Below are positions 1 through 64,000 of a stretch of 64,000 nucleotides of DNA, piece after piece. The stretch comes from Echinarachnius parma (lineage: Eukaryota; Echinodermata; Echinoidea; Clypeasteroida; Echinarachniidae). The DNA is taken from positions 1-64,000 of the forward strand of contig JBAMJV010009670.1 of NCBI GenBank assembly GCA_037951105.1. The letters are read 5' to 3'. The position numbers and the translations under genes were made by a program. The notes below the pieces were generated by a model that worked only from the letters and a program-made list of their open reading frames with translations, did not search any database and was not told where the DNA came from. Numbering within the stretch: the first letter of the stretch is position 1; every line of letters starts with the position of its first letter.

Positions 1-1029
1 GTAGCTATATGGTGGGTTTAGGCCTTAGGGGTCATGAAGTCCCGATCTCACATTTTTCATGATTACACCACGATGCTTGATGATATCTGCTTGTAAATTC
101 ATTGGCGTCTTCCTTAGATTCCTGCGCATCATATGATACCAAATTTGAGCATATTGCATATTTGGTTGTTGTGAAAAATGTTGTTAAAGCGTGATGCGTC
201 ACACACGGAAGTGACATTTTTAATGGAGCGTTTATGTATAAAAAACAAATATAGTACCAATAATTAAAAACAATGATATATTTTGATCAGTACAAACTAA
301 ATGTGCATCAAAATAACTTTAGATATATGTTTACCATGAAATCAACTGGTTAAAAACACTAAACAATAAAGAACATAAGCAATAAAAACAAAGAAATACA
401 TAAGAATTTGAATCTGTTCATGTAATTATTTCTTTAGATCTCTTCAAAATTACATTCACTGATACAAAAATGCATCAAAACATAATAAATTAACTTTGTT
501 AGTGTTCCATGAATCAGACACAATAAGAGTTGTGGAGTAGGGAGGGTGGGGGGGGGGGGGGGGGGGCATGACCAAGCCTAATTGTCAGTGGACTCAACAG
601 TATTAAAATTATTCACATTTTAGTATTATGATGGATTTAGTGTGGTCAGGAGACTAAATAAATAGTCTCTATTTTGTAGTTGTCTTTAATATTTTTGAGC
701 TCAGATTACAGGATACTATTACAGCCGTGGATTGTTGTGAAATGTTTACCCAACCATGCTTTCTATGACCATGATGACCTACGATAACAACCAGGTTGGA
801 CAATTTAACTGCTGAAAGTATGAAGTGAAAATTGAAAAGTGCCCTTCTATACAATCATGTATATTAACCCTACTTTCTGAGATACGCATACATATTTTGA
901 ATGAGAGAACCAGTTATAAAACAAAAGTCCATTATTGCAGATAATAATATCTACCAAGCCAAACGATTGTAGTTTCGGCAAAACATGGTATTATCGCTTT
1001 CTGTGAATGATCTTTTCAATTTCTGACTC

Positions 1030-1490
1030 GCCAACTGATATCACAGATTTCCGCGAATTTTCTATTCATTTCTTAAGTCACCAGCTGCTATCACTGATAT
1101 CCGCGAATGTTCTATTCATTTTCTTAGTCACCAGCTGCTATCACTGATATCCGCGAATGTTATATTCATTTTCTAAGTCACCAGCTGCTATCACTGACAT
1201 CTGCGAATGTTCTATTCATTGTCTAAGTCACCAGCTGCTATCACTGATATCCGCGAATGTTCTATTCATTTTCTTAGTCACCAGCTGCTATCACCGACAT
1301 CTGCGAATGTTCTATTCATTTTCTAAGTCACCAGCTGCTATCACTGATATCCATGAATGTTCTATTCATTTTCTAAGTCACCAGCTGCTATCACTGATAT
1401 CTGCGAATGAGTCACCAGCTGCAATCTCTGCTTTCCTCGAATGTTCTATTCATTTTCTGAGTCACTGCTGCTATCATTGCTTCCCATTAT
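1030..1490. repeat. 50-bp minisatellite inside left TIR
   Basis: About seven to eight tandem units of 50 bp, each containing AGTCACCAGCTGCTATCACT and ending TCTATTCATTTTCT. They begin at 1081, 1131, 1181, 1231, 1281, 1331 and 1381, with diverged or shortened units at the margins. Units alternate between two variants (GATATCCGCG and GACATCTGCG), which suggests some expansion in two-unit steps. The last unit merges with the 3' end of the minus-strand coding remnant. Confidence 0.9.
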
Positions 1491-2095
1491 AGCAGTGCAC
1501 TGCACCCTTCTGCACTTGGTTTCTAGGCCCTGACAACGGCAGCCTATGTTGCATGGAACCGCCTTCTTTGAGCAAGAACAGTTCTTCTGGCATCCCTTGA
1601 CACATCCACACAATATTGTCTTTTCCATCGATTCAGGCCAGGCTTGCTGTGTAGATGGCACTGGAAATGGTTTCCCATCAGTCAAGGACCATCCGAACTC
1701 TGTACACGATGGAATGTTTGGCTTGGCGATGTGCGCATTCTTGTCAATGATGGTCGCATGAACAGCTCTCTTTAGGTGCAAGAGGAAAGCATCTTCTGTG
1801 GGAGGCAGCAGCTTCAGGAGAGTTGACTTGTTGTTCAAGAACTTGTAGGCTCTCAATTTTCCAAGATCAGAATCTTCAAATTGGTCGCTTTTGGTGGTGT
1901 ACACATATATGGTCAGTTCTCGTGCCTGGGTGATGAGGTCGCCTGTTATGGCATTTGCTTGGTTGTCACCATAGTCTATCACTGCAGGTGTGTTTCGTTT
2001 CATGCTGCTCTTGAGCCATGCTTTCTTGCCGGTGAAGCATGGGTAACTAGAGGTATCTCTGCCACTCAGACTGCGCATGACACAGATTATTGCTA
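1446..2095 (-). pseudogene. C-terminal half of Academ-like transposase (Cys8 zinc finger), inverted
   Basis: The open minus-strand reading runs to a stop at 1446. From about 2065 it reads SLSGRDTSSYPCFTGKKAW, then a mixed region (LLKLLPPTEDAF, HLKRAVHATIID, FGWSLTDGKPFPVPS). It ends in a compact cysteine cluster of the pattern CxC-xxx-C-xxx-CxC-x6-C-xxx-CxC at about 1520-1600 and an acidic SSSDSENE tail that runs into the 50-bp repeat. The eight cysteines match a Cys8 finger. In the protein family as I know it, SLSGRDT directly follows ALGPSQ; here ALGPSQ is at the far end of the opposite-strand remnant (about 2940). This half is therefore intact but flipped and moved relative to its N-terminal half, so the locus cannot encode the whole protein. 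A start codon upstream in this frame reads antisense to the other half and is probably not used. Confidence 0.75.
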
Positions 2096-2945
2096 GTGGT
2101 GGACAACTCGACATTGTTGATTTCATAGGGAAGCATGAGTGCAGTAATAGTCCTCCATCTTTGTTCAAGGAAGACGGCAGTATGAGAAGTGGTACCAAGG
2201 CTAGCCTGGTGAAGGTCTTAAAAGAGGAAACCAAAGTGACATGTGTTTCCGATTTGCCTCAGGATGACAACAAAACAGCAGTTGTTGTTGATGCAATGTG
2301 CGCCATACGGCGCTGTTCATTTAACAAAGGGGAAACATTTGAAGCAATCGCCGAACGGTACACAAATCTGTTGCTGAAAGATGTTCCTGTTGGTACCGAG
2401 ATCATACACTTTTGTTGCGACAGATACAGTGGAGCCAGCCTGAAGTCTGCTGAGCAGGAATAGAGGTATACCCGATCCAAATTAGCCAAGGTATATGAAG
2501 TCAGTGGCCAGTACACAGCTCCTGATCCACAGGAGTTTTTCTCTGTATCAGCGAACAAGGCGAACCTTCTGAGCTTCCTGTGTGAAAGGTGGTGTGAGAA
2601 TGAACAGCGTGAACCTTCTCTTGGCCAAACTCATTTGTACCTTGGTCAAAGAAGGAACAAAAAGTGTGCTCCTCACAGGAGGATCTGTGGTGAAAGTTCC
2701 AGCCCTTGAATCTACACAACAGGAGGCTGATATACGGGTCATACTCCACACACTCTACAGTCTCAAGAATGATGGACTCGACAGAGTTGTCATACATGCC
2801 AATGACACTGACATCATAAACATGTGCATATACCATGGTGCAACAAATCTCACGGATCTCTCAGAGATGTGGGTGAGGACAGCCCATAATGCATACCTAC
2901 CTATCCATGATATGATTGTAGCACTGGGGCCATCACAGAAAATGA
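2085..2945 (+). pseudogene. N-terminal half of Academ-like transposase (XPG/FEN1-like nuclease), broken
   Basis: The plus-strand reading starts near 2085 with LDIVDFIGKHE and GSMRSGTKASLVKVLKEE. It then carries three signatures of an XPG/FEN1-type (PIN-like) nuclease: an N-terminal acidic strand VVVDAMCAIRR (about 2281-2313), the I-region QQEADIR (about 2717-2737) and HANDTDII (about 2796-2819), whose acidic residues would bind metal. It closes with MWVRTAHNAYLPIHD and ALGPSQ, then runs straight into the 50-bp repeat at about 2940. Breaks: an in-frame TAG at 2461-2463 after AEQE, and a frame change between about 2630 and 2660, since the earlier frame ends in THLYLG and the later one resumes at KEGTKSVLL. 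Its natural continuation is on the opposite strand at 1446-2095. Confidence 0.75.
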
Positions 2946-2949
2946 ATAG

Positions 2950-3125
2950 AACATTCGCAGATGTCAGTGATAGCAGCTGGTGACTTAGAAAATGAATATA
3001 ACATTCGCGGATATCAGTGATAGCAGTTGGTGACTAAGAAAATGAATAGAACATTCGCGGATATCAGTGATAGCAGCTGGTGACTTAAGAAATGAATAGA
3101 AAATACACGGAAATCTGTGATATCA
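2950..3125. repeat. 50-bp minisatellite inside right TIR (short array)
   Basis: About three inverted units of the same 50-bp repeat seen at 1030-1490 (GTGATAGCAGCTGGTGACTT). The arrays in the two arms differ in copy number although the arms otherwise match closely. Confidence 0.85.
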
Positions 3126-4350
3126 GTTGGCGATTCAGAAATTGAAAAGATCATTCACAGAAAGCGATAATACCATGTTTTGCCAAAACTACAATTTACA
3201 TTGTATGTTTTGCATGTATTTGTTCGTTTGGCTTTGTAGATATTATTATCCGGAATAATGGACTTTTGTTTTTATAACTGGTTCTCTCATTCAAAATATG
3301 TATGCGTATTTCAGAAAGTAGGGTTAGTATACATGTATAGAAAGGGCACTTTTCAATTTTCACTTCATACTTTCAGCAGTTAAATTATCCAACCTGGTTG
3401 TTATCGTAGGTCATAGAAAGCATGGTTGGGTAAACATTTCACAACAATCCACGGCTGTAATAGTATCCTGTAATCTGAGCTCAAAAATATTAAAGACAAC
3501 TACAAATAGAGACTATTTATTTACTCTCCTGACCACACTAAATCCATCATAATACTAAAATGTGAATAATTTTAATACTGTTGTGGAGTCCACTGACAAT
3601 AAGGCTTGGTCATGCCCCCCCACCCCCCCCCCCCCCCCTCCCATACTCCACAACTCTTATTGTGTCTGATTCATGGAACACTAACAAAGTTAATTTATTA
3701 TGTTTTGATGCATTTTTGTATCAGTGAACGTAATTTTGAAGAGATCTAAAGAAATAATTACATGAACAGATTCAAATTCTTATGTATTTCTTTGTTTTTA
3801 TTGCTTATGTTCTTTATTGTTTAGTGTTTTTAACCAGTTGATTTCATGGTAAACATATATCTAAAGTTATTTTGATGCACATTTAGTTTGTACTGATCAA
3901 AATATATCATTGTTTTTAATTATTGGTACTATATTTGCTTTTTATACATAAACGCTTCATTAAAAATGTCACTTCCATGTGTGACGCATCACACTTTAAC
4001 AACATTTTTTACAACAAGCAAATATGCAATATGCTCAAATTTGGTATCATATGATGCGCAGGAATCTAAGGAAGACGTCCATGAATTTACAAGCAGATAT
4101 CATCAAGCATCGTGGTGTAATCATGACAAATGTGAGATCGGGACTTCATGACCCCTAAGGCCTAAACCAACCATATAGCTACAGTAGGGGTGATTTTCTT
4201 AAAACTCATTCTGTGGGCTTCGAGCAGCTTGTCCGCGAGGTTGTCCACCTAGATTGTGTTCCTAGAAGGTCCTAGAAGCCATTTCTGGCCACCAACCTTT
4301 TACAACAGGCAAAAGCTGATATCCGAAAAAAATGGGTGTTTGCCCCCTGG

Positions 4351-4730
4351 GTAATAGGGAACCTGGTCCAATATGTGACAATAGGACGAAAATCAACAAG
4401 TGTTGATCATTTGTGATTCACAACAATGTAGTGAATTGTATAGAATATTTGGAATATGTTTGTGGTTTCATGGTATTCTCACTATTCTCACAATGTTAAT
4501 AACATATTGCGTTTTCCTTTACTTTCCACTTGAATGACCACAAACATTTAAATAATGCGAAGAACAATACAATGTACGTGATAGAACATTCCTCTTCCTT
4601 TATTCACAAAAATAATTGTGAATTCGTACAAATGTTGATGTACCTTTGCGACTTTGTTCATTGTATTCTCGCCATGTTAGCGTTTTCCTTTATTTCCCTA
4701 ATTATTGGATAGGGATCCACAAAGTTTATA
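4351..4730. other. No gene seen
   Basis: AT-rich sequence with short diverged direct similarity between about 4505-4600 and 4955-5010 (both contain AGAACATTCC and TTTATTCAC). No convincing coding signal. Confidence 0.5.
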
Positions 4731-4942
4731 GCCCGGTCACATATCAACGGATTGCGCAAACGGATGTCAAACGGAGAGCTAAATTTTCCATCCGTTCTAT
4801 ACGTTTCTTGTCTGTTCCTTGTCCGGTGATGTACGTTGTTCTATGTTTTGTACATGAAGCAATGGAGACGACTTTCATCACCGGATAATTTGGTCTATTC
4901 GTTGGGCATACGTTTCCGCTATCCGTTGATATCGGACCGGGC
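4731..4942. mobile_element. Short MITE, TIR GCCCGGTCnnATATCAACGG
   Basis: The left end GCCCGGTCACATATCAACGG and right end ATCCGTTGATATCGGACCGGGC are inverted copies with two mismatches, 212 bp apart. No coding content. The superfamily is not assignable. Confidence 0.7.
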
Positions 4943-5318
4943 CATTAACAATGATGACAATGGAGCGGAAGAAACAACAAGCGATAGAACATTCCAATCA
5001 TTTTATTCACGATAATATGGCGATTCCATATAAAATACACGGGAATCCGTATGTTTGTTTTTTTACTCAAGGAAACACCGAAAACAATGATGAGCTATGT
5101 AGCTCAATAAGACTCCCGTCATGCCCGTTGAAAGTGTTTCATCTATTGTTGCTTGTTTGCCTGAAACGATACTAGATATTTACATTATGTGGACTGGAAC
5201 TAATACTATTGGGACGGGTTGAACAGCTCAAGTTATACTTTTTAGAAAGTGGTAAAATGTTTGTTTTTGTTTATGCTATAGTTTTATACGACTGCGTATT
5301 TTATAAACGCTCTTCATG

Positions 5319-5445
5319 GTCTCGTTGAAGAAAGCGATACAATCGATTGTAAGTTACAATAATGATTGTAAGTCAGAAAATTTGCGGTTTTAACCAATCA
5401 GATTTGCGCATCTAGACCACATGATCTCTTTCTGCAACGGGGCCC
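5319..5445. mobile_element. MITE, GGGCCCCGTTGCAGAAAG family, copy 1
   Basis: The ends read CTCGTTGAAGAAAGCG and CTTTCTGCAACGGGGCCC, with ACAATCGATTGTAA inside. It belongs with the copies at 16867-17000 and 59828-59992; the left end here is eroded. Confidence 0.7.
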
Positions 5446-5446
5446 A

Positions 5447-5733
5447 GGGGTGTGTTTCACAAAGATCCCAAGTCGAAGTACGGAAAGCCTTTAGTTTCTT
5501 TGAAAAAATGTTGTAAAAGTCCTTTTTCAAAGGCATAAAATGTTGATTAAAATCATTAATATGTGTTATTATCAAGGAGATTTCATGTTCTTGATGCAAA
5601 ATTTATGAAAAGTCTAAAATTCTTGAATCGTTGGTTTTGAATATATTGTATTCCAAGGCTACAAATGGCTTTCCATAATAGTAAAGTCCAACTGAGAGTC
5701 AAGTTTAACTTAGGATCTTTGTGAAACACCCCA
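5447..5733. mobile_element. MITE with GGGTGTTTCACAAAGATCC ends
   Basis: The left end GGTGTGTTTCACAAAGATCC and right end GGATCTTTGTGAAACACCCC are inverted. It abuts the preceding MITE with no spacer. A solo right end of the same family lies at about 49098-49123. Confidence 0.75.
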
Positions 5734-7240
5734 GGGTCATCTATCAGAGGTTCGGAAATTTATCAATCACCATGCAAAACAGAAATAAAAGCATCAATCA
5801 TGTGTGAAAGGTTTACAGTGGTATTGCGGTTTAAAATAAGAACAAACAAGACAATACTATTATGATTGATTGGTATTTCCCATTTCCTTTTTGTAAGCCC
5901 AACTTAAAAGAAAAGAGCATCGTACACAGAAATACAGAATGTGTCCTTTTTTATTCCTTTAAGTTGGGCCAGGATATTTCTGATTCTAGAAAAGCAGCAT
6001 CGATCAAAGATATTTTGTCATTTGTATTGTAATTTCATACAAACATCTATAAACCAGTCATCATAGTTGTAATTGAAGTTCGAGGGAACTGGGCTAAGCA
6101 TTAAAGTGTGAAAAGAAAAGGAGGTACATGTACATGTAGTTGAAAAGCATCTGACATTGGTGATTTTTTTCTTCTTCTTCAAATAATATATAATGAACAG
6201 AACTTTGCAACTGAAATTTTGAACATGGTTCGAGGGAAGGGTGATATTCGCGATAAATGGAGTGTAAAGAAAAGCAAATAAGAGAAAAGAAACTAGTATT
6301 GATTAGAATATTGTCATTTGACAGGCCTTTTCAAATTACAATGGACTGGTGGAAACCGCGGTTAGATTTATAGCGTGAAAGCCGTGAATAAAATTGCAGA
6401 TGACTCATTTAGCTCCCCGTGTCGCGGTAGCCAGGCATATGGTGTGAATCTTTTATTGTGTCCACATGTGCTTGAAAAGGTATACTAGTTCTGCGTCCAA
6501 AGTTCGGGCTCAAAACAAGAAGCAGACAAAAAATAAACACACACACACACACACCAGCTGACACACACACAAACGTTTCAAGTTCCAAGCGAAGGGTATA
6601 TTATGCAAAAACCGATAGACATTTTTACCATGTCGAGATAAATTCAATTTAACCTGCTCAAAAGCAGTGGAAAAAAAAAAGCAGTGAAACACAATCTGTA
6701 AAGTATCGTATTCTAAATAAATGTTTTATCGGTTTGTTTTTTTGCATAATTATGAACTCTTCATATAGCTTATTTTTCCATCTCCAACAAATCAACATGT
6801 TAATAACATTAATTAGTACAAATCAAATATGCAAGGCAAATATTATTATTGTCGCCCGAAGGTGAACATAATTTTTCACCATAGCTTAGTCAATGGCGTA
6901 GGGATGGGGTGAAAATGGGGGGTGGGAGGGGGGGGGGGGGAGGGGGGGCGGGGTTGCATGAACCAATAATTGGGTTTTATACATGTATTAGCGTAATGTG
7001 TTTGTTGTTTGTTTGTTTGTTTTTCTTTCACCATTGGTGCCGGGAAGTGGGCAATATCCCTCGAATATGTAATAATGCAGCTAATAGACGAATGTTATAA
7101 CTAGCGGCCAAGATATAATGGCTACCTATAGTGATTTTCTTTTAGAAGTATACCTTTTATAGAACCTGCCAATAGATGTCACCTGTATAGAGTGGCCAAT
7201 TTTCTTGTTCCCCTCGGGTGGTTACTATACAATCATGTCT
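5734..7240. other. Intergenic with simple repeats, no gene seen
   Basis: Contains a hairpin at about 5896-5973 (AAGCCCAACTTAAA against TTTAAGTTGGGCC), a (CA)n tract near 6538-6575, a G-rich run near 6905-6955 and GTTT repeats near 7000-7025. I find no coding signal. Confidence 0.5.
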
Positions 7241-7241
7241 G

Positions 7242-8110
7242 ACCATGTTGACTGTAAATTGTATACTTTGTGTCAACATTAATACATTTTAATCTGGATA
7301 ACATGTATGATGTGTGGAAGCACGGTAGTCAACATATTTTCAGCTATTTTGACCAACGCCCTTTTGATGAAGGATGGTAACCAAGGGCAACGGAGAATCG
7401 GAGATCGCATCTTTTCAAAAACAACATCGAAGACGTGGAGTGGAGAGGAGAGGATTATTCTTCTGAATTTGTCATAGATGTATTCAGTAATGATAATACA
7501 TATTTCAAAACAACCATTATGATTTAGTAGTATATTTTTACAAATTAAGCCTGACCATTTTCCCTTGATTTATCGGCCAACAAGCCCAACATGGTCAATA
7601 TATTATGTAAGATAGATAATATTATAAAAGATGACCATCTTAGAGAACAATGTTGATCAAGTTGAGCATAAATGGGGATTACGCGTGTGCGGCGTGGAAG
7701 CATGATAGTGTTTTCATGTTTTCAGTTACTTTGGCTAACGCCCTTTTAATGAAGGATGGTAACTAAGGGCAACGGAGATTGCATCTTTCAAAACAACATC
7801 GCAGAAGTGTGGTGGAGAGGATGATTATTCTCCTGAACTTGTATAGCTTTATTCCGCGATGGTCGCATCTCCCATAACAACCATTATGATTTACGTACAT
7901 TGTACATGTATACTTTATACATGTTATACAACATACGATCGTTACCATTTCAACCCTTGGTATACTATCGCTCAATATATATTATTACAAAAGGGTCTTC
8001 TTAAAAAACAGCATTGGAGAAGTTGAGTGGGATTCTCCTGAACGTGTATAGCTGTATTCCGTGATGCTTGTATATCTCTATTAACAACTATGATGATTTA
8101 CATTTAGAAA
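7242..8110. repeat. Three diverged tandem units of about 370-390 bp
   Basis: The stretch with CTAACGCCCTTTT-ATGAAGGATGGTAAC and CAACGGAGA at 7350-7400 recurs at 7735-7785. Following blocks (AACAACATCG, TGGAGAGGA, ATTATTCT-CTGAA, ACAACCATTATGATTTA) recur in order, and a third, truncated unit lies at about 7990-8105. Divergence is about 20-30%, so the duplication is old. Confidence 0.75.
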
Positions 8111-8504
8111 TAGAGCATGTAGGTGCAATCTTCTCTGAAATAGAATAAGAAACAAAAATGTTGCAAATCGCATTAAAAACAAATGCTTCATGCACAGTAT
8201 CATGATAATTTACGATCATGCAAGTTGCCACACCCATGATGAATACAAATAATAAAGTTGCAATGAAGAGAGAAAATGAAAAAGACTGGGGTTCCGGAAA
8301 CCGGAAAGGGTTAACAAAAGAAACAAAAAAGATTGATTACATTCATGAAGAAATCGAAAGTGTTTATCAGGCTTCATTCAGCACCTCCCCTTTTATATCA
8401 AGGTCTTTTCTACTCATGCCTAGGTCAATGTTTACCCGGTATGAGTCATCGAACGCAGACAACGCTTTGTCGCTTTTCATGCAGGCACGCCATGTACACG
8501 TGTA

Positions 8505-8835
8505 CTCCAAGTTTGGGCGTTCCCCATTATGCACTAAAAGATGCAAGCATCAATTATACATTGGTGTCGATTGTAAACAAAAAGGGGGGTAAGGGCATAA
8601 GAAGGGTGGGGGGGGGGAAAACATCAGTAAATAAATAGCATCTCTTTATGTTCTTAATCATGTTAATGAAGTATTTTAGTTAAGGTAATATCAATGCAAG
8701 TTCGGGCGTTCTACATTCTGCGCTAAAAGATACAAGCATAAATGATGCAGTGGTGTAAATTGTATAGAGGGAAGAAGGGGGTAAGTGTATGTGTTTGTGT
8801 GTGTGTGTGTATGGGGGGGGGGGGGGGGGTATGAT
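8505..8835. repeat. Tandem duplication of about 190 bp with G-rich tails
   Basis: AGTTTGGGCGTTCCCCATTATGC at 8510 and following bases recur at 8699 as AGTTCGGGCGTTCTACATTCTGC with similar downstream sequence (GATGCAAGCAT against GATACAAGCAT). Each unit ends in a G-rich stretch (about 8583-8620 and 8768-8830); the second includes a (GT)n tract and about 17 G. Confidence 0.7.
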
Positions 8836-9130
8836 TAGGAATCATGAATGAGTAACATATCTTCATCAGTCTTCATATTCGCCATTCGCCAATGTACAAC
8901 CCTATACATATATAACTGCATCCCACCATCCCCATAACGTATATGTTCCTAACTGTGTTTTAATTTATTAATTTCCCCCTCCATCAGTAATGCAATATGA
9001 TGTAATTTATGTTATTAACAAGTAGCCTACGTGCTATAATGCATACATTGCTTCAAAACGCATAGAATATCCGAATATGTTAATATGCATTTCATTCGAA
9101 TTGTATTATTATCATTATCACTGCATAGAT
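8836..9130. other. No gene seen
   Basis: AT-rich, without recognisable coding, RNA or repeat structure. Confidence 0.4.
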
Positions 9131-9985
9131 TAACTAGAAGGCCGACAAAGTCAGCATACCCACGCCTCCCATTAGCCCTGTTCTACCCCTTCGTCGGCCT
9201 CAACCCTGTTTTGCTTACCGCAGGCTAACCAGCGCGTTTTAGGCACGATTTGGTGAAAATGCCTAGGCCAGGGTGTAGGCCGCTTGCTTGCGGCGCGGCA
9301 GCCCCATGGCGAGGCAGTGTAGAAAATTATTGACAACGAGAATATATCGTAAAAACACCTGAATCATCCAAAAATGTAAGTTTCCAAAGTGCACCCTACT
9401 TCCGATTGCTCGAAAATTTGAGATTTCAACAAAGTTCACTGCGAAAATGCGGCAAAAAATGACTTACGGAGGTTGAAATTGGTCGAGTTTCTCGATTCAA
9501 AACACGAACCGGATCTATAATCATCGCAAGCATCTCTTGTGTATACTTCACATGCATATTACGTGGTTCAATCAGCTGTTTGACCGCATTACATTTGGAA
9601 AAATAGTATATCCCTCCACCCTTGCAATAGCGAAGTTGCATTGCCCACAGCCAAACATCGCGCAAACTACGTGTACAAAAATATGGCCCATGCGCGCACG
9701 CCATGTAACGCCGAATGACGATGCCTAATTAAATACATACTCAAACTTCAAGGTTCCACAGAATTTGCAGGGGTCAACCAATCATCACCAAAATCTAATC
9801 GATTCTTCCATGTCACTATCCAAACATTCCCTGAAAATTTGGTGCAAATCCGTTCACCCGTTCTCTAGTTATCTTGTACACAAACAAACAAAAAAAAAAA
9901 AAAAAAAAAAAAAAACAAACAAACAAACATACGGAACCCTTTACATAACCCCCTGCCGATTTCATCGGCGTGGGTAATTATGAAA
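9131..9985. repeat. Dispersed-repeat-like block with A-rich tract
   Basis: The left part has GCATACCCACGCC and a GTCGGCC motif pair. The right part has ATTTGGTGCAAATCCGTTCACCC, a long A run (about 9891-9915), CAAA units and GCCGATTTCATCGGCGTGGGTAAT. The outer ACCCACGCC and GGCGTGGGT are inverted. The composition (a conserved-looking 3' module, A-rich tract and short tail) resembles non-autonomous LINE/SINE-type repeats of invertebrates. With a single copy in this window the class is uncertain. Confidence 0.4.
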
Positions 9986-9989
9986 AATA

Positions 9990-11327
9990 TTCGCAGAGCT
10001 GTATTTCCATTGTGTTATTTAATATGTACACCTGTGATGCAGACAGAGCAACTGACGGGGGCAGGGGGGAGGGGCGTGGATGTAATGATGTCAGTATTTT
10101 CTTGAGGGATTTAGCTGTACCAAAATTATGTTTTTTTATCATGAACTCTCGCACATTTTATTTTAATGTTGCCACTGGGCGACGGTTGGGAGGGGGAGGG
10201 GGCTGGACAGTGCTGGGGCATTGTCAGGAGTTAGGAGGGGTATTATTTCCGACAGGGGTCCTCCCTTACCCCCTTAAAATAGCAACGCCAATGAGTTACA
10301 CATTGTCAACACTCCTGTATTTACATTGTATATATCTGTATATAGGTGAGTGTCATTTGACCCGCTTATTGACACATTGGTATGATAAGAGTATGATATC
10401 TCAACATATTCATGACTTGGGTCTTGGAAGGAAAAGGCCATACCAATATAGCTCACTTGCATATAATGCAACTGAATCGAATACGTAGACAATTAGTCAT
10501 TTTTCGAATTGACGTTAGTATGCATCACAAACGGGTACTTACTTGGTAGTTTAATCCTCCACAACGCTCCATAGGAGTTTTTACTGTAATATATTATATT
10601 CATGTATGTTTGTATTATATTGTATTATGTTTGATGGGGTTTATGCTTCATATTATCTGTAAAAAGAAAAAAGAAAAATGTTTGCACAGTCGTATGGCTT
10701 CTGGTTGAAGGCAATCATAGTCACATGCTAAAAACGCTCATGTTGAGCTCATATGTATATTGGTGACTAAGTATATAATTTGAATATGTTATTGGCATTG
10801 GTGTGATTGCGTATGATAACAATACATAATTTACCTAAGAGGGATGGTCAACATAGTCGAAACCTTTCTAAAGATATGCAATTTTTAGGATGAAGTCATT
10901 TGATACACTAGGCACATCATAGATATTCGGGTAATTAGTCATTTGACAAATTGATCCATGGCTAACAGACAACAGTATAGTTTGCCATAGGTTATTTTAT
11001 TTTCATTATAAGCTTACATGATCATGATGTGTGTATATATATATATATCAATATTTGATTATATATAAATCAATATTGGCCTTCAAACCAGATATTAATA
11101 GCTTCCTCTGCTTCATAACTTCTTACGAAATCGACAGCAGTGTTAATTTAGCATACTACATTGTATATCGACATGATCAATTTGAAACAAATGTGTCATC
11201 TTCATGCGAGTATTATATCATGCGTATCGTAACAATGGATAATAATAATTAACTGTAATGATTTTAAATAGCAAAAATAACAAAACTTCAACTATTACTT
11301 GATGTTTTCTTATTTTGCATTATTCAG
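9990..11327. other. Upstream flank or 5' intron of TRIM-like gene
   Basis: G-rich patches at 10055-10075 and 10180-10210 and a (TA)n tract at 11031-11050. A good 3' splice site ends at 11327 (pyrimidine-rich TTTTCTTATTTTGCATTATTCAG), so much of this is probably intron downstream of an unseen 5' non-coding exon. Confidence 0.45.
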
Positions 11328-11355
11328 TGTACTCGAATGCTGATCATCGACAACC

Positions 11356-13988
11356 ATGGACAACGGTATCGACAACGGGCTATCCTGTCCGATCTGCTGC
11401 GAGCGGTATGGCACGCCCAAGGCCCTCCCCTGTCTCCACACCTTCTGCATCAAGTGCCTCCGCGGGATGCAGACCAGAGACGGCTTCAGGAGAGTCCTCA
11501 CATGCCCGCTTTGCAACGTAGAACACCGTCTACCTGGCTCGGGCGTCGACGGTTTCAGCACCAACTACGCCCTCAATGACGTCGTGAATGACTTGAAGTC
11601 GCCGAAGTTCCGCGAGGAATTGGGCAAGAGGTACAAGGCCGAAGAGGTGGAGGCGATCGTGAGACGGGAAGTCAAGGACCTGAAGCACCTGGTGGACGTC
11701 GTCCACACGCCCCTTCTGCAAAGCTTCGAGGCGCTGAAGAAAGGAGCCCTCCAGCAGCAGAAGGAGAAGGTGATTATTTATTATATGCATTCTTAGTTAT
11801 AGGTTTATTTTGTTTGAACCTGCTTCATTTTCTGGGCCATGGGAACAAGCCGAGGAAGTCGGACTCTATTTATTTAGAGGTCTAACTTGTTGATATGCGG
11901 AGCGTTGTGGCACTGAAGGAGAAGGGTGTTTTTTAATTGTACTGTAGTATTCGTTATTTCGTATGTTGCTTTAATTATGTATATTGTTTTGCACCTTGTC
12001 TGATTCTTATTTTGTTCATTCATTCTTGCATGTCAGGGTATGAGGACTGAACATTATTTGTGAGTACCATCTGCTCTTATCCATATCCATTTCATTATTA
12101 ATTTATTTGTATTTCTTTCTTCGTTTTCTTCTGTATGAAGGTACGACTTGTAGCCGATTTGTACGACAGCATCATCGCGCACGCAGAGCGCGAGAGGGAG
12201 AAGCATGTCGCTAAGATCCAGCAGAACGGCGATGCAGCGATGAAGTATTTCAACACGGTGGAGAGCGAGATACAGCGTGAACAATCCCACGTCCAGTCCT
12301 TCTGCAAGATATCCGCCAACCAATCGGACGCCGAGCTCGAGAGCATGGACCTGAATACATTTTTGAACGCAGCTGCGGAACTGAGCCGAGGCGGTAGGCG
12401 GATCGCGACGGACCATTCGCATCTCATGTGGACGGACGTCGACATCGCCGAGGGCAAGGATCCGGTTCGCTTGATTCATTCGAGTCTGGCCACTGTGGTC
12501 AGAGTTCAGAGTAACAAACGGTCCCATAGACCACGTATCGGGACGATGGAGAATGGTAAGAATGGCAGACCCTCGACCTACAGGCAATCGCGGAGTAAGA
12601 GCGAACCTAACCGCGATGCCATCGAAGCAGCATGTCTGCCAAACATGCCAAAGGTCGATCGAAAAAAGCTCAGTGATCCCGTGCGGAATGTTGTAGACTC
12701 TGTTCTGCATAAGTTTCGTAACAACAACAGCATCAAAGAAAATATGCACGTTGACAGGATAAATGAAATGAACAAACGCACTGAGACGACACCAGTGAAG
12801 ACACCCGTAAGCCCTCCAGCGTCGGCAAAGCGAAGTTTGTTTGCAGAACCGCCACCGTATCCCAACCGGCGGATGAGGCGATCGAAATCTGAAGAAGAGC
12901 CGCTCACAGCGCAGAATATCACGACGACCGAGGCTACTCCCATGCGCACATCCAGTACACAATCGGCAAGGTCTATAAGCTCGGGAAACAGTCAGAGCTC
13001 AGGAACACCACCAGTGCAAAGACCTTCAAAGCCGCCTAGAAACTCTACGTCATCAGCTCTCCAGTCGCCGTGTGGTATCGCAATCACAACAAACGACGAG
13101 CTGGTGATAGCTGAACGAGGCACGGGACTTATACTCGTCACTCAGCCCAGAAGCTTGCGTGTCCAGAGGACCATCAAACCCTTCCGAGGACACGTCGATG
13201 AGGCGAAGGTTCACGCTCTCTTTGATATCACCATCCTCACAAACGGGGACATAGCCGTCACGGACTCTAGCCTTAAGAAAGTCATCTTCCTCAAGAAGTT
13301 CAACAACTATGCAGCGCCGCAGCAGGTCTGGATGCCGCATGACATGGTTCCCAGAGGTATCACCAGCGACGCGTCGTGCATGTACATCTGCGATGCGGGG
13401 AACGGGTGCATCCAGGTCTATACACACACGGGTAAGCACTGCAGCAGCATCGAGCTCGACCACTTCACCGCATCTGACCGCTCCGAGCTCGTTTCCGAGG
13501 TATGTCCACAATCCATCGCCGTCAGCGCAAACGGGCACATCCTGGTCACAGACATCATCAACCGGTGCATCTACCGGGTCCTGCGTACGGGCGAGATCAG
13601 CAGGCACAGCATGCGATTCACAGCGAGCGTCGACGGAGTTCGCTGCACCACCACTCCGTCTGAGGCCGTGCCCCGAGGCGTCTGTTGGTTAGATAACAGA
13701 CACGCTTTCATCGTTGAAGACATCAGCCAGGAGGTTCTGCTTATCGAAGCCCTCACGATGATGCTTGTCCGCGTCTTCCGGAGGAGAGATTTTGCGTCGC
13801 TGCAGAGCATGGTTCTCGACTCGGCAGGACAGCTCCTGGTGACGGACATCGACAGCAGCAGGATCCACCTCATCTCCAGGGCTGAACTCTCATCAGGGGG
13901 AAGAGGTCGGGACCTGTCCAGAGAACCTCCGACCATCAAGAGGTCCAAGAGCCTACCGACGGAGGAATTCCTTGACACTCTCGTATAA
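11356..13988 (+). CDS. TRIM-like RING-type E3 ubiquitin ligase with NHL-like propeller (two coding exons)
   Basis: Coding exons 11356-11769 and 12141-13988 join in phase 0 across an intron with GT at 11770 and a GAAG acceptor before 12141, giving about 753 aa. The ATG sits in a good context (ACCATGG), 28 bp after a strong acceptor at 11327, so a 5' non-coding exon is expected. Residues 11-53 form a complete C3HC4 RING: C11-x2-C14-x11-C26-x-H28-x2-C31-x2-C34-x15-C50-x2-C53. No B-box follows. Residues about 85-250 are charged and helical (coiled coil), about 270-440 are Ser/Pro/Arg-rich and probably disordered, and about 442-745 hold repeated strands with D-x-G-x-x-x-x-C/I patterns (VTDSSLKKVIFL, ICDAGNGCIQVY, VTDIINRCIYRV, VTDIDSSRIHLI) typical of NHL-type beta-propeller blades. 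By family knowledge it should transfer ubiquitin, with the propeller binding substrate or RNA. It is a paralogue of the minus-strand gene at 23316-25511. The RING call is strong; targets are unknown. Confidence 0.88.
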
Positions 13989-14734
13989 TTCCACGTGGTT
14001 CTTGTTTACCCCTGGATGATATTTCTCAGATTATAAGACATGTATAGACTGTGAATTCAGGGTTTCCGATATTTCCATGCTTGTAGCGTCTTTTTTTCTT
14101 GCAAAAAGTAGCTTACACTTATCCTTATCGATCGTGTGAGTCTGTTTCAGAGATAAACGACCAATACTGTCATATGTTTGTTTTCGGAAGAGCTTATAAG
14201 ACGTCTTTTGATCATTCCTTCTGGTAATAGAGATGATTATTTTAATCCGAATATGTAGCATAGTTGTATGCATGCCTATTCAACGGCTATTCCTATCCAT
14301 GCGTACTGTCAACTACATGTATATGAACAGTCATTCAAACAGTGAATATTCTGGCACTTAATTGTTGTGCCTGTTCTTTAAAAATCGGCTTACTTTTATG
14401 TTTTATTTGTGTTTAGATAATATGATATTTTACTGCAGTTTTACCTTTTAACAGTTCTATTTTATTTGTGAATTGAGTTGTATTGATTGTGTAAGTCTTT
14501 CTTATTTATTTGTTTTAATCCTAATTATCAAGTTGAATTATTATTTGAGCCGGCAGGGAAATCTTGGCTTTTTAATGAATAATCATTCGTTATATAAGGC
14601 TGACTTCGCACTTGTGCCATAGTCTTCTTTGATGTGTTGTTGGTGTATCATTTTCTCTTGTTTCCAAATTATTTAATTGTTAAATAGGCAAATATAAAAC
14701 AAAAATAATAGTCTATCAGGTTATGTAAAGCAGC
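13989..14734. other. 3' flank/UTR of TRIM-like gene
   Basis: AT-rich sequence after the stop, with no open reading of note. I did not find a canonical AATAAA on the plus strand here, so the polyadenylation site is unknown. Confidence 0.4.
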
Positions 14735-16206
14735 AATTTTTTTTGCTATAATCTTGGAAACAGTTTTTAATTTGGTCTAAATACATTACTGATGAGAAAA
14801 AGTGATGTTTCCATTTTTTATTTTTGGTCCCAGGGTGCATTTTGGCGATTTTAAAGATAATTAGCTAATTAGCATATTTGTGAAATAAGGTCAGGGGTCA
14901 TTTTCTATCTAGGAATAGTACAATATTGATTGTATTCTCTGGTATTTTGGGACAAGGATTCCATTTCCGGTGCTCGTTTGTAAGTGTTGTATCGGAAACA
15001 CTCTGAAATCCAAGATGGCTTCCCCTAATTTGCATATTTATGAATATTATTGATTTTCAGTGGCTACAGCCCCTAATAAGCAATAATTCCGGATTATTAT
15101 TTGTCAGTTATGTTCTTAGTATGTATTTAATATATCAAAGATGAGTTGCCATCGTGGCAACCTCTATCAATCCATATTATTTGCATAATTATGTATTTTA
15201 CCTAATTTGCATATTCCCCCAAATCGAGTATATTGGGAACCCGGCAAGTAAAAAAGACAAGTAATACCACTTTTCCAAGGTTTTAGGGGGCAACAAATCC
15301 ATTTATGATACTTTTTTACCTGTATCACGTCGGCAACCCACATAAATCCAAGATGGCCGCCTTTGTCATTTTAAAGTAAATAATGATATTTGCTACTTTA
15401 ATGGCATTTAATTTATTAAAGTATGATTTTTTTACTGTAAGCAAACAACTACATTGTGATTCAAGTATTCTAGTTGCTCATTCCAATAATTAAAAGTCAA
15501 AAAATTAGAATATCATTCTAATATAACCGAAATAATATAGTCGTGTATCATAACATGTGTAATTTAGGGAGCAGTCATCTTGGATTTGAGATGGATGCCA
15601 TGGTGATATAGGTAAATAAGTATCAAAAATGGATCTGCTGCCCCCCAAAACCTTGGAAAAGTGGTATTACTTGTCTTTTTTACCTGCCCGGTTCCCAATA
15701 TACTCGATTTGGGGGAATATGTTAATTAGGTAAAATACATAATTATGCAAATAATATGCATTGCTAGAGGTTGCCACGATGGCAACTCATCTTTGATATC
15801 TTGAATACATACTTAGAACATAACTGACAAATAATAATCCAGAATTATTGCTTATTAGGGGCTGTAGCCACTGAAAATCAATAATATTAATAAATATGCA
15901 AATTAGGGGCAGCCATCTTGGATTTCAGAGTGTTTCCCATACAGCACTTACAAACCAGCACCGGAAATGGAATCCTTGCCCCAAAATACCCTAGAATACT
16001 AGTTTGTATCAATAGTGCACTATTCCTAGATAGAAAATGACCCCTGACCTTATTTCACAAATATGCAAATTAGCTAATTATCTTTAAAATCGCCAAAATG
16101 CACCCTGGGACCAAAAATTAAAAATGCAAACATCAATTTTTTTCTCATCAGTAATGTATTTAGACCAAATTAAAAACTGTTTCCAAGATTATAGCAAAAA
16201 ATTTTA
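14735..16206. mobile_element. Long foldback element (about 730-bp arms)
   Basis: The left arm starts TTGCTATAATCTTGGAAACA and the right arm ends TGTTTCCAAGATTATAGCAA. Matching inverted blocks run inward without interruption (CACCCTGGGACC, TAGCTAATTA, TGACCCCTGACC, CAAGATGGC, CCCCCAAATCGAG). Only about 100-150 bp near 15420-15540 are unpaired. No coding content. The core is shared with the element at 37942-39460, but the outer ends differ. Confidence 0.85.
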
Positions 16207-16866
16207 CAACATGTATTTGTACTACATTAGGGGATATACTATAAGGAGTATCGTTTAATCTATACTTGATTTTTCGTAGTGATTTCGCTCTCAAATGTTT
16301 ATAATTATGATGGAATGGTATACGTGTTTTCTTTGTTGAACTATTTGCACTATTTAGCCAGTGAATTTACCAAACAATTTAATAGAATGTCTACCGTTGA
16401 TCACTATCACAAATCTAATATGTTTCAGGCCTCCAATTTTAACTGTAGTTACACTCACAGCTGGATATTTTCTTAGGAAAATTACTTTATAGAGAAGAGT
16501 CGTTATCATAATTTTCATGAGATGCACAGACCTATGTGATGTGATGGTGTTGGTTTGTTTTGAAGGTGGTTTTTAGTCGTTGATTCAGAAGCGCAGTGCC
16601 ATCTTGGTAGGTCTTGGGGAGGACGGTGCGAATTACACATTTGCTTAGTGTTATGTAGTGCGCACAAACTTCCTTCGTAGTTTCAAATGGCGAACCGCAG
16701 AGGAGTATTTCGAACAGTGCCCTCTACGTTCCCACACATGACAATCTTTACAAACAAGTGGCAATCATTGATATAAAAAATACGATGGTGACAATACTCA
16801 GAGCGCAGAGCTATAAGAAGGAGAAGAGCGCCATCCTTCTGTATGAGTGTATAATGTATGTGTCCA
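16207..16866. other. No gene seen
   Basis: AT-rich sequence, with a slightly GC-richer patch near 16580-16730 that shows no clear reading frame. Confidence 0.4.
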
Positions 16867-17000
16867 TGACCCCGTTGCAGAAAGACTTACAATCGATTGT
16901 AAAGATGCAGAACATGTTACCAATTGCTCAGAGTATACTTTCCGACTTGCAATTAATTGCACCTTTACAATCGATTGCAACTCTTTCTGCAACGGGGCCC
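16867..17000. mobile_element. MITE, GGGCCCCGTTGCAGAAAG family, copy 2
   Basis: The ends ACCCCGTTGCAGAAAG and CTTTCTGCAACGGGGCCC are inverted, and the subterminal TTACAATCGATTGTAA and TTTACAATCGATTGCAA are also inverted. Total length 134 bp. Confidence 0.85.
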
Positions 17001-17442
17001 ATGTGTTCGTACATTGTACCTCCTTTGAATGAGTGGGTTTTTTAAGTTATAAAATATTACATTCATTTGTCTGGAAAAGGTCCCAGAACATGAACCAAGA
17101 TGTCTGAATAATATAATTTTCACAAATATTCAATGTGTTTCTATTTTTTTTATTGACTTTACATGTGTATAAATAAATGGAATGTACTCGTCTTTCTTAC
17201 ACTAAATTATTCACATGTACATAATAGTTTTATAAACTGTTCTTATCTTTTACTTAGTTTTTAGAAAATAAGTTGTAATGCATTATGCACGATTTTGTAA
17301 TTTGCTATCTATAGCAATTTTTAGTGCAAGTCATGAACTTGTATTCATTTTGATTCAATCAGTTATATATAGGCCTAACATTTTTATTTATTTAGGGCAC
17401 ATATTTTGTCCAGGATTGGGCCCATATTCATAAAAACTGAAT

Positions 17443-17536
17443 GGGCTTCGCCCGGGAATCAAATCCGAGACCCCGAAGGGCTCAATAGTCAGAGCACCGG
17501 TCTAGCAACCCGGATGTCGATTCCCGGGCGAAGGCC
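17443..17536 (+). repeat. tRNA-like sequence in an inverted GGGCTTCGCCCGGGAATC pair
   Basis: GGGCTTCGCCCGGGAATC at 17443 is mirrored by GATTCCCGGGCGAAGGCC at 17519-17536. The sequence between holds a D-arm-like part (GGGCTCAATAGTCAGAGC), CCGGTCTAGCAACCCGG as an anticodon arm and GTCGATTCC as a weak B-box. It shares GAGCACCGGTCTAGCAA with the tRNA-like sequence at 18955-19026. Probably a SINE or tRNA-derived fragment. Confidence 0.45.
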
Positions 17537-17539
17537 ATT

Positions 17540-18083
17540 TTAAAAGAGTAGTTCAGTTTTGGTATAGAGGGCGCTGCACGAAATAATTTGTTTGTGAGAT
17601 AATGAAAAACTGAGTGTAAAATTTGAAAACGCATACAATGTTAATGGCAGAATACATTTTATTTGATCGAAATCGGTTCAGAAACGGCTGAAATATCAAT
17701 AAATATACCCGATCGTAATAAATCTGGGGCTCAGATATATTCGATGATTTTTCAAAAAATCCACAAAATGCTTACACTTTTTCAAACGAATTTCAAAAAA
17801 GGTTTTAAAATAGTTGTTGATGATCTCTCTATTTAATCATTATTTCAACAAAACATCACATGCATAATTTTGTATGAAAAATGGTTGAAACCAATGCCCT
17901 TTTAGAGAGCGCCCTCTTGTGTTTTAATGGCTCTTTTTGAATGATAACAGGCTTTTTATTTAGTCGTTTGTAATTTTCTATACCTTTCGAGCATGGTGGA
18001 GTTATAACTATTATTTTGCAGTGTTATTGTGCAGGTTTTGGTTACTAAAGCTCAGCCTTACCAAAAATGTACTACCCCGTTAA
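17540..18083. mobile_element. TTAA-flanked MITE, GGGTAGTTTAGTTTTGGTA family, copy A
   Basis: TTAA at both ends. The ends AGAGTAGTTCAGTTTTGGTA and TACCAAAAATGTACTACCCC are inverted. The interior contains GAGGGCGCTGCACG, GCGCCCTCTTGTG and CGAGCATGGTGGAGTTA, as in copies B-D (30300, 33552, 48514). About 545 bp. The TTAA target suggests piggyBac- or Kolobok-type mobilisation. Confidence 0.88.
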
Positions 18084-18273
18084 GCTCATGGGAAATGCAG
18101 TATCCTAGGTAAGGGGTTAATTGATATTATTCATTGTTTGCATGGAACACCTTTGTAACTTCCACGGCTCATGTCTTATAACAGGCACTTACTTTAAAAA
18201 TAATATGTGTTGTAAAGACTATCCTTGCCGATTTGATTTGTTTTATTTTTCCCAAAATGGATCAAGCCCATTT

Positions 18274-18837
18274 TTAAAGGGCAATGAAATCCAGACAAAT
18301 TGTTGTATGCACTATAAGACACTAAATATAATGAATAGTCTCTGAAAATTTGAGCACAATCAGTCAAGAAATAAGAAAACTATGGCTCTTTGAAAAGAGC
18401 CATGTATTTCTTCGAGTGACTCAAATTGGCAACACACTCTGGCAAAGTTGTGGACAACTCCCCATACATTTTGTACACAAAATTTCAGTTTTGTTCAATT
18501 TTTTCAAAATTTATGTTTACCCTTCGTTCGAGTTCAACATATGTTTTGTAGAATGCTTTTATACATAACATATCATGAGTTGGGGGAATGGAAAAATGTG
18601 ACTATGAAGAAAACTGTAAAAATGGGAACATTTGTGCACAAAACATATGGGGATTGTCCACACACTTATCAGAGTGCGTTGCCAATTTGAGTTCCCCATA
18701 GGAATAAATTGACATCTTCAAAGAGCCGTAGTTTTCTTGTGTCTTACCCAATTATGCTCTAACTTTCAGAGAATATTCTTCTTAATCTCTCCAAGATTAT
18801 GAAAGCAACATTTTGCTTGGGTTTCATTGCCCTTTAA
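18274..18837. mobile_element. TTAA-flanked foldback MITE, TTAAAGGGCAATGAAATCC ends
   Basis: TTAAAGGGCAATGAAATCC at the left and GGGTTTCATTGCCCTTTAA at the right. Inverted inner blocks include CTCTTTGAAAAGAGCC with CAAAGAGCC, AAATTGGCAACACACTCTG with CAGAGTGCGTTGCCAATTT, and TGTGGACAACTCCCCAT with ATGGGGATTGTCCACA. 564 bp, non-coding. Confidence 0.88.
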
Positions 18838-18954
18838 TAGCCAGGAAGCTTGACTAAGACTATCCTGCTGATGTATTATGTTATTAGTTCAATTCAAATA
18901 TAGAGGAAACTGACTAGAAATATTTGAGTGATTAAAAGTGAGCAAAGAAAAATA

Positions 18955-19026
18955 GGCTTCGCCGGGAATCGAACCCGAGACCGCCGGATTGCTAGACCGG
19001 TGCTCAAACCATCAAGCCACGAAGAC
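18955..19026 (-). tRNA. tRNA-like gene or tRNA-derived SINE head (Ala-AGC-like)
   Basis: The minus strand folds as a cloverleaf: acceptor GTCTTCG/CGAAGCC with one mismatch, A-box-like TGGCTTGATGG, an anticodon arm CCGGT-CTAGCAA-TCCGG with AGC at the anticodon position and a T-T mismatch at the stem base, and a perfect B-box GGTTCGATTCC. The two mismatches, and the presence of a related fragment at 17443-17536, favour a SINE or pseudogene over an active tRNA. A cloverleaf-scoring program would settle it. Confidence 0.4.
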
Positions 19027-19689
19027 TTTGTATGGTGGGCGTTCCCATGAAACCCTTTTCAATGCTCGATTAGTCAGAAGCTATATAAACTGGGCCAATC
19101 CCAAGGATAATTAAATCAACTTTTATAGAGAAAGGCGCAGGATCACGCGAAGTGATGCAGCTTTTTTTACTTAATTAAATTCGTTCATTACTTTTTAAAA
19201 GCATTACTTTTTAAAAGCATAATTTCCATGTTTTAGTTGCCCAAAGAGGGTTGGATCTTATTTTAGATATACAAAAACAATAATTGCATTGATAACATTA
19301 CCATAACATAATTGTATGTCGCACAATCTGTGAATCTATGTTATGTAGGTATATATTTTTATGATGGGTCGTGCACCGTTGATATATATTTTGTACAAAC
19401 AAAACAGCTAATAAATGAATGGATCATTATCCTTTAAAAATAGTTCTTCTTGTTCATATTTTGTCTAGCGTTACTCGTACAAGTGTATTCTTGGTGTGAT
19501 ACTGTGATTATGTTACGAGAGGAAATCAATATTCTTCTTCGGAGCCATTTTGTTAGAAACTTGAATTCAATGTATTTTAAAATATTTTGTGCATTGGGTA
19601 ATGTATGCCCTAAATACAAATAATACAATCACCACCACCACATCAACAACAACAATAATAAGAACAACCAACAACCAACAATCCCTTCT
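19027..19689. other. No gene seen
   Basis: AT-rich, with a local direct duplication of CATTACTTTTTAAAAG (about 19188-19218). Nothing coding. Confidence 0.4.
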
Positions 19690-19866
19690 GCTACAACTTC
19701 TAATACTACACTAATAATGATGATGATAATAATAATAGTAATAATAATAATAATAATAATGATAATAGAATTATAATAATGATAATAATAGAATAATAAT
19801 AATGATAATAATATAATAATAATAAGGATAATAATAGAATAATAATGATAATAATAGTAATCAAAT
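19690..19866. repeat. (ATA/ATAATG)n microsatellite
   Basis: Imperfect ATA, ATG and AATAG trinucleotide-type runs for about 175 bp, preceded by (CAA)n/(CAC)n near 19629-19665. Confidence 0.9.
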
Positions 19867-20117
19867 CTCAAATATATTAGGATTTAATTGTTTTGCAACC
19901 CTGGTCCAACAATGTTTCATTCTAATACATTTACATCACAAAACACAAGAAGTTTACAATTATCATTGCAAGAAACCGTTTTAAAGAGTCCAATTTATTG
20001 AAATTCAGATGATACAAACAATAATGAAACACTGCAAACAAATTCTGGACGGTTACAATATTATTGTGACACACACACATTTTAGTAAATCTATCTACAC
20101 ATACTTATAATTATGAC

Positions 20118-20485
20118 CAGTGGCGTAATGAGCAAAAACTTATTTATTTATTTTTTTATTTTTTTTTTGGGGGGGGGGGGGGTGGGGGCAAAACCAAATC
20201 CGCATCACAATCGGATATTGCGAGGGAGCGAAGCGACTATTAGCCCGAAGGAGCGAAGAGACTGAGCGGGGGAGGGTGTGAGAAAGGGTCCACGGTAGGG
20301 AGCCTTTGCAATCTGGTGCATACTTAGAACATAGATTTGACTTGACATGAAGTAAAATCTGAGTTATTTTGTCTAAAGAAATACCCTTTTTTCAATCACT
20401 GGTATCGAATTAGATATAAGCCATGATTGATTGAGGGGCTTGGGGGCGCTTGCCCCCCCCCCCCCCCCCCACCAGTACGCCAGTG
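20118..20485. mobile_element. hAT-type MITE with exact 8-bp target duplication ATTATGAC
   Basis: ATTATGAC at 20110-20117 and again at 20486-20493 flank a 368-bp element. It begins CAGTGGCGTA and ends TACGCCAGTG (inverted, one mismatch), with poly-G just inside the left end (about 20170-20183) and poly-C just inside the right end (about 20453-20470). The 8-bp duplication is the hAT signature. Confidence 0.88.
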
Positions 20486-20493
20486 ATTATGAC

Positions 20494-21194
20494 CCCATAT
20501 AAATATGATGTTTGGGTGTTTAAGCGCTTGTTTCTTGACACAATTACACAATGATTCAAGTTTGGATTCGTAAAAGATACACGGGGCGCCGTATTTCGAA
20601 CGCCTTGCGCCAGGTGCGAAGTACACACTGGCTCATTATTATGCAGCGCGCAAAAACTAGCCTAGTTGAAAATGGCAAACCAATCCATAGCAATCACCAA
20701 GCATGGCATTTTAAAAAGGCAAGAGTAAAAAACAAATTCTGAATAAAAAATATATAATCTTCATAGTTATGATAAGCATGTTAATAAGGACGGAATGCGC
20801 TCTTGATAAATCTCAACATGAATCAATCAAAATAAATACATCAAAATTAATTAAGCGTTTGCGCAAATGTCAGGAACGTTGAGGCTGTTTTGAGAATGAT
20901 ACAATGTTGAGAAAAGATGCAGACATATTATCAGGAAATCAGCATAAATTTAACCAATCAATGACGCGTATTTTACTTAGTCAGATAATATATTATAACA
21001 ATTATTCGTAGCATTAAAATAAATTCCGTATCGTATAATCACATAAAGAAGTTGAATGTGGTAAAAGATGATGATCGTCCGTATATCGTCCGTATATTTA
21101 CAACGTATCAAAAGCTACATATATACAAACATAACGACATACATGATATACATTCGATTTATGTAGCGCCTTATCTGAAACGCTATATCATATA
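20494..21194. other. No gene seen
   Basis: AT-rich flank of the Tc1 element. A small GC-richer patch at 20575-20660 has no supported reading. Confidence 0.4.
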
Positions 21195-22580
21195 ACCTCC
21201 CGTGCCATAAGTATTGCAACATGTTGAAATTCGTTACATTTTTGGTAAATGACTTATCTATGTTGTAGCGGTGTTTTGTTCTAAATAATTGAATAATGAC
21301 CGACATTCCGGTATAAATGGAATGTGCACATTGTTCACTTTCTCGTTCAAGGCCACTGAGTCCCTCATGCACACTCCATGGAGACATCCGGGTTATCTAA
21401 CGTGCAACGCAGACAAATCGTCGACCTGAGGGAGGAGGGGGTTTCGGTGGCTCAGATTGCTGAACCCTTTCAGGTATGCCGTCAAACGGTGTAAAGAGTG
21501 TGTAAACGCCATAGGGAAACTTACAATTTTGACAAGCGACCAAGACCTGACAGAGGTAAAAAGCCCACACGTCTGGAAGATTGGTACCTCCTGCGTCAGG
21601 CTCGTATGACCCGATTCGAATCTGCACAAACGTTGGCAGCTCACTGGAGCTACAGGATTGGTAGGAGAATCTCAAAGAGGACGACACAAAGACGCCTATA
21701 CTCCCACAATCTTCATGCCCGTATTTCCAGGAGGAAGATTCTCATATCTCGTATCAATCGCGAGACGCATCAGGTGGGCCTCCAGAGTGAGGGATTGGAC
21801 GGTGTAGGACAATTGGAGTCACTTCCGGTCCGACGAGAGTATGTTTTGCCTTTCTTCCAACGACGGAAGAGTAAGAGTCTGGTGTGAACCAAACACCGCA
21901 TACGACCCAAGGAACCTGATCTACACTCAAAGGAAGCAGTTTCAGTCATGGTTTGGGGGTGTGTCGGCATCTATGGAGTCGGCGATCTTGTTGTCGTGTA
22001 CGGGAACATGGATAACGCAACAAATATCGGGAGATTCTGGACTCTCAATTGTTTCCATCCATTGGTAACATCTTTGGCGACGCGCAGCACCCGTTCATTT
22101 TACAGGATGACAACGCACCGGCGCACAGGGCTACCCAGATGGACCAATGGTATGACGAAAATGGCGTCAACAGGGTGCAGTGGCCAGAACAATCACCAGA
22201 TGCTAACCCGATAGAGAATCTGTGGGATGCCATCAAGAGAGCCCTCACCAAGGACCGACCAACCACCAGGGAGGGTTTGATCCGCTCTATCTTCAGGGTC
22301 TGGGGCAGCATCACCCAAGAAAGACTGCATGGTCTATACGCAACTCTACCAAGGATGATGCGCGCCATAATCAGAAGGCGCGGGTACCCAACAAAATACT
22401 AGAACTTCATGAACTTGACATGATAAATGACTCTTGACATGTTAATGAAAATAATGTGCCTGATAATAAGATCTTAAATCATGTACTACAAATGAATTAA
22501 AACAGCACTTATTATCATGTCATACATTGCCTCCTGTGTAATGCATGTGTCTATGTTGCAATACTTTTGGCACGGGAGGG
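21195..22580 (+). mobile_element. Tc1-type transposon, copy 1 (TA target)
   Basis: TA dinucleotides flank inverted ends reading ACCTCCCGTGCCATAAGTAT on the left and ATACTTTTGGCACGGGAGGG on the right. About 1.39 kb, with a broken transposase inside. A second copy in the same orientation is at 43496-44887. Confidence 0.9.
21378..22402 (+). pseudogene. Tc1 (DD34E) transposase, inactivated
   Basis: Begins METSGLSNVQRRQIVDL (helix-turn-helix start), with VAQIAEPFQVCRQTV as a recognition-helix region, then a stop at about 21493. A later open piece carries ARISRRKILISRINR. After further frame changes, the C-terminal catalytic half (from about 22049) has LQDDNAPAHRA and WPEQSPDANPIENLWDAIK, which supply the second D and the E of a DDE triad. 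At least one stop and two frameshifts make it non-functional. The sequence matches the copy at 43679-44713 closely, but the lesions differ. Confidence 0.88.
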
Positions 22581-22790
22581 TAAAAGCGCTTTACACTATA
22601 TAGTACAATACCAGTCCACACACATGGCGTGCACCATCTCCTCTCCCTGGGGAACATTCCTTTCAAGCGGTTAATGGGCATGAAGAAGATCATTCACATA
22701 AATTGAGTTCACCTCATATTTGGGTCTACAGCTAGAAACAGGCTTATACTCAATTATCAGGATATGGTACTGCCTCCACTCGCTTATTTC

Positions 22791-23012
22791 CTTACTGGCC
22801 CGTTCGGGCAAGTAAAATCATAACTTTTCAAGTTGTACTTGCCCGAACAGAAAGTTTACTTGCCCGCTTAATTCTAGATGAGATTTAATTAAACCTAAAT
22901 AATTATTCTCTCATAGCTGACCTGTAAGTAAGTTGCCCAAACTAGGCCATTTATGAAATGTTACGTTGCCCGACATCAATTTTTACTTGCCCCGGGCAAT
23001 AGGGCATTGCTA
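22791..23012. mobile_element. Small MITE built on TTGCCCG motifs
   Basis: The left end GGCCCGTTCGGGCAAGTAAAA and right end TTTTTACTTGCCCCGGGCAA are inverted, and two more ACTTGCCCG motifs lie inside. About 220 bp, non-coding. Confidence 0.6.
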
Positions 23013-23315
23013 GTGTCGAGCAAATGACAGATACAGCATTAACGTTATAATAATACTACATGATTAGAGGAAAAGCCTCAACAACATTATACATGAATAA
23101 TACACTACCATACGTGGATCCTTATACACATTTTGCAAAACTAATCATACAATGTCATGCATTGTATTATCATGTGTTGTAAATATATTTCATTTATGAA
23201 AATGGGGGGAAAATTGAACATGTTAAATTAAGTTTCAACTTTAAAAAGTTACATTAAGCACACATATACTTAAGTAAAGCTAGTGAGATATTTAGTTCCG
23301 AGACTAACCGCATCA

Positions 23316-25511
23316 TTAGACGGACGCCCCATCAGTTACGTATCCAAGCGGGAATGAGTGAAGCCTGGCAAAATCGCTGACTAGCACTCGATTTCCAAAC
23401 GTTGTGACTCCTTCAGGTGAACCCATCACCTGTTCATCTTCGCCCTCAGCGCTCACTACGTAAGTTCCGAATACGTTCACGACGTCGCATGATGGCTCCC
23501 TTCCATCGGGGGAAGCACCGACGTAGATGACGAGGAGCTGATTTTGCTTGGTTCCCTGTACGGCTACGACGAACATGTCGTCGCTCAGCCAACTGACGCC
23601 GGCGGGCATCTTTGGGTGGGCTAGCTGGGGGATAGTCTCGCTACCAAACATCGTGACCCGGACGTGATTATCGCGCTTGTTGATAAGATAAAGGGTGCTG
23701 TTATATGCATCGCTCACCACAATATCTCCCTGCCCGTTGATGGCAAGGTACTTCGGACACGGACGACGTAATTCCCCGGACCTGGTGGACTCACGGATGC
23801 CTGCAGTTGGCTCGAGATCTATTCTCCCGATGATCGATTTAGTTGCGATGTCTATTTTGTGCACGCACCTCCCTTCTGCATCACTCACGAAGATCAGCTT
23901 CCCATCATTTGCGACACCCTTGGGCACCATGTCCTTGAGGGGCATGAAGACGTCACTTCCCTCGTTGTAATTTCGTACTATGAGCAGCGCCCCCTGCTGC
24001 GAGTCGCTGATTATGACGTCGTCGTTTGGTAGCACCGTCACGTCAAAACACCCCGTCGCCTTTGCTTCGTCGTTAGCGTAGAGGTCAATGCTTTTGATCA
24101 CTTTGTCTGATTCCTTGTCAAGGAAGTGGAGCGTGTCTGTCTCCACTACCACGCGTGTTCCATCAGTCAAGGTGTCCACACCATAAGGGTGATGAAGTGA
24201 CTTTACAATGCCCCCAACAAAGGGGGACACTTGGGCGTACGGCCTGGTTGATCCTGTGCAATGTGTAGGAACTGCTTTCTCCATTGCGCTTTCCGACGAC
24301 AAAAGAGGCAACGGATGGCCAACGGATTGATTACTTTCTCTCGTTCTCGGCCCACCGTCCGGCCGATCACATTCGTCGGGACTTACTGAACGTACTGACA
24401 TTATCATGGAAGAAGTTCTCATGCGAAGACGACCGTCTTTATGTACACATGAGGTCCTCAGGCTAGAGGGAGGACTAGGCATATAATTGGCAGGTTGACT
24501 AACAGACTCCAATTTCGCGGGACGAGCATCCACCATGTCCACGCTGCTTCGCAAAAATCCAGCGGAGGTGCTCATCGGAGGGAACAATGCACGCACTTGT
24601 GGTGGCGGTGGTGGTTCTGTTGATGGAATAACTCCAGGAGATTGAGCAAACTTTGGGAGTTCACGTTCATCTCCAACAAGAGATGATGGCGATTGAAGCC
24701 GAGCATGCTTCTTGTTGCGCTCGTTTTGAAGCGAATGTTCATGACTGGAAGAATATCCGGGTAACTGTTTCAATTGGATCGGAATTATTTGGAGTTGCCC
24801 CGGCTGGGTGACGGCTTCGGAGGGCAACACAGGGAATCGAGAGCTGCTTTTGCCCTGTTTGCCGCTATTGCGTTTGCTTATCTGCGACACCGGAGGCGTA
24901 TTGATGCGAACCTTGTAGTGTTTCTCCACCACTCCGACGTCGAACAACTCTTCAATCTTCACGGAAGCGATGGCCGACCCGACGTGCTGGAGAAGCTCCT
25001 CACCCTTGTCCGAGACCTCGGCCAGTTCTATGCTCTCGATGGTGATGACGGCCTGATCGTGGGCGATATTTCGTCCCCGTCGCTTGAACTTCTCGACCTC
25101 ACGCAGGAAATAGGGCATGTCAAAACTCGAAGGAGCACTAATGCTCATCTTTCGTTGGCTGCGACAGAAAAGTTTCATCTTTGATTGTTCTTCCGTGATC
25201 TTCTGTCTCTTTTCGGCTAGGACGTCGGAATTCTTGGAGCAGTTTGCGACTACTTTTTCTTCTAACGACTGAAAGTACTTCGCAATCAACTGGAACAGAG
25301 ATTTCTTCCTACTTTCTATGAACTTCAGAAGCTTCTTCTTATCGAGCTGAATCTGTCGCTTTCGCTTGATAATCCCATTTACCAGTGGGTCAAAGACTAC
25401 CTCATCTAGATGACGCAGATTCTCCACCTCTTGTTTGATAACCTCGGAGTGTCCGTTTGTGTGATAGGAACTATATGTTCGCGCAATCCGGCCCAGCGTA
25501 TTGGTCGCCAT
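23316..25511 (-). CDS. RING-less TRIM-like protein with coiled coil and NHL-like propeller
   Basis: One uninterrupted coding exon of 731 aa. The ATG at 25511-25509 lies 13 nt after a good acceptor (CTCTAAATCTACAG, exon start 25524), so the mRNA has at least one upstream exon. Residues about 22-130 (EVIKQEVENLRHLDEVVFDPL onward) align with the post-RING coiled coil of the + gene at 11356-13988. GRNIAHDQA matches GRRIATDHS there, and the propeller (about 430-725; FDVTVLPNDDVIISDSQ, MVPKGVANDG, GDIVVSDAYNSTLYLI, PAGVSWLSDD) matches blade by blade. There is no RING and no B-box, and the intron that interrupts the paralogue's coiled coil is absent. Without a RING it should lack E3 activity and could be an adaptor or a dominant partner of its paralogue; that is inference. 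The frame stays open back to the acceptor, so a RING on a distant in-frame exon is not excluded, but I see none within the window. Confidence 0.88.
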   Translation of the reverse strand: MATNTLGRIARTYSSYHTNGHSEVIKQEVENLRHLDEVVFDPLVNGIIKRKRQIQLDKKKLLKFIESRKKSLFQLIAKYFQSLEEKVVANCSKNSDVLAEKRQKITEEQSKMKLFCRSQRKMSISAPSSFDMPYFLREVEKFKRRGRNIAHDQAVITIESIELAEVSDKGEELLQHVGSAIASVKIEELFDVGVVEKHYKVRINTPPVSQISKRNSGKQGKSSSRFPVLPSEAVTQPGQLQIIPIQLKQLPGYSSSHEHSLQNERNKKHARLQSPSSLVGDERELPKFAQSPGVIPSTEPPPPPQVRALFPPMSTSAGFLRSSVDMVDARPAKLESVSQPANYMPSPPSSLRTSCVHKDGRLRMRTSSMIMSVRSVSPDECDRPDGGPRTRESNQSVGHPLPLLSSESAMEKAVPTHCTGSTRPYAQVSPFVGGIVKSLHHPYGVDTLTDGTRVVVETDTLHFLDKESDKVIKSIDLYANDEAKATGCFDVTVLPNDDVIISDSQQGALLIVRNYNEGSDVFMPLKDMVPKGVANDGKLIFVSDAEGRCVHKIDIATKSIIGRIDLEPTAGIRESTRSGELRRPCPKYLAINGQGDIVVSDAYNSTLYLINKRDNHVRVTMFGSETIPQLAHPKMPAGVSWLSDDMFVVAVQGTKQNQLLVIYVGASPDGREPSCDVVNVFGTYVVSAEGEDEQVMGSPEGVTTFGNRVLVSDFARLHSFPLGYVTDGASV

Positions 25512-25524
25512 GTCGATCGAGATC

Positions 25525-26070
25525 CTGTAGATTTAGAGACAAAGACAAAAAATTACGTAATACGATGTAGATAGTTTTCAGTTGGATATTATGATAATAA
25601 TATGAATAATAAGGAGGCTTCCGGTGATACCATGATCGGATGATGTTGATCCTTTATACTATTTCATAGAAACAGGTGTGGAAGAACATGAATGGAATAA
25701 AGTACACCCCTAGACTCCTGGGTTAATGTCTGTTGCGCGTGACAAAACGATTATCAAAAGGCGAATCCACCCTAGGCATTGATGAATGTATCAATTGAAT
25801 AAGAGGCATAACGAGCGAAAATCTGAACAAAACACTGATTTATTATCTCATTTGTGATCAAAACACCTGCAAATGTTTCAATAGTGTTGCAAAGATATGT
25901 ATTGATTTATGACTGCCGCGTATGAAAATTCAATGAAAGGAGAATTCCATCCTTAAAAAAAATGATTGTTGCTATATAACCATTTTTCATAACCATAACC
26001 ATGATAACAGAGAGGAATCATCAGTGTAATCTGACAAAGAAAACACGGTAGAGCAACACGAAGCTTTGAC
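25525..26070. other. Start of presumed 5' intron of RING-less TRIM gene
   Basis: No coding signal. Short T and A runs only (for example about 26143-26162). Confidence 0.4.
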
Positions 26071-26930
26071 AGTTTGAGATTTATTTAAAATTGTGTATGC
26101 CATTCGTACTTGCCAGCGATTGTAACGTCATAATTTATGTAATTTTTTTTTTTTTTTTTTTTAATTGAAATGTTCACTTCATTTATACATGATTAGGCTA
26201 TGTTCTAGTTTCGTGGTTTATCTCTTGTTTCATATTTTGTGATTTTCAATGAAATTCTACTTTTAAAAAAACACAGCCAACTTTGCTATGGCGGATCAAA
26301 TGTTTTGTCCGTGTATGAATACAAATACATGCACACAAAAACAAAAACAAACAAACAGTTTGAGATTTATTTAAAATTGTGTATGCCATTCGTACTTGCC
26401 AGCGATTGTAACGTCATAATGTATGTAAGTAGCTTCCATGTTTATTACAAAATTGAAATGTTCACTTCTTTTATACATGATTAGGCTATGTTCTAGTTTC
26501 GTGGTTTATCTCTTGTTTCGTATTTTGTGATTTTCAATGAAATTCTACTTTTAAAAAACACAGCAAACTTTGCTATGGCGGATCAAATGTTTTGTCCGTG
26601 TATGAATACAAATACATGCACACAAAAACAAAAACAAACAAACAGTTTGAGATTTATTTAAAATTGTGTATGCCATTCGTACTTGCCAGCGATTGTAACG
26701 TCATAATGTATGTAAGTAGCTTCCATGTTTATTACAAAATTGAAATGTTCACTTCTTTTATACATGATTAGGCTATGTTCTAGTTTCGTGGTTTATCTCT
26801 TGTTTCGTATTTTGTGATTTTCAATGAAATTCTACTTTTAAAAAACACAGCAAACTTTGCTATGGCGGATCAAATGTTTTGTCCGTGTATGAATACAATA
26901 CATGCACACACAAAAAATATATATACAAAT
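26071..26930. repeat. Three tandem copies of a 286-bp unit
   Basis: Units start AGTTTGAGATTTATTTAAAA at 26071, 26357 and 26644. Units two and three are almost identical; unit one differs by scattered changes and a longer T run. Each contains GCCAGCGATTGTAACGTC, CATGATTAGGCTATG and ATGGCGGATCAAATG and ends in (ACAAA)n. Unit three runs into simple sequence. Confidence 0.93.
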
Positions 26931-27004
26931 ACATGCACACAAAAACAAGCAAAAAAACAAACCAACTCCCCCCCCCCCCCCAAAAAAAAAAAGAAAACAC
27001 ACAC

Positions 27005-27060
<56 letters not shown>
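26905..27060. repeat. (CA)n with poly-C/poly-A
   Basis: Mixed CA-rich sequence, about 14 C followed by about 10 A near 26967-26990, then roughly 30 CA repeats at about 26998-27058. Confidence 0.95.
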
Positions 27061-27061
<1 letters not shown>

Positions 27062-27310
27062 TAAAAACCAACAAATAAGAAGTGCACTACATGCATATAA
27101 ATTGCATCTGGTTTGGAATTCCCCGTTGAAGTTTAGAAGTGTCCTTGGTCGAGCAACATATCCCATGTTTATTGTACTCGTCGTTCTTTGAAGCGATCAG
27201 TACATTGTGCCTTCCTGGCTTTTCATTGTTGCGATGTACCCTCATCTATTATGGTCACCCAATTAATTGGTATGGAAACGAATAAACAAAATTATATCAC
27301 AATGAATACA

Positions 27311-30290
27311 CAGGGAGCAAAGGGGGTTATACAGACATGGAATGTTATAAAAGGTTGGGGCCCATAATCGTCTTCTAGGACCTACAGAAGCACAACCTAG
27401 GTGCACAACCTCGCGATCTAGCTACTGGAAGTCCACAAAACACATATGAAGGATGTTACCCCTATTGTACGTTAAAAGCGCCTTAAATCCTTAGGGTTCA
27501 TGAATGTTCTACTCTGCTATTTTTACGATTACCCAAATACGCATGCTGCAGCTATCATCGCATTTCTTTGGATAGGTCTTCCATATATATGTGTGCATCT
27601 ATTGATACCAAATTGTGCCTTTTTATATCTAGGGTTTTTATGTCACGTGTCTTTATATGTCAGGTGTCAGACATAGAAAATGAAATTTCACATACTCTTG
27701 TGGACACAAATTTATGGAAATGTTTCAGATTAAAGAATGACACATTTTATATCTGTAAAACCATATACTGAATGTTTATTGGTATTTAATATTATTAAAA
27801 ACAATACACTGGCAAAACAAATGATAAAACAATACAAAACAAAAGAATTTGAAACAAGGTACACAAATAAGAATAATAATTGTAATAATTATAATGACAA
27901 TGAAGTGGCTGCTTTATAGCAAACGTTCGGTCTATTTGACGCTCGCAGCACATCATAATGTTTATTCCCAGTCATTGGATACATACTGTAAACAATCTAG
28001 CACACAAAGTACATATGTTCACTCCCTGGGAAATATTCCAGCCTGGCACCTTGTATGCGAATACAGTGCTAAAGAATCACGTTCAATCCGTCCAGGCACT
28101 CTCTAGTTCTGAACTCGGGACCTCATGATTTTAAGGCATGCGTCCTTCCAATCTTTATTACAAGCAAAACCTTTATAATATATTTCAGGCCTTTGTAAAT
28201 ATTTTCAGGTCTAGAAAGATATATAAAATAACCATAAAATCAATAATGTTTACAATGATTATCAACCATATTTGCTTTCTTTTTTTTATTGTGTTTAATA
28301 TTTCAAACAAAAACATTTTGTTGTTATGAATTGTCGCATTTTACATTACGAACCTGCAAACAATTTTGTTGCAATTGGCACTAAATATTATAATATGGGG
28401 CTGGGGATACGAGGGTGTATCGGCATCGTTTGGAAATACAAAGTCAACATAAAAGGGTATATGAAAGCTGACATATCTTTGGGATGAGTCTTTTCCCACT
28501 GATTAGATGACATTCTCGTAATTCTTCGTAATAAGAAGAAAAGCCAAGAAGTAAAATTATATTCCCACATTGTACTCAATGAAGGGGGTTAGTATCGGTA
28601 TCAAGGCTAGCCTGATGAAGATCCTAAAAGAGGGGACGAGCTACAAAGTGACACATTTAACAACCATCCTCATGCAACATATCACATAAAGAAATCAGTT
28701 CTTTTTAGATGCTAATATAATATACTCTATGGTATTTTAACAAATGTGAAATACACTAGCCTATAATTTAGGATATGTTGATAAACTACTGAAGAATTTT
28801 GCTGATTGATATCCCTCTAAAACTAAACAGCATACATTTATGTAAAGTACAACACCCGCTAAAGAGTAACAATGATGTGCTCGACAGTCATTTAGTTTTT
28901 GAACCATGGATGTTTTGCAGTTAACTCAGGAAATGCTCTGATGTTCCTCAGTGAGAACCGTGTTTGAATAAACCGCTTAAATCTGCACTTAATTAAACTT
29001 GACAAAGTGAGCAATTAATGGAAGGGAATTTCCATGTCCGAGTCCTTGTCTTTAATCCACAAATCTGAAGACTGGTTTCTTGATTATCTGTGGTTTTCGG
29101 GTATTAAGCGGCTCACAGAGTTGTCACCAATGCCAATGAAGACATCATTGCATGTGTCTGCATAATGAAGGATCTTAACTCGGGTATACTGAAATGTGAA
29201 AGCCACCACCCTAATTTACACAGCTCTATGAAATTAGTGTGATACTGTTGACATTACATTAAGTGCTGGGTAATGTACTTATTACGAAATACGGCTAGAT
29301 ATTCGTGGTCATTGGCAGGTAAGGCAATTTTTAATGAGTCCTGGAGACACATATGCAGTCACCTAATGTAAACCATAGCTGTTTAATCCATCATCCTGAC
29401 CAGTTCGAGGGTTCAAATCTTTGAAAAGCTGCAATATACAAGCTCTTAAAGATCTTTTCTCAATAAAGGAGATGCTTCTCCGTAGGAGCTGTGATCACCA
29501 TCAATGACAAGAATGGAATGTCACGGATTCAAATAGTATATCATTATGTTGTTCTAAATTGTAAGGGTTCTTTCATGATAGATATTATATATCTAGGCCT
29601 ATTACATATTTGCTTTCCATAGTCTATATATCTTCATTCTGTGCATTTCATGATTAAGATGTGAAATAAATAAATGCGTTTATTTCTATTATAATGATTT
29701 GGTGAAAACATATACCACAGATACACTATCAAGAACTCATATTCTTATGTATTTTATTGTTTTGAATGCGTTATGTGTTCTATCATTTGAAAAACTTTCC
29801 AAAATAACATTGAATGCCAATTGAAGACTTCCAAATAAAAAGTGTGTAACGTTTTAAATAGTCTAAACATTTCAATGCGTTTTTGTACATAACTGAACAT
29901 GCAATTTCATGTTGTTTGTATAACACGTGACTTATAAATGACACGTGACACATAAAACAAAGATATGATGCGGTCAAATCTAGTATCAAACGATGCACAA
30001 GACCCTACAGATCACGAATCTGAAGCAATCTGTTGATATCATCGTGCATTTTAGTGTTATTGTGAAAATAGCAGAGACAAACCTTCATGAACCCTAAGGA
30101 TTTAAGGCGCTATTTACGTACATTAGGGGTTAAATCGTTAATACGCGTTTTCTGGACTTCCAGTAGCTAGGTCGCGAGGTTGTGCACCTAGGTTGTGATC
30201 CTAGAAGGTCCTAGAAAACATTTCTGGTGCACAACCTTTTATAACATTCCATGTTTGATATCCTAAAAAAAGGGGGTGTTTGCTCCCTGG
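27311..30290. mobile_element. Decayed second copy of the Academ-like transposon
   Basis: The left terminus TACACAGGGAGCAAAG (27308) and right terminus GTTTGCTCCCTGGGTA (30293) are inverted and match the right terminus of the 1-4350 element. Subterminal blocks match too: GGTTGTGCACCTAGG and CCTAGAAGGTCCTAGAA on the right, their reverse complements on the left. Inside, TATCATCGTGCAT, ACCCTAAGGATTTAAGG and others parallel the long arms of the first element. Flanking GAA on both sides (before TAC at 27308 and after GTA at 30293) is a plausible 3-bp target duplication. About 3 kb, heavily mutated. Confidence 0.75.
28588..29170 (+). pseudogene. Relics of the Academ-like XPG-type transposase
   Basis: GGTATCAAGGCTAGCCTGATG to AAAAGAGG at 28598-28634 matches the GTKASLVKVLKEE coding stretch at 2191-2230. 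CACAGAGTTGTCACCAATGC to GACATCATTGC at 29116-29155 matches the RVVIHANDTDII stretch at 2781-2820. The two relics keep the original order and strand, but the space between has no usable reading. No cysteine-cluster relic was found. Confidence 0.65.
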
Positions 30291-30299
30291 GTAGAAGGT

Positions 30300-30852
30300 T
30301 TAAAGGAGTAGTACAGTTCTGGTAACTATGCGGCAGCTTTATTAACCAAAACCTGCACAGTAAGATTACAAATTAATAGTCATAACTCCACCATGCTCGA
30401 AAGGTAAAGAAAATTACAAACGACTAAGTAAAAAGCCTGTTATCATTCAAAAAGAGCCATTAAAACACAAGAGGGCGCTTTCTAAAAGAGCATTGGTTTA
30501 AAAAATGTTTCATACAAATGTATGCATGTGATGTTTTTGTTGAAAATAATGATTAAATAGAGAAATCATCAACAACTATTCAAAAACCTCTTTTGAAAAG
30601 TTTTGAAAAAGTAGAAGCATTTTCTAATTTAAAAAAAATATCATCGAATATATTTGGGCCCCAGATTTATTTCATTTGGATGTATTTATTGATATTTCAG
30701 CCGTTTCTGAACCGATTTTGATCAAATAAAGTTTATTCTGTCATTAAAATTGTTTGCTCTTTCAAATTTTACGCTCGGTTTTTCATTATCTCACAACAAA
30801 GTTATTTCGTGAAGCGCCCTCTATACTAAAACTGAACTACGTACCCCTTTAA
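30300..30852. mobile_element. TTAA-flanked MITE, GGGTAGTTTAGTTTTGGTA family, copy B
   Basis: TTAA at 30300-30303 and 30849-30852. The left end is AGGAGTAGTACAGTTCTGG. The orientation is opposite to copies A and D (ACTCCACCATGCTCGAAAGG near the left, GAAGCGCCCTCTA near the right). It begins only 7 bp beyond the end of the Academ-like relic. Confidence 0.88.
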
Positions 30853-30884
30853 CATTCCACGACTTAGGTCGTCCACTTACTTAA

Positions 30885-30910
30885 CCCCCCCCCCCCCCCC
30901 CCCCCCCCCG
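30885..30910. repeat. Poly-C tract
   Basis: About 24 consecutive C, one of many long G/C homopolymers in this window. Confidence 0.95.
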
Positions 30911-31041
30911 CGAACCTGCATGTATAGTTGGGATTGTAGGGAACAGGTTAATTATTTTAGTTTACAAATATGTTACTTAATGCACATCACTAATTGCATA
31001 TTATGTTCTTTTGAATACAAATTTATATCTATTATCTAGAC

Positions 31042-31474
31042 CAGTGCTTCTCAACCAGTGGTCCGCGGCCCACTGGTGGGCCGCGCACCTCTTTCAGGTG
31101 GGCCGCGAGGTCGGCCAAAATGAAGAAAAAAAAATAGATTAAAAAAGAAAATAAGATGTGTCTTATTTTAAATGACCACAGCTGAAATTTAGCTATATTA
31201 TGTTACATGTTACCAAGATTTGACCTTCTTATTTCCCACAAGCAAGCTCAAGTGTTGCATTGAAAGTATGTAGACAATTTTTCGGCATTGCAACTGACAT
31301 ATAGATACCATACAGTTTTCTATTTTCTTCTGTTTTTATTGTCATTTTGTCATTTTTTCCAAATATGTTTTTGTAAGGTGGGCCTCGAAAAGATTTGTAG
31401 GAGCCAAAGTGGGCCTCGAACAAATTTGTAGGGGCCAAAGTGGGCCTCGGGTTAAAAAAGGTTGAGAAACGCTG
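31042..31474. mobile_element. hAT-type MITE with exact 8-bp target duplication ATCTAGAC
   Basis: ATCTAGAC at 31034-31041 and 31475-31482 flanks CAGTGCTTCTCAACC on the left and GGTTGAGAAACGCTG on the right (inverted). CAGnG(C/G)TTCTCAACC is the classic end of Charlie-type hAT elements. The interior has tandem AAGTGGGCCTCG units near the right end. The intact duplication implies a fairly recent insertion. Confidence 0.93.
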
Positions 31475-31657
31475 ATCTAGACAATACTCATTATAAAACA
31501 AGTCTTAGACAAGTCAATGGCCAGAAATCAAAATATGTGTTTATGTTTGTTGGCAAACATGTAAACCTATCCAAGTGGTTATATTTCCGCCGTTTCCCGC
31601 TAAAAAAAGCGAGAATTCACGATATTCCCGACCCAACCGGAAAACTGATAAAAATAA

Positions 31658-32014
31658 TATAGGTTTTCCCATTCATTTTAACACTTTTGTCATTCAATTT
31701 CGTCCCGAGAAGCCGAGAATGTGCCAATGCCAACTTCAATTTCGTCTATTGTCGACCAATTTCACAAAAAGTCCATTCAATTTAGTCATTTGTTACACAT
31801 TTTCGTCCAGTACAATTCAAATTATGTGTTCAGCAACTGTGACCGACGAATTTGAATTGTAATCGACAAAAATGCGTGACGAACGACTAAATTGAATGGA
31901 CTTTTTGTGAAATTGGTCGACAATAGACGAATTTGAAGTTGGCATTGGCACATTCTCGGCTTCTCGGGACGAAATTGAATGACAAAATGACGAAAATGAA
32001 TGGGAAAACCTATA
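31658..32014. mobile_element. Foldback MITE, TATAGGTTTTCCCAT ends, copy 1
   Basis: The ends TATAGGTTTTCCCATTCATT and AATGAATGGGAAAACCTATA are inverted. The whole 357 bp folds nearly perfectly, with centre near 31836 (CAATTCAAATT against AATTTGAATTG). Short CAATTTCGTC/GACGAAATTG words recur along the arms. A longer copy is at 35986-36754. Confidence 0.9.
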
Positions 32015-33551
32015 ATAGAAGCTGAGGTAGTACATGTATATAGGGACAATTCAACCCAAATAACTAGAGGAGATTTCAGAGTTATCTTGTACATTTCTGT
32101 TTGGCTTATGCTATCAGAAGAATGAAATCAGTTTAGATTGTTTGAATATCTCCATAATTATCAAGAATAATACTTATAATTTAGAGCTCTTAAATACTAT
32201 GGCGATGTATTGTTCTATCTATGACTCATAATGTTGTAGACTTGGTAATGTCTATAAATACCTTATCGCTATATACTTTACATTGCATGAATGAGGTAAA
32301 CACAGTATGTATTTATACCCTTTTTTGTTGGTTTAGCGATTATGATTTTTTCTTTTCATGGAAATTAATACATAACTTGTACAGTATAAGAAACGAATGA
32401 GTTAAATGTTTAATGTACGTATAATGATATTGACACATGATACAAGATACAAGGTACGAGATAAATTGTTGAAGCTCTTATTGATTTGGGTTGAATTTGA
32501 CGTTAATGAGTCACTTTAATGTACTTATACGTCAATACAGTATTTACAGTGATCCATTATCTTTGTCATAATTATTAAACCAACATCGATATAGGAGCTC
32601 GCACATTTATCGTGTACCTTGTTGTTTGGCTTGTGATAAAAGAAGATTTATTTTTATTTGTCAAATAACTCCCTAATTATGACGACATCTGGATATTTAC
32701 GATTGAATGAAAAGTTGTCCATGAACGCTTTTCAATTGTAGTCAAAATCAATGGACTTAACGGACAGTTACTATAGTATGTGATACAATATGACATCAAT
32801 TTAGACTGTTTCGCCGTATACTAGGTTAACACTATTAAAATATCGCACATCATTTATAGGAATCATACAATCATATATGATTAAATTATCATATAGTACG
32901 TTTGGAAACTCCTTCCGCAATTAATGGATGACGGTAAAGCTAAATAACAGTTTTGGGAAAGTTACCGCAAACATCTATATTGGCCAAACTAATTGATCAA
33001 TATCGTTGAATAAGTATTAAAAAAGGGACTTGTGTGATGCCGCACGTGAAATTTATAAATCCACCGCCCGTTCGCACCTGTCCGCGCTGCTAGCGCTGGG
33101 CTGGAGATATCGACAAGCCCGCATACCGGATACCACATGGGGACCGTGTGTTCTTTTGCACGCAGCATATGCGCGATTCCGCGTTGGCGATATCGGTCAG
33201 CGGCTGACAGTTTTATAATTTTGCAAATATATCAATTAGTAGGCGGTTTCCTTGTCAAATGTGTATAATCCCATATCAGTAAAATTATATTCTTTCACAT
33301 GGTTGGTAATAAAAGCGTACATTTAATTTGTGTGTGTGTAGGGCGTTTCCCACTTGTAAAATATATCGTTATCGTTATCTCTAATAATGATTTACATTAG
33401 TTTCCTATTGAAAATTAAAATATAAACTTGAAACTTGAACTTGTATTTAACAAGTTAACAATGAACAAGAATAACATTATTTTCGCGCACTCTCGTTGTC
33501 ATTGATTGACATTTAATCGTAGAAACTCGTTATATATACATGTTATATGGT
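32015..33551. other. No gene seen; contains a GC-rich island
   Basis: AT-rich except for about 33034-33215, which is much richer in G+C (GTTCGCACCTGTCCGCGCTG, GATTCCGCGTTGGCGATATC) and has CpGs. A 62-codon open reading there shows no recognisable domain. Confidence 0.45.
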
Positions 33552-34095
33552 AATAAGGGTGTGGTACAGTTTTGGTAAGGCTGAACTTTAGTAACCAAAC
33601 CTGGACAGTAACATTATAAACTAATATTTATAACTCTACCATGCTCGAAAGGTATACAAAATTACAAACGACTAAGTAAAAAGCCTGTTATCATTCAAAA
33701 AGAGCCATTAAAACACAAGAGGGTGTTTTCTAAAAAGGCATTGGTTTCAACCATTTTTCATACAAAATTATGCATGTGATGTTTTATTGAAATAATGATT
33801 AAATAGAGAGATCATCAACAACTATTTAAAAAACGCTTTTAAACATTTTTGAAAAAGTGCAAGCATTTTTTTAATTTTTTGAAAAAATCATCTAATTATT
33901 TGGGCCCCAAATAATTATAAGATCAGATATATTTATTGATATTTCAGCCGTTTCTGGGTCGATTTTGACCAAATAAAGTTTATTCTGCCATTAAAATTGC
34001 ATGTTCTCTCAAATTCGACACTCAGTTTTTCATTTCCTGACAAACAAATTGTGATGTGCAGCGCCCTCTCTACCAAAACTAAACTACCCCTTTAA
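33552..34095. mobile_element. TTAA-type MITE, GGGTAGTTTAGTTTTGGTA family, copy C
   Basis: The left end AAGGGTGTGGTACAGTTTTG and right end CCAAAACTAAACTACCCCTT are inverted. TTAA is intact only on the right (34092-34095). Same orientation as copy B. Confidence 0.85.
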
Positions 34096-35985
34096 CGATA
34101 CTGTCCTACGTTTGCATGCCAAATTCTAATCTAACTATGTGAAGGATGTGTTTTGTTTAAATTTAAAGATAAACCATTAATCTGTGGATAGCTGTTACAT
34201 TGAAGGTATTTAATTCAATTTGGCAGCATTTGTTTATTCTATCTAATCAGTCTTTTGTAGATTACTGTATTCCTATCCAATATATATAGACCGACTATAT
34301 TTGCTATAAAACATAGGCAACTTTGTTTACAGGTAAACACCCAGGAAATTGTTGTTAACCGTGTCAAGTTATGTATCAATGCTATTGATACTATGTGAAT
34401 CGTGGGGTGCAAAGTTTCATCTTCGAGGGAAAGAGTTCACTATCAACTTCGCCTAGTTTAGCGGCATATCTATTACACTTTATCCACCCCAGCAGTGTAC
34501 ATTTTAATACGGCAAAAATTTGCAAGACCCCACGTCAGTCTTTATCTTCTTATCCCATTCTGCCATTTAGAACTTATTAAGCAACATGTTTGGGAAACCC
34601 CTTATTAACACGTTCAACAATTACTGTCAAATATTAACTAACTTGCATTACCCGACAATGTTACATACATAATTTGTTTTAAATGTAATTCACAACAACA
34701 TCATCTTATAATTAACCATGTTAATGATTCGGCCAATCAAATATTCGAAATAACCTAGAGCGGTTTCAGACTAATAATTGCAATCATGATTGGATTTATG
34801 TTTACAATCACGGTGATTATGTTGCCTTGCTTTCATACTACGAAAAAAACTGTGATTACAATCACAGTTTTTGCACACGTGATTCGGGTACCTGTCAATC
34901 AAATAATAAGCATCAATATGTATTGTTGCCAATGACAGCCTTTATTCAAGATGGAATTTAAAAAAGACACGTTCGGGATTCTATTGTCGATAGCAGTCTT
35001 AACGTCCTAAAACAGTGTTTTGTTGTTATTTCTTCTATTCCTGTAATAAGGGCATGCCTTCTCGAAGATGATAATCCCTATGCTCAACTCGGGAAATTCA
35101 TATGAATATACAAATGCACTGATCATTATACCATCCTTAACAAAAACAATCCAAAAAAAACAAACCCTAACCCCTTATATTACTCCAGACATCATTTTTT
35201 GTATGTACATAGATCAAATTTTACAAAGATCAAAGTGCGGTGTGATATTATTAGCACATTTAAGTTTCACCTATTATTTGTTCATGTCCGATGTAAATAT
35301 TTGTTGTCTGCAATTCTCATTTTAGAAAATCAAGGAGTCTAGAAAATTTAGTGACGGAGCTGCTAATCAATTTTATGGCGACTGACTATTTTCTCCATAC
35401 ACTCAAATCAAGGAAAGTCTGGATACGAAACACTAACTTGTATACCTCCCAATGACAAGTTTACTCGGAACGTAAATATGTTACCACCTGCAAGTCATGG
35501 ATATGCTTTCAGTAAATGTTCAAAACATTGCTATTTAGCTTTGATATACAACATATACGTCATAATGGATTTCAATGTATAAACATAAAATGAAATCTAC
35601 TTTATTTCGTATTTATACATGTATATTATTTATTTAAATTGATAAATGTCTACATTGAGTGCAGCTAATAACATACTTTGCAAATTATCACGTACTGATC
35701 CCAATTGGCAGCATATCTTATATCGCAAACACATGCTACATTATGATAATAATTATTGTGATAAGTTATAAAAAATGTTTATGTTCGCATCTTCTTGTCA
35801 AACAATACAATGCCAATAGCATGAACATGAATGATACAACTATGCAACTACAATTCAATTGATATTTTCAGAATGCGGAGCAATGGAAATTGTTTAACTA
35901 AAGTGGTATGCAAATTACCACTTAATTTTCCAGTAAGATAATTAGTAATATAATTTGTTTGTAATAATTATTCAATCATTATTAA
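34096..35985. other. No gene seen
   Basis: AT-rich. Near 34755-34880 a hairpin-like stretch repeats AATCACnGTGATT/TGTGATTACAATCACAG words, probably a small decayed inverted repeat. No coding signal. Confidence 0.45.
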
Positions 35986-36754
35986 TATAGGTTTTCCCAT
36001 CCATTTTCAAACAATCGTCATTCAATTTCGATAATTGTTAACTTCAATTTCGTCTCGGAAATGTGTGGCTTTCAGTTTGTCATGTTCAATTTCGTCTTTT
36101 AGCACCCAATTTCGTTTGTTCCCAATCAAATTCGTGTATGTCATAAACATTTTAGTCAAAGGTAATTCGATTTCGTCCAATCGCAGACTGTGTGGCAGAA
36201 AGTGATGATCAATTTCGTCATTTTGCGATCGATTTCGTTCTTTCTCGTTCAAATTCGTCTCACTTTATAGCAAGCTCTGATTAGTATTGAATTTTGGTAT
36301 GAAATATCTTGTTAATCATCACACTATGGCTGATTGTTGTGAGATATACACGTATTGTCATGGGTTAGTTGTAATTAATGTCTATCATATACATTATCAA
36401 CATTTTCAGTCATGATAACTCCCAGCGCTTATGAATCAATAAAAAAATGTTGCATTTTCACAATGCATCTATACTACGGGGCGAATTTAAATGGGAAATT
36501 CTTGAAATCGATTGAACAATGATGAATTCGATCATAACATTGCCCACTTAATCGCCAGGTGGGACGATTTTCATTGCACAATGACGAAATAGAATGACCA
36601 AATTTTAAAGTTGATTGGTTATTGACCAAATTGAACGATGAATGACTAAATTGTATATAACAATTGCAAGTTCAGGATTTCTCGGGACGAAATTGAAGTT
36701 AACAATTATCGAAATTGAATGACGATTGTTTGAAAATGGATGGGAAAACCTATA
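35986..36754. mobile_element. Foldback MITE, TATAGGTTTTCCCAT ends, copy 2
   Basis: The ends TATAGGTTTTCCCATCCATT and AATGGATGGGAAAACCTATA are inverted. The arms share ATTTCGATAATTGTTAACTTC and its reverse complement. 769 bp with a longer interior than copy 1 and the same recurring ATTTCGTC words. Confidence 0.9.
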
Positions 36755-36992
36755 GTAAAACTACATACAATTTATATTCTGTATTCTATTATACGTTTGC
36801 ATTCCTGAACATAATATTATATAAATGTGCATATGTTATACATATTATTATATTTCCTTCCTAATGTGAAATACTGGAATATAATAGAGCTTGAACTGAA
36901 TCAACGACATTTGTACATGTGACACACCATGATGAGAAAAAAAAAGGATCGGAATCAAAAGATGTGTTGATTGAAATTCGTTTTAAACTCAC

Positions 36993-37140
36993 CTTATTTT
37001 GACCAGGAGGGTGGGTGGTAGACTTAATCGCCGAAAGAATGCCGATGACAGGTATTGTATAAGGCCGCTACCGGAATGACTCACTGAAACCACAGTCCAA
37101 TAACGAGTGCACGCCTCACCAAGATTGGGAGCCGCGCGGC
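36993..37140 (-). promoter_or_regulatory. Candidate first (5' UTR) exon and promoter of RING-less TRIM gene
   Basis: A GC- and CpG-rich block in AT-rich surroundings that does not look repetitive. On the minus strand it ends in the consensus donor AAG/GTGAGT (donor GT at 36992-36991), has inverted and direct CCAAT-like words near 37100-37130 and contains no ATG that I can see, so translation would start in the exon at 25524. The link to that exon across about 11.5 kb is an inference from orientation, the missing 5' end and splice signals. It could instead belong to a gene I cannot see. Confidence 0.4.
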
Positions 37141-37941
37141 GCTTCCAAACTTTGTTGGACCGCACTAAGTGTTTTACACGTATTCGTCTATCCCATAATA
37201 CTCATAATACACCATAATACACCGTTTCATACAAATTTTGCAGTGTGTATTAATAAGAATTGAAATACAAGCGGTGTATTCCAATGTAGTGTGCCCAATT
37301 TGTACAGTTACAGAAACTTCTGCGCAAGCAGCCAATCAGCATGGGGCATTACAGAATGATGTTACCGTATTGCAATAGTGGTACACTCACAAAAAGTAGA
37401 AAAGAAGACGGGCCTCGGAAATAATGATTGTGGTGCGTCTCTATTATCATTTTGATATGCAAATTAAGATACGGTCGGATTGGTAACGGGGGTTCCCCGT
37501 TTATTATCCACCGGCGTGCGTCAGCAAGAGGGGTTCGCAGTGGGGGTATACAGATGATGATCAAAATGGGGAACATCTCTTATCTTGTTGATTTCATTTG
37601 TTTACTGATAGGCAATCTCCATAGAGTTAATACATGGCGCACCAGGTTCCCGAGGCAATGGATTACGTGAAATACTGAAAGCGCATCCTTTATTCCCGGG
37701 CCTTTTGTTGGGATAATTGTGGCGGTCTGCTATGAACAAAAAAGAAGGACAAAAAAGGCCGATACTTTGCTTTCACTTTTGCTTGTATAGAAATTCGTGT
37801 CTGACTCACAATTGTATTGTGTAGGTATATAAGCAATTATCTAGCCTCTGTTGTTATCATTATTAATCTCGCCTAAAACTAAAAGTAGCTTCTTTTATAG
37901 ACCGACTTTTAGCATGTATAGTGACCGGTGGTATTTATTAT
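37141..37941. other. No gene seen
   Basis: Moderate GC near 37470-37560, including GCGTGCGTCAGC. No coding call. Confidence 0.4.
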
Positions 37942-39460
37942 TAGTCCAGTCAATATAGGGTCTTGACCTCGGCAAAATTGCAACATGGGAATTTTCTTCG
38001 GAATTCTGTTCAGAAAACTCCCCTGAACAATATAATAAAAGTCCTAAGAAATTGAAGCTGGGGAAAGTCGTTTAATTTGAATTACAAAAATAATTAGCTA
38101 ATTTGCATATTTCTGAAATGTGGTCAGGGGTCATTTCTATCTAGGTATAGTACAATATTGATTTTTAAAAAGATTATTCTAGGGTAACTTGGGGGCAAGG
38201 AATCCATTTACGGTGCTTATTTCCATGTGCCGTAATGGGCAACACCCTAAAAGCCAAGATGGCTGCCCCTAGTTTGCATATGTATGAATATTATTGATTT
38301 TCAGTGCATGATTACAGTCTCTAATAAGCAATAATACCAGATTATTATTTGTTATTCATGTTCTAAATATGTAGTAAAGATATTTCAGATTAGTTGCCAC
38401 CTTGGTAACCTCTAGCAATGCATATCATTTGCATGATTATGTTATTTACCTAATTTGCATATCCCCCTACCAAAAAAACAAAAACAAACGCTTTTCCAAG
38501 GTTTTGCGGGGCAACAAGTCCATTTTTTAAAACTTATTTCCATATATCACCATGGCAACCTTCTTAAATTGAAGAAGGCTGCTCCCCAAATTACACATGA
38601 TTGTAATGATACACGACTTCATTCTTTTGGTTATATTAGAACGATATTATAATTTATGGACTCTCAATTATTCGAATTAGCAATTAGAATACTTGAATTT
38701 TAATGCAGTTGGTTGCTAACAGTAACAAAAGTATACTCTTATAAAAATAAATGCCGTTAAAGTGGGAAATAGCATTTTCTCCTTTAAAATGCCAAAGGCG
38801 GCCATCTTGGTTATATGTGTGTTGCCAAGGTGATATGTCGAATTAGGTATCATTAATGGATTTGCTGCCCCAAAAAAACCTTGGAAAAGTGGTATTTCTC
38901 GTCTTTTTTTACCTTATGCAAATATGCAAATTTGCAAATATGCAAATTGTGTAAATAATCTAATTATGCTAATGATATGCATTGCTAGAGGTTGCCTAGG
39001 TGGCAACCAAGCTGAAGTATCTTTAATACACATTTAGAACATGCTTGAAGAAAAAAAAACCTCTGTAATTATTGCTTATTAGAGGCTGTAGCCACTGAAA
39101 ACAAAAATATTCATAAATATGCAAATTAGGGGCAGCCATCTTGGATTTCAGGGTTTTGTCCATATGGCACTTGCAAACTAGCACCGGAAATGGATTCCTT
39201 ACCACAAAATATCTTAGAATATTAGTTTGAATTACTAGTGTACTATTCCTTGATAGACAATGACCCCTGACCTTATTTCAGAAATATGCAAATTAGCTAA
39301 TTATCTTTTAATGCAAATTAAACCACTTTACCCAGCTTCAAATTCTTAGGACTTTTATTATGATGTTCAGGCGAGTTTCTTGAACATAATTTCAAAGAAA
39401 AATCCCATGTTGCAATTTTGCCGAGGTTACCCCCTAATATTTGCTAGATTGACTGGACTA
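37942..39460. mobile_element. Long foldback element, TAGTCCAGTC ends (about 700-bp arms)
   Basis: The ends TAGTCCAGTCAAT and ATTGACTGGACTA are inverted, and the arms pair inward through GGCAAAATTGCAACATGGGA, AATAAAAGTCCTAAGAA, TAGCTAATTTGCATATTTC and CAAGATGGC. The unpaired centre is about 38580-38780. It shares its inner arms with the element at 14735-16206, but the central loop lies in the opposite orientation and the outer 150 bp are specific to this copy. Confidence 0.88.
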
Positions 39461-41379
39461 TATGACCCATTAGATATTTCGGCTATTACAGCTTCCGATC
39501 ACGCCTTCCAAGTGTGGTATGTGAAGCAATCTGTAGGGTATCACCTGTATCATTGACAAGATATACGGCAAGTCTAATTTAAAGGGAAAGAAAAGTTCAG
39601 GTCAAACTGATTTGTAATAACTATGTGTATGTTGTCAAGAAAACATGCTACTATATATACTACTATATAGCCTAATTATATATTTCTTCATGATTAAACG
39701 GTATTTATAAAGACATTTTTATTACCCATTGACTACGGGAACCGGGTAGGTTGTGTATAATGTCTATGGAGATGTCAGATTTTCGAAGGAACAGATACAT
39801 GATGCCGATTTCATTTGAATAGCAACAGTTAATGCACACGGGCGCACGATAAAGGATTTTAAACATTTGTGAATGAGATATTTTAAAAATACTTACTCAA
39901 TAGATAGATCGTTAAAATCTATCTAATATCCACTCTTGTATTTTTTACAAATTTGCAGGCTTTATAGTTTATACACAAGTTATTATTAAATTTCATATCA
40001 TTTATACAAGTCAGCGGCCACGATATTAATTCTAAATTACCTTATAATTATATTACTGTTATTTTAATCGGGTTTTATTTGTATTATTTTTTTTTCAACT
40101 ACTGCACCTAGTGTTTCCCTTCCTTGATAAAAACATTTCTTAAAGCGTTTTATCGACCATAATTTTACTATCACTTTAACAAATCGATACAAACTATGTA
40201 TAGTAGCGCAGTTTGAATACAATTATACAATTTGACCAAATCAAGTAAAAACAAATTATATTCAAATGTTTTCTTGTATTTTTGTTTTATCGTGTTTTCA
40301 CCAATATCTGCGTCATCATTTCACCTTTGTCTTTCATACATTTTTTTCTCCAATCATCCCACTTAGGTAGATTTCACACATTTTGTCTTCAATTATTATT
40401 TTCTGCTCTCCACTTTATCCATTGTTTTTTTAGGACATTTTAATTATCATTTATGTTTCCACATTATACTTTTTTATAAACTTATTTACGACCGCAAAGT
40501 TAATCGACATGTGCTATGTCAACATTTGCTCCGTTTGAATATTATTCGTAATATTGTTAATATTGTATATTACTTTCCAGCACCCGCTATATTATGATTT
40601 GATACTCCCTTTGTTCGGAACAATATATACACACACCTCCAACAAATGATCATAAATGCTGCACAAAAAAAAGGCACTGCCCGGATTTGAACCGGGTGTG
40701 CTATATTGGTAGATATATATACGAACCTCTATCTTATAATCTAAAACATTGTTTTAAATCGTTCCCGTCCACATGACTGTATATAGTATTATCTCGATAA
40801 GATTATAAAGATACGTGAATTTACATGTTGTGCATGTGAATTGTTGTCCATCGTCTTTATCACTGTTGTTTTACGGGATCTAGTAACTTTGTTGACATGT
40901 GCAAAAAGTGATAAATTGTTGGTAAAATGTATATTGTTGTTATCTGATATGTCCACAGGGTATTGTGTGAACATTTCAAGTCAAATGGACGTTATATGGC
41001 CGAGTAATGAGCACAAATGCAAAGTGATATTCACTAACTCATTGCACTCACTTTGATTGCAAAACGGAAACATGTCCCATGCTTTTATTGTTTATACGAA
41101 TACAATAAGTTATGAGGGAACCGCTAGAATTCCAATTGGATTTTTAGGATTTGGACAATGTTACTAAGTCCCTTTATTATAAGTTTACATAAATGCGATT
41201 CAACCCCATCTTTCAACTTTGTATATAACAATTGTAGCAATCATGAATCCGTTAAAAGAATGTAATAATTAACAGGAAACAGATAATTAAAACGTTTGAA
41301 CTTTTGTTAGCTTGTGTGATACAAATAGGATTTTGTATGATATTACAAAATAATGTATCGCAATGAAATTAAAAAGATA
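39461..41379. other. No gene seen; tRNA 3'-half-like fragment at 40673-40702
   Basis: AT-rich. On the minus strand at 40673-40702 there is a T-arm and acceptor 3' half (CCCGGTTCAAATCCGGG, then CAGTGCC) followed by T8, as in the end of a tRNA gene. No matching 5' half is visible upstream, so it is a fragment or SINE piece. Confidence 0.45.
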
Positions 41380-41745
41380 TGCATTCAATATGTTTACATG
41401 CATGAATTTAAATGTATTCAGTTTATTTAAATGTTATCATTGATAATCAATGTATCCGAACATAATCAAATGCATTAAATGTATTCTTTAACATATTCAA
41501 ATGTATTCCATGTGTCTACATGAATTTAAGTGTATTCAATATATTTCAATGTTACTATTGATATTCAAACGTATTCAATGTATTCAGATGCATTCAATGT
41601 ATTCAAATGCATTCAATGTATTCAAAAGCATTCAATGTATTCAAATGTATTCAATATTCAAATGTGATCAAATGCATTCAATGTTTTCAAATTTATCCAA
41701 ACGTATTCTAATGTATATACTTGTTTTCAAATGCATGACGACCTC
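41380..41745. repeat. Minisatellite of ATTCAAATG(T/C)ATTCAATGT units
   Basis: Degenerate 10- and 20-bp units (ATTCAATGTATTCAAATGC) repeated for about 365 bp. The array is cleanest at 41570-41680. Confidence 0.9.
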
Positions 41746-42109
41746 TTATGCGTTATGCACGTGAGAGGCGCAATTCGGAAAAGGGGATCTGTTATCAGGT
41801 TAGAAACAAAGAAGGGGTCTCCGATTTGTCTTTATCAATTGTCTATCAGATCAAACGATTGCAAACACATTGCGTAAAGTCAGAAGATCGCGTAATTAAA
41901 ACAATTATATATATATTTATATGAAATCTTGTTCGGCAGACAGGGGAAACTTCTTTTTTTCAGTGGGCTAACGACGATTCAATGGGCGAATCGATTGGGG
42001 AATTGCGCCATCTCTCGGATTTGTGTTGTCAATCTCCAGGATCTCGCTGTACGATTATAACGGAGAGAAAGTAGATTCTATTATAAAGCCCAGGCCCGTA
42101 TTCCCATCA
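41746..42109. other. No gene seen
   Basis: Mixed sequence without coding or clear repeat structure. Confidence 0.4.
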
Positions 42110-42520
42110 GGCTAAAACGACAGAAATTACTAGTACAAATACTACAGTCGAACCACTTTACACCTGTGGAATTTCACTAGCCCATTCGTGGTTGCCATTT
42201 GCCACCGAAGAAATTCTTACTGTTTCCCTTCATTATTCAAGAAATCCCTCTTTTACTGCTCATGCATCACGGCAAAGGGTCGTTTTACATTCCAGTCATA
42301 GAATCACCTGTAATCAGTGATATCTATTCTGCATGATCCAGGACGCAATATTACTGGTGACCGGTTATACCATGACTGGAATGCCAAGAGACAATTTGTC
42401 TGAATGATTCTTTACAAGGAGATAATAATAATTAAGGGCCATACCAGTCAAATTTCCCAGGTGCGACATGATTTAAAACGTAATGTTACTGGTAATTTCT
42501 GTCCGTTTAGTCTGGACTAA
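42110..42520. mobile_element. MITE with nested inverted CATTCCAGTCAT pair
   Basis: The outer inverted pair is GGCTAAAACGACAGAAATTACTAGT on the left and ACTGGTAATTTCTGTCCGTTTAGTC on the right. The inner pair CATTCCAGTCATAGAATCACC and ACCATGACTGGAATG spans about 42289-42385. A related partial copy is at 53279-53540. Confidence 0.7.
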
Positions 42521-42998
42521 CGTTTTGCCACTGATGAAACACTTTTAGTGTCGAAAATGTGTAATATCCCATAAAAGATGAACGGGAGAATTTAGGACGT
42601 GTCGTGCGACTCGGCATAGGCAATGCAAAATAATACTCGAGCCTTTGTTTGAAACTTACAACATGTAACACATTCTTAGTAATTCTTTAATTTTTCAAAA
42701 TGTGCATGCTTGCTTTGTGTGACAGCCACCGCGGGGCGAGTAATTCATATGGTGGTGGTATTCCTGCGCTACGTCTTCCAAATTTCCAATCGATACTAGA
42801 GGGGTTGAATTTGTCCTAATCTTATTGATTTTCTTTTCTGGCAAAGGGCCTATTCCATTCCCAAGACATCCCCCATCTCCGATACATACATGTACATATA
42901 CATAGACTAATGGACACGCAGTTAATTATTTATCTTTTAGACTTTTACAACAACAAAATATGTAAGCGCTATAGTGTTACTGCATGGAGACGCGTCAC
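42521..42998. other. No gene seen
   Basis: No coding signal, RNA or repeat recognised. Confidence 0.4.
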
Positions 42999-43245
42999 AA
43001 ATTGTGACCGGCTATAGCAAAACACTGGACTTGTCCGTAATTCATGTTTTTAAGAAATGAACATTCTAAGTTCACATAACGTGTGTTAAAGACTTGTGAT
43101 TGTAAAAAGTTAAACAATCATATCTTCACCAATTTGTTAGAACAAAGCATAAAACAGCTTGTGATAAGGCCTTTCTAATGGTATGAACATCTACATTTGG
43201 ATTCTTACCGACAAGTGCAGGGTTTTGCTATAGCCGGTCACAATT
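42999..43245. mobile_element. MITE, AATTGTGACCGGCTATAGCAAAAC ends
   Basis: The left end ATTGTGACCGGCTATAGCAA and right end TTGCTATAGCCGGTCACAAT are perfect inverted copies of at least 20 bp, followed by ACTGGACTTGTC against GACAAGTGCAGGG. 247 bp. Confidence 0.9.
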
Positions 43246-43495
43246 ATAAACAGTCTGCCGATACGACCATTTAGATATTGGGAAAATTGAAAAACGAAAG
43301 TAAGGGGAGGGTTTGCCAACTTTCTCTGCTTATTTCCAAACATCAAAATAACGCAGGCAAGATACACCAATCATATAGCAAGCAATCACATTGGTAATAT
43401 CTAAGTAAATGAGACACAATCACAATCGATAAAATAATGTATGTTTAATTTTAAACATTTTTTTTTGTTGACAGAAAATTACAATTGCCTATATA

Positions 43496-44887
43496 CCCTC
43501 CCTTGCCATAAGTATTGCAACATGGTGAAATTCGTTACATTTTTGGTAAATGGCTTATCTATGTTAGAGCAGTGTTTTGTTCTAAATAATTGAATATTGA
43601 CCGACATTTCGGTATATATGGAAGGTGAACATTGTTCACTTTCTCCTTCAAGGCCACTGAGTCCCTCATGCACACACCATGGTTAAGACATCCGGGTTAT
43701 CTGGCGTGCAACGCCGACAGATCGTTGCCCTGATGGAGGAGGGGGTTTCGGTTGCTCAGATTGCTAAACACGTTCAGGTATGCCGTCAAACGGTGTACAG
43801 AGTTTGTAAACACCATAGTGAAACGGACAATTGTGACTAGCGACCAAGAGCTGCCAGAGGTAGAAAGACCACACGTCTGGAAGATTGGTGCCTCCTGCGT
43901 CAGGCTCATATGACCCGATTCGAATCTGCACAAACTTTGACAACTCACTGAAGCTACAGGATCGGTAGGATAATCTCAAAGAGGACGACTCAAAGACGTC
44001 TATACTGCCACAATCTTCATGCCCGCATTTCCAGGAGGAAGATTCTCATATCTCGTGTCAATCGCCAGAGACGCATCAGGTGGTCCTCCAGAGTGAGGGA
44101 TTGGACGTTGTAGGACAATTGGAGTCACTTCCGGTCTTTTCCGACGAGAGTAGGTTTTGCCTTTCTTCCAACGACGGAAGAGTAAGAGTCTGGCGTGAAC
44201 CCGACACCTCATACGACCCAATAGACCTGATCTACACTCAAAGGAATGCAGTTTCAGCCATGGTTTGGGGGTGTGTCGGCATATGTGGAGTCGGCGATCT
44301 TGTTGTCGTGTACAGGAACATGGATAACGCATAAATATCGGGAGATTCTGGACTCTTACTTGTTTCCATCCATTGGTAACATCTTTGGCGACGCGCAACA
44401 CCCGTTAATTTTCCAAGATGACAACGCGCCGGCGCACAGGGCTGCCCAGATGGACCAATGGTATGACGAAAAAGTCGTCAACAGGGTACAGTGGCCAGAA
44501 CAATCACCAGATGCTAACCCGATAGAGAATCTGTGGGATGCCATCAAGAGAGCCCTCACCAAGGACCGACCAACCACCAGGGAGGGTTTGATCCGCTCTA
44601 TCTTCAGGGTATGGGGCAGCATCACCCAAGAAAGACTGCATGGTGTATACGGGACTCTTCCAAGGAGGATGCGCGTCATTATCAGAATGCGCGGGTACCC
44701 AGCAAAATACTAGAACTTCATGAACTTTACATGATAAATGACTCTTGACATGTTACTGAAATATGCCTGATAATAAGATCTTAAATCATTTACTACAAAT
44801 TAATTTAAACATAATTTATTATCATGTCATACATTGCCTCCTGTGTAATGCATGTGTCTATGTTGCAATACTTTTGGCATGGGAGGG
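43496..44887 (+). mobile_element. Tc1-type transposon, copy 2 (TA target)
   Basis: TA at 43494-43495 and 44888-44889. The ends CCCTCCCTTGCCATAAGTAT and ATACTTTTGGCATGGGAGGG are inverted. It has the same length and layout as copy 1. Confidence 0.92.
43679..44713 (+). pseudogene. Tc1 (DD34E) transposase, inactivated
   Basis: Starts MVKTSGLSGVQRRQIVALM with VAQIAKHVQVCRQTVYRVC as the DNA-binding recognition region. The frame stops at about 43838 (after DNCD) and again near 43950, and shifts near 44070 and 44240. The last open piece holds FQDDNAPAHRA and WPEQSPDANPIENLWDAIKR and ends GYPAKY. It is slightly better preserved than copy 1, with several lesions private to it. Confidence 0.9.
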
Positions 44888-44889
44888 TA

Positions 44890-45544
44890 TGAATATAATT
44901 ATCATTCATTTATTTACAGGTCTACACGTACAAAACATTAAATAGATTTGAAATTTTCTTTAGAACAATACTTATATAATTATGATTTTCCTATCATTAT
45001 CCATTACCTGTACTACTACTACAACTACTACTACTATTGCTGCTACATGTCTTGTTGTCATTCTAGTTCATTTTCATGTAAATGTTCATGTTCGTCCTTT
45101 TCTTTTAGCTTATTATACATCATATCATTACTTTCATGGCAGGCATTCGACCTTTTGTCATTAATGTGTTGTGCTAAAAAATTGTTAATGTTTGTCTTTC
45201 CTTCAAAGAAGAAATCCGTCAGAAAAAAACCCACTACGTTGATAACATTTCAATATTATTTTTTACACGCCTAAGTTACACATTCATAACAAGTTAAGAA
45301 CCTCTGATTGAATTTAAATCTAATTAGAATCTCGGGTTTCATTCCCCACTTCAACACGTTGAATGTGATGCAAATAAAATTGACTATGGCCATGATGGCA
45401 GGATCTGGACCAGGTAGTCTATAATATTTATGGAAGAAAGTTCCAGTATGCGTTTAACTAATGGGCTATGAATAATATGCATGATTGTCCACTATTTTGC
45501 ATCACAAATGATCGCTGAATAAATGATCAAACTAATAGTGTGCA
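44890..45544. other. No gene seen; (CTA)n near 45011-45040
   Basis: AT-rich with a short trinucleotide tract. An open reading of 108 codons at 44948-45274 is low-complexity and not supported. Confidence 0.45.
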
Positions 45545-45688
45545 TTGTGCCCGAATTGATCCGGTATTCGTATCTGTTTAATCCATATAAATTCAGGAGG
45601 CCAATTCGGGACTCTAGTAGCTGTATAAAGTATATGGAATAAGGAATCCATATTCTAGTTCCATATTCTAGTTTCAGAGTATAGGGAA

Positions 45689-46504
45689 TTAAAGGTTCCC
45701 TGAAATCCAAATACAAGTTGCATTCAACTACTGTGCATAAGTGTATACATCAACTATTTGTTAACTATTTGACTTACATATGTTTAGTATATTTTAAAAC
45801 ATTTTAGCATTATTATTTTCTTCAGTTTGCTAAGGCCCATCCCTTGTGACATCATCTCACAATCACTAGTCAACTAACCGGAGATGAACAAAAGACATAC
45901 TTACAAAAGGACATGCTCACAACAACATGCACTGTAAAAGCTTATCAATGCCTTTCTTGTCCTTATCATGGTTGAACTTATCTGACATAGCAACTGCTCT
46001 TGAAATTGAAAGTGTGTCAGTTAGAATAGTATTCAAACATCTGCCAATCAATACTCACTGAAAAGATGAACAAAACAAGGTGTAACCAACTTCTCCCAAG
46101 GTGAGGGCTTGCTCACAATAGCATCACATGCTTGAATGCTATTCTAACTGACACACTTTAAATTTCAATAGCAGTTGCTATGTCAGATAAGCTCAGCCAT
46201 GATAAGGACAAGAAAGGCATTGATAAGCTTTTGTATGGAAACATGCAGTGCATGTGATTGTGAGCATGTTCTTTTGTAAGCATGTCTTATGTTCATCTCC
46301 GCTTAGTTGACCAGTAATTGTGATGTCACAAGGGGTTTTTTACTCTGGAGAGGTTTTTTTGTAGAGATGTCCTTGGCAAACGGAAGAAAATAATTGCTCA
46401 AATGTTTACAAATATACAAAACATATGTAGGACAAATAGTTGATGTATACACTAATGCACAGTAGTTGAAGGCAACTTGCATTTGGATTTCAGGGAACCT
46501 TTAA
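45689..46504. mobile_element. TTAA-flanked foldback MITE (about 370-bp arms), copy 1
   Basis: TTAAAGGTTCCCTGAAATCC on the left and GGATTTCAGGGAACCTTTAA on the right. The arms pair through GCACAGTAGTTGAAG, GTGATTGTGAGCATG, GGCATTGATAAGCTT and CAATAGCAGTTGCTATG; centre near 46085. A second copy with altered ends is at 57596-58250. Confidence 0.92.
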
Positions 46505-46988
46505 GGAATCTATATCAGGACTCTGGTATCTGTATTATGGAATTAATAATGCATTTCGGTATAATCTCTACTAAATGTAGTATCTGCATGATCTGTGTAG
46601 GGGATTTAGGAGGCCATATCGGGACTCATATTGGACATGTTGGGGACGCTGGTATAAGTGCAGGGAATTTAGGAATCAATATCGGGACTCTAATAGCTGT
46701 ACAGAGAATTATGACTCCACATCGGGACTCTATTATCTGTATATGGAATTAAATGTGCACCTGTAAAGTGTCAGATATTGCCCCAAATGACATTTGAGAC
46801 TTCAATCCTGTACCAAAATCATTGTAAGATATGTCCGAATGATGTGTGAAAGTTTTATTAAAAAAGCGAAAATAATCGTCAGCTTTTAAAACGGACGTTT
46901 ATGAGGTTTATGACCGTTAATAACGCTTTTGAGCTGTATGATAGATATCGTCATACTAAAGGGGCATTTGAAAAAAATCTAACCCTAT

Positions 46989-46994
46989 TTTATT
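46989..46994 (-). terminator. Candidate polyadenylation signal of CTHRC1-like gene
   Basis: AATAAA on the minus strand about 195 bp past the stop codon at 47190. Position and sequence fit, but no transcript evidence is available. Confidence 0.35.
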
Positions 46995-47189
46995 CTTCTC
47001 TTACCATAAGCTTAACAACACGGTAGAAGAGAAACGAAGAAGCTCCAAGTAATTTTCGTGGAGTTAGACACTTTACAGGCATCCCTTTAAGAATGCATTT
47101 CGCACTCTAGTATATGTACAGGGAATCCATGAATCCATACCGGGACAGAGTATCTGTATAGGGAATCCAGGAATCCATACATCGGGATT

Positions 47190-50100
47190 CTAATATCCAT
47201 ACGGGGATGCAGGGACCTCCTTGATGATGATCCTTGAGGCGCTGTTCCATCCAGTGAGAGCATCGTAGTTCCCATATCCCGGACAATCCCCCACTAGGAA
47301 CTTGACGTTGACAGATCCCGCGCCGACTGTGTGACAGTAACCTGAGATTTTAAGATAGGGATGAATATGAAAAGCACATTGATTAAAAAGTATAACGCAT
47401 GTCATTGATTATTGATCAATGCAACCTACTCGGCACCCTATTTAGTACTCTTTTTGGCATCCGGCTCGACACCCTACATGCCTACTCGGCACTCAATTTG
47501 GCACTCACCTCGGCACCCAACTTGGTACTTGAATATCGGCACCCGACTCTGCACCCCACTCGGCACCATACTCGGCACCCTACTCGGCACCCCACTTGCC
47601 ACTCACTCGGCACCCGACTCGGCACCCAACTCTGCACCCGATTCGGCACCCGACTCGGCACCCTACTCTGCACCCAACTCCCTATTCAGCACTCACCTTG
47701 GCACCCGACCCAACACACAATTGCTGGTAGTAAATATCGGTAAATTATCAAATACATATGTTTCTACCGGAAATAAAATCGTACGATATAATTCTGATTT
47801 TCGTATATCGAAACAGATTTCTAGTTGCAAGGTTTGAAAGCAGTTAGAGATGGTGTGAGTATTCATAGAAACACAATGCTCTCCGCGTGACGTCACCCAT
47901 CGCTATTGTCACGTTGAATGGATGTAGAGAACTGTAATCATTAGTGCGTAGCGCCGAGGACCAGGCGAGCCCAGATTCTTGCATGGCTATCTCGGTGCCT
48001 TGCCTTAAAACTGGCAATAAAATCGTCAAGAAAAACGATTTTGAGTTGCTCTCCCAGCTAGTTCGGGACTCTACTCGGCGTGCGTGTCAGAGTTTCTCCC
48101 GCGTCCTACCGAGTCGGTTATCAATTGTTGCCATACTATTAGTTCAAACTTTACTAGTTTTTTTGAATATTACATTTTTATTTTTGGCGAAGCCATTTCT
48201 TGTATTCGACGCCAAATATTAATAGTCAACGTGGTCAATATGAGAATGTATGCTGGAATTTAGCATTGTTTACCGCGTTGTGCCGAGCTAATGTCGGGGA
48301 CACATCTCGACAACAATCTTTTCTACAGTGTGAGGGCAGAGGGGACGACGTCTTACGGGCAAATTTTTAAAGAAATGATGTAATTAGCAAGTTTATTAAC
48401 AAGCTAAATTATAGTGATATGTCTTTCTTTTCAGTTTGAGGGAATCGCAAGGTTCAGCAAGCCGGAGTGCAATGGGAATACAATTTATGATAATAAGCAA
48501 CAAATTATGCCTTTTAAAGGGGTAGTTTAGTTTTGGTAGAGAGGGCGCTGCACATCACAATTTTTTTGTGAGGTAATGCAAAATTGAGTGTCGAATTTGA
48601 GAGAACATACAATTTTAATGGCAGAATAAACTTTATTTGGTCACAATCGACCCAGAAAAGGCTGAAATATCAATAAATATATCTGATCTTATAATTATTT
48701 GGGGCCCAAATAATTAGATGATTTTTAGAATTTTTGTTTAAAATGCTTGCACTTTTTCAAAAATTTTCAAAAGCGTTTTTAAAATAGTTGTTGATGAACT
48801 CGCTATTTAATCATTATATCAATAAAACATCACATGCATAATTTTGTATGAAAAATGGTGGAAACCAATGCCTTTTTAAAAGCGCCCTCTTGTGTTTTAA
48901 TGGCTCTTTTTGAATGATAACCGGCTTTTTACTTAGTCGTTTGTAATTTTGTATATCTTTCGAGCATGGTGGAGTTATTACTATTAGTTTATAATGTAAC
49001 TGTGCAGGTTTTGGCTACTAAAGTTCAGCCTTACCAAAACTAAACTACCCCTTTAAAAGAAATTTCACAAATTGTTTAAAAGAAACTAACGGCTTTTCAA
49101 GGATCTTTGTGAAACACCCCCCAGGTAGTAGTATATCATCCGTATTGAAGAAAATTCCAGTATGCAGTTGTTGCGATCGCAAGATCACGTGACAAAATTC
49201 TAGTACGCTCGGATCGCCGAACGACGTAGCAGCCGCCGCTTTGTGTATAATGTCAATGGACCCTTTACTTCCTGGCATGACACCCGAAACTGAATGAAAG
49301 ATAATTCATGAATATCAACTCTATGACCTTGTCATTGCCTAACATATTTTGAGAACAATATACATTTTCAGATTATTCAAGGAATACGATCGTTTGTTTA
49401 AAATTCAAGGATACAACTCGAGTTTGATTGACAAAAATGACTCTCCTTTCTTCTTGCATGCATGCCTGCCGCGCCGTACATTGCACGCACACGTATGCAA
49501 TTGGGACCATTGGTTTCGTGTTTCGTATAACTGCAGAACGAAATCAAGAACCCGATCAAACCCAAATTTAACTACTAAGTATTAATTTCTGACAAACTTG
49601 ATATGATTTCCCCCTAGTATGGAATATCTAAAATACATTTATATGCTTTTCCATACAAAGACAATTCTTACCCTTCATTTGAGACTGTGTTTGTTGCAGT
49701 TTCCAGAGCGAAACATAGCACGGACGGGTACGGGTACATGTACGCACAATGCAGATAGTGCTTGAACTGCATGCAGCTTGATTGCATGCAATGGAGTGCG
49801 CCGCGAGCCGTGTGATTATAAGTGGCAGTGAGAGACAGGGGGTTATATTACTTACCAGAAATACTCCGATGTCGATGTAGATTCATATTGTTCGTGTTCG
49901 CCTGGTAGACGGTTCCGTCGATGGTCACGGGAGAGCACTCGTTGTCGTTGAACGTGAAGTACCATCTCTTGCAGCAGCCGCTGCAGCCGTACGTTCGGAG
50001 GTTGCCGCCGTAGTACACATACAGGGCCGAGTCGCTGTACCGCTTCGTGAAAGTGCACGTCTAAAAACGCGGATGAGAAGTAGGGAGGGGGGGGGGGGGG

Positions 50101-53100
50101 GGTGAGAAGGGGGATTATTTAATGTATAATGTATAAATACATAAACACACATTAGAACATCAGACAAATAATACAACATGATTATGTGAGTAATTCGATG
50201 TAAATAGATACAACCATAATAAACAGAATGCATTTTCATATAAAATAATATATAAATGAGGGAAATCTACTTCTCGGGCCACTGCACCGGGGGCCGGGGA
50301 GCTAAACAAAATTTCCTACGAACTTTTTGTCCTAATGAATTATTCATGAGCAGCGACGTGAGCTACTCATGAATATTCATAACTAGGATTGAGTTTGAGG
50401 GTTATAATTACAATGAGACCATTCTGACCATCAGCGGTTTACGTACTAGCCTATTGGTCACGCTGTAGATTTCAACACTTGGTATCATGGGTTCGAATCC
50501 TCTCTTATGACTCTTCTTTTCTTTTGCCATAATACAGGGTGAGTAGCGGTTCATTTAGTAAATGTATCATGCAGAGTTTTCACTAAAGTCTGATATCCGA
50601 CAAAAAGTTCGTAGGAATCATGTGCGCATGCGCCAGAGACAAAAAAGTTCGTAGGAAAAAAAATTCGCGGCCGGGGAGCGGGGGGGGGGGGGGGGGGGGG
50701 GTACCCGAATTATCTTTCGGCGGGGTTGTGATAATGTAAACGATACAGAATACGACAATACATTTGACCTTTGATGGTGTCAAGGTGTACGATAATGTAC
50801 AGTAATGCAGGATAAGTATCACGTTACGTTAACCTGCCCGAGTTATCACCAGAGGCGCATCTGAACAAATAAGGGGAGGGCCAATGTCGAAAAAAGTGAC
50901 TTTAGGTTGCCAGATCTCCACAACAAGTTTAAACCGATTCTAATTGCAAGTATGTTTAATAAGGCAACATAATTCAGAGGTCTACCTCAACATTTTTGTT
51001 GCGAACACCTCCAAATCCAAGATGGCGTCCAAAAAGGCAGCCGTTTTGTATTGCTATAGATAATTGGCGAGATTTCCCAAACGACACCTTATATCAAGAT
51101 TATTCTGCAATCATATTACCGACAATTAGATTTCCTATAACCTGATACCAAACACCGTGAGGTTCAGGATATGTATCACGGTCATTTTTAGCCCCAAACT
51201 CAAATTTTATGAATTTTTCCCCCAAAATATGAAATTATTGATTTACATAATTACATATAAATCAATAATTGTATTAGCAGTCAATATAATACTTTTCAAA
51301 AAACTGTCCAATGATATCGACAATACACCCTGAAAATGTCAAGTGTATACCGTATCTGAACAAGTTATAATACTTTGAAGTCAGCATTAGCTATCCACAA
51401 AATGGGTAGTTTTGCATGATTTCTCATGCTATACAGGGTGTCTCAAAAATGTGTAATCTTAATAAGAGGATTTGTATACCAAATGATTGCGTCAATCTCG
51501 GGACACCTTCAGTTCCAGTTATGAACAAATACAAAAAGAAACACAATTTCTTGTAATATGATGAATATTTCACCATCGTATAGTCCGCGTAGATGTTGTG
51601 TCTGTCCTGTATTATTTTGCTTAACTGCATTTATCATAAATCAAACGCTAAAAATGAACTTAATTCCACTCCACATGAAGCATTCCAGTCAGCTGCATAC
51701 TGACGCGCATGCCATGCATATTGCGAATTCGAATCATACTGGCTGTCCATGATGTGTTTAAAACAGTATCAAGATCATGCTCATTATCTTTAATAAGTGT
51801 CTTACTGAAGGACTGAAGTACACAATATTCGGGACATACTGTAATATGTGCAGAGCGTATCGGGAGCGTATCTAGCTTGGAACACCATCTTGATCGCGAG
51901 GAACGCACCCTTCATGCCCCTCATATCTTATTACATGTACCTGGAGACCATAAAGGTCTATACAATTTGTCTGACTCAGTATTAAAACAAAACAATCTCA
52001 GTTGCTAAACTAATATGCACAACACCGAAAAGCCTCTGCAAGCCGAATGTTTATTTTTTTGCACTACACTGTACTCGTGTAACCATGGTAACAATAGCCG
52101 ATTATGGACAAAGATATACCAAATCAACAAATATTTACTTTAAAAACTTAAAAATAGCAGCTATAGGGTGTTATTTTACATTTGATTTGTTTTCCTCCAT
52201 GTTCACGCGAAAATTAGTGTGCATAATGCGGCTTGTAGTAGCCAAATATATGATTTATTATATTTCTATTGTTGTTGTTACTACGGTTACAAATGTACAT
52301 GGTGGTACAAAAAGTTACCCTAAGATAAACCTAATAGCCTATTCAAAGTTTTTTCCGAACCCTGAAAAAGTCTAGCCAACTGTGGTGTTCCGAATAATAA
52401 TCATGTTAAAAACATAATTATCAAGATATGGTCGATCCAACTGTAAATGACGAGCGCCTCCCATTCGAATATTGCACTATGCACTTTGCATGATGGATTT
52501 ATTATTGCAGTGAAATTACCGATACACTATTTTCGTGTACGATTGCAAACCGATGGCGGCATATTTATGACATGAAAGAAGAAAACTGAAGGTTTTGCTA
52601 AAAAATGGTATCAACAATATGTCATTATTTAGGAGAAATTCTTGAATAAAGTCCGTAAACAAGAATTACATTTATTGGGGCACCCTGTACAGTGTTCGAA
52701 ATCGTACAAATTGGCTGTATTTGTCGATATCAAATGCTGAGTTCCAAGAACTATAACTTTTTGTTCAGATACAATATACACTTGAAATCTTTAGAGAGTA
52801 TTGTTAATATAATTGGACAGTTTTTCGAAAAGTATTAATTCAACTGCTAATGCAATTATTGATATATGCCGAATTATGTAAATCAATAATTTAATATTTT
52901 TTGGAAAAAATGCCTAAAATTTGAGTTTGGGGCTAAATATGACCGTGTTACATATTCTGAAACTCATTGTGTTTGGTATCAGATTATAGGAAATTTGATT
53001 GTCTTTAATATGACTGCAAAATCATGCCTATTCCAGGTGTTATTTGTGAAATATTGCCAATAATCTATAGCAAGTCAAAACGACTACTTTTTTGGACGCC

Positions 53101-54712
53101 ATCTTGGATTTGAAGGTGTTCGCAACAAAATTTTTGAGGTAGACCTCCGAATTAATTTGTCTCACTAAAAATACTTGCAAATAAAATTGGTTTAAACTTG
53201 TTGTGGAGATCTGGCAACCTAAGTCCTTAAGGAAGCCACTTTTTCGATGTTGGCCCTCCCCTTAAAATGGTAGCTTGACATTCCAGTCATAGAATAAGCG
53301 GTGGATATTAATGGTGACCGGTTTTTTACCATGACCATATAATGACTGGAATGAGACGACACACTTTGTCTGGGTACCTTTGCAGATGGATTTGCATCGG
53401 TGATTATTGACTAGCCCTTTGTCTGCATTATTAATTTGATAATGTCGACAAAGGGCTACTCAAATTTCACAGCTGCTGCTATGTCGGTATCTGATTTTTT
53501 TTTTCTTGTTAGTCTGCACTAATGTTGTGTGGCTTTTGAGAATTTGGGGCATGGTGCATAATAATTTACAGTGACACGGTCGATAACTTTAACCTTTGCT
53601 TTGACCTTCAAAGACTGTGTCATACAAATAATGCACCATGAAACAGCATAATAAATCGGACCTTTCTCGCTGACTTACATAGATGGTGTCATAGTCATTC
53701 CCGTTCGAGGAGTACCAGGCGCATTGTTTCCAGTTGTTATACCTGAGCAGCTCCCCGCTTCCCGGGTCTCCGTCGGGTCCTTTGGGTCCATCGGGGCCCG
53801 GTGGCCCAGGAGGACCTTTCGAACAAGCCTGCAAATAGACCATTACAATTAAATAAACACCTTTGATGTCTATTGTTGTATTATGTGGTTTTATTGGAGA
53901 CAATGGTCGAGTTGTATGCACGTAAAATGTGTAAAAGACTAAATTAATTTCCATTAAATAGTATTGTTACTATTGTATTCAATTTGTAAGACTAATCTCA
54001 TCTTACAGCTGATCTACATGTACATCGATGTTCGTCTAGTAGCCTAAATGTGTATGTTATCCAATACAATTGGTTTAACCGGCAATCGTCGTAGGCCCAA
54101 TTAGGGCTGTATTAAAGATTTCGTTAGACCAAATGGAAAAGTAGACAAAGTATTATAAATTATATAGACTACATCAATTGTAGACAAACTGGGTTTAGAC
54201 CAAATGGAACTAGACTGAAATAGACCAACTAGCTGTGGACTTATAGTAGCTCTCTCATATTTTGTTGTACTTTTGTATTACCAATAGAAGTATGGAGCCG
54301 GTTCCGGTTGTTCGAATTTCCCTACCGTTAAGAAGATATTTTCGATTGAAATTTTCGGACTATTAATTATCCACTGGAAAGTTATAATCGTTTACAAAGT
54401 CAGTGCAATGATTTAGCGAATATCACTCCGCATTTCACTCATTACTCGGCCATGTATGATATCAATTTAATGTGAAATTTTCGCTCATTACTTAGTGGAC
54501 ATATTAGATGACAAAAATACACATTCTATCAACCATTCATCACTTTTGCACATATCTACAAAGTAACTAGATCCCTTTAACTATGTCAGTCCAATGAAAA
54601 TAAACCCCTACGTACAGAATTACCGACTATGGCGACTTACCGTGCCCCAAGCCGCAGTATCTGCTACCAATTGACAGAGGAAGATTGAAACAAGAATTAT
54701 GATTGACCTCAT
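47190..54712 (-). CDS. CTHRC1: CTHRC1-like secreted collagen triple-helix repeat protein, complete, four exons
   Basis: Exons (minus): 54712-54641 (24 aa), 53828-53679 (50 aa), 50060-49856 (205 nt) and 47341-47190 (152 nt). Every junction has GT/AG (donors GTAAG or GTAAGT), phases 0, 0 and 1. The product is 192 aa; the human protein is 243. Exon 1 is a signal peptide (hydrophobic IIILVSIFLCQLV). Exon 2 opens ACSKG, then six or seven Gly-X-Y triplets (GPPGPPGPDGPKGPDGDPG), then YNNWKQCAWYSS. Exon 3 has TCTFTKRYSDSALYVYY, CSGCCKRWYFTFND and ECSPVTIDG. Exon 4 has GYCHTVGAGSVNVKFLVGDC and TGWNSASRIIIKEVP. These match vertebrate CTHRC1 landmarks (CTFTK, SAL, CCQRWYFTFN, GAG-VDV, STGWNSVSRIIIEELP). 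Family knowledge: a secreted matrix-associated protein involved in collagen deposition and Wnt/PCP signalling. The collagen stretch is shorter than in vertebrates. A tandem duplicate lies upstream. Confidence 0.92.
47430..47720. repeat. Minisatellite, 10-bp unit ACTCGGCACC(C), in last intron of CTHRC1-like copy 1
   Basis: About 25 to 30 units of CACCCGACTCGG/CACCCTACTCGG type. The same array type, longer, occupies the equivalent intron of the duplicate gene (60790-62350). Confidence 0.93.
47721..48513. other. Intron of CTHRC1-like gene
   Basis: Slightly GC-richer near 47870-48120 (GTGACGTCACCC). No coding feature supported. Confidence 0.45.
48514..49056. mobile_element. TTAA-flanked MITE, GGGTAGTTTAGTTTTGGTA family, copy D
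   Basis: TTAAAGGGGTAGTTTAGTTT on the left and AAACTAAACTACCCCTTTAA on the right. These are the best-preserved ends of the four copies. It lies in the last intron of the CTHRC1-like gene, in the same orientation as copy A. Confidence 0.93.
49057..49855. other. Intron sequence, no gene seen
   Basis: Contains a solo MITE end GGATCTTTGTGAAACACCCC (about 49098-49123), related to the element at 5447-5733. Confidence 0.5.
50080..50105. repeat. Poly-G tract next to exon 3
   Basis: About 18 G within 25 bp of the 3' splice site of exon 3 (a C-run on the transcribed strand). Confidence 0.9.
50275..50701. mobile_element. MITE-like inverted repeat, CCGGGGAGC / TTCCTACGAACTTTTTGTC
   Basis: GCCGGGGAGC and TTTCCTACGAACTTTTTGTC near the left are mirrored by AAAAAAGTTCGTAGGAAAA and GGCCGGGGAGC near the right. 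An extra inner copy (GACAAAAAGTTCGTAGGAA) lies at about 50599. The right end is a G run of about 21. A tRNA-like B-box GGTTCGAATCC is at about 50490. Confidence 0.6.
50869..53264. mobile_element. Foldback element (about 540-bp arms) with nested insertion
   Basis: The left end AAGGGGAGGGCCAATGTCGA and right end TCGATGTTGGCCCTCCCCTT are inverted. The arms pair through GGTTGCCAGATCTCCACAAC, GAGGTCTACCTC, CCAAGATGGCGTCCAAAA and AACTGTCCAAT. The centre is interrupted at 51432-52690 by another element. It sits in intron 2 of the CTHRC1-like gene. Confidence 0.88.
51432..52690. mobile_element. Nested element, TACAGGGTG(T/C)C ends
   Basis: The left end TACAGGGTGTCTCAAAAATG and right end CATTTATTGGGGCACCCTGTA are inverted. 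It splits the palindrome at 50869-53264 near its centre, so it arrived later. About 1.26 kb. No transposase reading is recognisable. The end sequence is of the common mariner/Tc1-related type also seen at 63524. Confidence 0.7.
53279..53540. mobile_element. Partial copy of the CATTCCAGTCAT MITE
   Basis: CATTCCAGTCATAGAATAAG and ACCATATAATGACTGGAATG (53279-53353), followed by GACACACTTTGTCTG and CTTGTTAGTCTGCACTAATG, matches the right part of the element at 42110-42520 in the same orientation. Confidence 0.6.
54261..54580. repeat. Dispersed direct repeat of about 320 bp, copy 1
   Basis: Shares ATTATCCACTGGA, TCGGCCAT, TAGTGGACATATnAGAT, CAACCA(T/C)TCATCACTTTT and ACTAGATCCCTTTAA with 57141-57460 in the same order and strand, at roughly 75-80% identity by eye. 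Lies in intron 1 of the CTHRC1-like gene. Confidence 0.75.
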
Positions 54713-54961
54713 GATGGTTATAATTTATACGATTATATATCTATTCCAATAATGATCATCATAGTCCACGAAATCGTAGATCAGATTACACAAACGATGC
54801 ACTCAGAAAATTCTACCTCAAAGTCAAATTATCAACAACTTGAAAGTTAGTATAAGTTAGAAGTCGCAAAGGCTTGGATAGGTAATAATAGTAAGTGGTT
54901 CGTGTCAACCTAGAGTAAGCCAGACGGAGATCGTACCAAAAGGGCTAGGCTGGGACCAATC

Positions 54962-54998
54962 TAAAACACCAATAGGCGTTACACACGGCATATATATA
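54962..54998 (-). promoter_or_regulatory. CTHRC1: Putative TATA-box promoter of CTHRC1-like gene
   Basis: On the minus strand, TATATATATG (54991-54999 region) lies about 280 bp upstream of the start codon, placing a transcription start near 54960-54968. Inverted CCAAT words are nearby (54966, 54953). This assumes an unspliced 5' UTR. Confidence 0.4.
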
Positions 54999-55707
54999 CG
55001 TCCTTGTATTGTTTCTTGTGACGAGGGTGGAAATCAATAAAAGTAGGGCTTCGATCATCTTCTGTCACAGCGACTTTATTTTGGTAAGAGACATTTCTAG
55101 TATTGTTCTTGATCCACGATTGGAACCATTTGGAGTCGATATTCGTCTGAGCTGACTTTACCAGGAGTTTTTACAAATATATATTGATATATATTATATA
55201 TGTTGTGCGAATGTAAATATTTGTTCTCGGGATATGCATATTTTTAGTCGATATATGTTATATTGAACTACAAATCGGTCTATAATCATTAACTGCTCGT
55301 TTATTTATATACTACGTACAATATTCAATGTTTTCATTTTAAAACCGATGCAAAACATTCCTCATTCATACAGTAACATAATTTGCACAGAAAACGTATA
55401 TAATATTTAGTTTGTTTTAACCATGTTAACAGAGACCTAATATACTGAATATGTTATTGTTAAATGGGTTCTTGATTGTGTATACGTACATGTAAATGCA
55501 TGTTCATTATACATAACAATTTTGTTTACATTCAAATATTTATATATATATGATGCTGGCAGGAAATAATTTGTGCTTTAATGTTTTAATGAACATTATT
55601 CGGTAAGTTCTTACAATATTTTTAAAACGTAATGAGACCAATAAAACGAATCATGTCATTAACAACAAAACCACAGGCAGTGTAAACGCACCATCACCAC
55701 CACCACC

Positions 55708-55739
<32 letters not shown>

Positions 55740-57140
55740 CAATAAATTTACCAATAATTGTACTAATTATACATTTGTGTATGCTTAGGTGAAATAAATC
55801 GCGAAAATGGAGGGAACCAAAGTTTTACTATGACACACACGATACACATCATCATTAAAGTTATATACACGGTTAGTATTATAATCGCTTTGTCTAATTA
55901 TTATCAAAAAGCAGTAGGCCTATGTTTTGATACAATTGCACATGGGAAAGTAATATGTAAAATGTATGTTATGTCTTTTCGCATGTGTATTTCATTCAAT
56001 GAGCATATTCAAATTATTGCAAGTAAAATACAATATGAACGGTTATTTGGCAATTTAATGTTCATACTACAAATCAGATAATTTCATCCATAATCATGTA
56101 CAAAATGAGAATACAATAAGATTGGGTCTTATTAAACTACTTGATAACACTTCATGATTAACTATTATAATACAAATATCATTTACACTCTGGTATCCAT
56201 TAATCAAAAGTTTACATCAATACAACCATTGTTAACTATGGATTTGCATTACAAAGGAATCAAAGAATGTCCCAAACCAAAACAAAAATACTTTATAGTA
56301 ATACTTTATTATACGTTTTGGCTAAAAATCTGTATTTCATTTCATTATTATGGTGAAAACAGATGCCCTTTTTGAAAATAACCCCACTGGAAAATCCGAC
56401 ATACGCCATTTTGTTTTGATTTGATTGCGTGGTTCATCTATTTACAAGTGACCATATGTACCAGTCAGAGGACGTTTGGCAAACAGCGGATGTTCATGGG
56501 CAGAATTCACATACTTGTGCCGTTAATCGCATAAAACATCAAACCTAGAAAGATCTTTCTATGTCAATTAGAAAGATGTTAATGATAGAATTTGAGGATT
56601 TACATCTTTTCCTCCCATATCTACAGTGCACCGCTTCGAACATTGATAGTCGAGTGCAATCTAAATGCGATTGTACAATGGGACGTCTAAACAAAATAAT
56701 CGATGATTTCGACAACAGATCACAATGCTTTAAGTTATATCCACTGTTCAACCCACTGAGGGCATCGTTCTCTTTATACCCAAGAGCCGTGTCTATACGG
56801 CTCTGATATTCCCCATCACTTTCTCATATAGGAAGTCCAGGGTCCATATTATTAATATTCCAAAAACCATACTAGCTTACTTTCTACCTAAGTTTGTTAT
56901 CAATAATAGGGCTGTAAAACGCAGGGAGTAACTATGGGACTATATATCCCGCTTCTATAAATTTTACAACATTACTTATGGTAGATGTGTGACCTAGGGG
57001 TACATAGTCAGAGATAGGCGCCGCCTTATGTCATGTATGTGCCAATTTGGCACGGGGAGGACTATAACTTTCACCTAAAGGGACTTCGTAACATTGTTGT
57101 CCAAATCCTCAAAATCCAATTCGAATTCTAGCAGTTCCAT
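54999..57140. other. Intergenic, no gene seen
   Basis: AT-rich, with (CAC)n(CAA)n at 55688-55742. Nothing coding recognised. GACATACGCCATTTTG near 56398 and a GC patch near 57010 are unassigned. Confidence 0.45.
55688..55742. repeat. (CAC)n(CAA)n microsatellite
   Basis: About ten CAC followed by about seven CAA units. Confidence 0.97.
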
Positions 57141-57460
57141 CATACCTTGTTGTATTCGTATTATACAAGCATGGGACAGGTTTCGGTTTTTCAAATTTCC
57201 CTTTCGTTAAAAAGATATTTGCGATTGAAGTGTTCAGATGTTAAATTATCCACTGGACCTCGAAAACTGGGTACAAATTAATCGAGTGCAATGAGTTAGT
57301 GAATATCAATTTGCATTTTTGCTCATTTCTCGGCCATATAACGTCCATTTAACTTGAAATTGTCACACAACACCCAGTGGACATATCAGATAATAATAGA
57401 CATTGTATCAACCACTCATCACTTTTTGCTCATGTCAACAAACTTACTAGATCCCTTTAA
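57141..57460. repeat. Dispersed direct repeat of about 320 bp, copy 2
   Basis: See 54261-54580. Both copies end ACTAGATCCCTTTAA. Confidence 0.75.
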
Positions 57461-57595
57461 ACCCTAGTTGACAACCAAAGCTATATCGTGTTGCGTACCC
57501 TATCATCTGCATAGACTTGAAATGTAACTAATAATTAAACTAGCGTAATTGTATAAACATGGGCCCATGTTTCTGGTCCGTAAACAAGGCATATA

Positions 57596-58250
57596 TTAAA
57601 GGGGCCCTGCAAACCAAATGCATGTTAACTTCTGTTCATCTCTATTAGTGTACACATTCAATATTTGTAAACGGTTTGAACTAAATATGTTATGTATATT
57701 TTTAAACATTTTATCATTTATTTTTCTTCATGTTGCTAAGCCCCACCTCCTAAAAACCCCTCCAGAGTAAATTTTATTGTTGACCTGTTGTGACATCATC
57801 TGTCAATCACTGGTCAGGTACCATGATATTAACAAAAGATGAAAGTACACAAAGAAAATCCACACAAAAGCATGCCCTGCATACCCCCATGCAATAGCTT
57901 AGACAGTGCTTTTCTTCTGACATAGCAACAGCTATTGAAATTGAAGGTGTGTGAGTTGGTATTCTATTCAACCGTGTGATGCTATTGTGATTAGGCACTC
58001 TGCTTGGGCGAAGGTAACTTCTTTGTAACTGAGTAGTGAATGGCTGATGATGTCACAACAGGTCAACAATAGAATTCTACTCTGGAGAGATTTTCAGAAG
58101 TGGGGGCTTCACAATATGGAGAAAAAGAATTACTAAAATGTTTTAAAATAAACGAAATATGTTTGGGTCAAATGGTTTACAAATAGTTAATGTGTACACT
58201 AATGTAGATGAACAGAAGATAACATGCGTTTAGTTTGCGTGGCCACTGGG
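57596..58250. mobile_element. TTAA-type foldback MITE, copy 2
   Basis: Left end TTAAAGGGGCCCTGCAAACC. The arms pair through TTCTGTTCATCT, AGTGTACACATT and TTGTTGACCTGTTGTGACATCATC. The interior matches the 45689-46504 element (CATAGCAACAGCTATTGAAATT, GTGTGAGTTGGTATTCTATT). The right end GTTTGCGTGGCCAC merges with the next element instead of restoring GGGCCCCTTTAA. Confidence 0.8.
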
Positions 58251-59258
58251 GCCCAGTGGGGTATTATTTGACGTTTTTGCACACTTTTACTATATCGGGA
58301 ATATCTTTCTAACCATTGAAGCTACCCCCTACAAACCATACATTTCTGGAAAGGTTAGAACATGGGGATTCCAACAAAACTAAATTAAAGACAATTGGAC
58401 TTAAAATAAAAGTTTAAATAGCAATTATATAGAGAAAAATAAAATTTCAAACTTTTAGCATGTCAACATTCAAAACGTATCTCCTCCGAGGTATAGGGGC
58501 GTATACATTCTACATTTTAAAGATAGATATTATGATGCTATACAAACAAACTAATGATGGCTTTTTACATTATTCAGCTATCTTCATAGTCAAAAGACAA
58601 TTTTGCAAAAAATCAGAAATGTACATATGAAATGTACATATTTTGGTTTACAATAGGGTTACCTCTAAAAGCCATCGTTAATCTGTTCATCTACAAACAA
58701 GGAATAATTCCTCCAAATTTCATTGAATTTGAGTAAATACTTTTTAAGTTTTTAGAATTTTAGTCTTAAAAATCTGATTTTCAGCAAATGAGCTTGAAAG
58801 GTCATATACAATATTGATATTTATTTGATAAATGTGACATGGATACAAATAGGCAAATAGCGGGATAATTAGTCGGTAGTTGATTCAATGGAAGTTTAGG
58901 GCATGTTATTCACATATAAACTGCCATGTTTATTTTCTGCATGACATTAGATGTTGCTACTTCACTCTGAAAAAAGAGGAACACAATTTGGATGGTCAAA
59001 ATTTTGATTAGGGACAATTTTATTTGGACTATTTATGAAAAGTACAATTAAAAATCTCCAATCTAAGCCAGAAAATAAGCACTTTCGGTCCCCAAAATAT
59101 ACAACATTGATAACAAAATCCTTAATTTGTCCATTTAATAGCTACCCCCTACCCCACAATGTATGTATTGTCTTAAAGCTTAGAATCCATGGATCATTTT
59201 AAGATAAAAATCTCAATTTTGATGAAAAAAAAAATCAATACCCCACCGGGCCCCTTAA
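58247..59258. mobile_element. Adjoining element with GGGGCCCnGTGGGGTATT ends
   Basis: The left end GGGGCCCAGTGGGGTATTAT and right end AATACCCCACCGGGCCCC are inverted, and TTAA follows on the right (59255-59258). About 1 kb, AT-rich interior with no coding signal. Together with the preceding element it forms a unit bounded by TTAA at 57596 and 59255. Confidence 0.75.
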
Positions 59259-59827
59259 GTCTGATTACTTATCATTATGAAGTCAGGACGGCGCTGTTGA
59301 TGATAATCTATGAGGCACAAATAGTTTCATGGGACATGCGCCCAGGGCCTGTTCTTAGAGGGAGCTATTCAGGTAGATCCAGATAAATACAATATAGAAG
59401 GTCTAGAAGCCCAAGTGAGAAATCGTATGACGTTTTAACCACGGATAGGCAACGCTCAGATTACGACTTGCTCGTCTACATCTTATGCAAATGAGCTTGA
59501 ACGTTAGAGGTTCTAATCTAAACACGAGCAATCATTAGTCAAAAATGAAGAAAGGTTATGCACAAAAGTTATTCATATATTACTTCCATGTCTGGGTGGC
59601 GCCATGTATTACGCACCACGAGCACTCTTTACCCTATGTAATCCAGAGATTTGCGCAAGTGCCGCGCTCACGTATACGATTCCACTTTGATCGGAACATG
59701 TTGTGAAGACATTCCGGTTTGACGAAGCAGTAAATTAACACATAATATCTACAATCATTATCAATGAGAAAGTTTCATCGATACAATCGTGATGATGACC
59801 CTTGTTTATTCATAATTATATCTCCAA
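59259..59827. other. Intergenic, no gene seen
   Basis: Mixed composition. No open reading with recognisable domains. Confidence 0.4.
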
Positions 59828-59992
59828 GGCCCCGTTGCAGAAAGACGTACAATCGATTGAAAGTTACACTTAATTGAAAGTCTGAAAATGTGCGCGTTTT
59901 AACCAATCATTTTTGTGCATTTAGAACACGTGATCTGACTAACAATTAGTTGTAACTTACAATCGATTGCAGCTTTTTCTACAACGGGCCCC
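59828..59992. mobile_element. MITE, GGGCCCCGTTGCAGAAAG family, copy 3
   Basis: The ends GGCCCCGTTGCAGAAAGACG and CTTTTTCTACAACGGGCC are inverted, with inner ACAATCGATTG at both sides. The middle matches copy 1 (GCGnTTTTAACCAATCA). Confidence 0.85.
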
Positions 59993-60329
59993 AGATCCAG
60001 GATGCTACTTAAACTGTATTCCGTGTTTAGAAATAAATTCGTAGTATTCCTCGTTCATCATGCAAATAAGGCCACGATATATGACTGGAGATATCACCTG
60101 GAAGTAGTACCGCTGGTTGATGATCCACAGATTCCACACCTGTATCCACAGGTCTGTGGTTAAAATCAAAATGAATTGTTATTTCCCCCATTCACCATGA
60201 AAAATACTATATGGAGTGAGTTGGCGACATGGCCAAGGATCTCCAAGACGATCCATGAAGCAAAATAATATTCCCACATTTAGGGTTTGAGGAAAGCAGA
60301 GCTCCTTATTTTCTTCCATTGGTGTGGGA

Positions 60330-60413
60330 TTATGGTGATGATCCTTGGGCATGTGAGGCGCTGATCCATCCAACGACAGTTTCCATATCGAAGAGCTTCC
60401 CGCTAGGAACTTC
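60330..60413 (-). pseudogene. Decayed extra copy of CTHRC1-like last exon
   Basis: The minus strand reads AAGTTCCTAGCGGGAAGCTC, then TATGGAAACT, GGATGGATCAGCGCCTCA and AAGGATCATCACCATAA. These parallel exon-4 stretches AAGTTCCTAGTGGGGGACTG, TACGGGAACT, GGGTGGAACAGCGCCTCA and AAGGATCATCATCAAGG in the same order. Indels destroy the frame. It lies about 125 bp downstream of the intact exon at 60537-60688. Confidence 0.7.
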
Positions 60414-60536
60414 CATGCCAATAAATATATATCCTGAGTGATCAATGCATTTAACAGCCGATCTATACATCCCAAAATTAGACAAACATATCGGGACTCC
60501 ACTATTTGTAGATTATAGGATCCTGTAACAGGGTGT

Positions 60537-62753
60537 CTAGTATCCATACGGGGAAGCAGGGACCTCCTTGATGATGATCCTTGAGGCGCTGTTCCACCCA
60601 GTGGAAGCATCGTAGTTCCCGTATCCCGGACAGTCCCCCACTAGGAACTTAACGTTGACACTGCCCGCGCCGACAGTGTGACAATAACCTGAGATGAGGA
60701 AACAGAAACAAATCTCATTTTAAGATAGGGATGAATATTAAAATGCACATGTATAAGTATGACACATGCCATTGACTATTGATCAATACACCCTATATAC
60801 TCGGCACCCCACTTGGCACTCTATTCAGCACTCGTCTCGGTCCCCGACCCAGCACACAACGATGCACCGGCTCGACACCATACTCGTCACTCAACTAAGC
60901 ACCCGACTCTGTACCCCACTCGGTACCCTACTCGGCACCCTACTCGGCACATCACTTGCTACTCACTCGGCACACGACTCGACACCCTACTTGGGACTCC
61001 AATCAGCACCCTGCTCGGGACCCTACTAGACACCGCATTCGGAACTCCCGACTTTGCACTCGACTCAGCACCCTACTCGGCACCTGACTCGGCACCCCAC
61101 TTGGCACTCAACTCGTCAACCAACTTGGTACTTGAATATCGGGACCCGACTCTGCACCCCACTCGGCACCCGACTAGGCACCCTATGATGCACTCTTCTC
61201 GGCACCCGACTCGGAAATTAACTCGGCACCCAACTTGGTTCCCGAATATCGGCACCCGACTCGGCATTAAGCCCTCTGCAGACAGACTGAAGCCCGGCGC
61301 AGACAGAGCCGACTCGACCCGATCCGACTGGTTTTCAGTCAGGCTAGAGTCAGTTTCGCTCAGTCGGAGCCGATCCAACATGTTGAATCGGCCTCGAATG
61401 ACCTCCGACTGGCACTTGACTGGAAAAACCGGAGTCCTGAGGCAGCGTATACTGAGTTAATCATGTTGAAAACCAGTCGGATCGGGTCGAGTCGGCTCTG
61501 TCTGCGCTGGGCATGAGCCGACTCGACCCGATTCGACTGGTTTTCATTCGGATCGGCTCAGTTTTGCCAGTCGAGAGACAGTCGGATGCCAGTTGGGGCC
61601 GATTCAACACGATGCATCGGATCCGACCGACCGGGCCCAACTCTATCCTGTTTGTAACTAGTCGGATCGGGTCGAGTCGGCTCTGTCTGCAGATGGCTTA
61701 ATGCCCGGCGCAGACAGAGCCGACTCGACCCGATCCGACTGGTTTTCAGCCTGATTAACTCAGTATGCGCTGCCTCAGGACTCCGGTTTTTCCAGTCGAG
61801 TGCCAGTTGGAGTTCATCGAGGCCGATTCAACATGTTGGATCGGCTCCGACTGAGCGAAACTGACTCTAGCCTGTCTGAAAACCAGTCGGATCGGGTCGG
61901 CTCTGTCTGCGCTGGGCTTTAGACTCGGCACCCTAATCGGCACCCGACTCGGCACCGCACCGGAATTGGCACCCGACTTTAAGCCCGGCGCAGACAGAGC
62001 CGACTCGACCCAATCCGACTGGTTTTCAGTCAGGCTAGAGTCAGTTTCGCTCAGTCGGAGCCGATCCAACATGTTGAATCGGCCTTGAATGACATCCGAC
62101 TGGCACTTGACTGGAAAAACCGGAGTCCTGAGGCAGCACATACTGAGTTAAACAGGTTGAAAACCAGTCGGATCGGGTCGAGTCGGCTCTGTCTGCGCTG
62201 GGCATCTCGTTACTCGACTTGGCACCCAAGACGAGACCCGACTTGGCACCTAATCTGGTACTCGACATGATATCTAACTTGGACCCAATTTAGCACTGGA
62301 TCGGCACCTATTTAGACGCCCAACTCGACATCCGAATCAACACCCAAATCGCCAACCCAACCCAACTGAGCATATATGTGTGAAAGAAGACATTCATATA
62401 GAAAATACAAATAGTTGAACCATTCATGCTCATCGAAACAAAGATTGAACTAAAATTGACTTTCATTAGTCTATTGCTAGGGTTATGGTAATGATCATAA
62501 TATTGGAGTACTTATTTCAAACTAAACTACGAATTGAACTACTCTTACCAGAAATACTCCGATGTCGATGTAGATTCATGTAGTACGTGTTTGCCTGGTA
62601 GACGGTTCCGTCGATGGTCACGGGAGAGCACTCGTTGTCGTTGAACGTGAAGTACCATCTCTTGCAGCAGCCGCTGCAGCCATACAACCGGAGGTTGCCG
62701 CCGTAGTACACATACAGGGCCGAGTCGCTGTACCGCTTCGTGAAAGTGCACGT
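60537..62753 (-). CDS. CTHRC1: CTHRC1-like tandem duplicate, last two exons (5' part beyond window)
   Basis: Exon 62753-62549 (205 nt) and exon 60688-60537 (152 nt, stop at 60537-60539) have the same lengths, phases and splice sites as exons 3 and 4 of the gene at 47190-54712. The protein differs by only a few residues (RLYG for RTYG, NTYYMN for NTNNMN, DAST for DALT). The cysteines and TGWNSASRIIIKEVPASPYGY are retained, so this copy looks functional. Signal-peptide and collagen exons should lie right of 64000; none is visible between 62754 and 64000. The few differences suggest recent duplication or gene conversion. It transcribes in the same direction as the first copy, about 13 kb upstream of it. 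Confidence 0.9.
61267..61701. mobile_element. TTAA-flanked MITE containing a second foldback unit
   Basis: TTAAGCCCTCTGCAGACAG at the left and CTGTCTGCAGATGGCTTAA at the right. Inside, AAGCCCGGCGCAGACAGAGC (61290) and GCTCTGTCTGCGCTGGGC (ending 61512) bound a shorter foldback unit rich in CGACTCGACCCGATCCGACT. Confidence 0.8.
61702..61921. mobile_element. Foldback MITE of the GCCCGGCGCAGACAGAGCC family
   Basis: TGCCCGGCGCAGACAGAGCC on the left and GGCTCTGTCTGCGCTGGGC on the right. It shares its left TTAA with the preceding element. Confidence 0.8.
61979..62203. mobile_element. Foldback MITE of the GCCCGGCGCAGACAGAGCC family, further copy
   Basis: TTAAGCCCGGCGCAGACAG on the left and CTGTCTGCGCTGGGC on the right. 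The arms are nearly identical to the unit at 61290-61512, in the same orientation. Confidence 0.85.
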
Positions 62754-63523
62754 CTAAAAGTACAAGATATGTGATAACAAGATGACTGAAGAGATGTATT
62801 TTTTCATGAAATGATTACTATAGAATTAGTATAATCATACAATTACATGACGTTCGTATAACGCGGTATCCACGATTTATAAATCATCTGAACAGTTTCC
62901 AGTATAGGCGGATGAGGATGAATATAACACCCACATAAAATTCGTTCGAAATTAGTTCGAACAACCCTGTAATTTGGATTCTACGAATACAAATACCCGA
63001 ATAATTATGAAAAATGTGAAGAAATCATCTCTTCAACGCACTACATTTCGGCTAATATCAAATTTGTTTAACTGATTTAGCATATATATTTTCAGCAATG
63101 TTTAAGTTATTCACGTAAATGTATTGTATAAACAACATTTCCTTCATGTATGCCACGAACAAAAAAATAAAGAATGAACAAATACATTTTACATTTTACT
63201 AATCTTGGTTATTTGTTTTAGTCTTCGCTTTAACAGTATAATCGCAACGTGCGGTCATGGCTTGCCGCACAGCTGCACCGCACCGGCGAATGCTTGTAAA
63301 TCAGAATAAAAGGACGGTCTGACCTTTTATTATGTTGAGTTCTTACAATCAGTATGACTCCACTAAAAGAGGTTTCAAGCCCTAATTGTTTCAGGCAAGC
63401 TCTTAAATGACATTTTATTTCATACAAGACAAGAATTTCTCGAATTCTTAAACTTGGCTTGCAAAAGATTGACAGGGTCTTTAAAAAAAACATATGTATG
63501 TGATTAATCGATACGGTTTTATA
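62754..63523. other. Presumed intron of CTHRC1-like duplicate, no exon seen
   Basis: AT-rich. No collagen-type Gly-X-Y coding on either strand. Confidence 0.5.
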
Positions 63524-64000
63524 CAGGGTGGCCCCAAAAAACGGAACGGGGCACTTCCCAAAATGATTATGTCCGTCAGATATGGTGTCTCTACCAATGA
63601 AAAACGATACCAAGGACATTTTGGCGTTTTAAGGCGCTGTGAGTGACACCATGTCAGGTTTCCATCTTGTTCAATTTTTGTCTGATAAATCGGACTTACT
63701 GCCCGTCAAAGTATCGAACAACTATTCCCATTCTCTCGGCACACAGCTGAATTCACACTAACAATATCGCGCGTATTGCTCGTTGTTCGATGCTATGACG
63801 AGGAGTAAGTGCGATTTATCAGATACCGACTTGGTAAAAATTGACAAAAATGGGAACCTGACATGGTGTCACTCACACTCACAGCGCCTTAAAACAAACT
63901 ACACGACCAAAATTACTGTTCTTGGTATCGTTTTTCATTGGAAAAGACACCCTATCCGATGGACATAATAATTGTGTTACTTTATTTTGGGAAGTGCCCC
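63524..64000. mobile_element. Foldback MITE, TACAGGGTGGCCCCAAAAA end, cut by window edge
   Basis: Left end TACAGGGTGGCCCCAAAAAA, then GGGGCACTTCCCAAAATGAT, GGTATCGTTTTTCATTGG-type words and GACACCATGTCAGG. The right side repeats these inverted (CCTGACATGGTGTCACTCAC, TTGGTATCGTTTTTCATTGG, TTTTGGGAAGTGCCCC). The terminal CACCCTGTA should lie just past 64000. Confidence 0.85.

Follow-up and report, generated by a model that had tools for sequence, protein, structure and literature searches.

How does a transposon gene come to lie in two halves on opposite strands between long inverted arms? This question is raised by element E1, which occupies positions 1-4353 of the window, i.e. the whole stretch of 64,000 nucleotides of Echinarachnius parma DNA (contig JBAMJV010009670.1) analysed here. 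A sequence-only reading had seen in it inverted arms, a Cys-rich half on the minus strand and a nuclease-like half on the plus strand, and had ascribed the arrangement to a rearrangement of this copy. Alignments and reading frames confirmed the architecture; the rearrangement is not peculiar to this copy, since each of the two junctions is present at about 80 sites in the genome. Though striking, E1 derives from a transposon of known kind and does not represent a new kind of system.

Architecture of element E1

The inverted arms of E1, which are at least 1.2 kb long, enclose the two coding halves (Table 1). Their alignment gave 1184 matches, 26 mismatches and 9 gaps, and the 26 differences are numerous enough to indicate that the arms are two real sequences. 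The right end is at 4353, correcting the earlier 4350, and the left end is cut off, as the window begins at base 1 of its contig (C9651).

Table 1. Positions of the parts of E1 and of a decayed relative, E2, in the window
Feature	Position	Strand	Basis or remark
Left inverted arm	1..1224	.	97.9% identity to 4182-2937; cut by contig start
50-bp tandem array, left arm	1005..1480	.	About 8-10 units, expanded from native stop-codon region
C-terminal half, reversed (SLSGRDT, Cys-rich cluster, SDSENE stop)	1446..2073	-	Native alignment, open frame
Junction 1	2071..2073	.	Starts of C-half and N-half joined head to head; CTG microhomology
N-half, native codons about 624-915 (VVVDAM, EADIR, ANDTDII, ALGPSQ)	2071..2938	+	Native 4981-5855, 76.9%
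In-frame TAG	2461..2463	+	12/12 subfamily A copies and L026
Junction 2	2936..2938	.	ALGPSQ joined to 50-bp array; CAG microhomology
50-bp array, right arm	2937..3160	.	4.4 units (2937-3156); register of outermost left units
Right inverted arm and right terminus (...TTTGCCCCCTGGGTA)	2937..4353	.	Sequence, arm alignment, native alignment
E2, decayed second relative (TACACAGGGAGCAAA...TTTGCTCCCTGGGTA)	27307..30293	+	Flanks GAA/GAA (by eye)

The outer parts of both arms correspond to the 5′ end of the native element described below: positions 23-500 aligned with native 193-689 (59.5%) and positions 3778-4353 with native 581-1 (65.7%). Positions 4188-4307 of the right arm also matched the native 3′ TIR (81.7%). 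The idea that both arms are plain 3′ ends was rejected: their outer 580-690 bp align with the native 5′ end, and the array alone is of 3′ origin. In the left arm the 50-bp repeats span 1005-1409 (8.1 copies), with degenerate units continuing to about 1480. Positions 24-117 of the arm match the native stop region, and the native element L029 has one unit. A unit of the array supplies the last codons and the stop of the minus-strand half.

The minus-strand open frame (2258-1446) contains SLSGRDT and a ten-cysteine cluster and ends in DSSSDSENE and a stop; positions 1442-2078 correspond to native 6511-5874 in reverse (80.6%). On the plus strand, VVVDAM is in one frame and EADIR and ANDTDII are in another because of the TAG at 2461-2463 and a frameshift near 2645-2661. 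At the position of this TAG all six subfamily B copies and L028 read CAG. Each junction has about 3 nt of microhomology (2-3 nt for junction 1 when compared with L029), and the CATG at 2076-2079, at junction 1, provides an ATG on either strand. Of the native chain, E1 lacks about 624 codons upstream and the 8 codons that separate the halves. A C-half beginning at AIICVM and abutting ALGPSQ exactly was considered and proved wrong: the bases in question belong to the N-half start in reverse reading, and the 8 codons are missing.

Colinear relatives and copies of the scrambled unit

A genome search for full-length relatives, which had been proposed beforehand, yielded two elements of 7.1-7.9 kb in the same genome, on contigs C1252 and C6980, with the halves in order on one strand. 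The element on C1252 (L029; TSD GTA, taken with the outer left end) has a single 1131-aa frame reading ALGPSQ-CRALPFIH-SLSGRDT; that on C6980 is a second colinear copy, 98.6-99% identical, with a broken frame and TSD AAA. The native element is ~7.1 kb long and has TIRs of ~110 bp; its product is a single chain, the nuclease-like half of which continues directly into the Cys-rich half. The expectation that SLSGRDT follows ALGPSQ on one chain was borne out by both copies, and the case that the halves are naturally separate genes on opposite strands was tested and does not hold. Alignment to the C6980 element placed the breakpoints, predicted near 2090 and 2940, at 2071-2078 and 2936-2938.

Residues 185-517 of the L029 frame matched Pfam DUF6589 (PF20231; E 3e-8, 33.2 bits, cut-off 27), which we take to be the Academ transposase. 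The cysteine finger predicted on the minus strand is present as a cluster, of ten cysteines in the window copy and nine in L029 when read directly, instead of eight; no Pfam domain matched there, and we assume that it corresponds to the published Cys8 finger. The XPG/FEN1 label found no backing from HMM searches: XPG in Pfam gave no match at E≤10 for the window pieces or at E≤1 for L029, and the acidic motifs were identified by eye. A genome search with PF00867 gave 12 places, none of them at N- or C-half loci, the nearest being about 9.5 kb from a C-half match (C1038). Pfam, NCBIfam and PDB sequence searches with the window pieces, and a PDB sequence search with the native halves, returned nothing useful; no relatives were confirmed among viral contigs and prokaryote genomes.

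Junction 1 was found at 82 genomic sites on 79 contigs and junction 2 at 78 sites, and the two lie at most 2.5 kb apart at 77 of the 82 sites; reversed controls gave no junction of either kind and no pair. Among the matches listed, obtained with a C-half query taken from the rearranged family, the halves were divergent in 79 cases and colinear in 5, with no other arrangement, 36 N-only and 55 C-only matches. All 20 loci fetched, which were chosen among matches of a query covering both junctions, had the scrambled arrangement. Two of these (L015 and L027) lack one end; 17 of the 18 copies with both ends have identical 3-bp flanks (TSD), the exception being L021. The scrambled unit has multiple insertions with a TSD, termini common to a fuller element and no intact transposase, the marks of a non-autonomous derivative; it forms a non-autonomous family, for which a single origin is the simplest assumption.

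E2 retains traces of the N-half followed by the C-half on one strand. Like L031 and L034 it has long TIRs, the arms of which are only about 75-79% alike. The arms of E1 share more sites with the right arm of E2 (99) than with its left arm (58), an observation no longer used. A differently scrambled type is present at two loci, C459 and C2903, in which the codons from 489 on (in C459 to about 732) are inverted behind the C-half; the flanks of L031 (C2903), a locus of this type, were checked and showed no matching pair.

Origin of the scrambled arrangement

We consider it likely that, in one template-switching repair event, one end of the element was replaced by a copy of the other, and that E1 is a copy from the resulting family of a non-autonomous, Academ(X)-like cut-and-paste transposon. 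The arrangement would have a single origin, in an element with pre-existing TIRs of ~600 bp. A gap, left after excision or by a break or stalled fork within the element, would have been filled from another copy, and both sides of the gap may have copied the same end inward because the template ends are interchangeable inverted repeats. One tract would have run through the array and the C-half up to SLSGRDT, the other would have ended after about four repeat units, and the space between them would have been filled with a copy of the N-half, joined at the CTG and CAG microhomologies. A single gap-filling event could thus account for the palindrome and the reversed C-half as well as for the codons missing on either side and the shortness of the right array. 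Afterwards a full-length relative, for example of the C1252 type, would have mobilised the unit in trans, with decay of its gene halves. The upstream part with the presumed transposase is absent from the scrambled family. In favour of end copying, the native stop-codon region is the source of the array, which nevertheless lies in both arms. The lack of ancestral left/right differences between the arms (see below) points the same way, although the arms of E2, L031 and L034 are only about 75-79% alike. For 190 (67.6%) Pack-TIRs, the available text of PMC8277862 reports gap filling in which at least one breakpoint has microhomology (1-36 bp, median 2). Because a parent (colinear, with long TIRs and >95% identical) was not found, the order of these events can only be inferred.

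Some observations weigh against this reading. A simple inversion of the N-half combined with TIR homogenisation would yield the identical order, ordinary gene conversion between TIRs would yield the identical left/right result, 3 nt of microhomology is short (2-3 nt at junction 1 when compared with L029), and the last 120 bp of the right arm also resemble the native 3′ TIR. For single-copy Pack-TIRs, PMC8277862 favours breaks inside the element over excision. A plain inversion, in which two breaks in a long-TIR element already without its upstream part were followed by rejoining of the N-half segment back to front, needs only these two breakpoints, agrees with the short microhomology at both and could have started from long TIRs such as those of E2, L031 and L034. 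We nevertheless regard it as rather unlikely, as about 624 codons must already have been lost separately, the array, a 3′ gene end, must have been copied to the other side in another separate step, and the arms must have been homogenised at about the same time. Concerning the last point, in a comparison of 10 A and 7 B copies in which both arms are present, together with L028 and L033, none of 947 columns showed a left/right difference that could be traced back to the ancestor shared by subfamilies A and B. L033 had been considered an ancient scramble (protein identity 47% for the C-half and 39% for the N-half) but is probably a decayed B copy because 12 left/right sites are common to L033 and B. 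Recombination or template switching between the arms had been suggested earlier on account of the 50-bp repeats; template switching is likely, via the TIRs and short microhomologies, whereas homologous recombination between the repeats is very improbable. These are indeed homologous and inverted, but an exchange between them inverts the two halves as one block, so that they stay colinear, and no repeat lies at junction 1. The suspicion of an assembly artefact, prompted by the facts that palindromes assemble poorly and that the contig terminates within the element, can practically be dismissed: junction 1 is on 79 contigs, the copies have different flanks and their own 3-bp TSDs, and the arms differ at 26 sites.

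Compatible with either route of origin is a functional split gene, whose divergent halves with the common CATG start would give two proteins aiding or controlling transposition. The C-half frame is open over the aligned stretch in 11 of 12 A copies, subfamily B and L028 lack the TAG of the N-half, and dN/dS is 0.33 for the N-half between A and L028 and 0.60 for the C-half on terminal differences. However, dN/dS is 0.98-1.41 for the C-half between subfamilies and 1.13 for the N-half on terminal differences, the TAG is present throughout A, both halves are frame-broken in the B consensus, and either transcript would begin within the opposite half. We hence give a functional split gene little credence. 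The dN/dS values are based on 12 A copies, 6 B copies and L028, with L026 in neither group; 20 of 21 sequences were used in the interior alignment because L022 contains a tandem duplication. Overall, dN/dS was 0.11-0.22 to L029 and 0.33-1.41 between subfamilies, and the coding halves of the scrambled family now appear to evolve near-neutrally. Equally doubtful is the combined proposal that end-for-end swaps during repair recur and make new palindromic families, here and in the C459/C2903 type, and that halves with the common CATG still yield two regulatory proteins.

Because a single genome shows the native chain, the two breakpoints and the amplification, it becomes possible to test whether long TIRs arise by end-for-end copying. 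The arms can date the scramble event, and the differently scrambled type is available for comparison. For annotation, the split and flipped transposon gene, carried by a family that outnumbers its colinear relatives 79 to 5 among the matches listed, means that ~80 loci are each at risk of being called as two divergent genes.

Comparison with known systems

Double Ds and other rearranged Ds elements are inverted, composite and non-autonomous, yet mobile, and the scrambled family may be likened to them. AcademX elements have a DDE transposase, an XPG-type nuclease and a Cys8-type finger on one chain. The scrambled family resembles these in its 3-bp TSD (17/18 copies), its C-terminal Cys-rich cluster and, by eye, its nuclease-like motifs, but differs in having no upstream transposase part, halves on opposite strands, long arms and an XPG domain that HMMs do not confirm. 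The TSD of AcademX is 3 or 4 bp (PMC10045372, available text). As far as tested, the family is Academ(X)-like by its TSD and Cys cluster, and the original Academ-like label holds on these two features and not on an XPG domain.

In the available text of PMC4168063, the TIRs of Galileo (P superfamily) in Drosophila willistoni have incorporated the terminal part of the coding segment, direct tandem repeats lie inside the TIRs of one copy and many copies are defective; all three traits recur in the scrambled family. Galileo belongs to another superfamily, with a TSD of 7 or 8 bp versus 3 bp here, so the P superfamily hallmark is not found, and that text describes no back-to-back coding halves. The Bari1 variant of D. 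rhopaloa, according to the available text of PMC4877112, is likewise a variant with long identical TIRs from a short-TIR lineage, but it is putatively autonomous and no flipped coding half is mentioned there. Pack-TIRs, as far as the available text of PMC8277862 goes, differ in that their filler comes from outside the element, whereas the filler of the scrambled family would be its own gene; they would share with it microhomology-mediated template switching inside a TIR element (gap filling/FoSTeST) and, in multicopy Pack-TIRs, subsequent amplification by transposition.

Both halves on one chain in native relatives

The palindromic element at the start of the window, E1, occupies positions 1-4353, the window beginning at base 1 of its contig in a 1.2-Gb genome. 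Aligned to each other, its arms agree at 1184 of 1210 bases and need nine gaps; each contains a 50-bp tandem array on its interior-facing side; the outermost left-hand units are the counterparts of the right-hand units, in the same order and register. The interior carries on the minus strand a frame that includes SLSGRDT and a cluster rich in Cys (the C-half), and on the plus strand a nuclease-like half with VVVDAM, EADIR, ANDTDII and ALGPSQ (the N-half), which is interrupted by a TAG and a frameshift. The CATG at 2076-2079, adjoining the fusion point, holds overlapping divergent ATGs of both half frames (MTQII... and MRSLSG...).

Features of the window discussed in this part
Feature	Positions	Remarks
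E1 left arm	1-1224	aligned to right arm
E1 right arm	2937-4182	aligned to left arm; continues to terminus 4353
Left-arm 50-bp array	1005-1409	8.1 copies
Right-arm 50-bp array	2937-3156	4.4 copies
E2, second, decayed relative of the same kind	27307-30293	GAA on either side (by reading)
Sequence within E2	~27940-28180	resembles inserted SINE-type sequence (by eye)
Diverged direct repeat pair	7291-7893	~370-380 bp apart; 89% identity over one 64-bp stretch
Tandem repeat	26069-26915	287-bp unit, 3 copies, 96% matches
Separate arrays	47484-47680; 61047-61266	similar 12-bp unit (ACTCGGCACCC-like)

Searched with the C-half protein, the genome has among the matches listed one of 74% within an intact 1131-aa frame on contig C1252 (locus L029), and more than 40 other rows at 87-92% identity, each with at least one stop. 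L029 reads, on a single strand, ...LLRMTQIIASGGELDIVEF...ALGPSQ-CRALPFIH-SLSGRDT...Cys cluster...SSSDSENE; residues 185-517 of its frame match Pfam DUF6589, and an additional 547-aa frame lies upstream of the 1131-aa frame. A second native copy, on C6980, is colinear and 98.6-99% identical to L029, with its frame broken into 1193 and 479 aa; this element measures 7143 bp and has the TSD AAA. The ~7.9-kb C1252 element, on the minus strand within C1252:113300-123800 (L029 plus L035), has a duplicated 5' end with two left termini 563 bp apart, and its TSD, GTA, fits the outer left end. In the native element blastn detects just 110 bp of inverted repeat (93.6%). The sequence-only reading had placed both halves natively on one chain and, since they are colinear in L029 and C6980, it was right; the arrangement named there as a refutation, halves forming separate opposite-strand genes in intact relatives, was looked for and is not what these two copies show. 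XPG_I matches at C1038:64626-64871 and C2467:153684-153932 lie in ~480-aa open frames and may represent a retrocopy or some other mobile element; the remaining matches are mostly exon-sized.

E2, whose arms are ~79% alike in a gap-lenient alignment, contains traces of the N-half and the C-half on the same strand and in native order. The N-half scored 324 in E2 and the C-half 155; when the remainder of the window was cut into 33 tiles and scored on both strands, the next best values were 123 and 109. Either E2 score was reached in 0 of 300 shuffles. These traces are evidence that E1, rather than the native element, is the rearranged form. E2 is too decayed to reveal scrambling elsewhere within it.

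Breakpoints and copies of the E1 arrangement

Positions 2071-2938 of E1 correspond to native 4981-5855, forward, and 1442-2078 to native 6511-5874, reversed. The native 5' end has counterparts in the two arms (right, 3778-4353 to 581-1; left, 23-500 to 193-689), and ~120 bp near the right-arm end match the native 3' TIR as well. Junction 1, between the halves, has CTG at 2071-2073, 2-3 nt of which are supported by L029 itself; junction 2, between the N-half and the right array, has CAG at 2936-2938, common to both sides. E1 lacks the 8 codons that natively separate the halves, and upstream it has lost 624 codons of the 1131-aa frame. The 50-bp unit is derived from the native stop-codon region and is single-copy in L029, yet the array is present in both E1 arms.

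When window 2000-4000 was compared with the genome, 18 of 76 rows (E1 included) spanned essentially the whole query, hence both junctions, at 88-100% identity. All 20 loci fetched for matching this query (L009-L028) align to the E1 interior on one strand, through junction 1; L022 contains a tandem duplication, and L026 an internal gap. Both termini were located in 18 of them, and 17 of these 18 have identical 3-bp flanks; those of L021 are not identical. A junction 1 pattern allowing up to 3 mismatches was found at 82 sites on 79 contigs and a junction 2 pattern at 78 sites (reversed controls, 0 each); junction 2 lay within 2.5 kb of 77 of the 82 junction 1 sites, at 781-874 bp in 71 of these. 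The best-scored candidates comprised 139 N-half and 150 C-half rows, which after merging gave 120 and 139 loci. Among the matches listed, 79 loci were divergent, 5 colinear (C11519, C1252, C4335, C459 and C6980, C459 being itself scrambled further out), 36 N-only, 55 C-only and none otherwise arranged; 79:5 is not a census, because only best-scored candidates entered and the C-half query came from E1 itself. Together these results show an E1-type family, with junctions common to ~80 sites, TSD-flanked insertions and the upstream part missing. The junctions are common to its divisions, subfamilies A and B and L028, and we infer a single origin.

A tree built from 39 arms has one group each for A left arms, B left arms and B right arms; A right arms stand apart from A left arms, except in L022, whose own two arms pair with weak support. 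The A and B consensuses have 0 of 947 columns with left/right differences in common, A and L028 0 of 552, and B and L028 0 of 548. Comparisons with L033 gave 0 of 808 for A but 12 of 808 for B. None of the arm differences can therefore be followed back to the family root.

A second type of scramble

Long arms that match the native 5' end are also present at two further loci, L034 (C459) and L031 (C2903). Behind the C-half they carry, inverted and in pieces, native codons 489-732 (L034) or 489-550 (L031), with a short forward copy in front (codons 489-529 in L034, E 0.004; 507-534 in L031). Because the breakpoints differ, these scrambles are taken as independent; both loci are absent from the junction 1 and 2 sites, although the patterns might miss DNA of 66-76% identity. 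This type, known from the two loci read, is probably multi-copy, since many C-half matches of about 66% identity, which span residues 55-164, look like the one on C2903. L034 also contains a reverse-transcriptase-like frame of 187 aa from 844 (by eye).

Origin of the arrangement and known systems

We propose that the E1 arrangement formed by template switching during gap repair. A single such event would explain why no old arm differences are seen, why each arm holds a 3' gene end, why the left array has a shortened counterpart on the right, and why each breakpoint has lost codons. An alternative, less likely, is plain inversion, which requires additional steps. That the divergent halves function as two separate proteins is very improbable. 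Relative to L029, dN/dS is 0.11-0.12 for the N-half and 0.18-0.22 for the C-half; between subfamilies it is 0.33-0.62 and 0.98-1.41 (small counts), and on terminal within-family differences 1.13 and 0.60 (small counts). Judged from these ratios, both halves were formerly constrained and now look near neutral, perhaps under weak constraint. A joint reading, in which recurrent end-swapping repair makes palindromic families and the halves are functionally split, deserves equally little credence because that split is part of it.

The titles and abstract openings of the best-matching Academ and gap-repair/template-switching literature mention no Academ element with back-to-back coding halves. Template switching during gap repair can be set beside the short-microhomology gap filling described for animal TIR elements in PMC8277862, where breaks inside the element are favoured over excision for single-copy cases. 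TSDs of 3 or 4 bp are described in AcademX elements (PMC10045372). In Galileo, according to PMC4168063, TIRs took up the end of the coding segment and one copy has tandem repeats in its TIRs.
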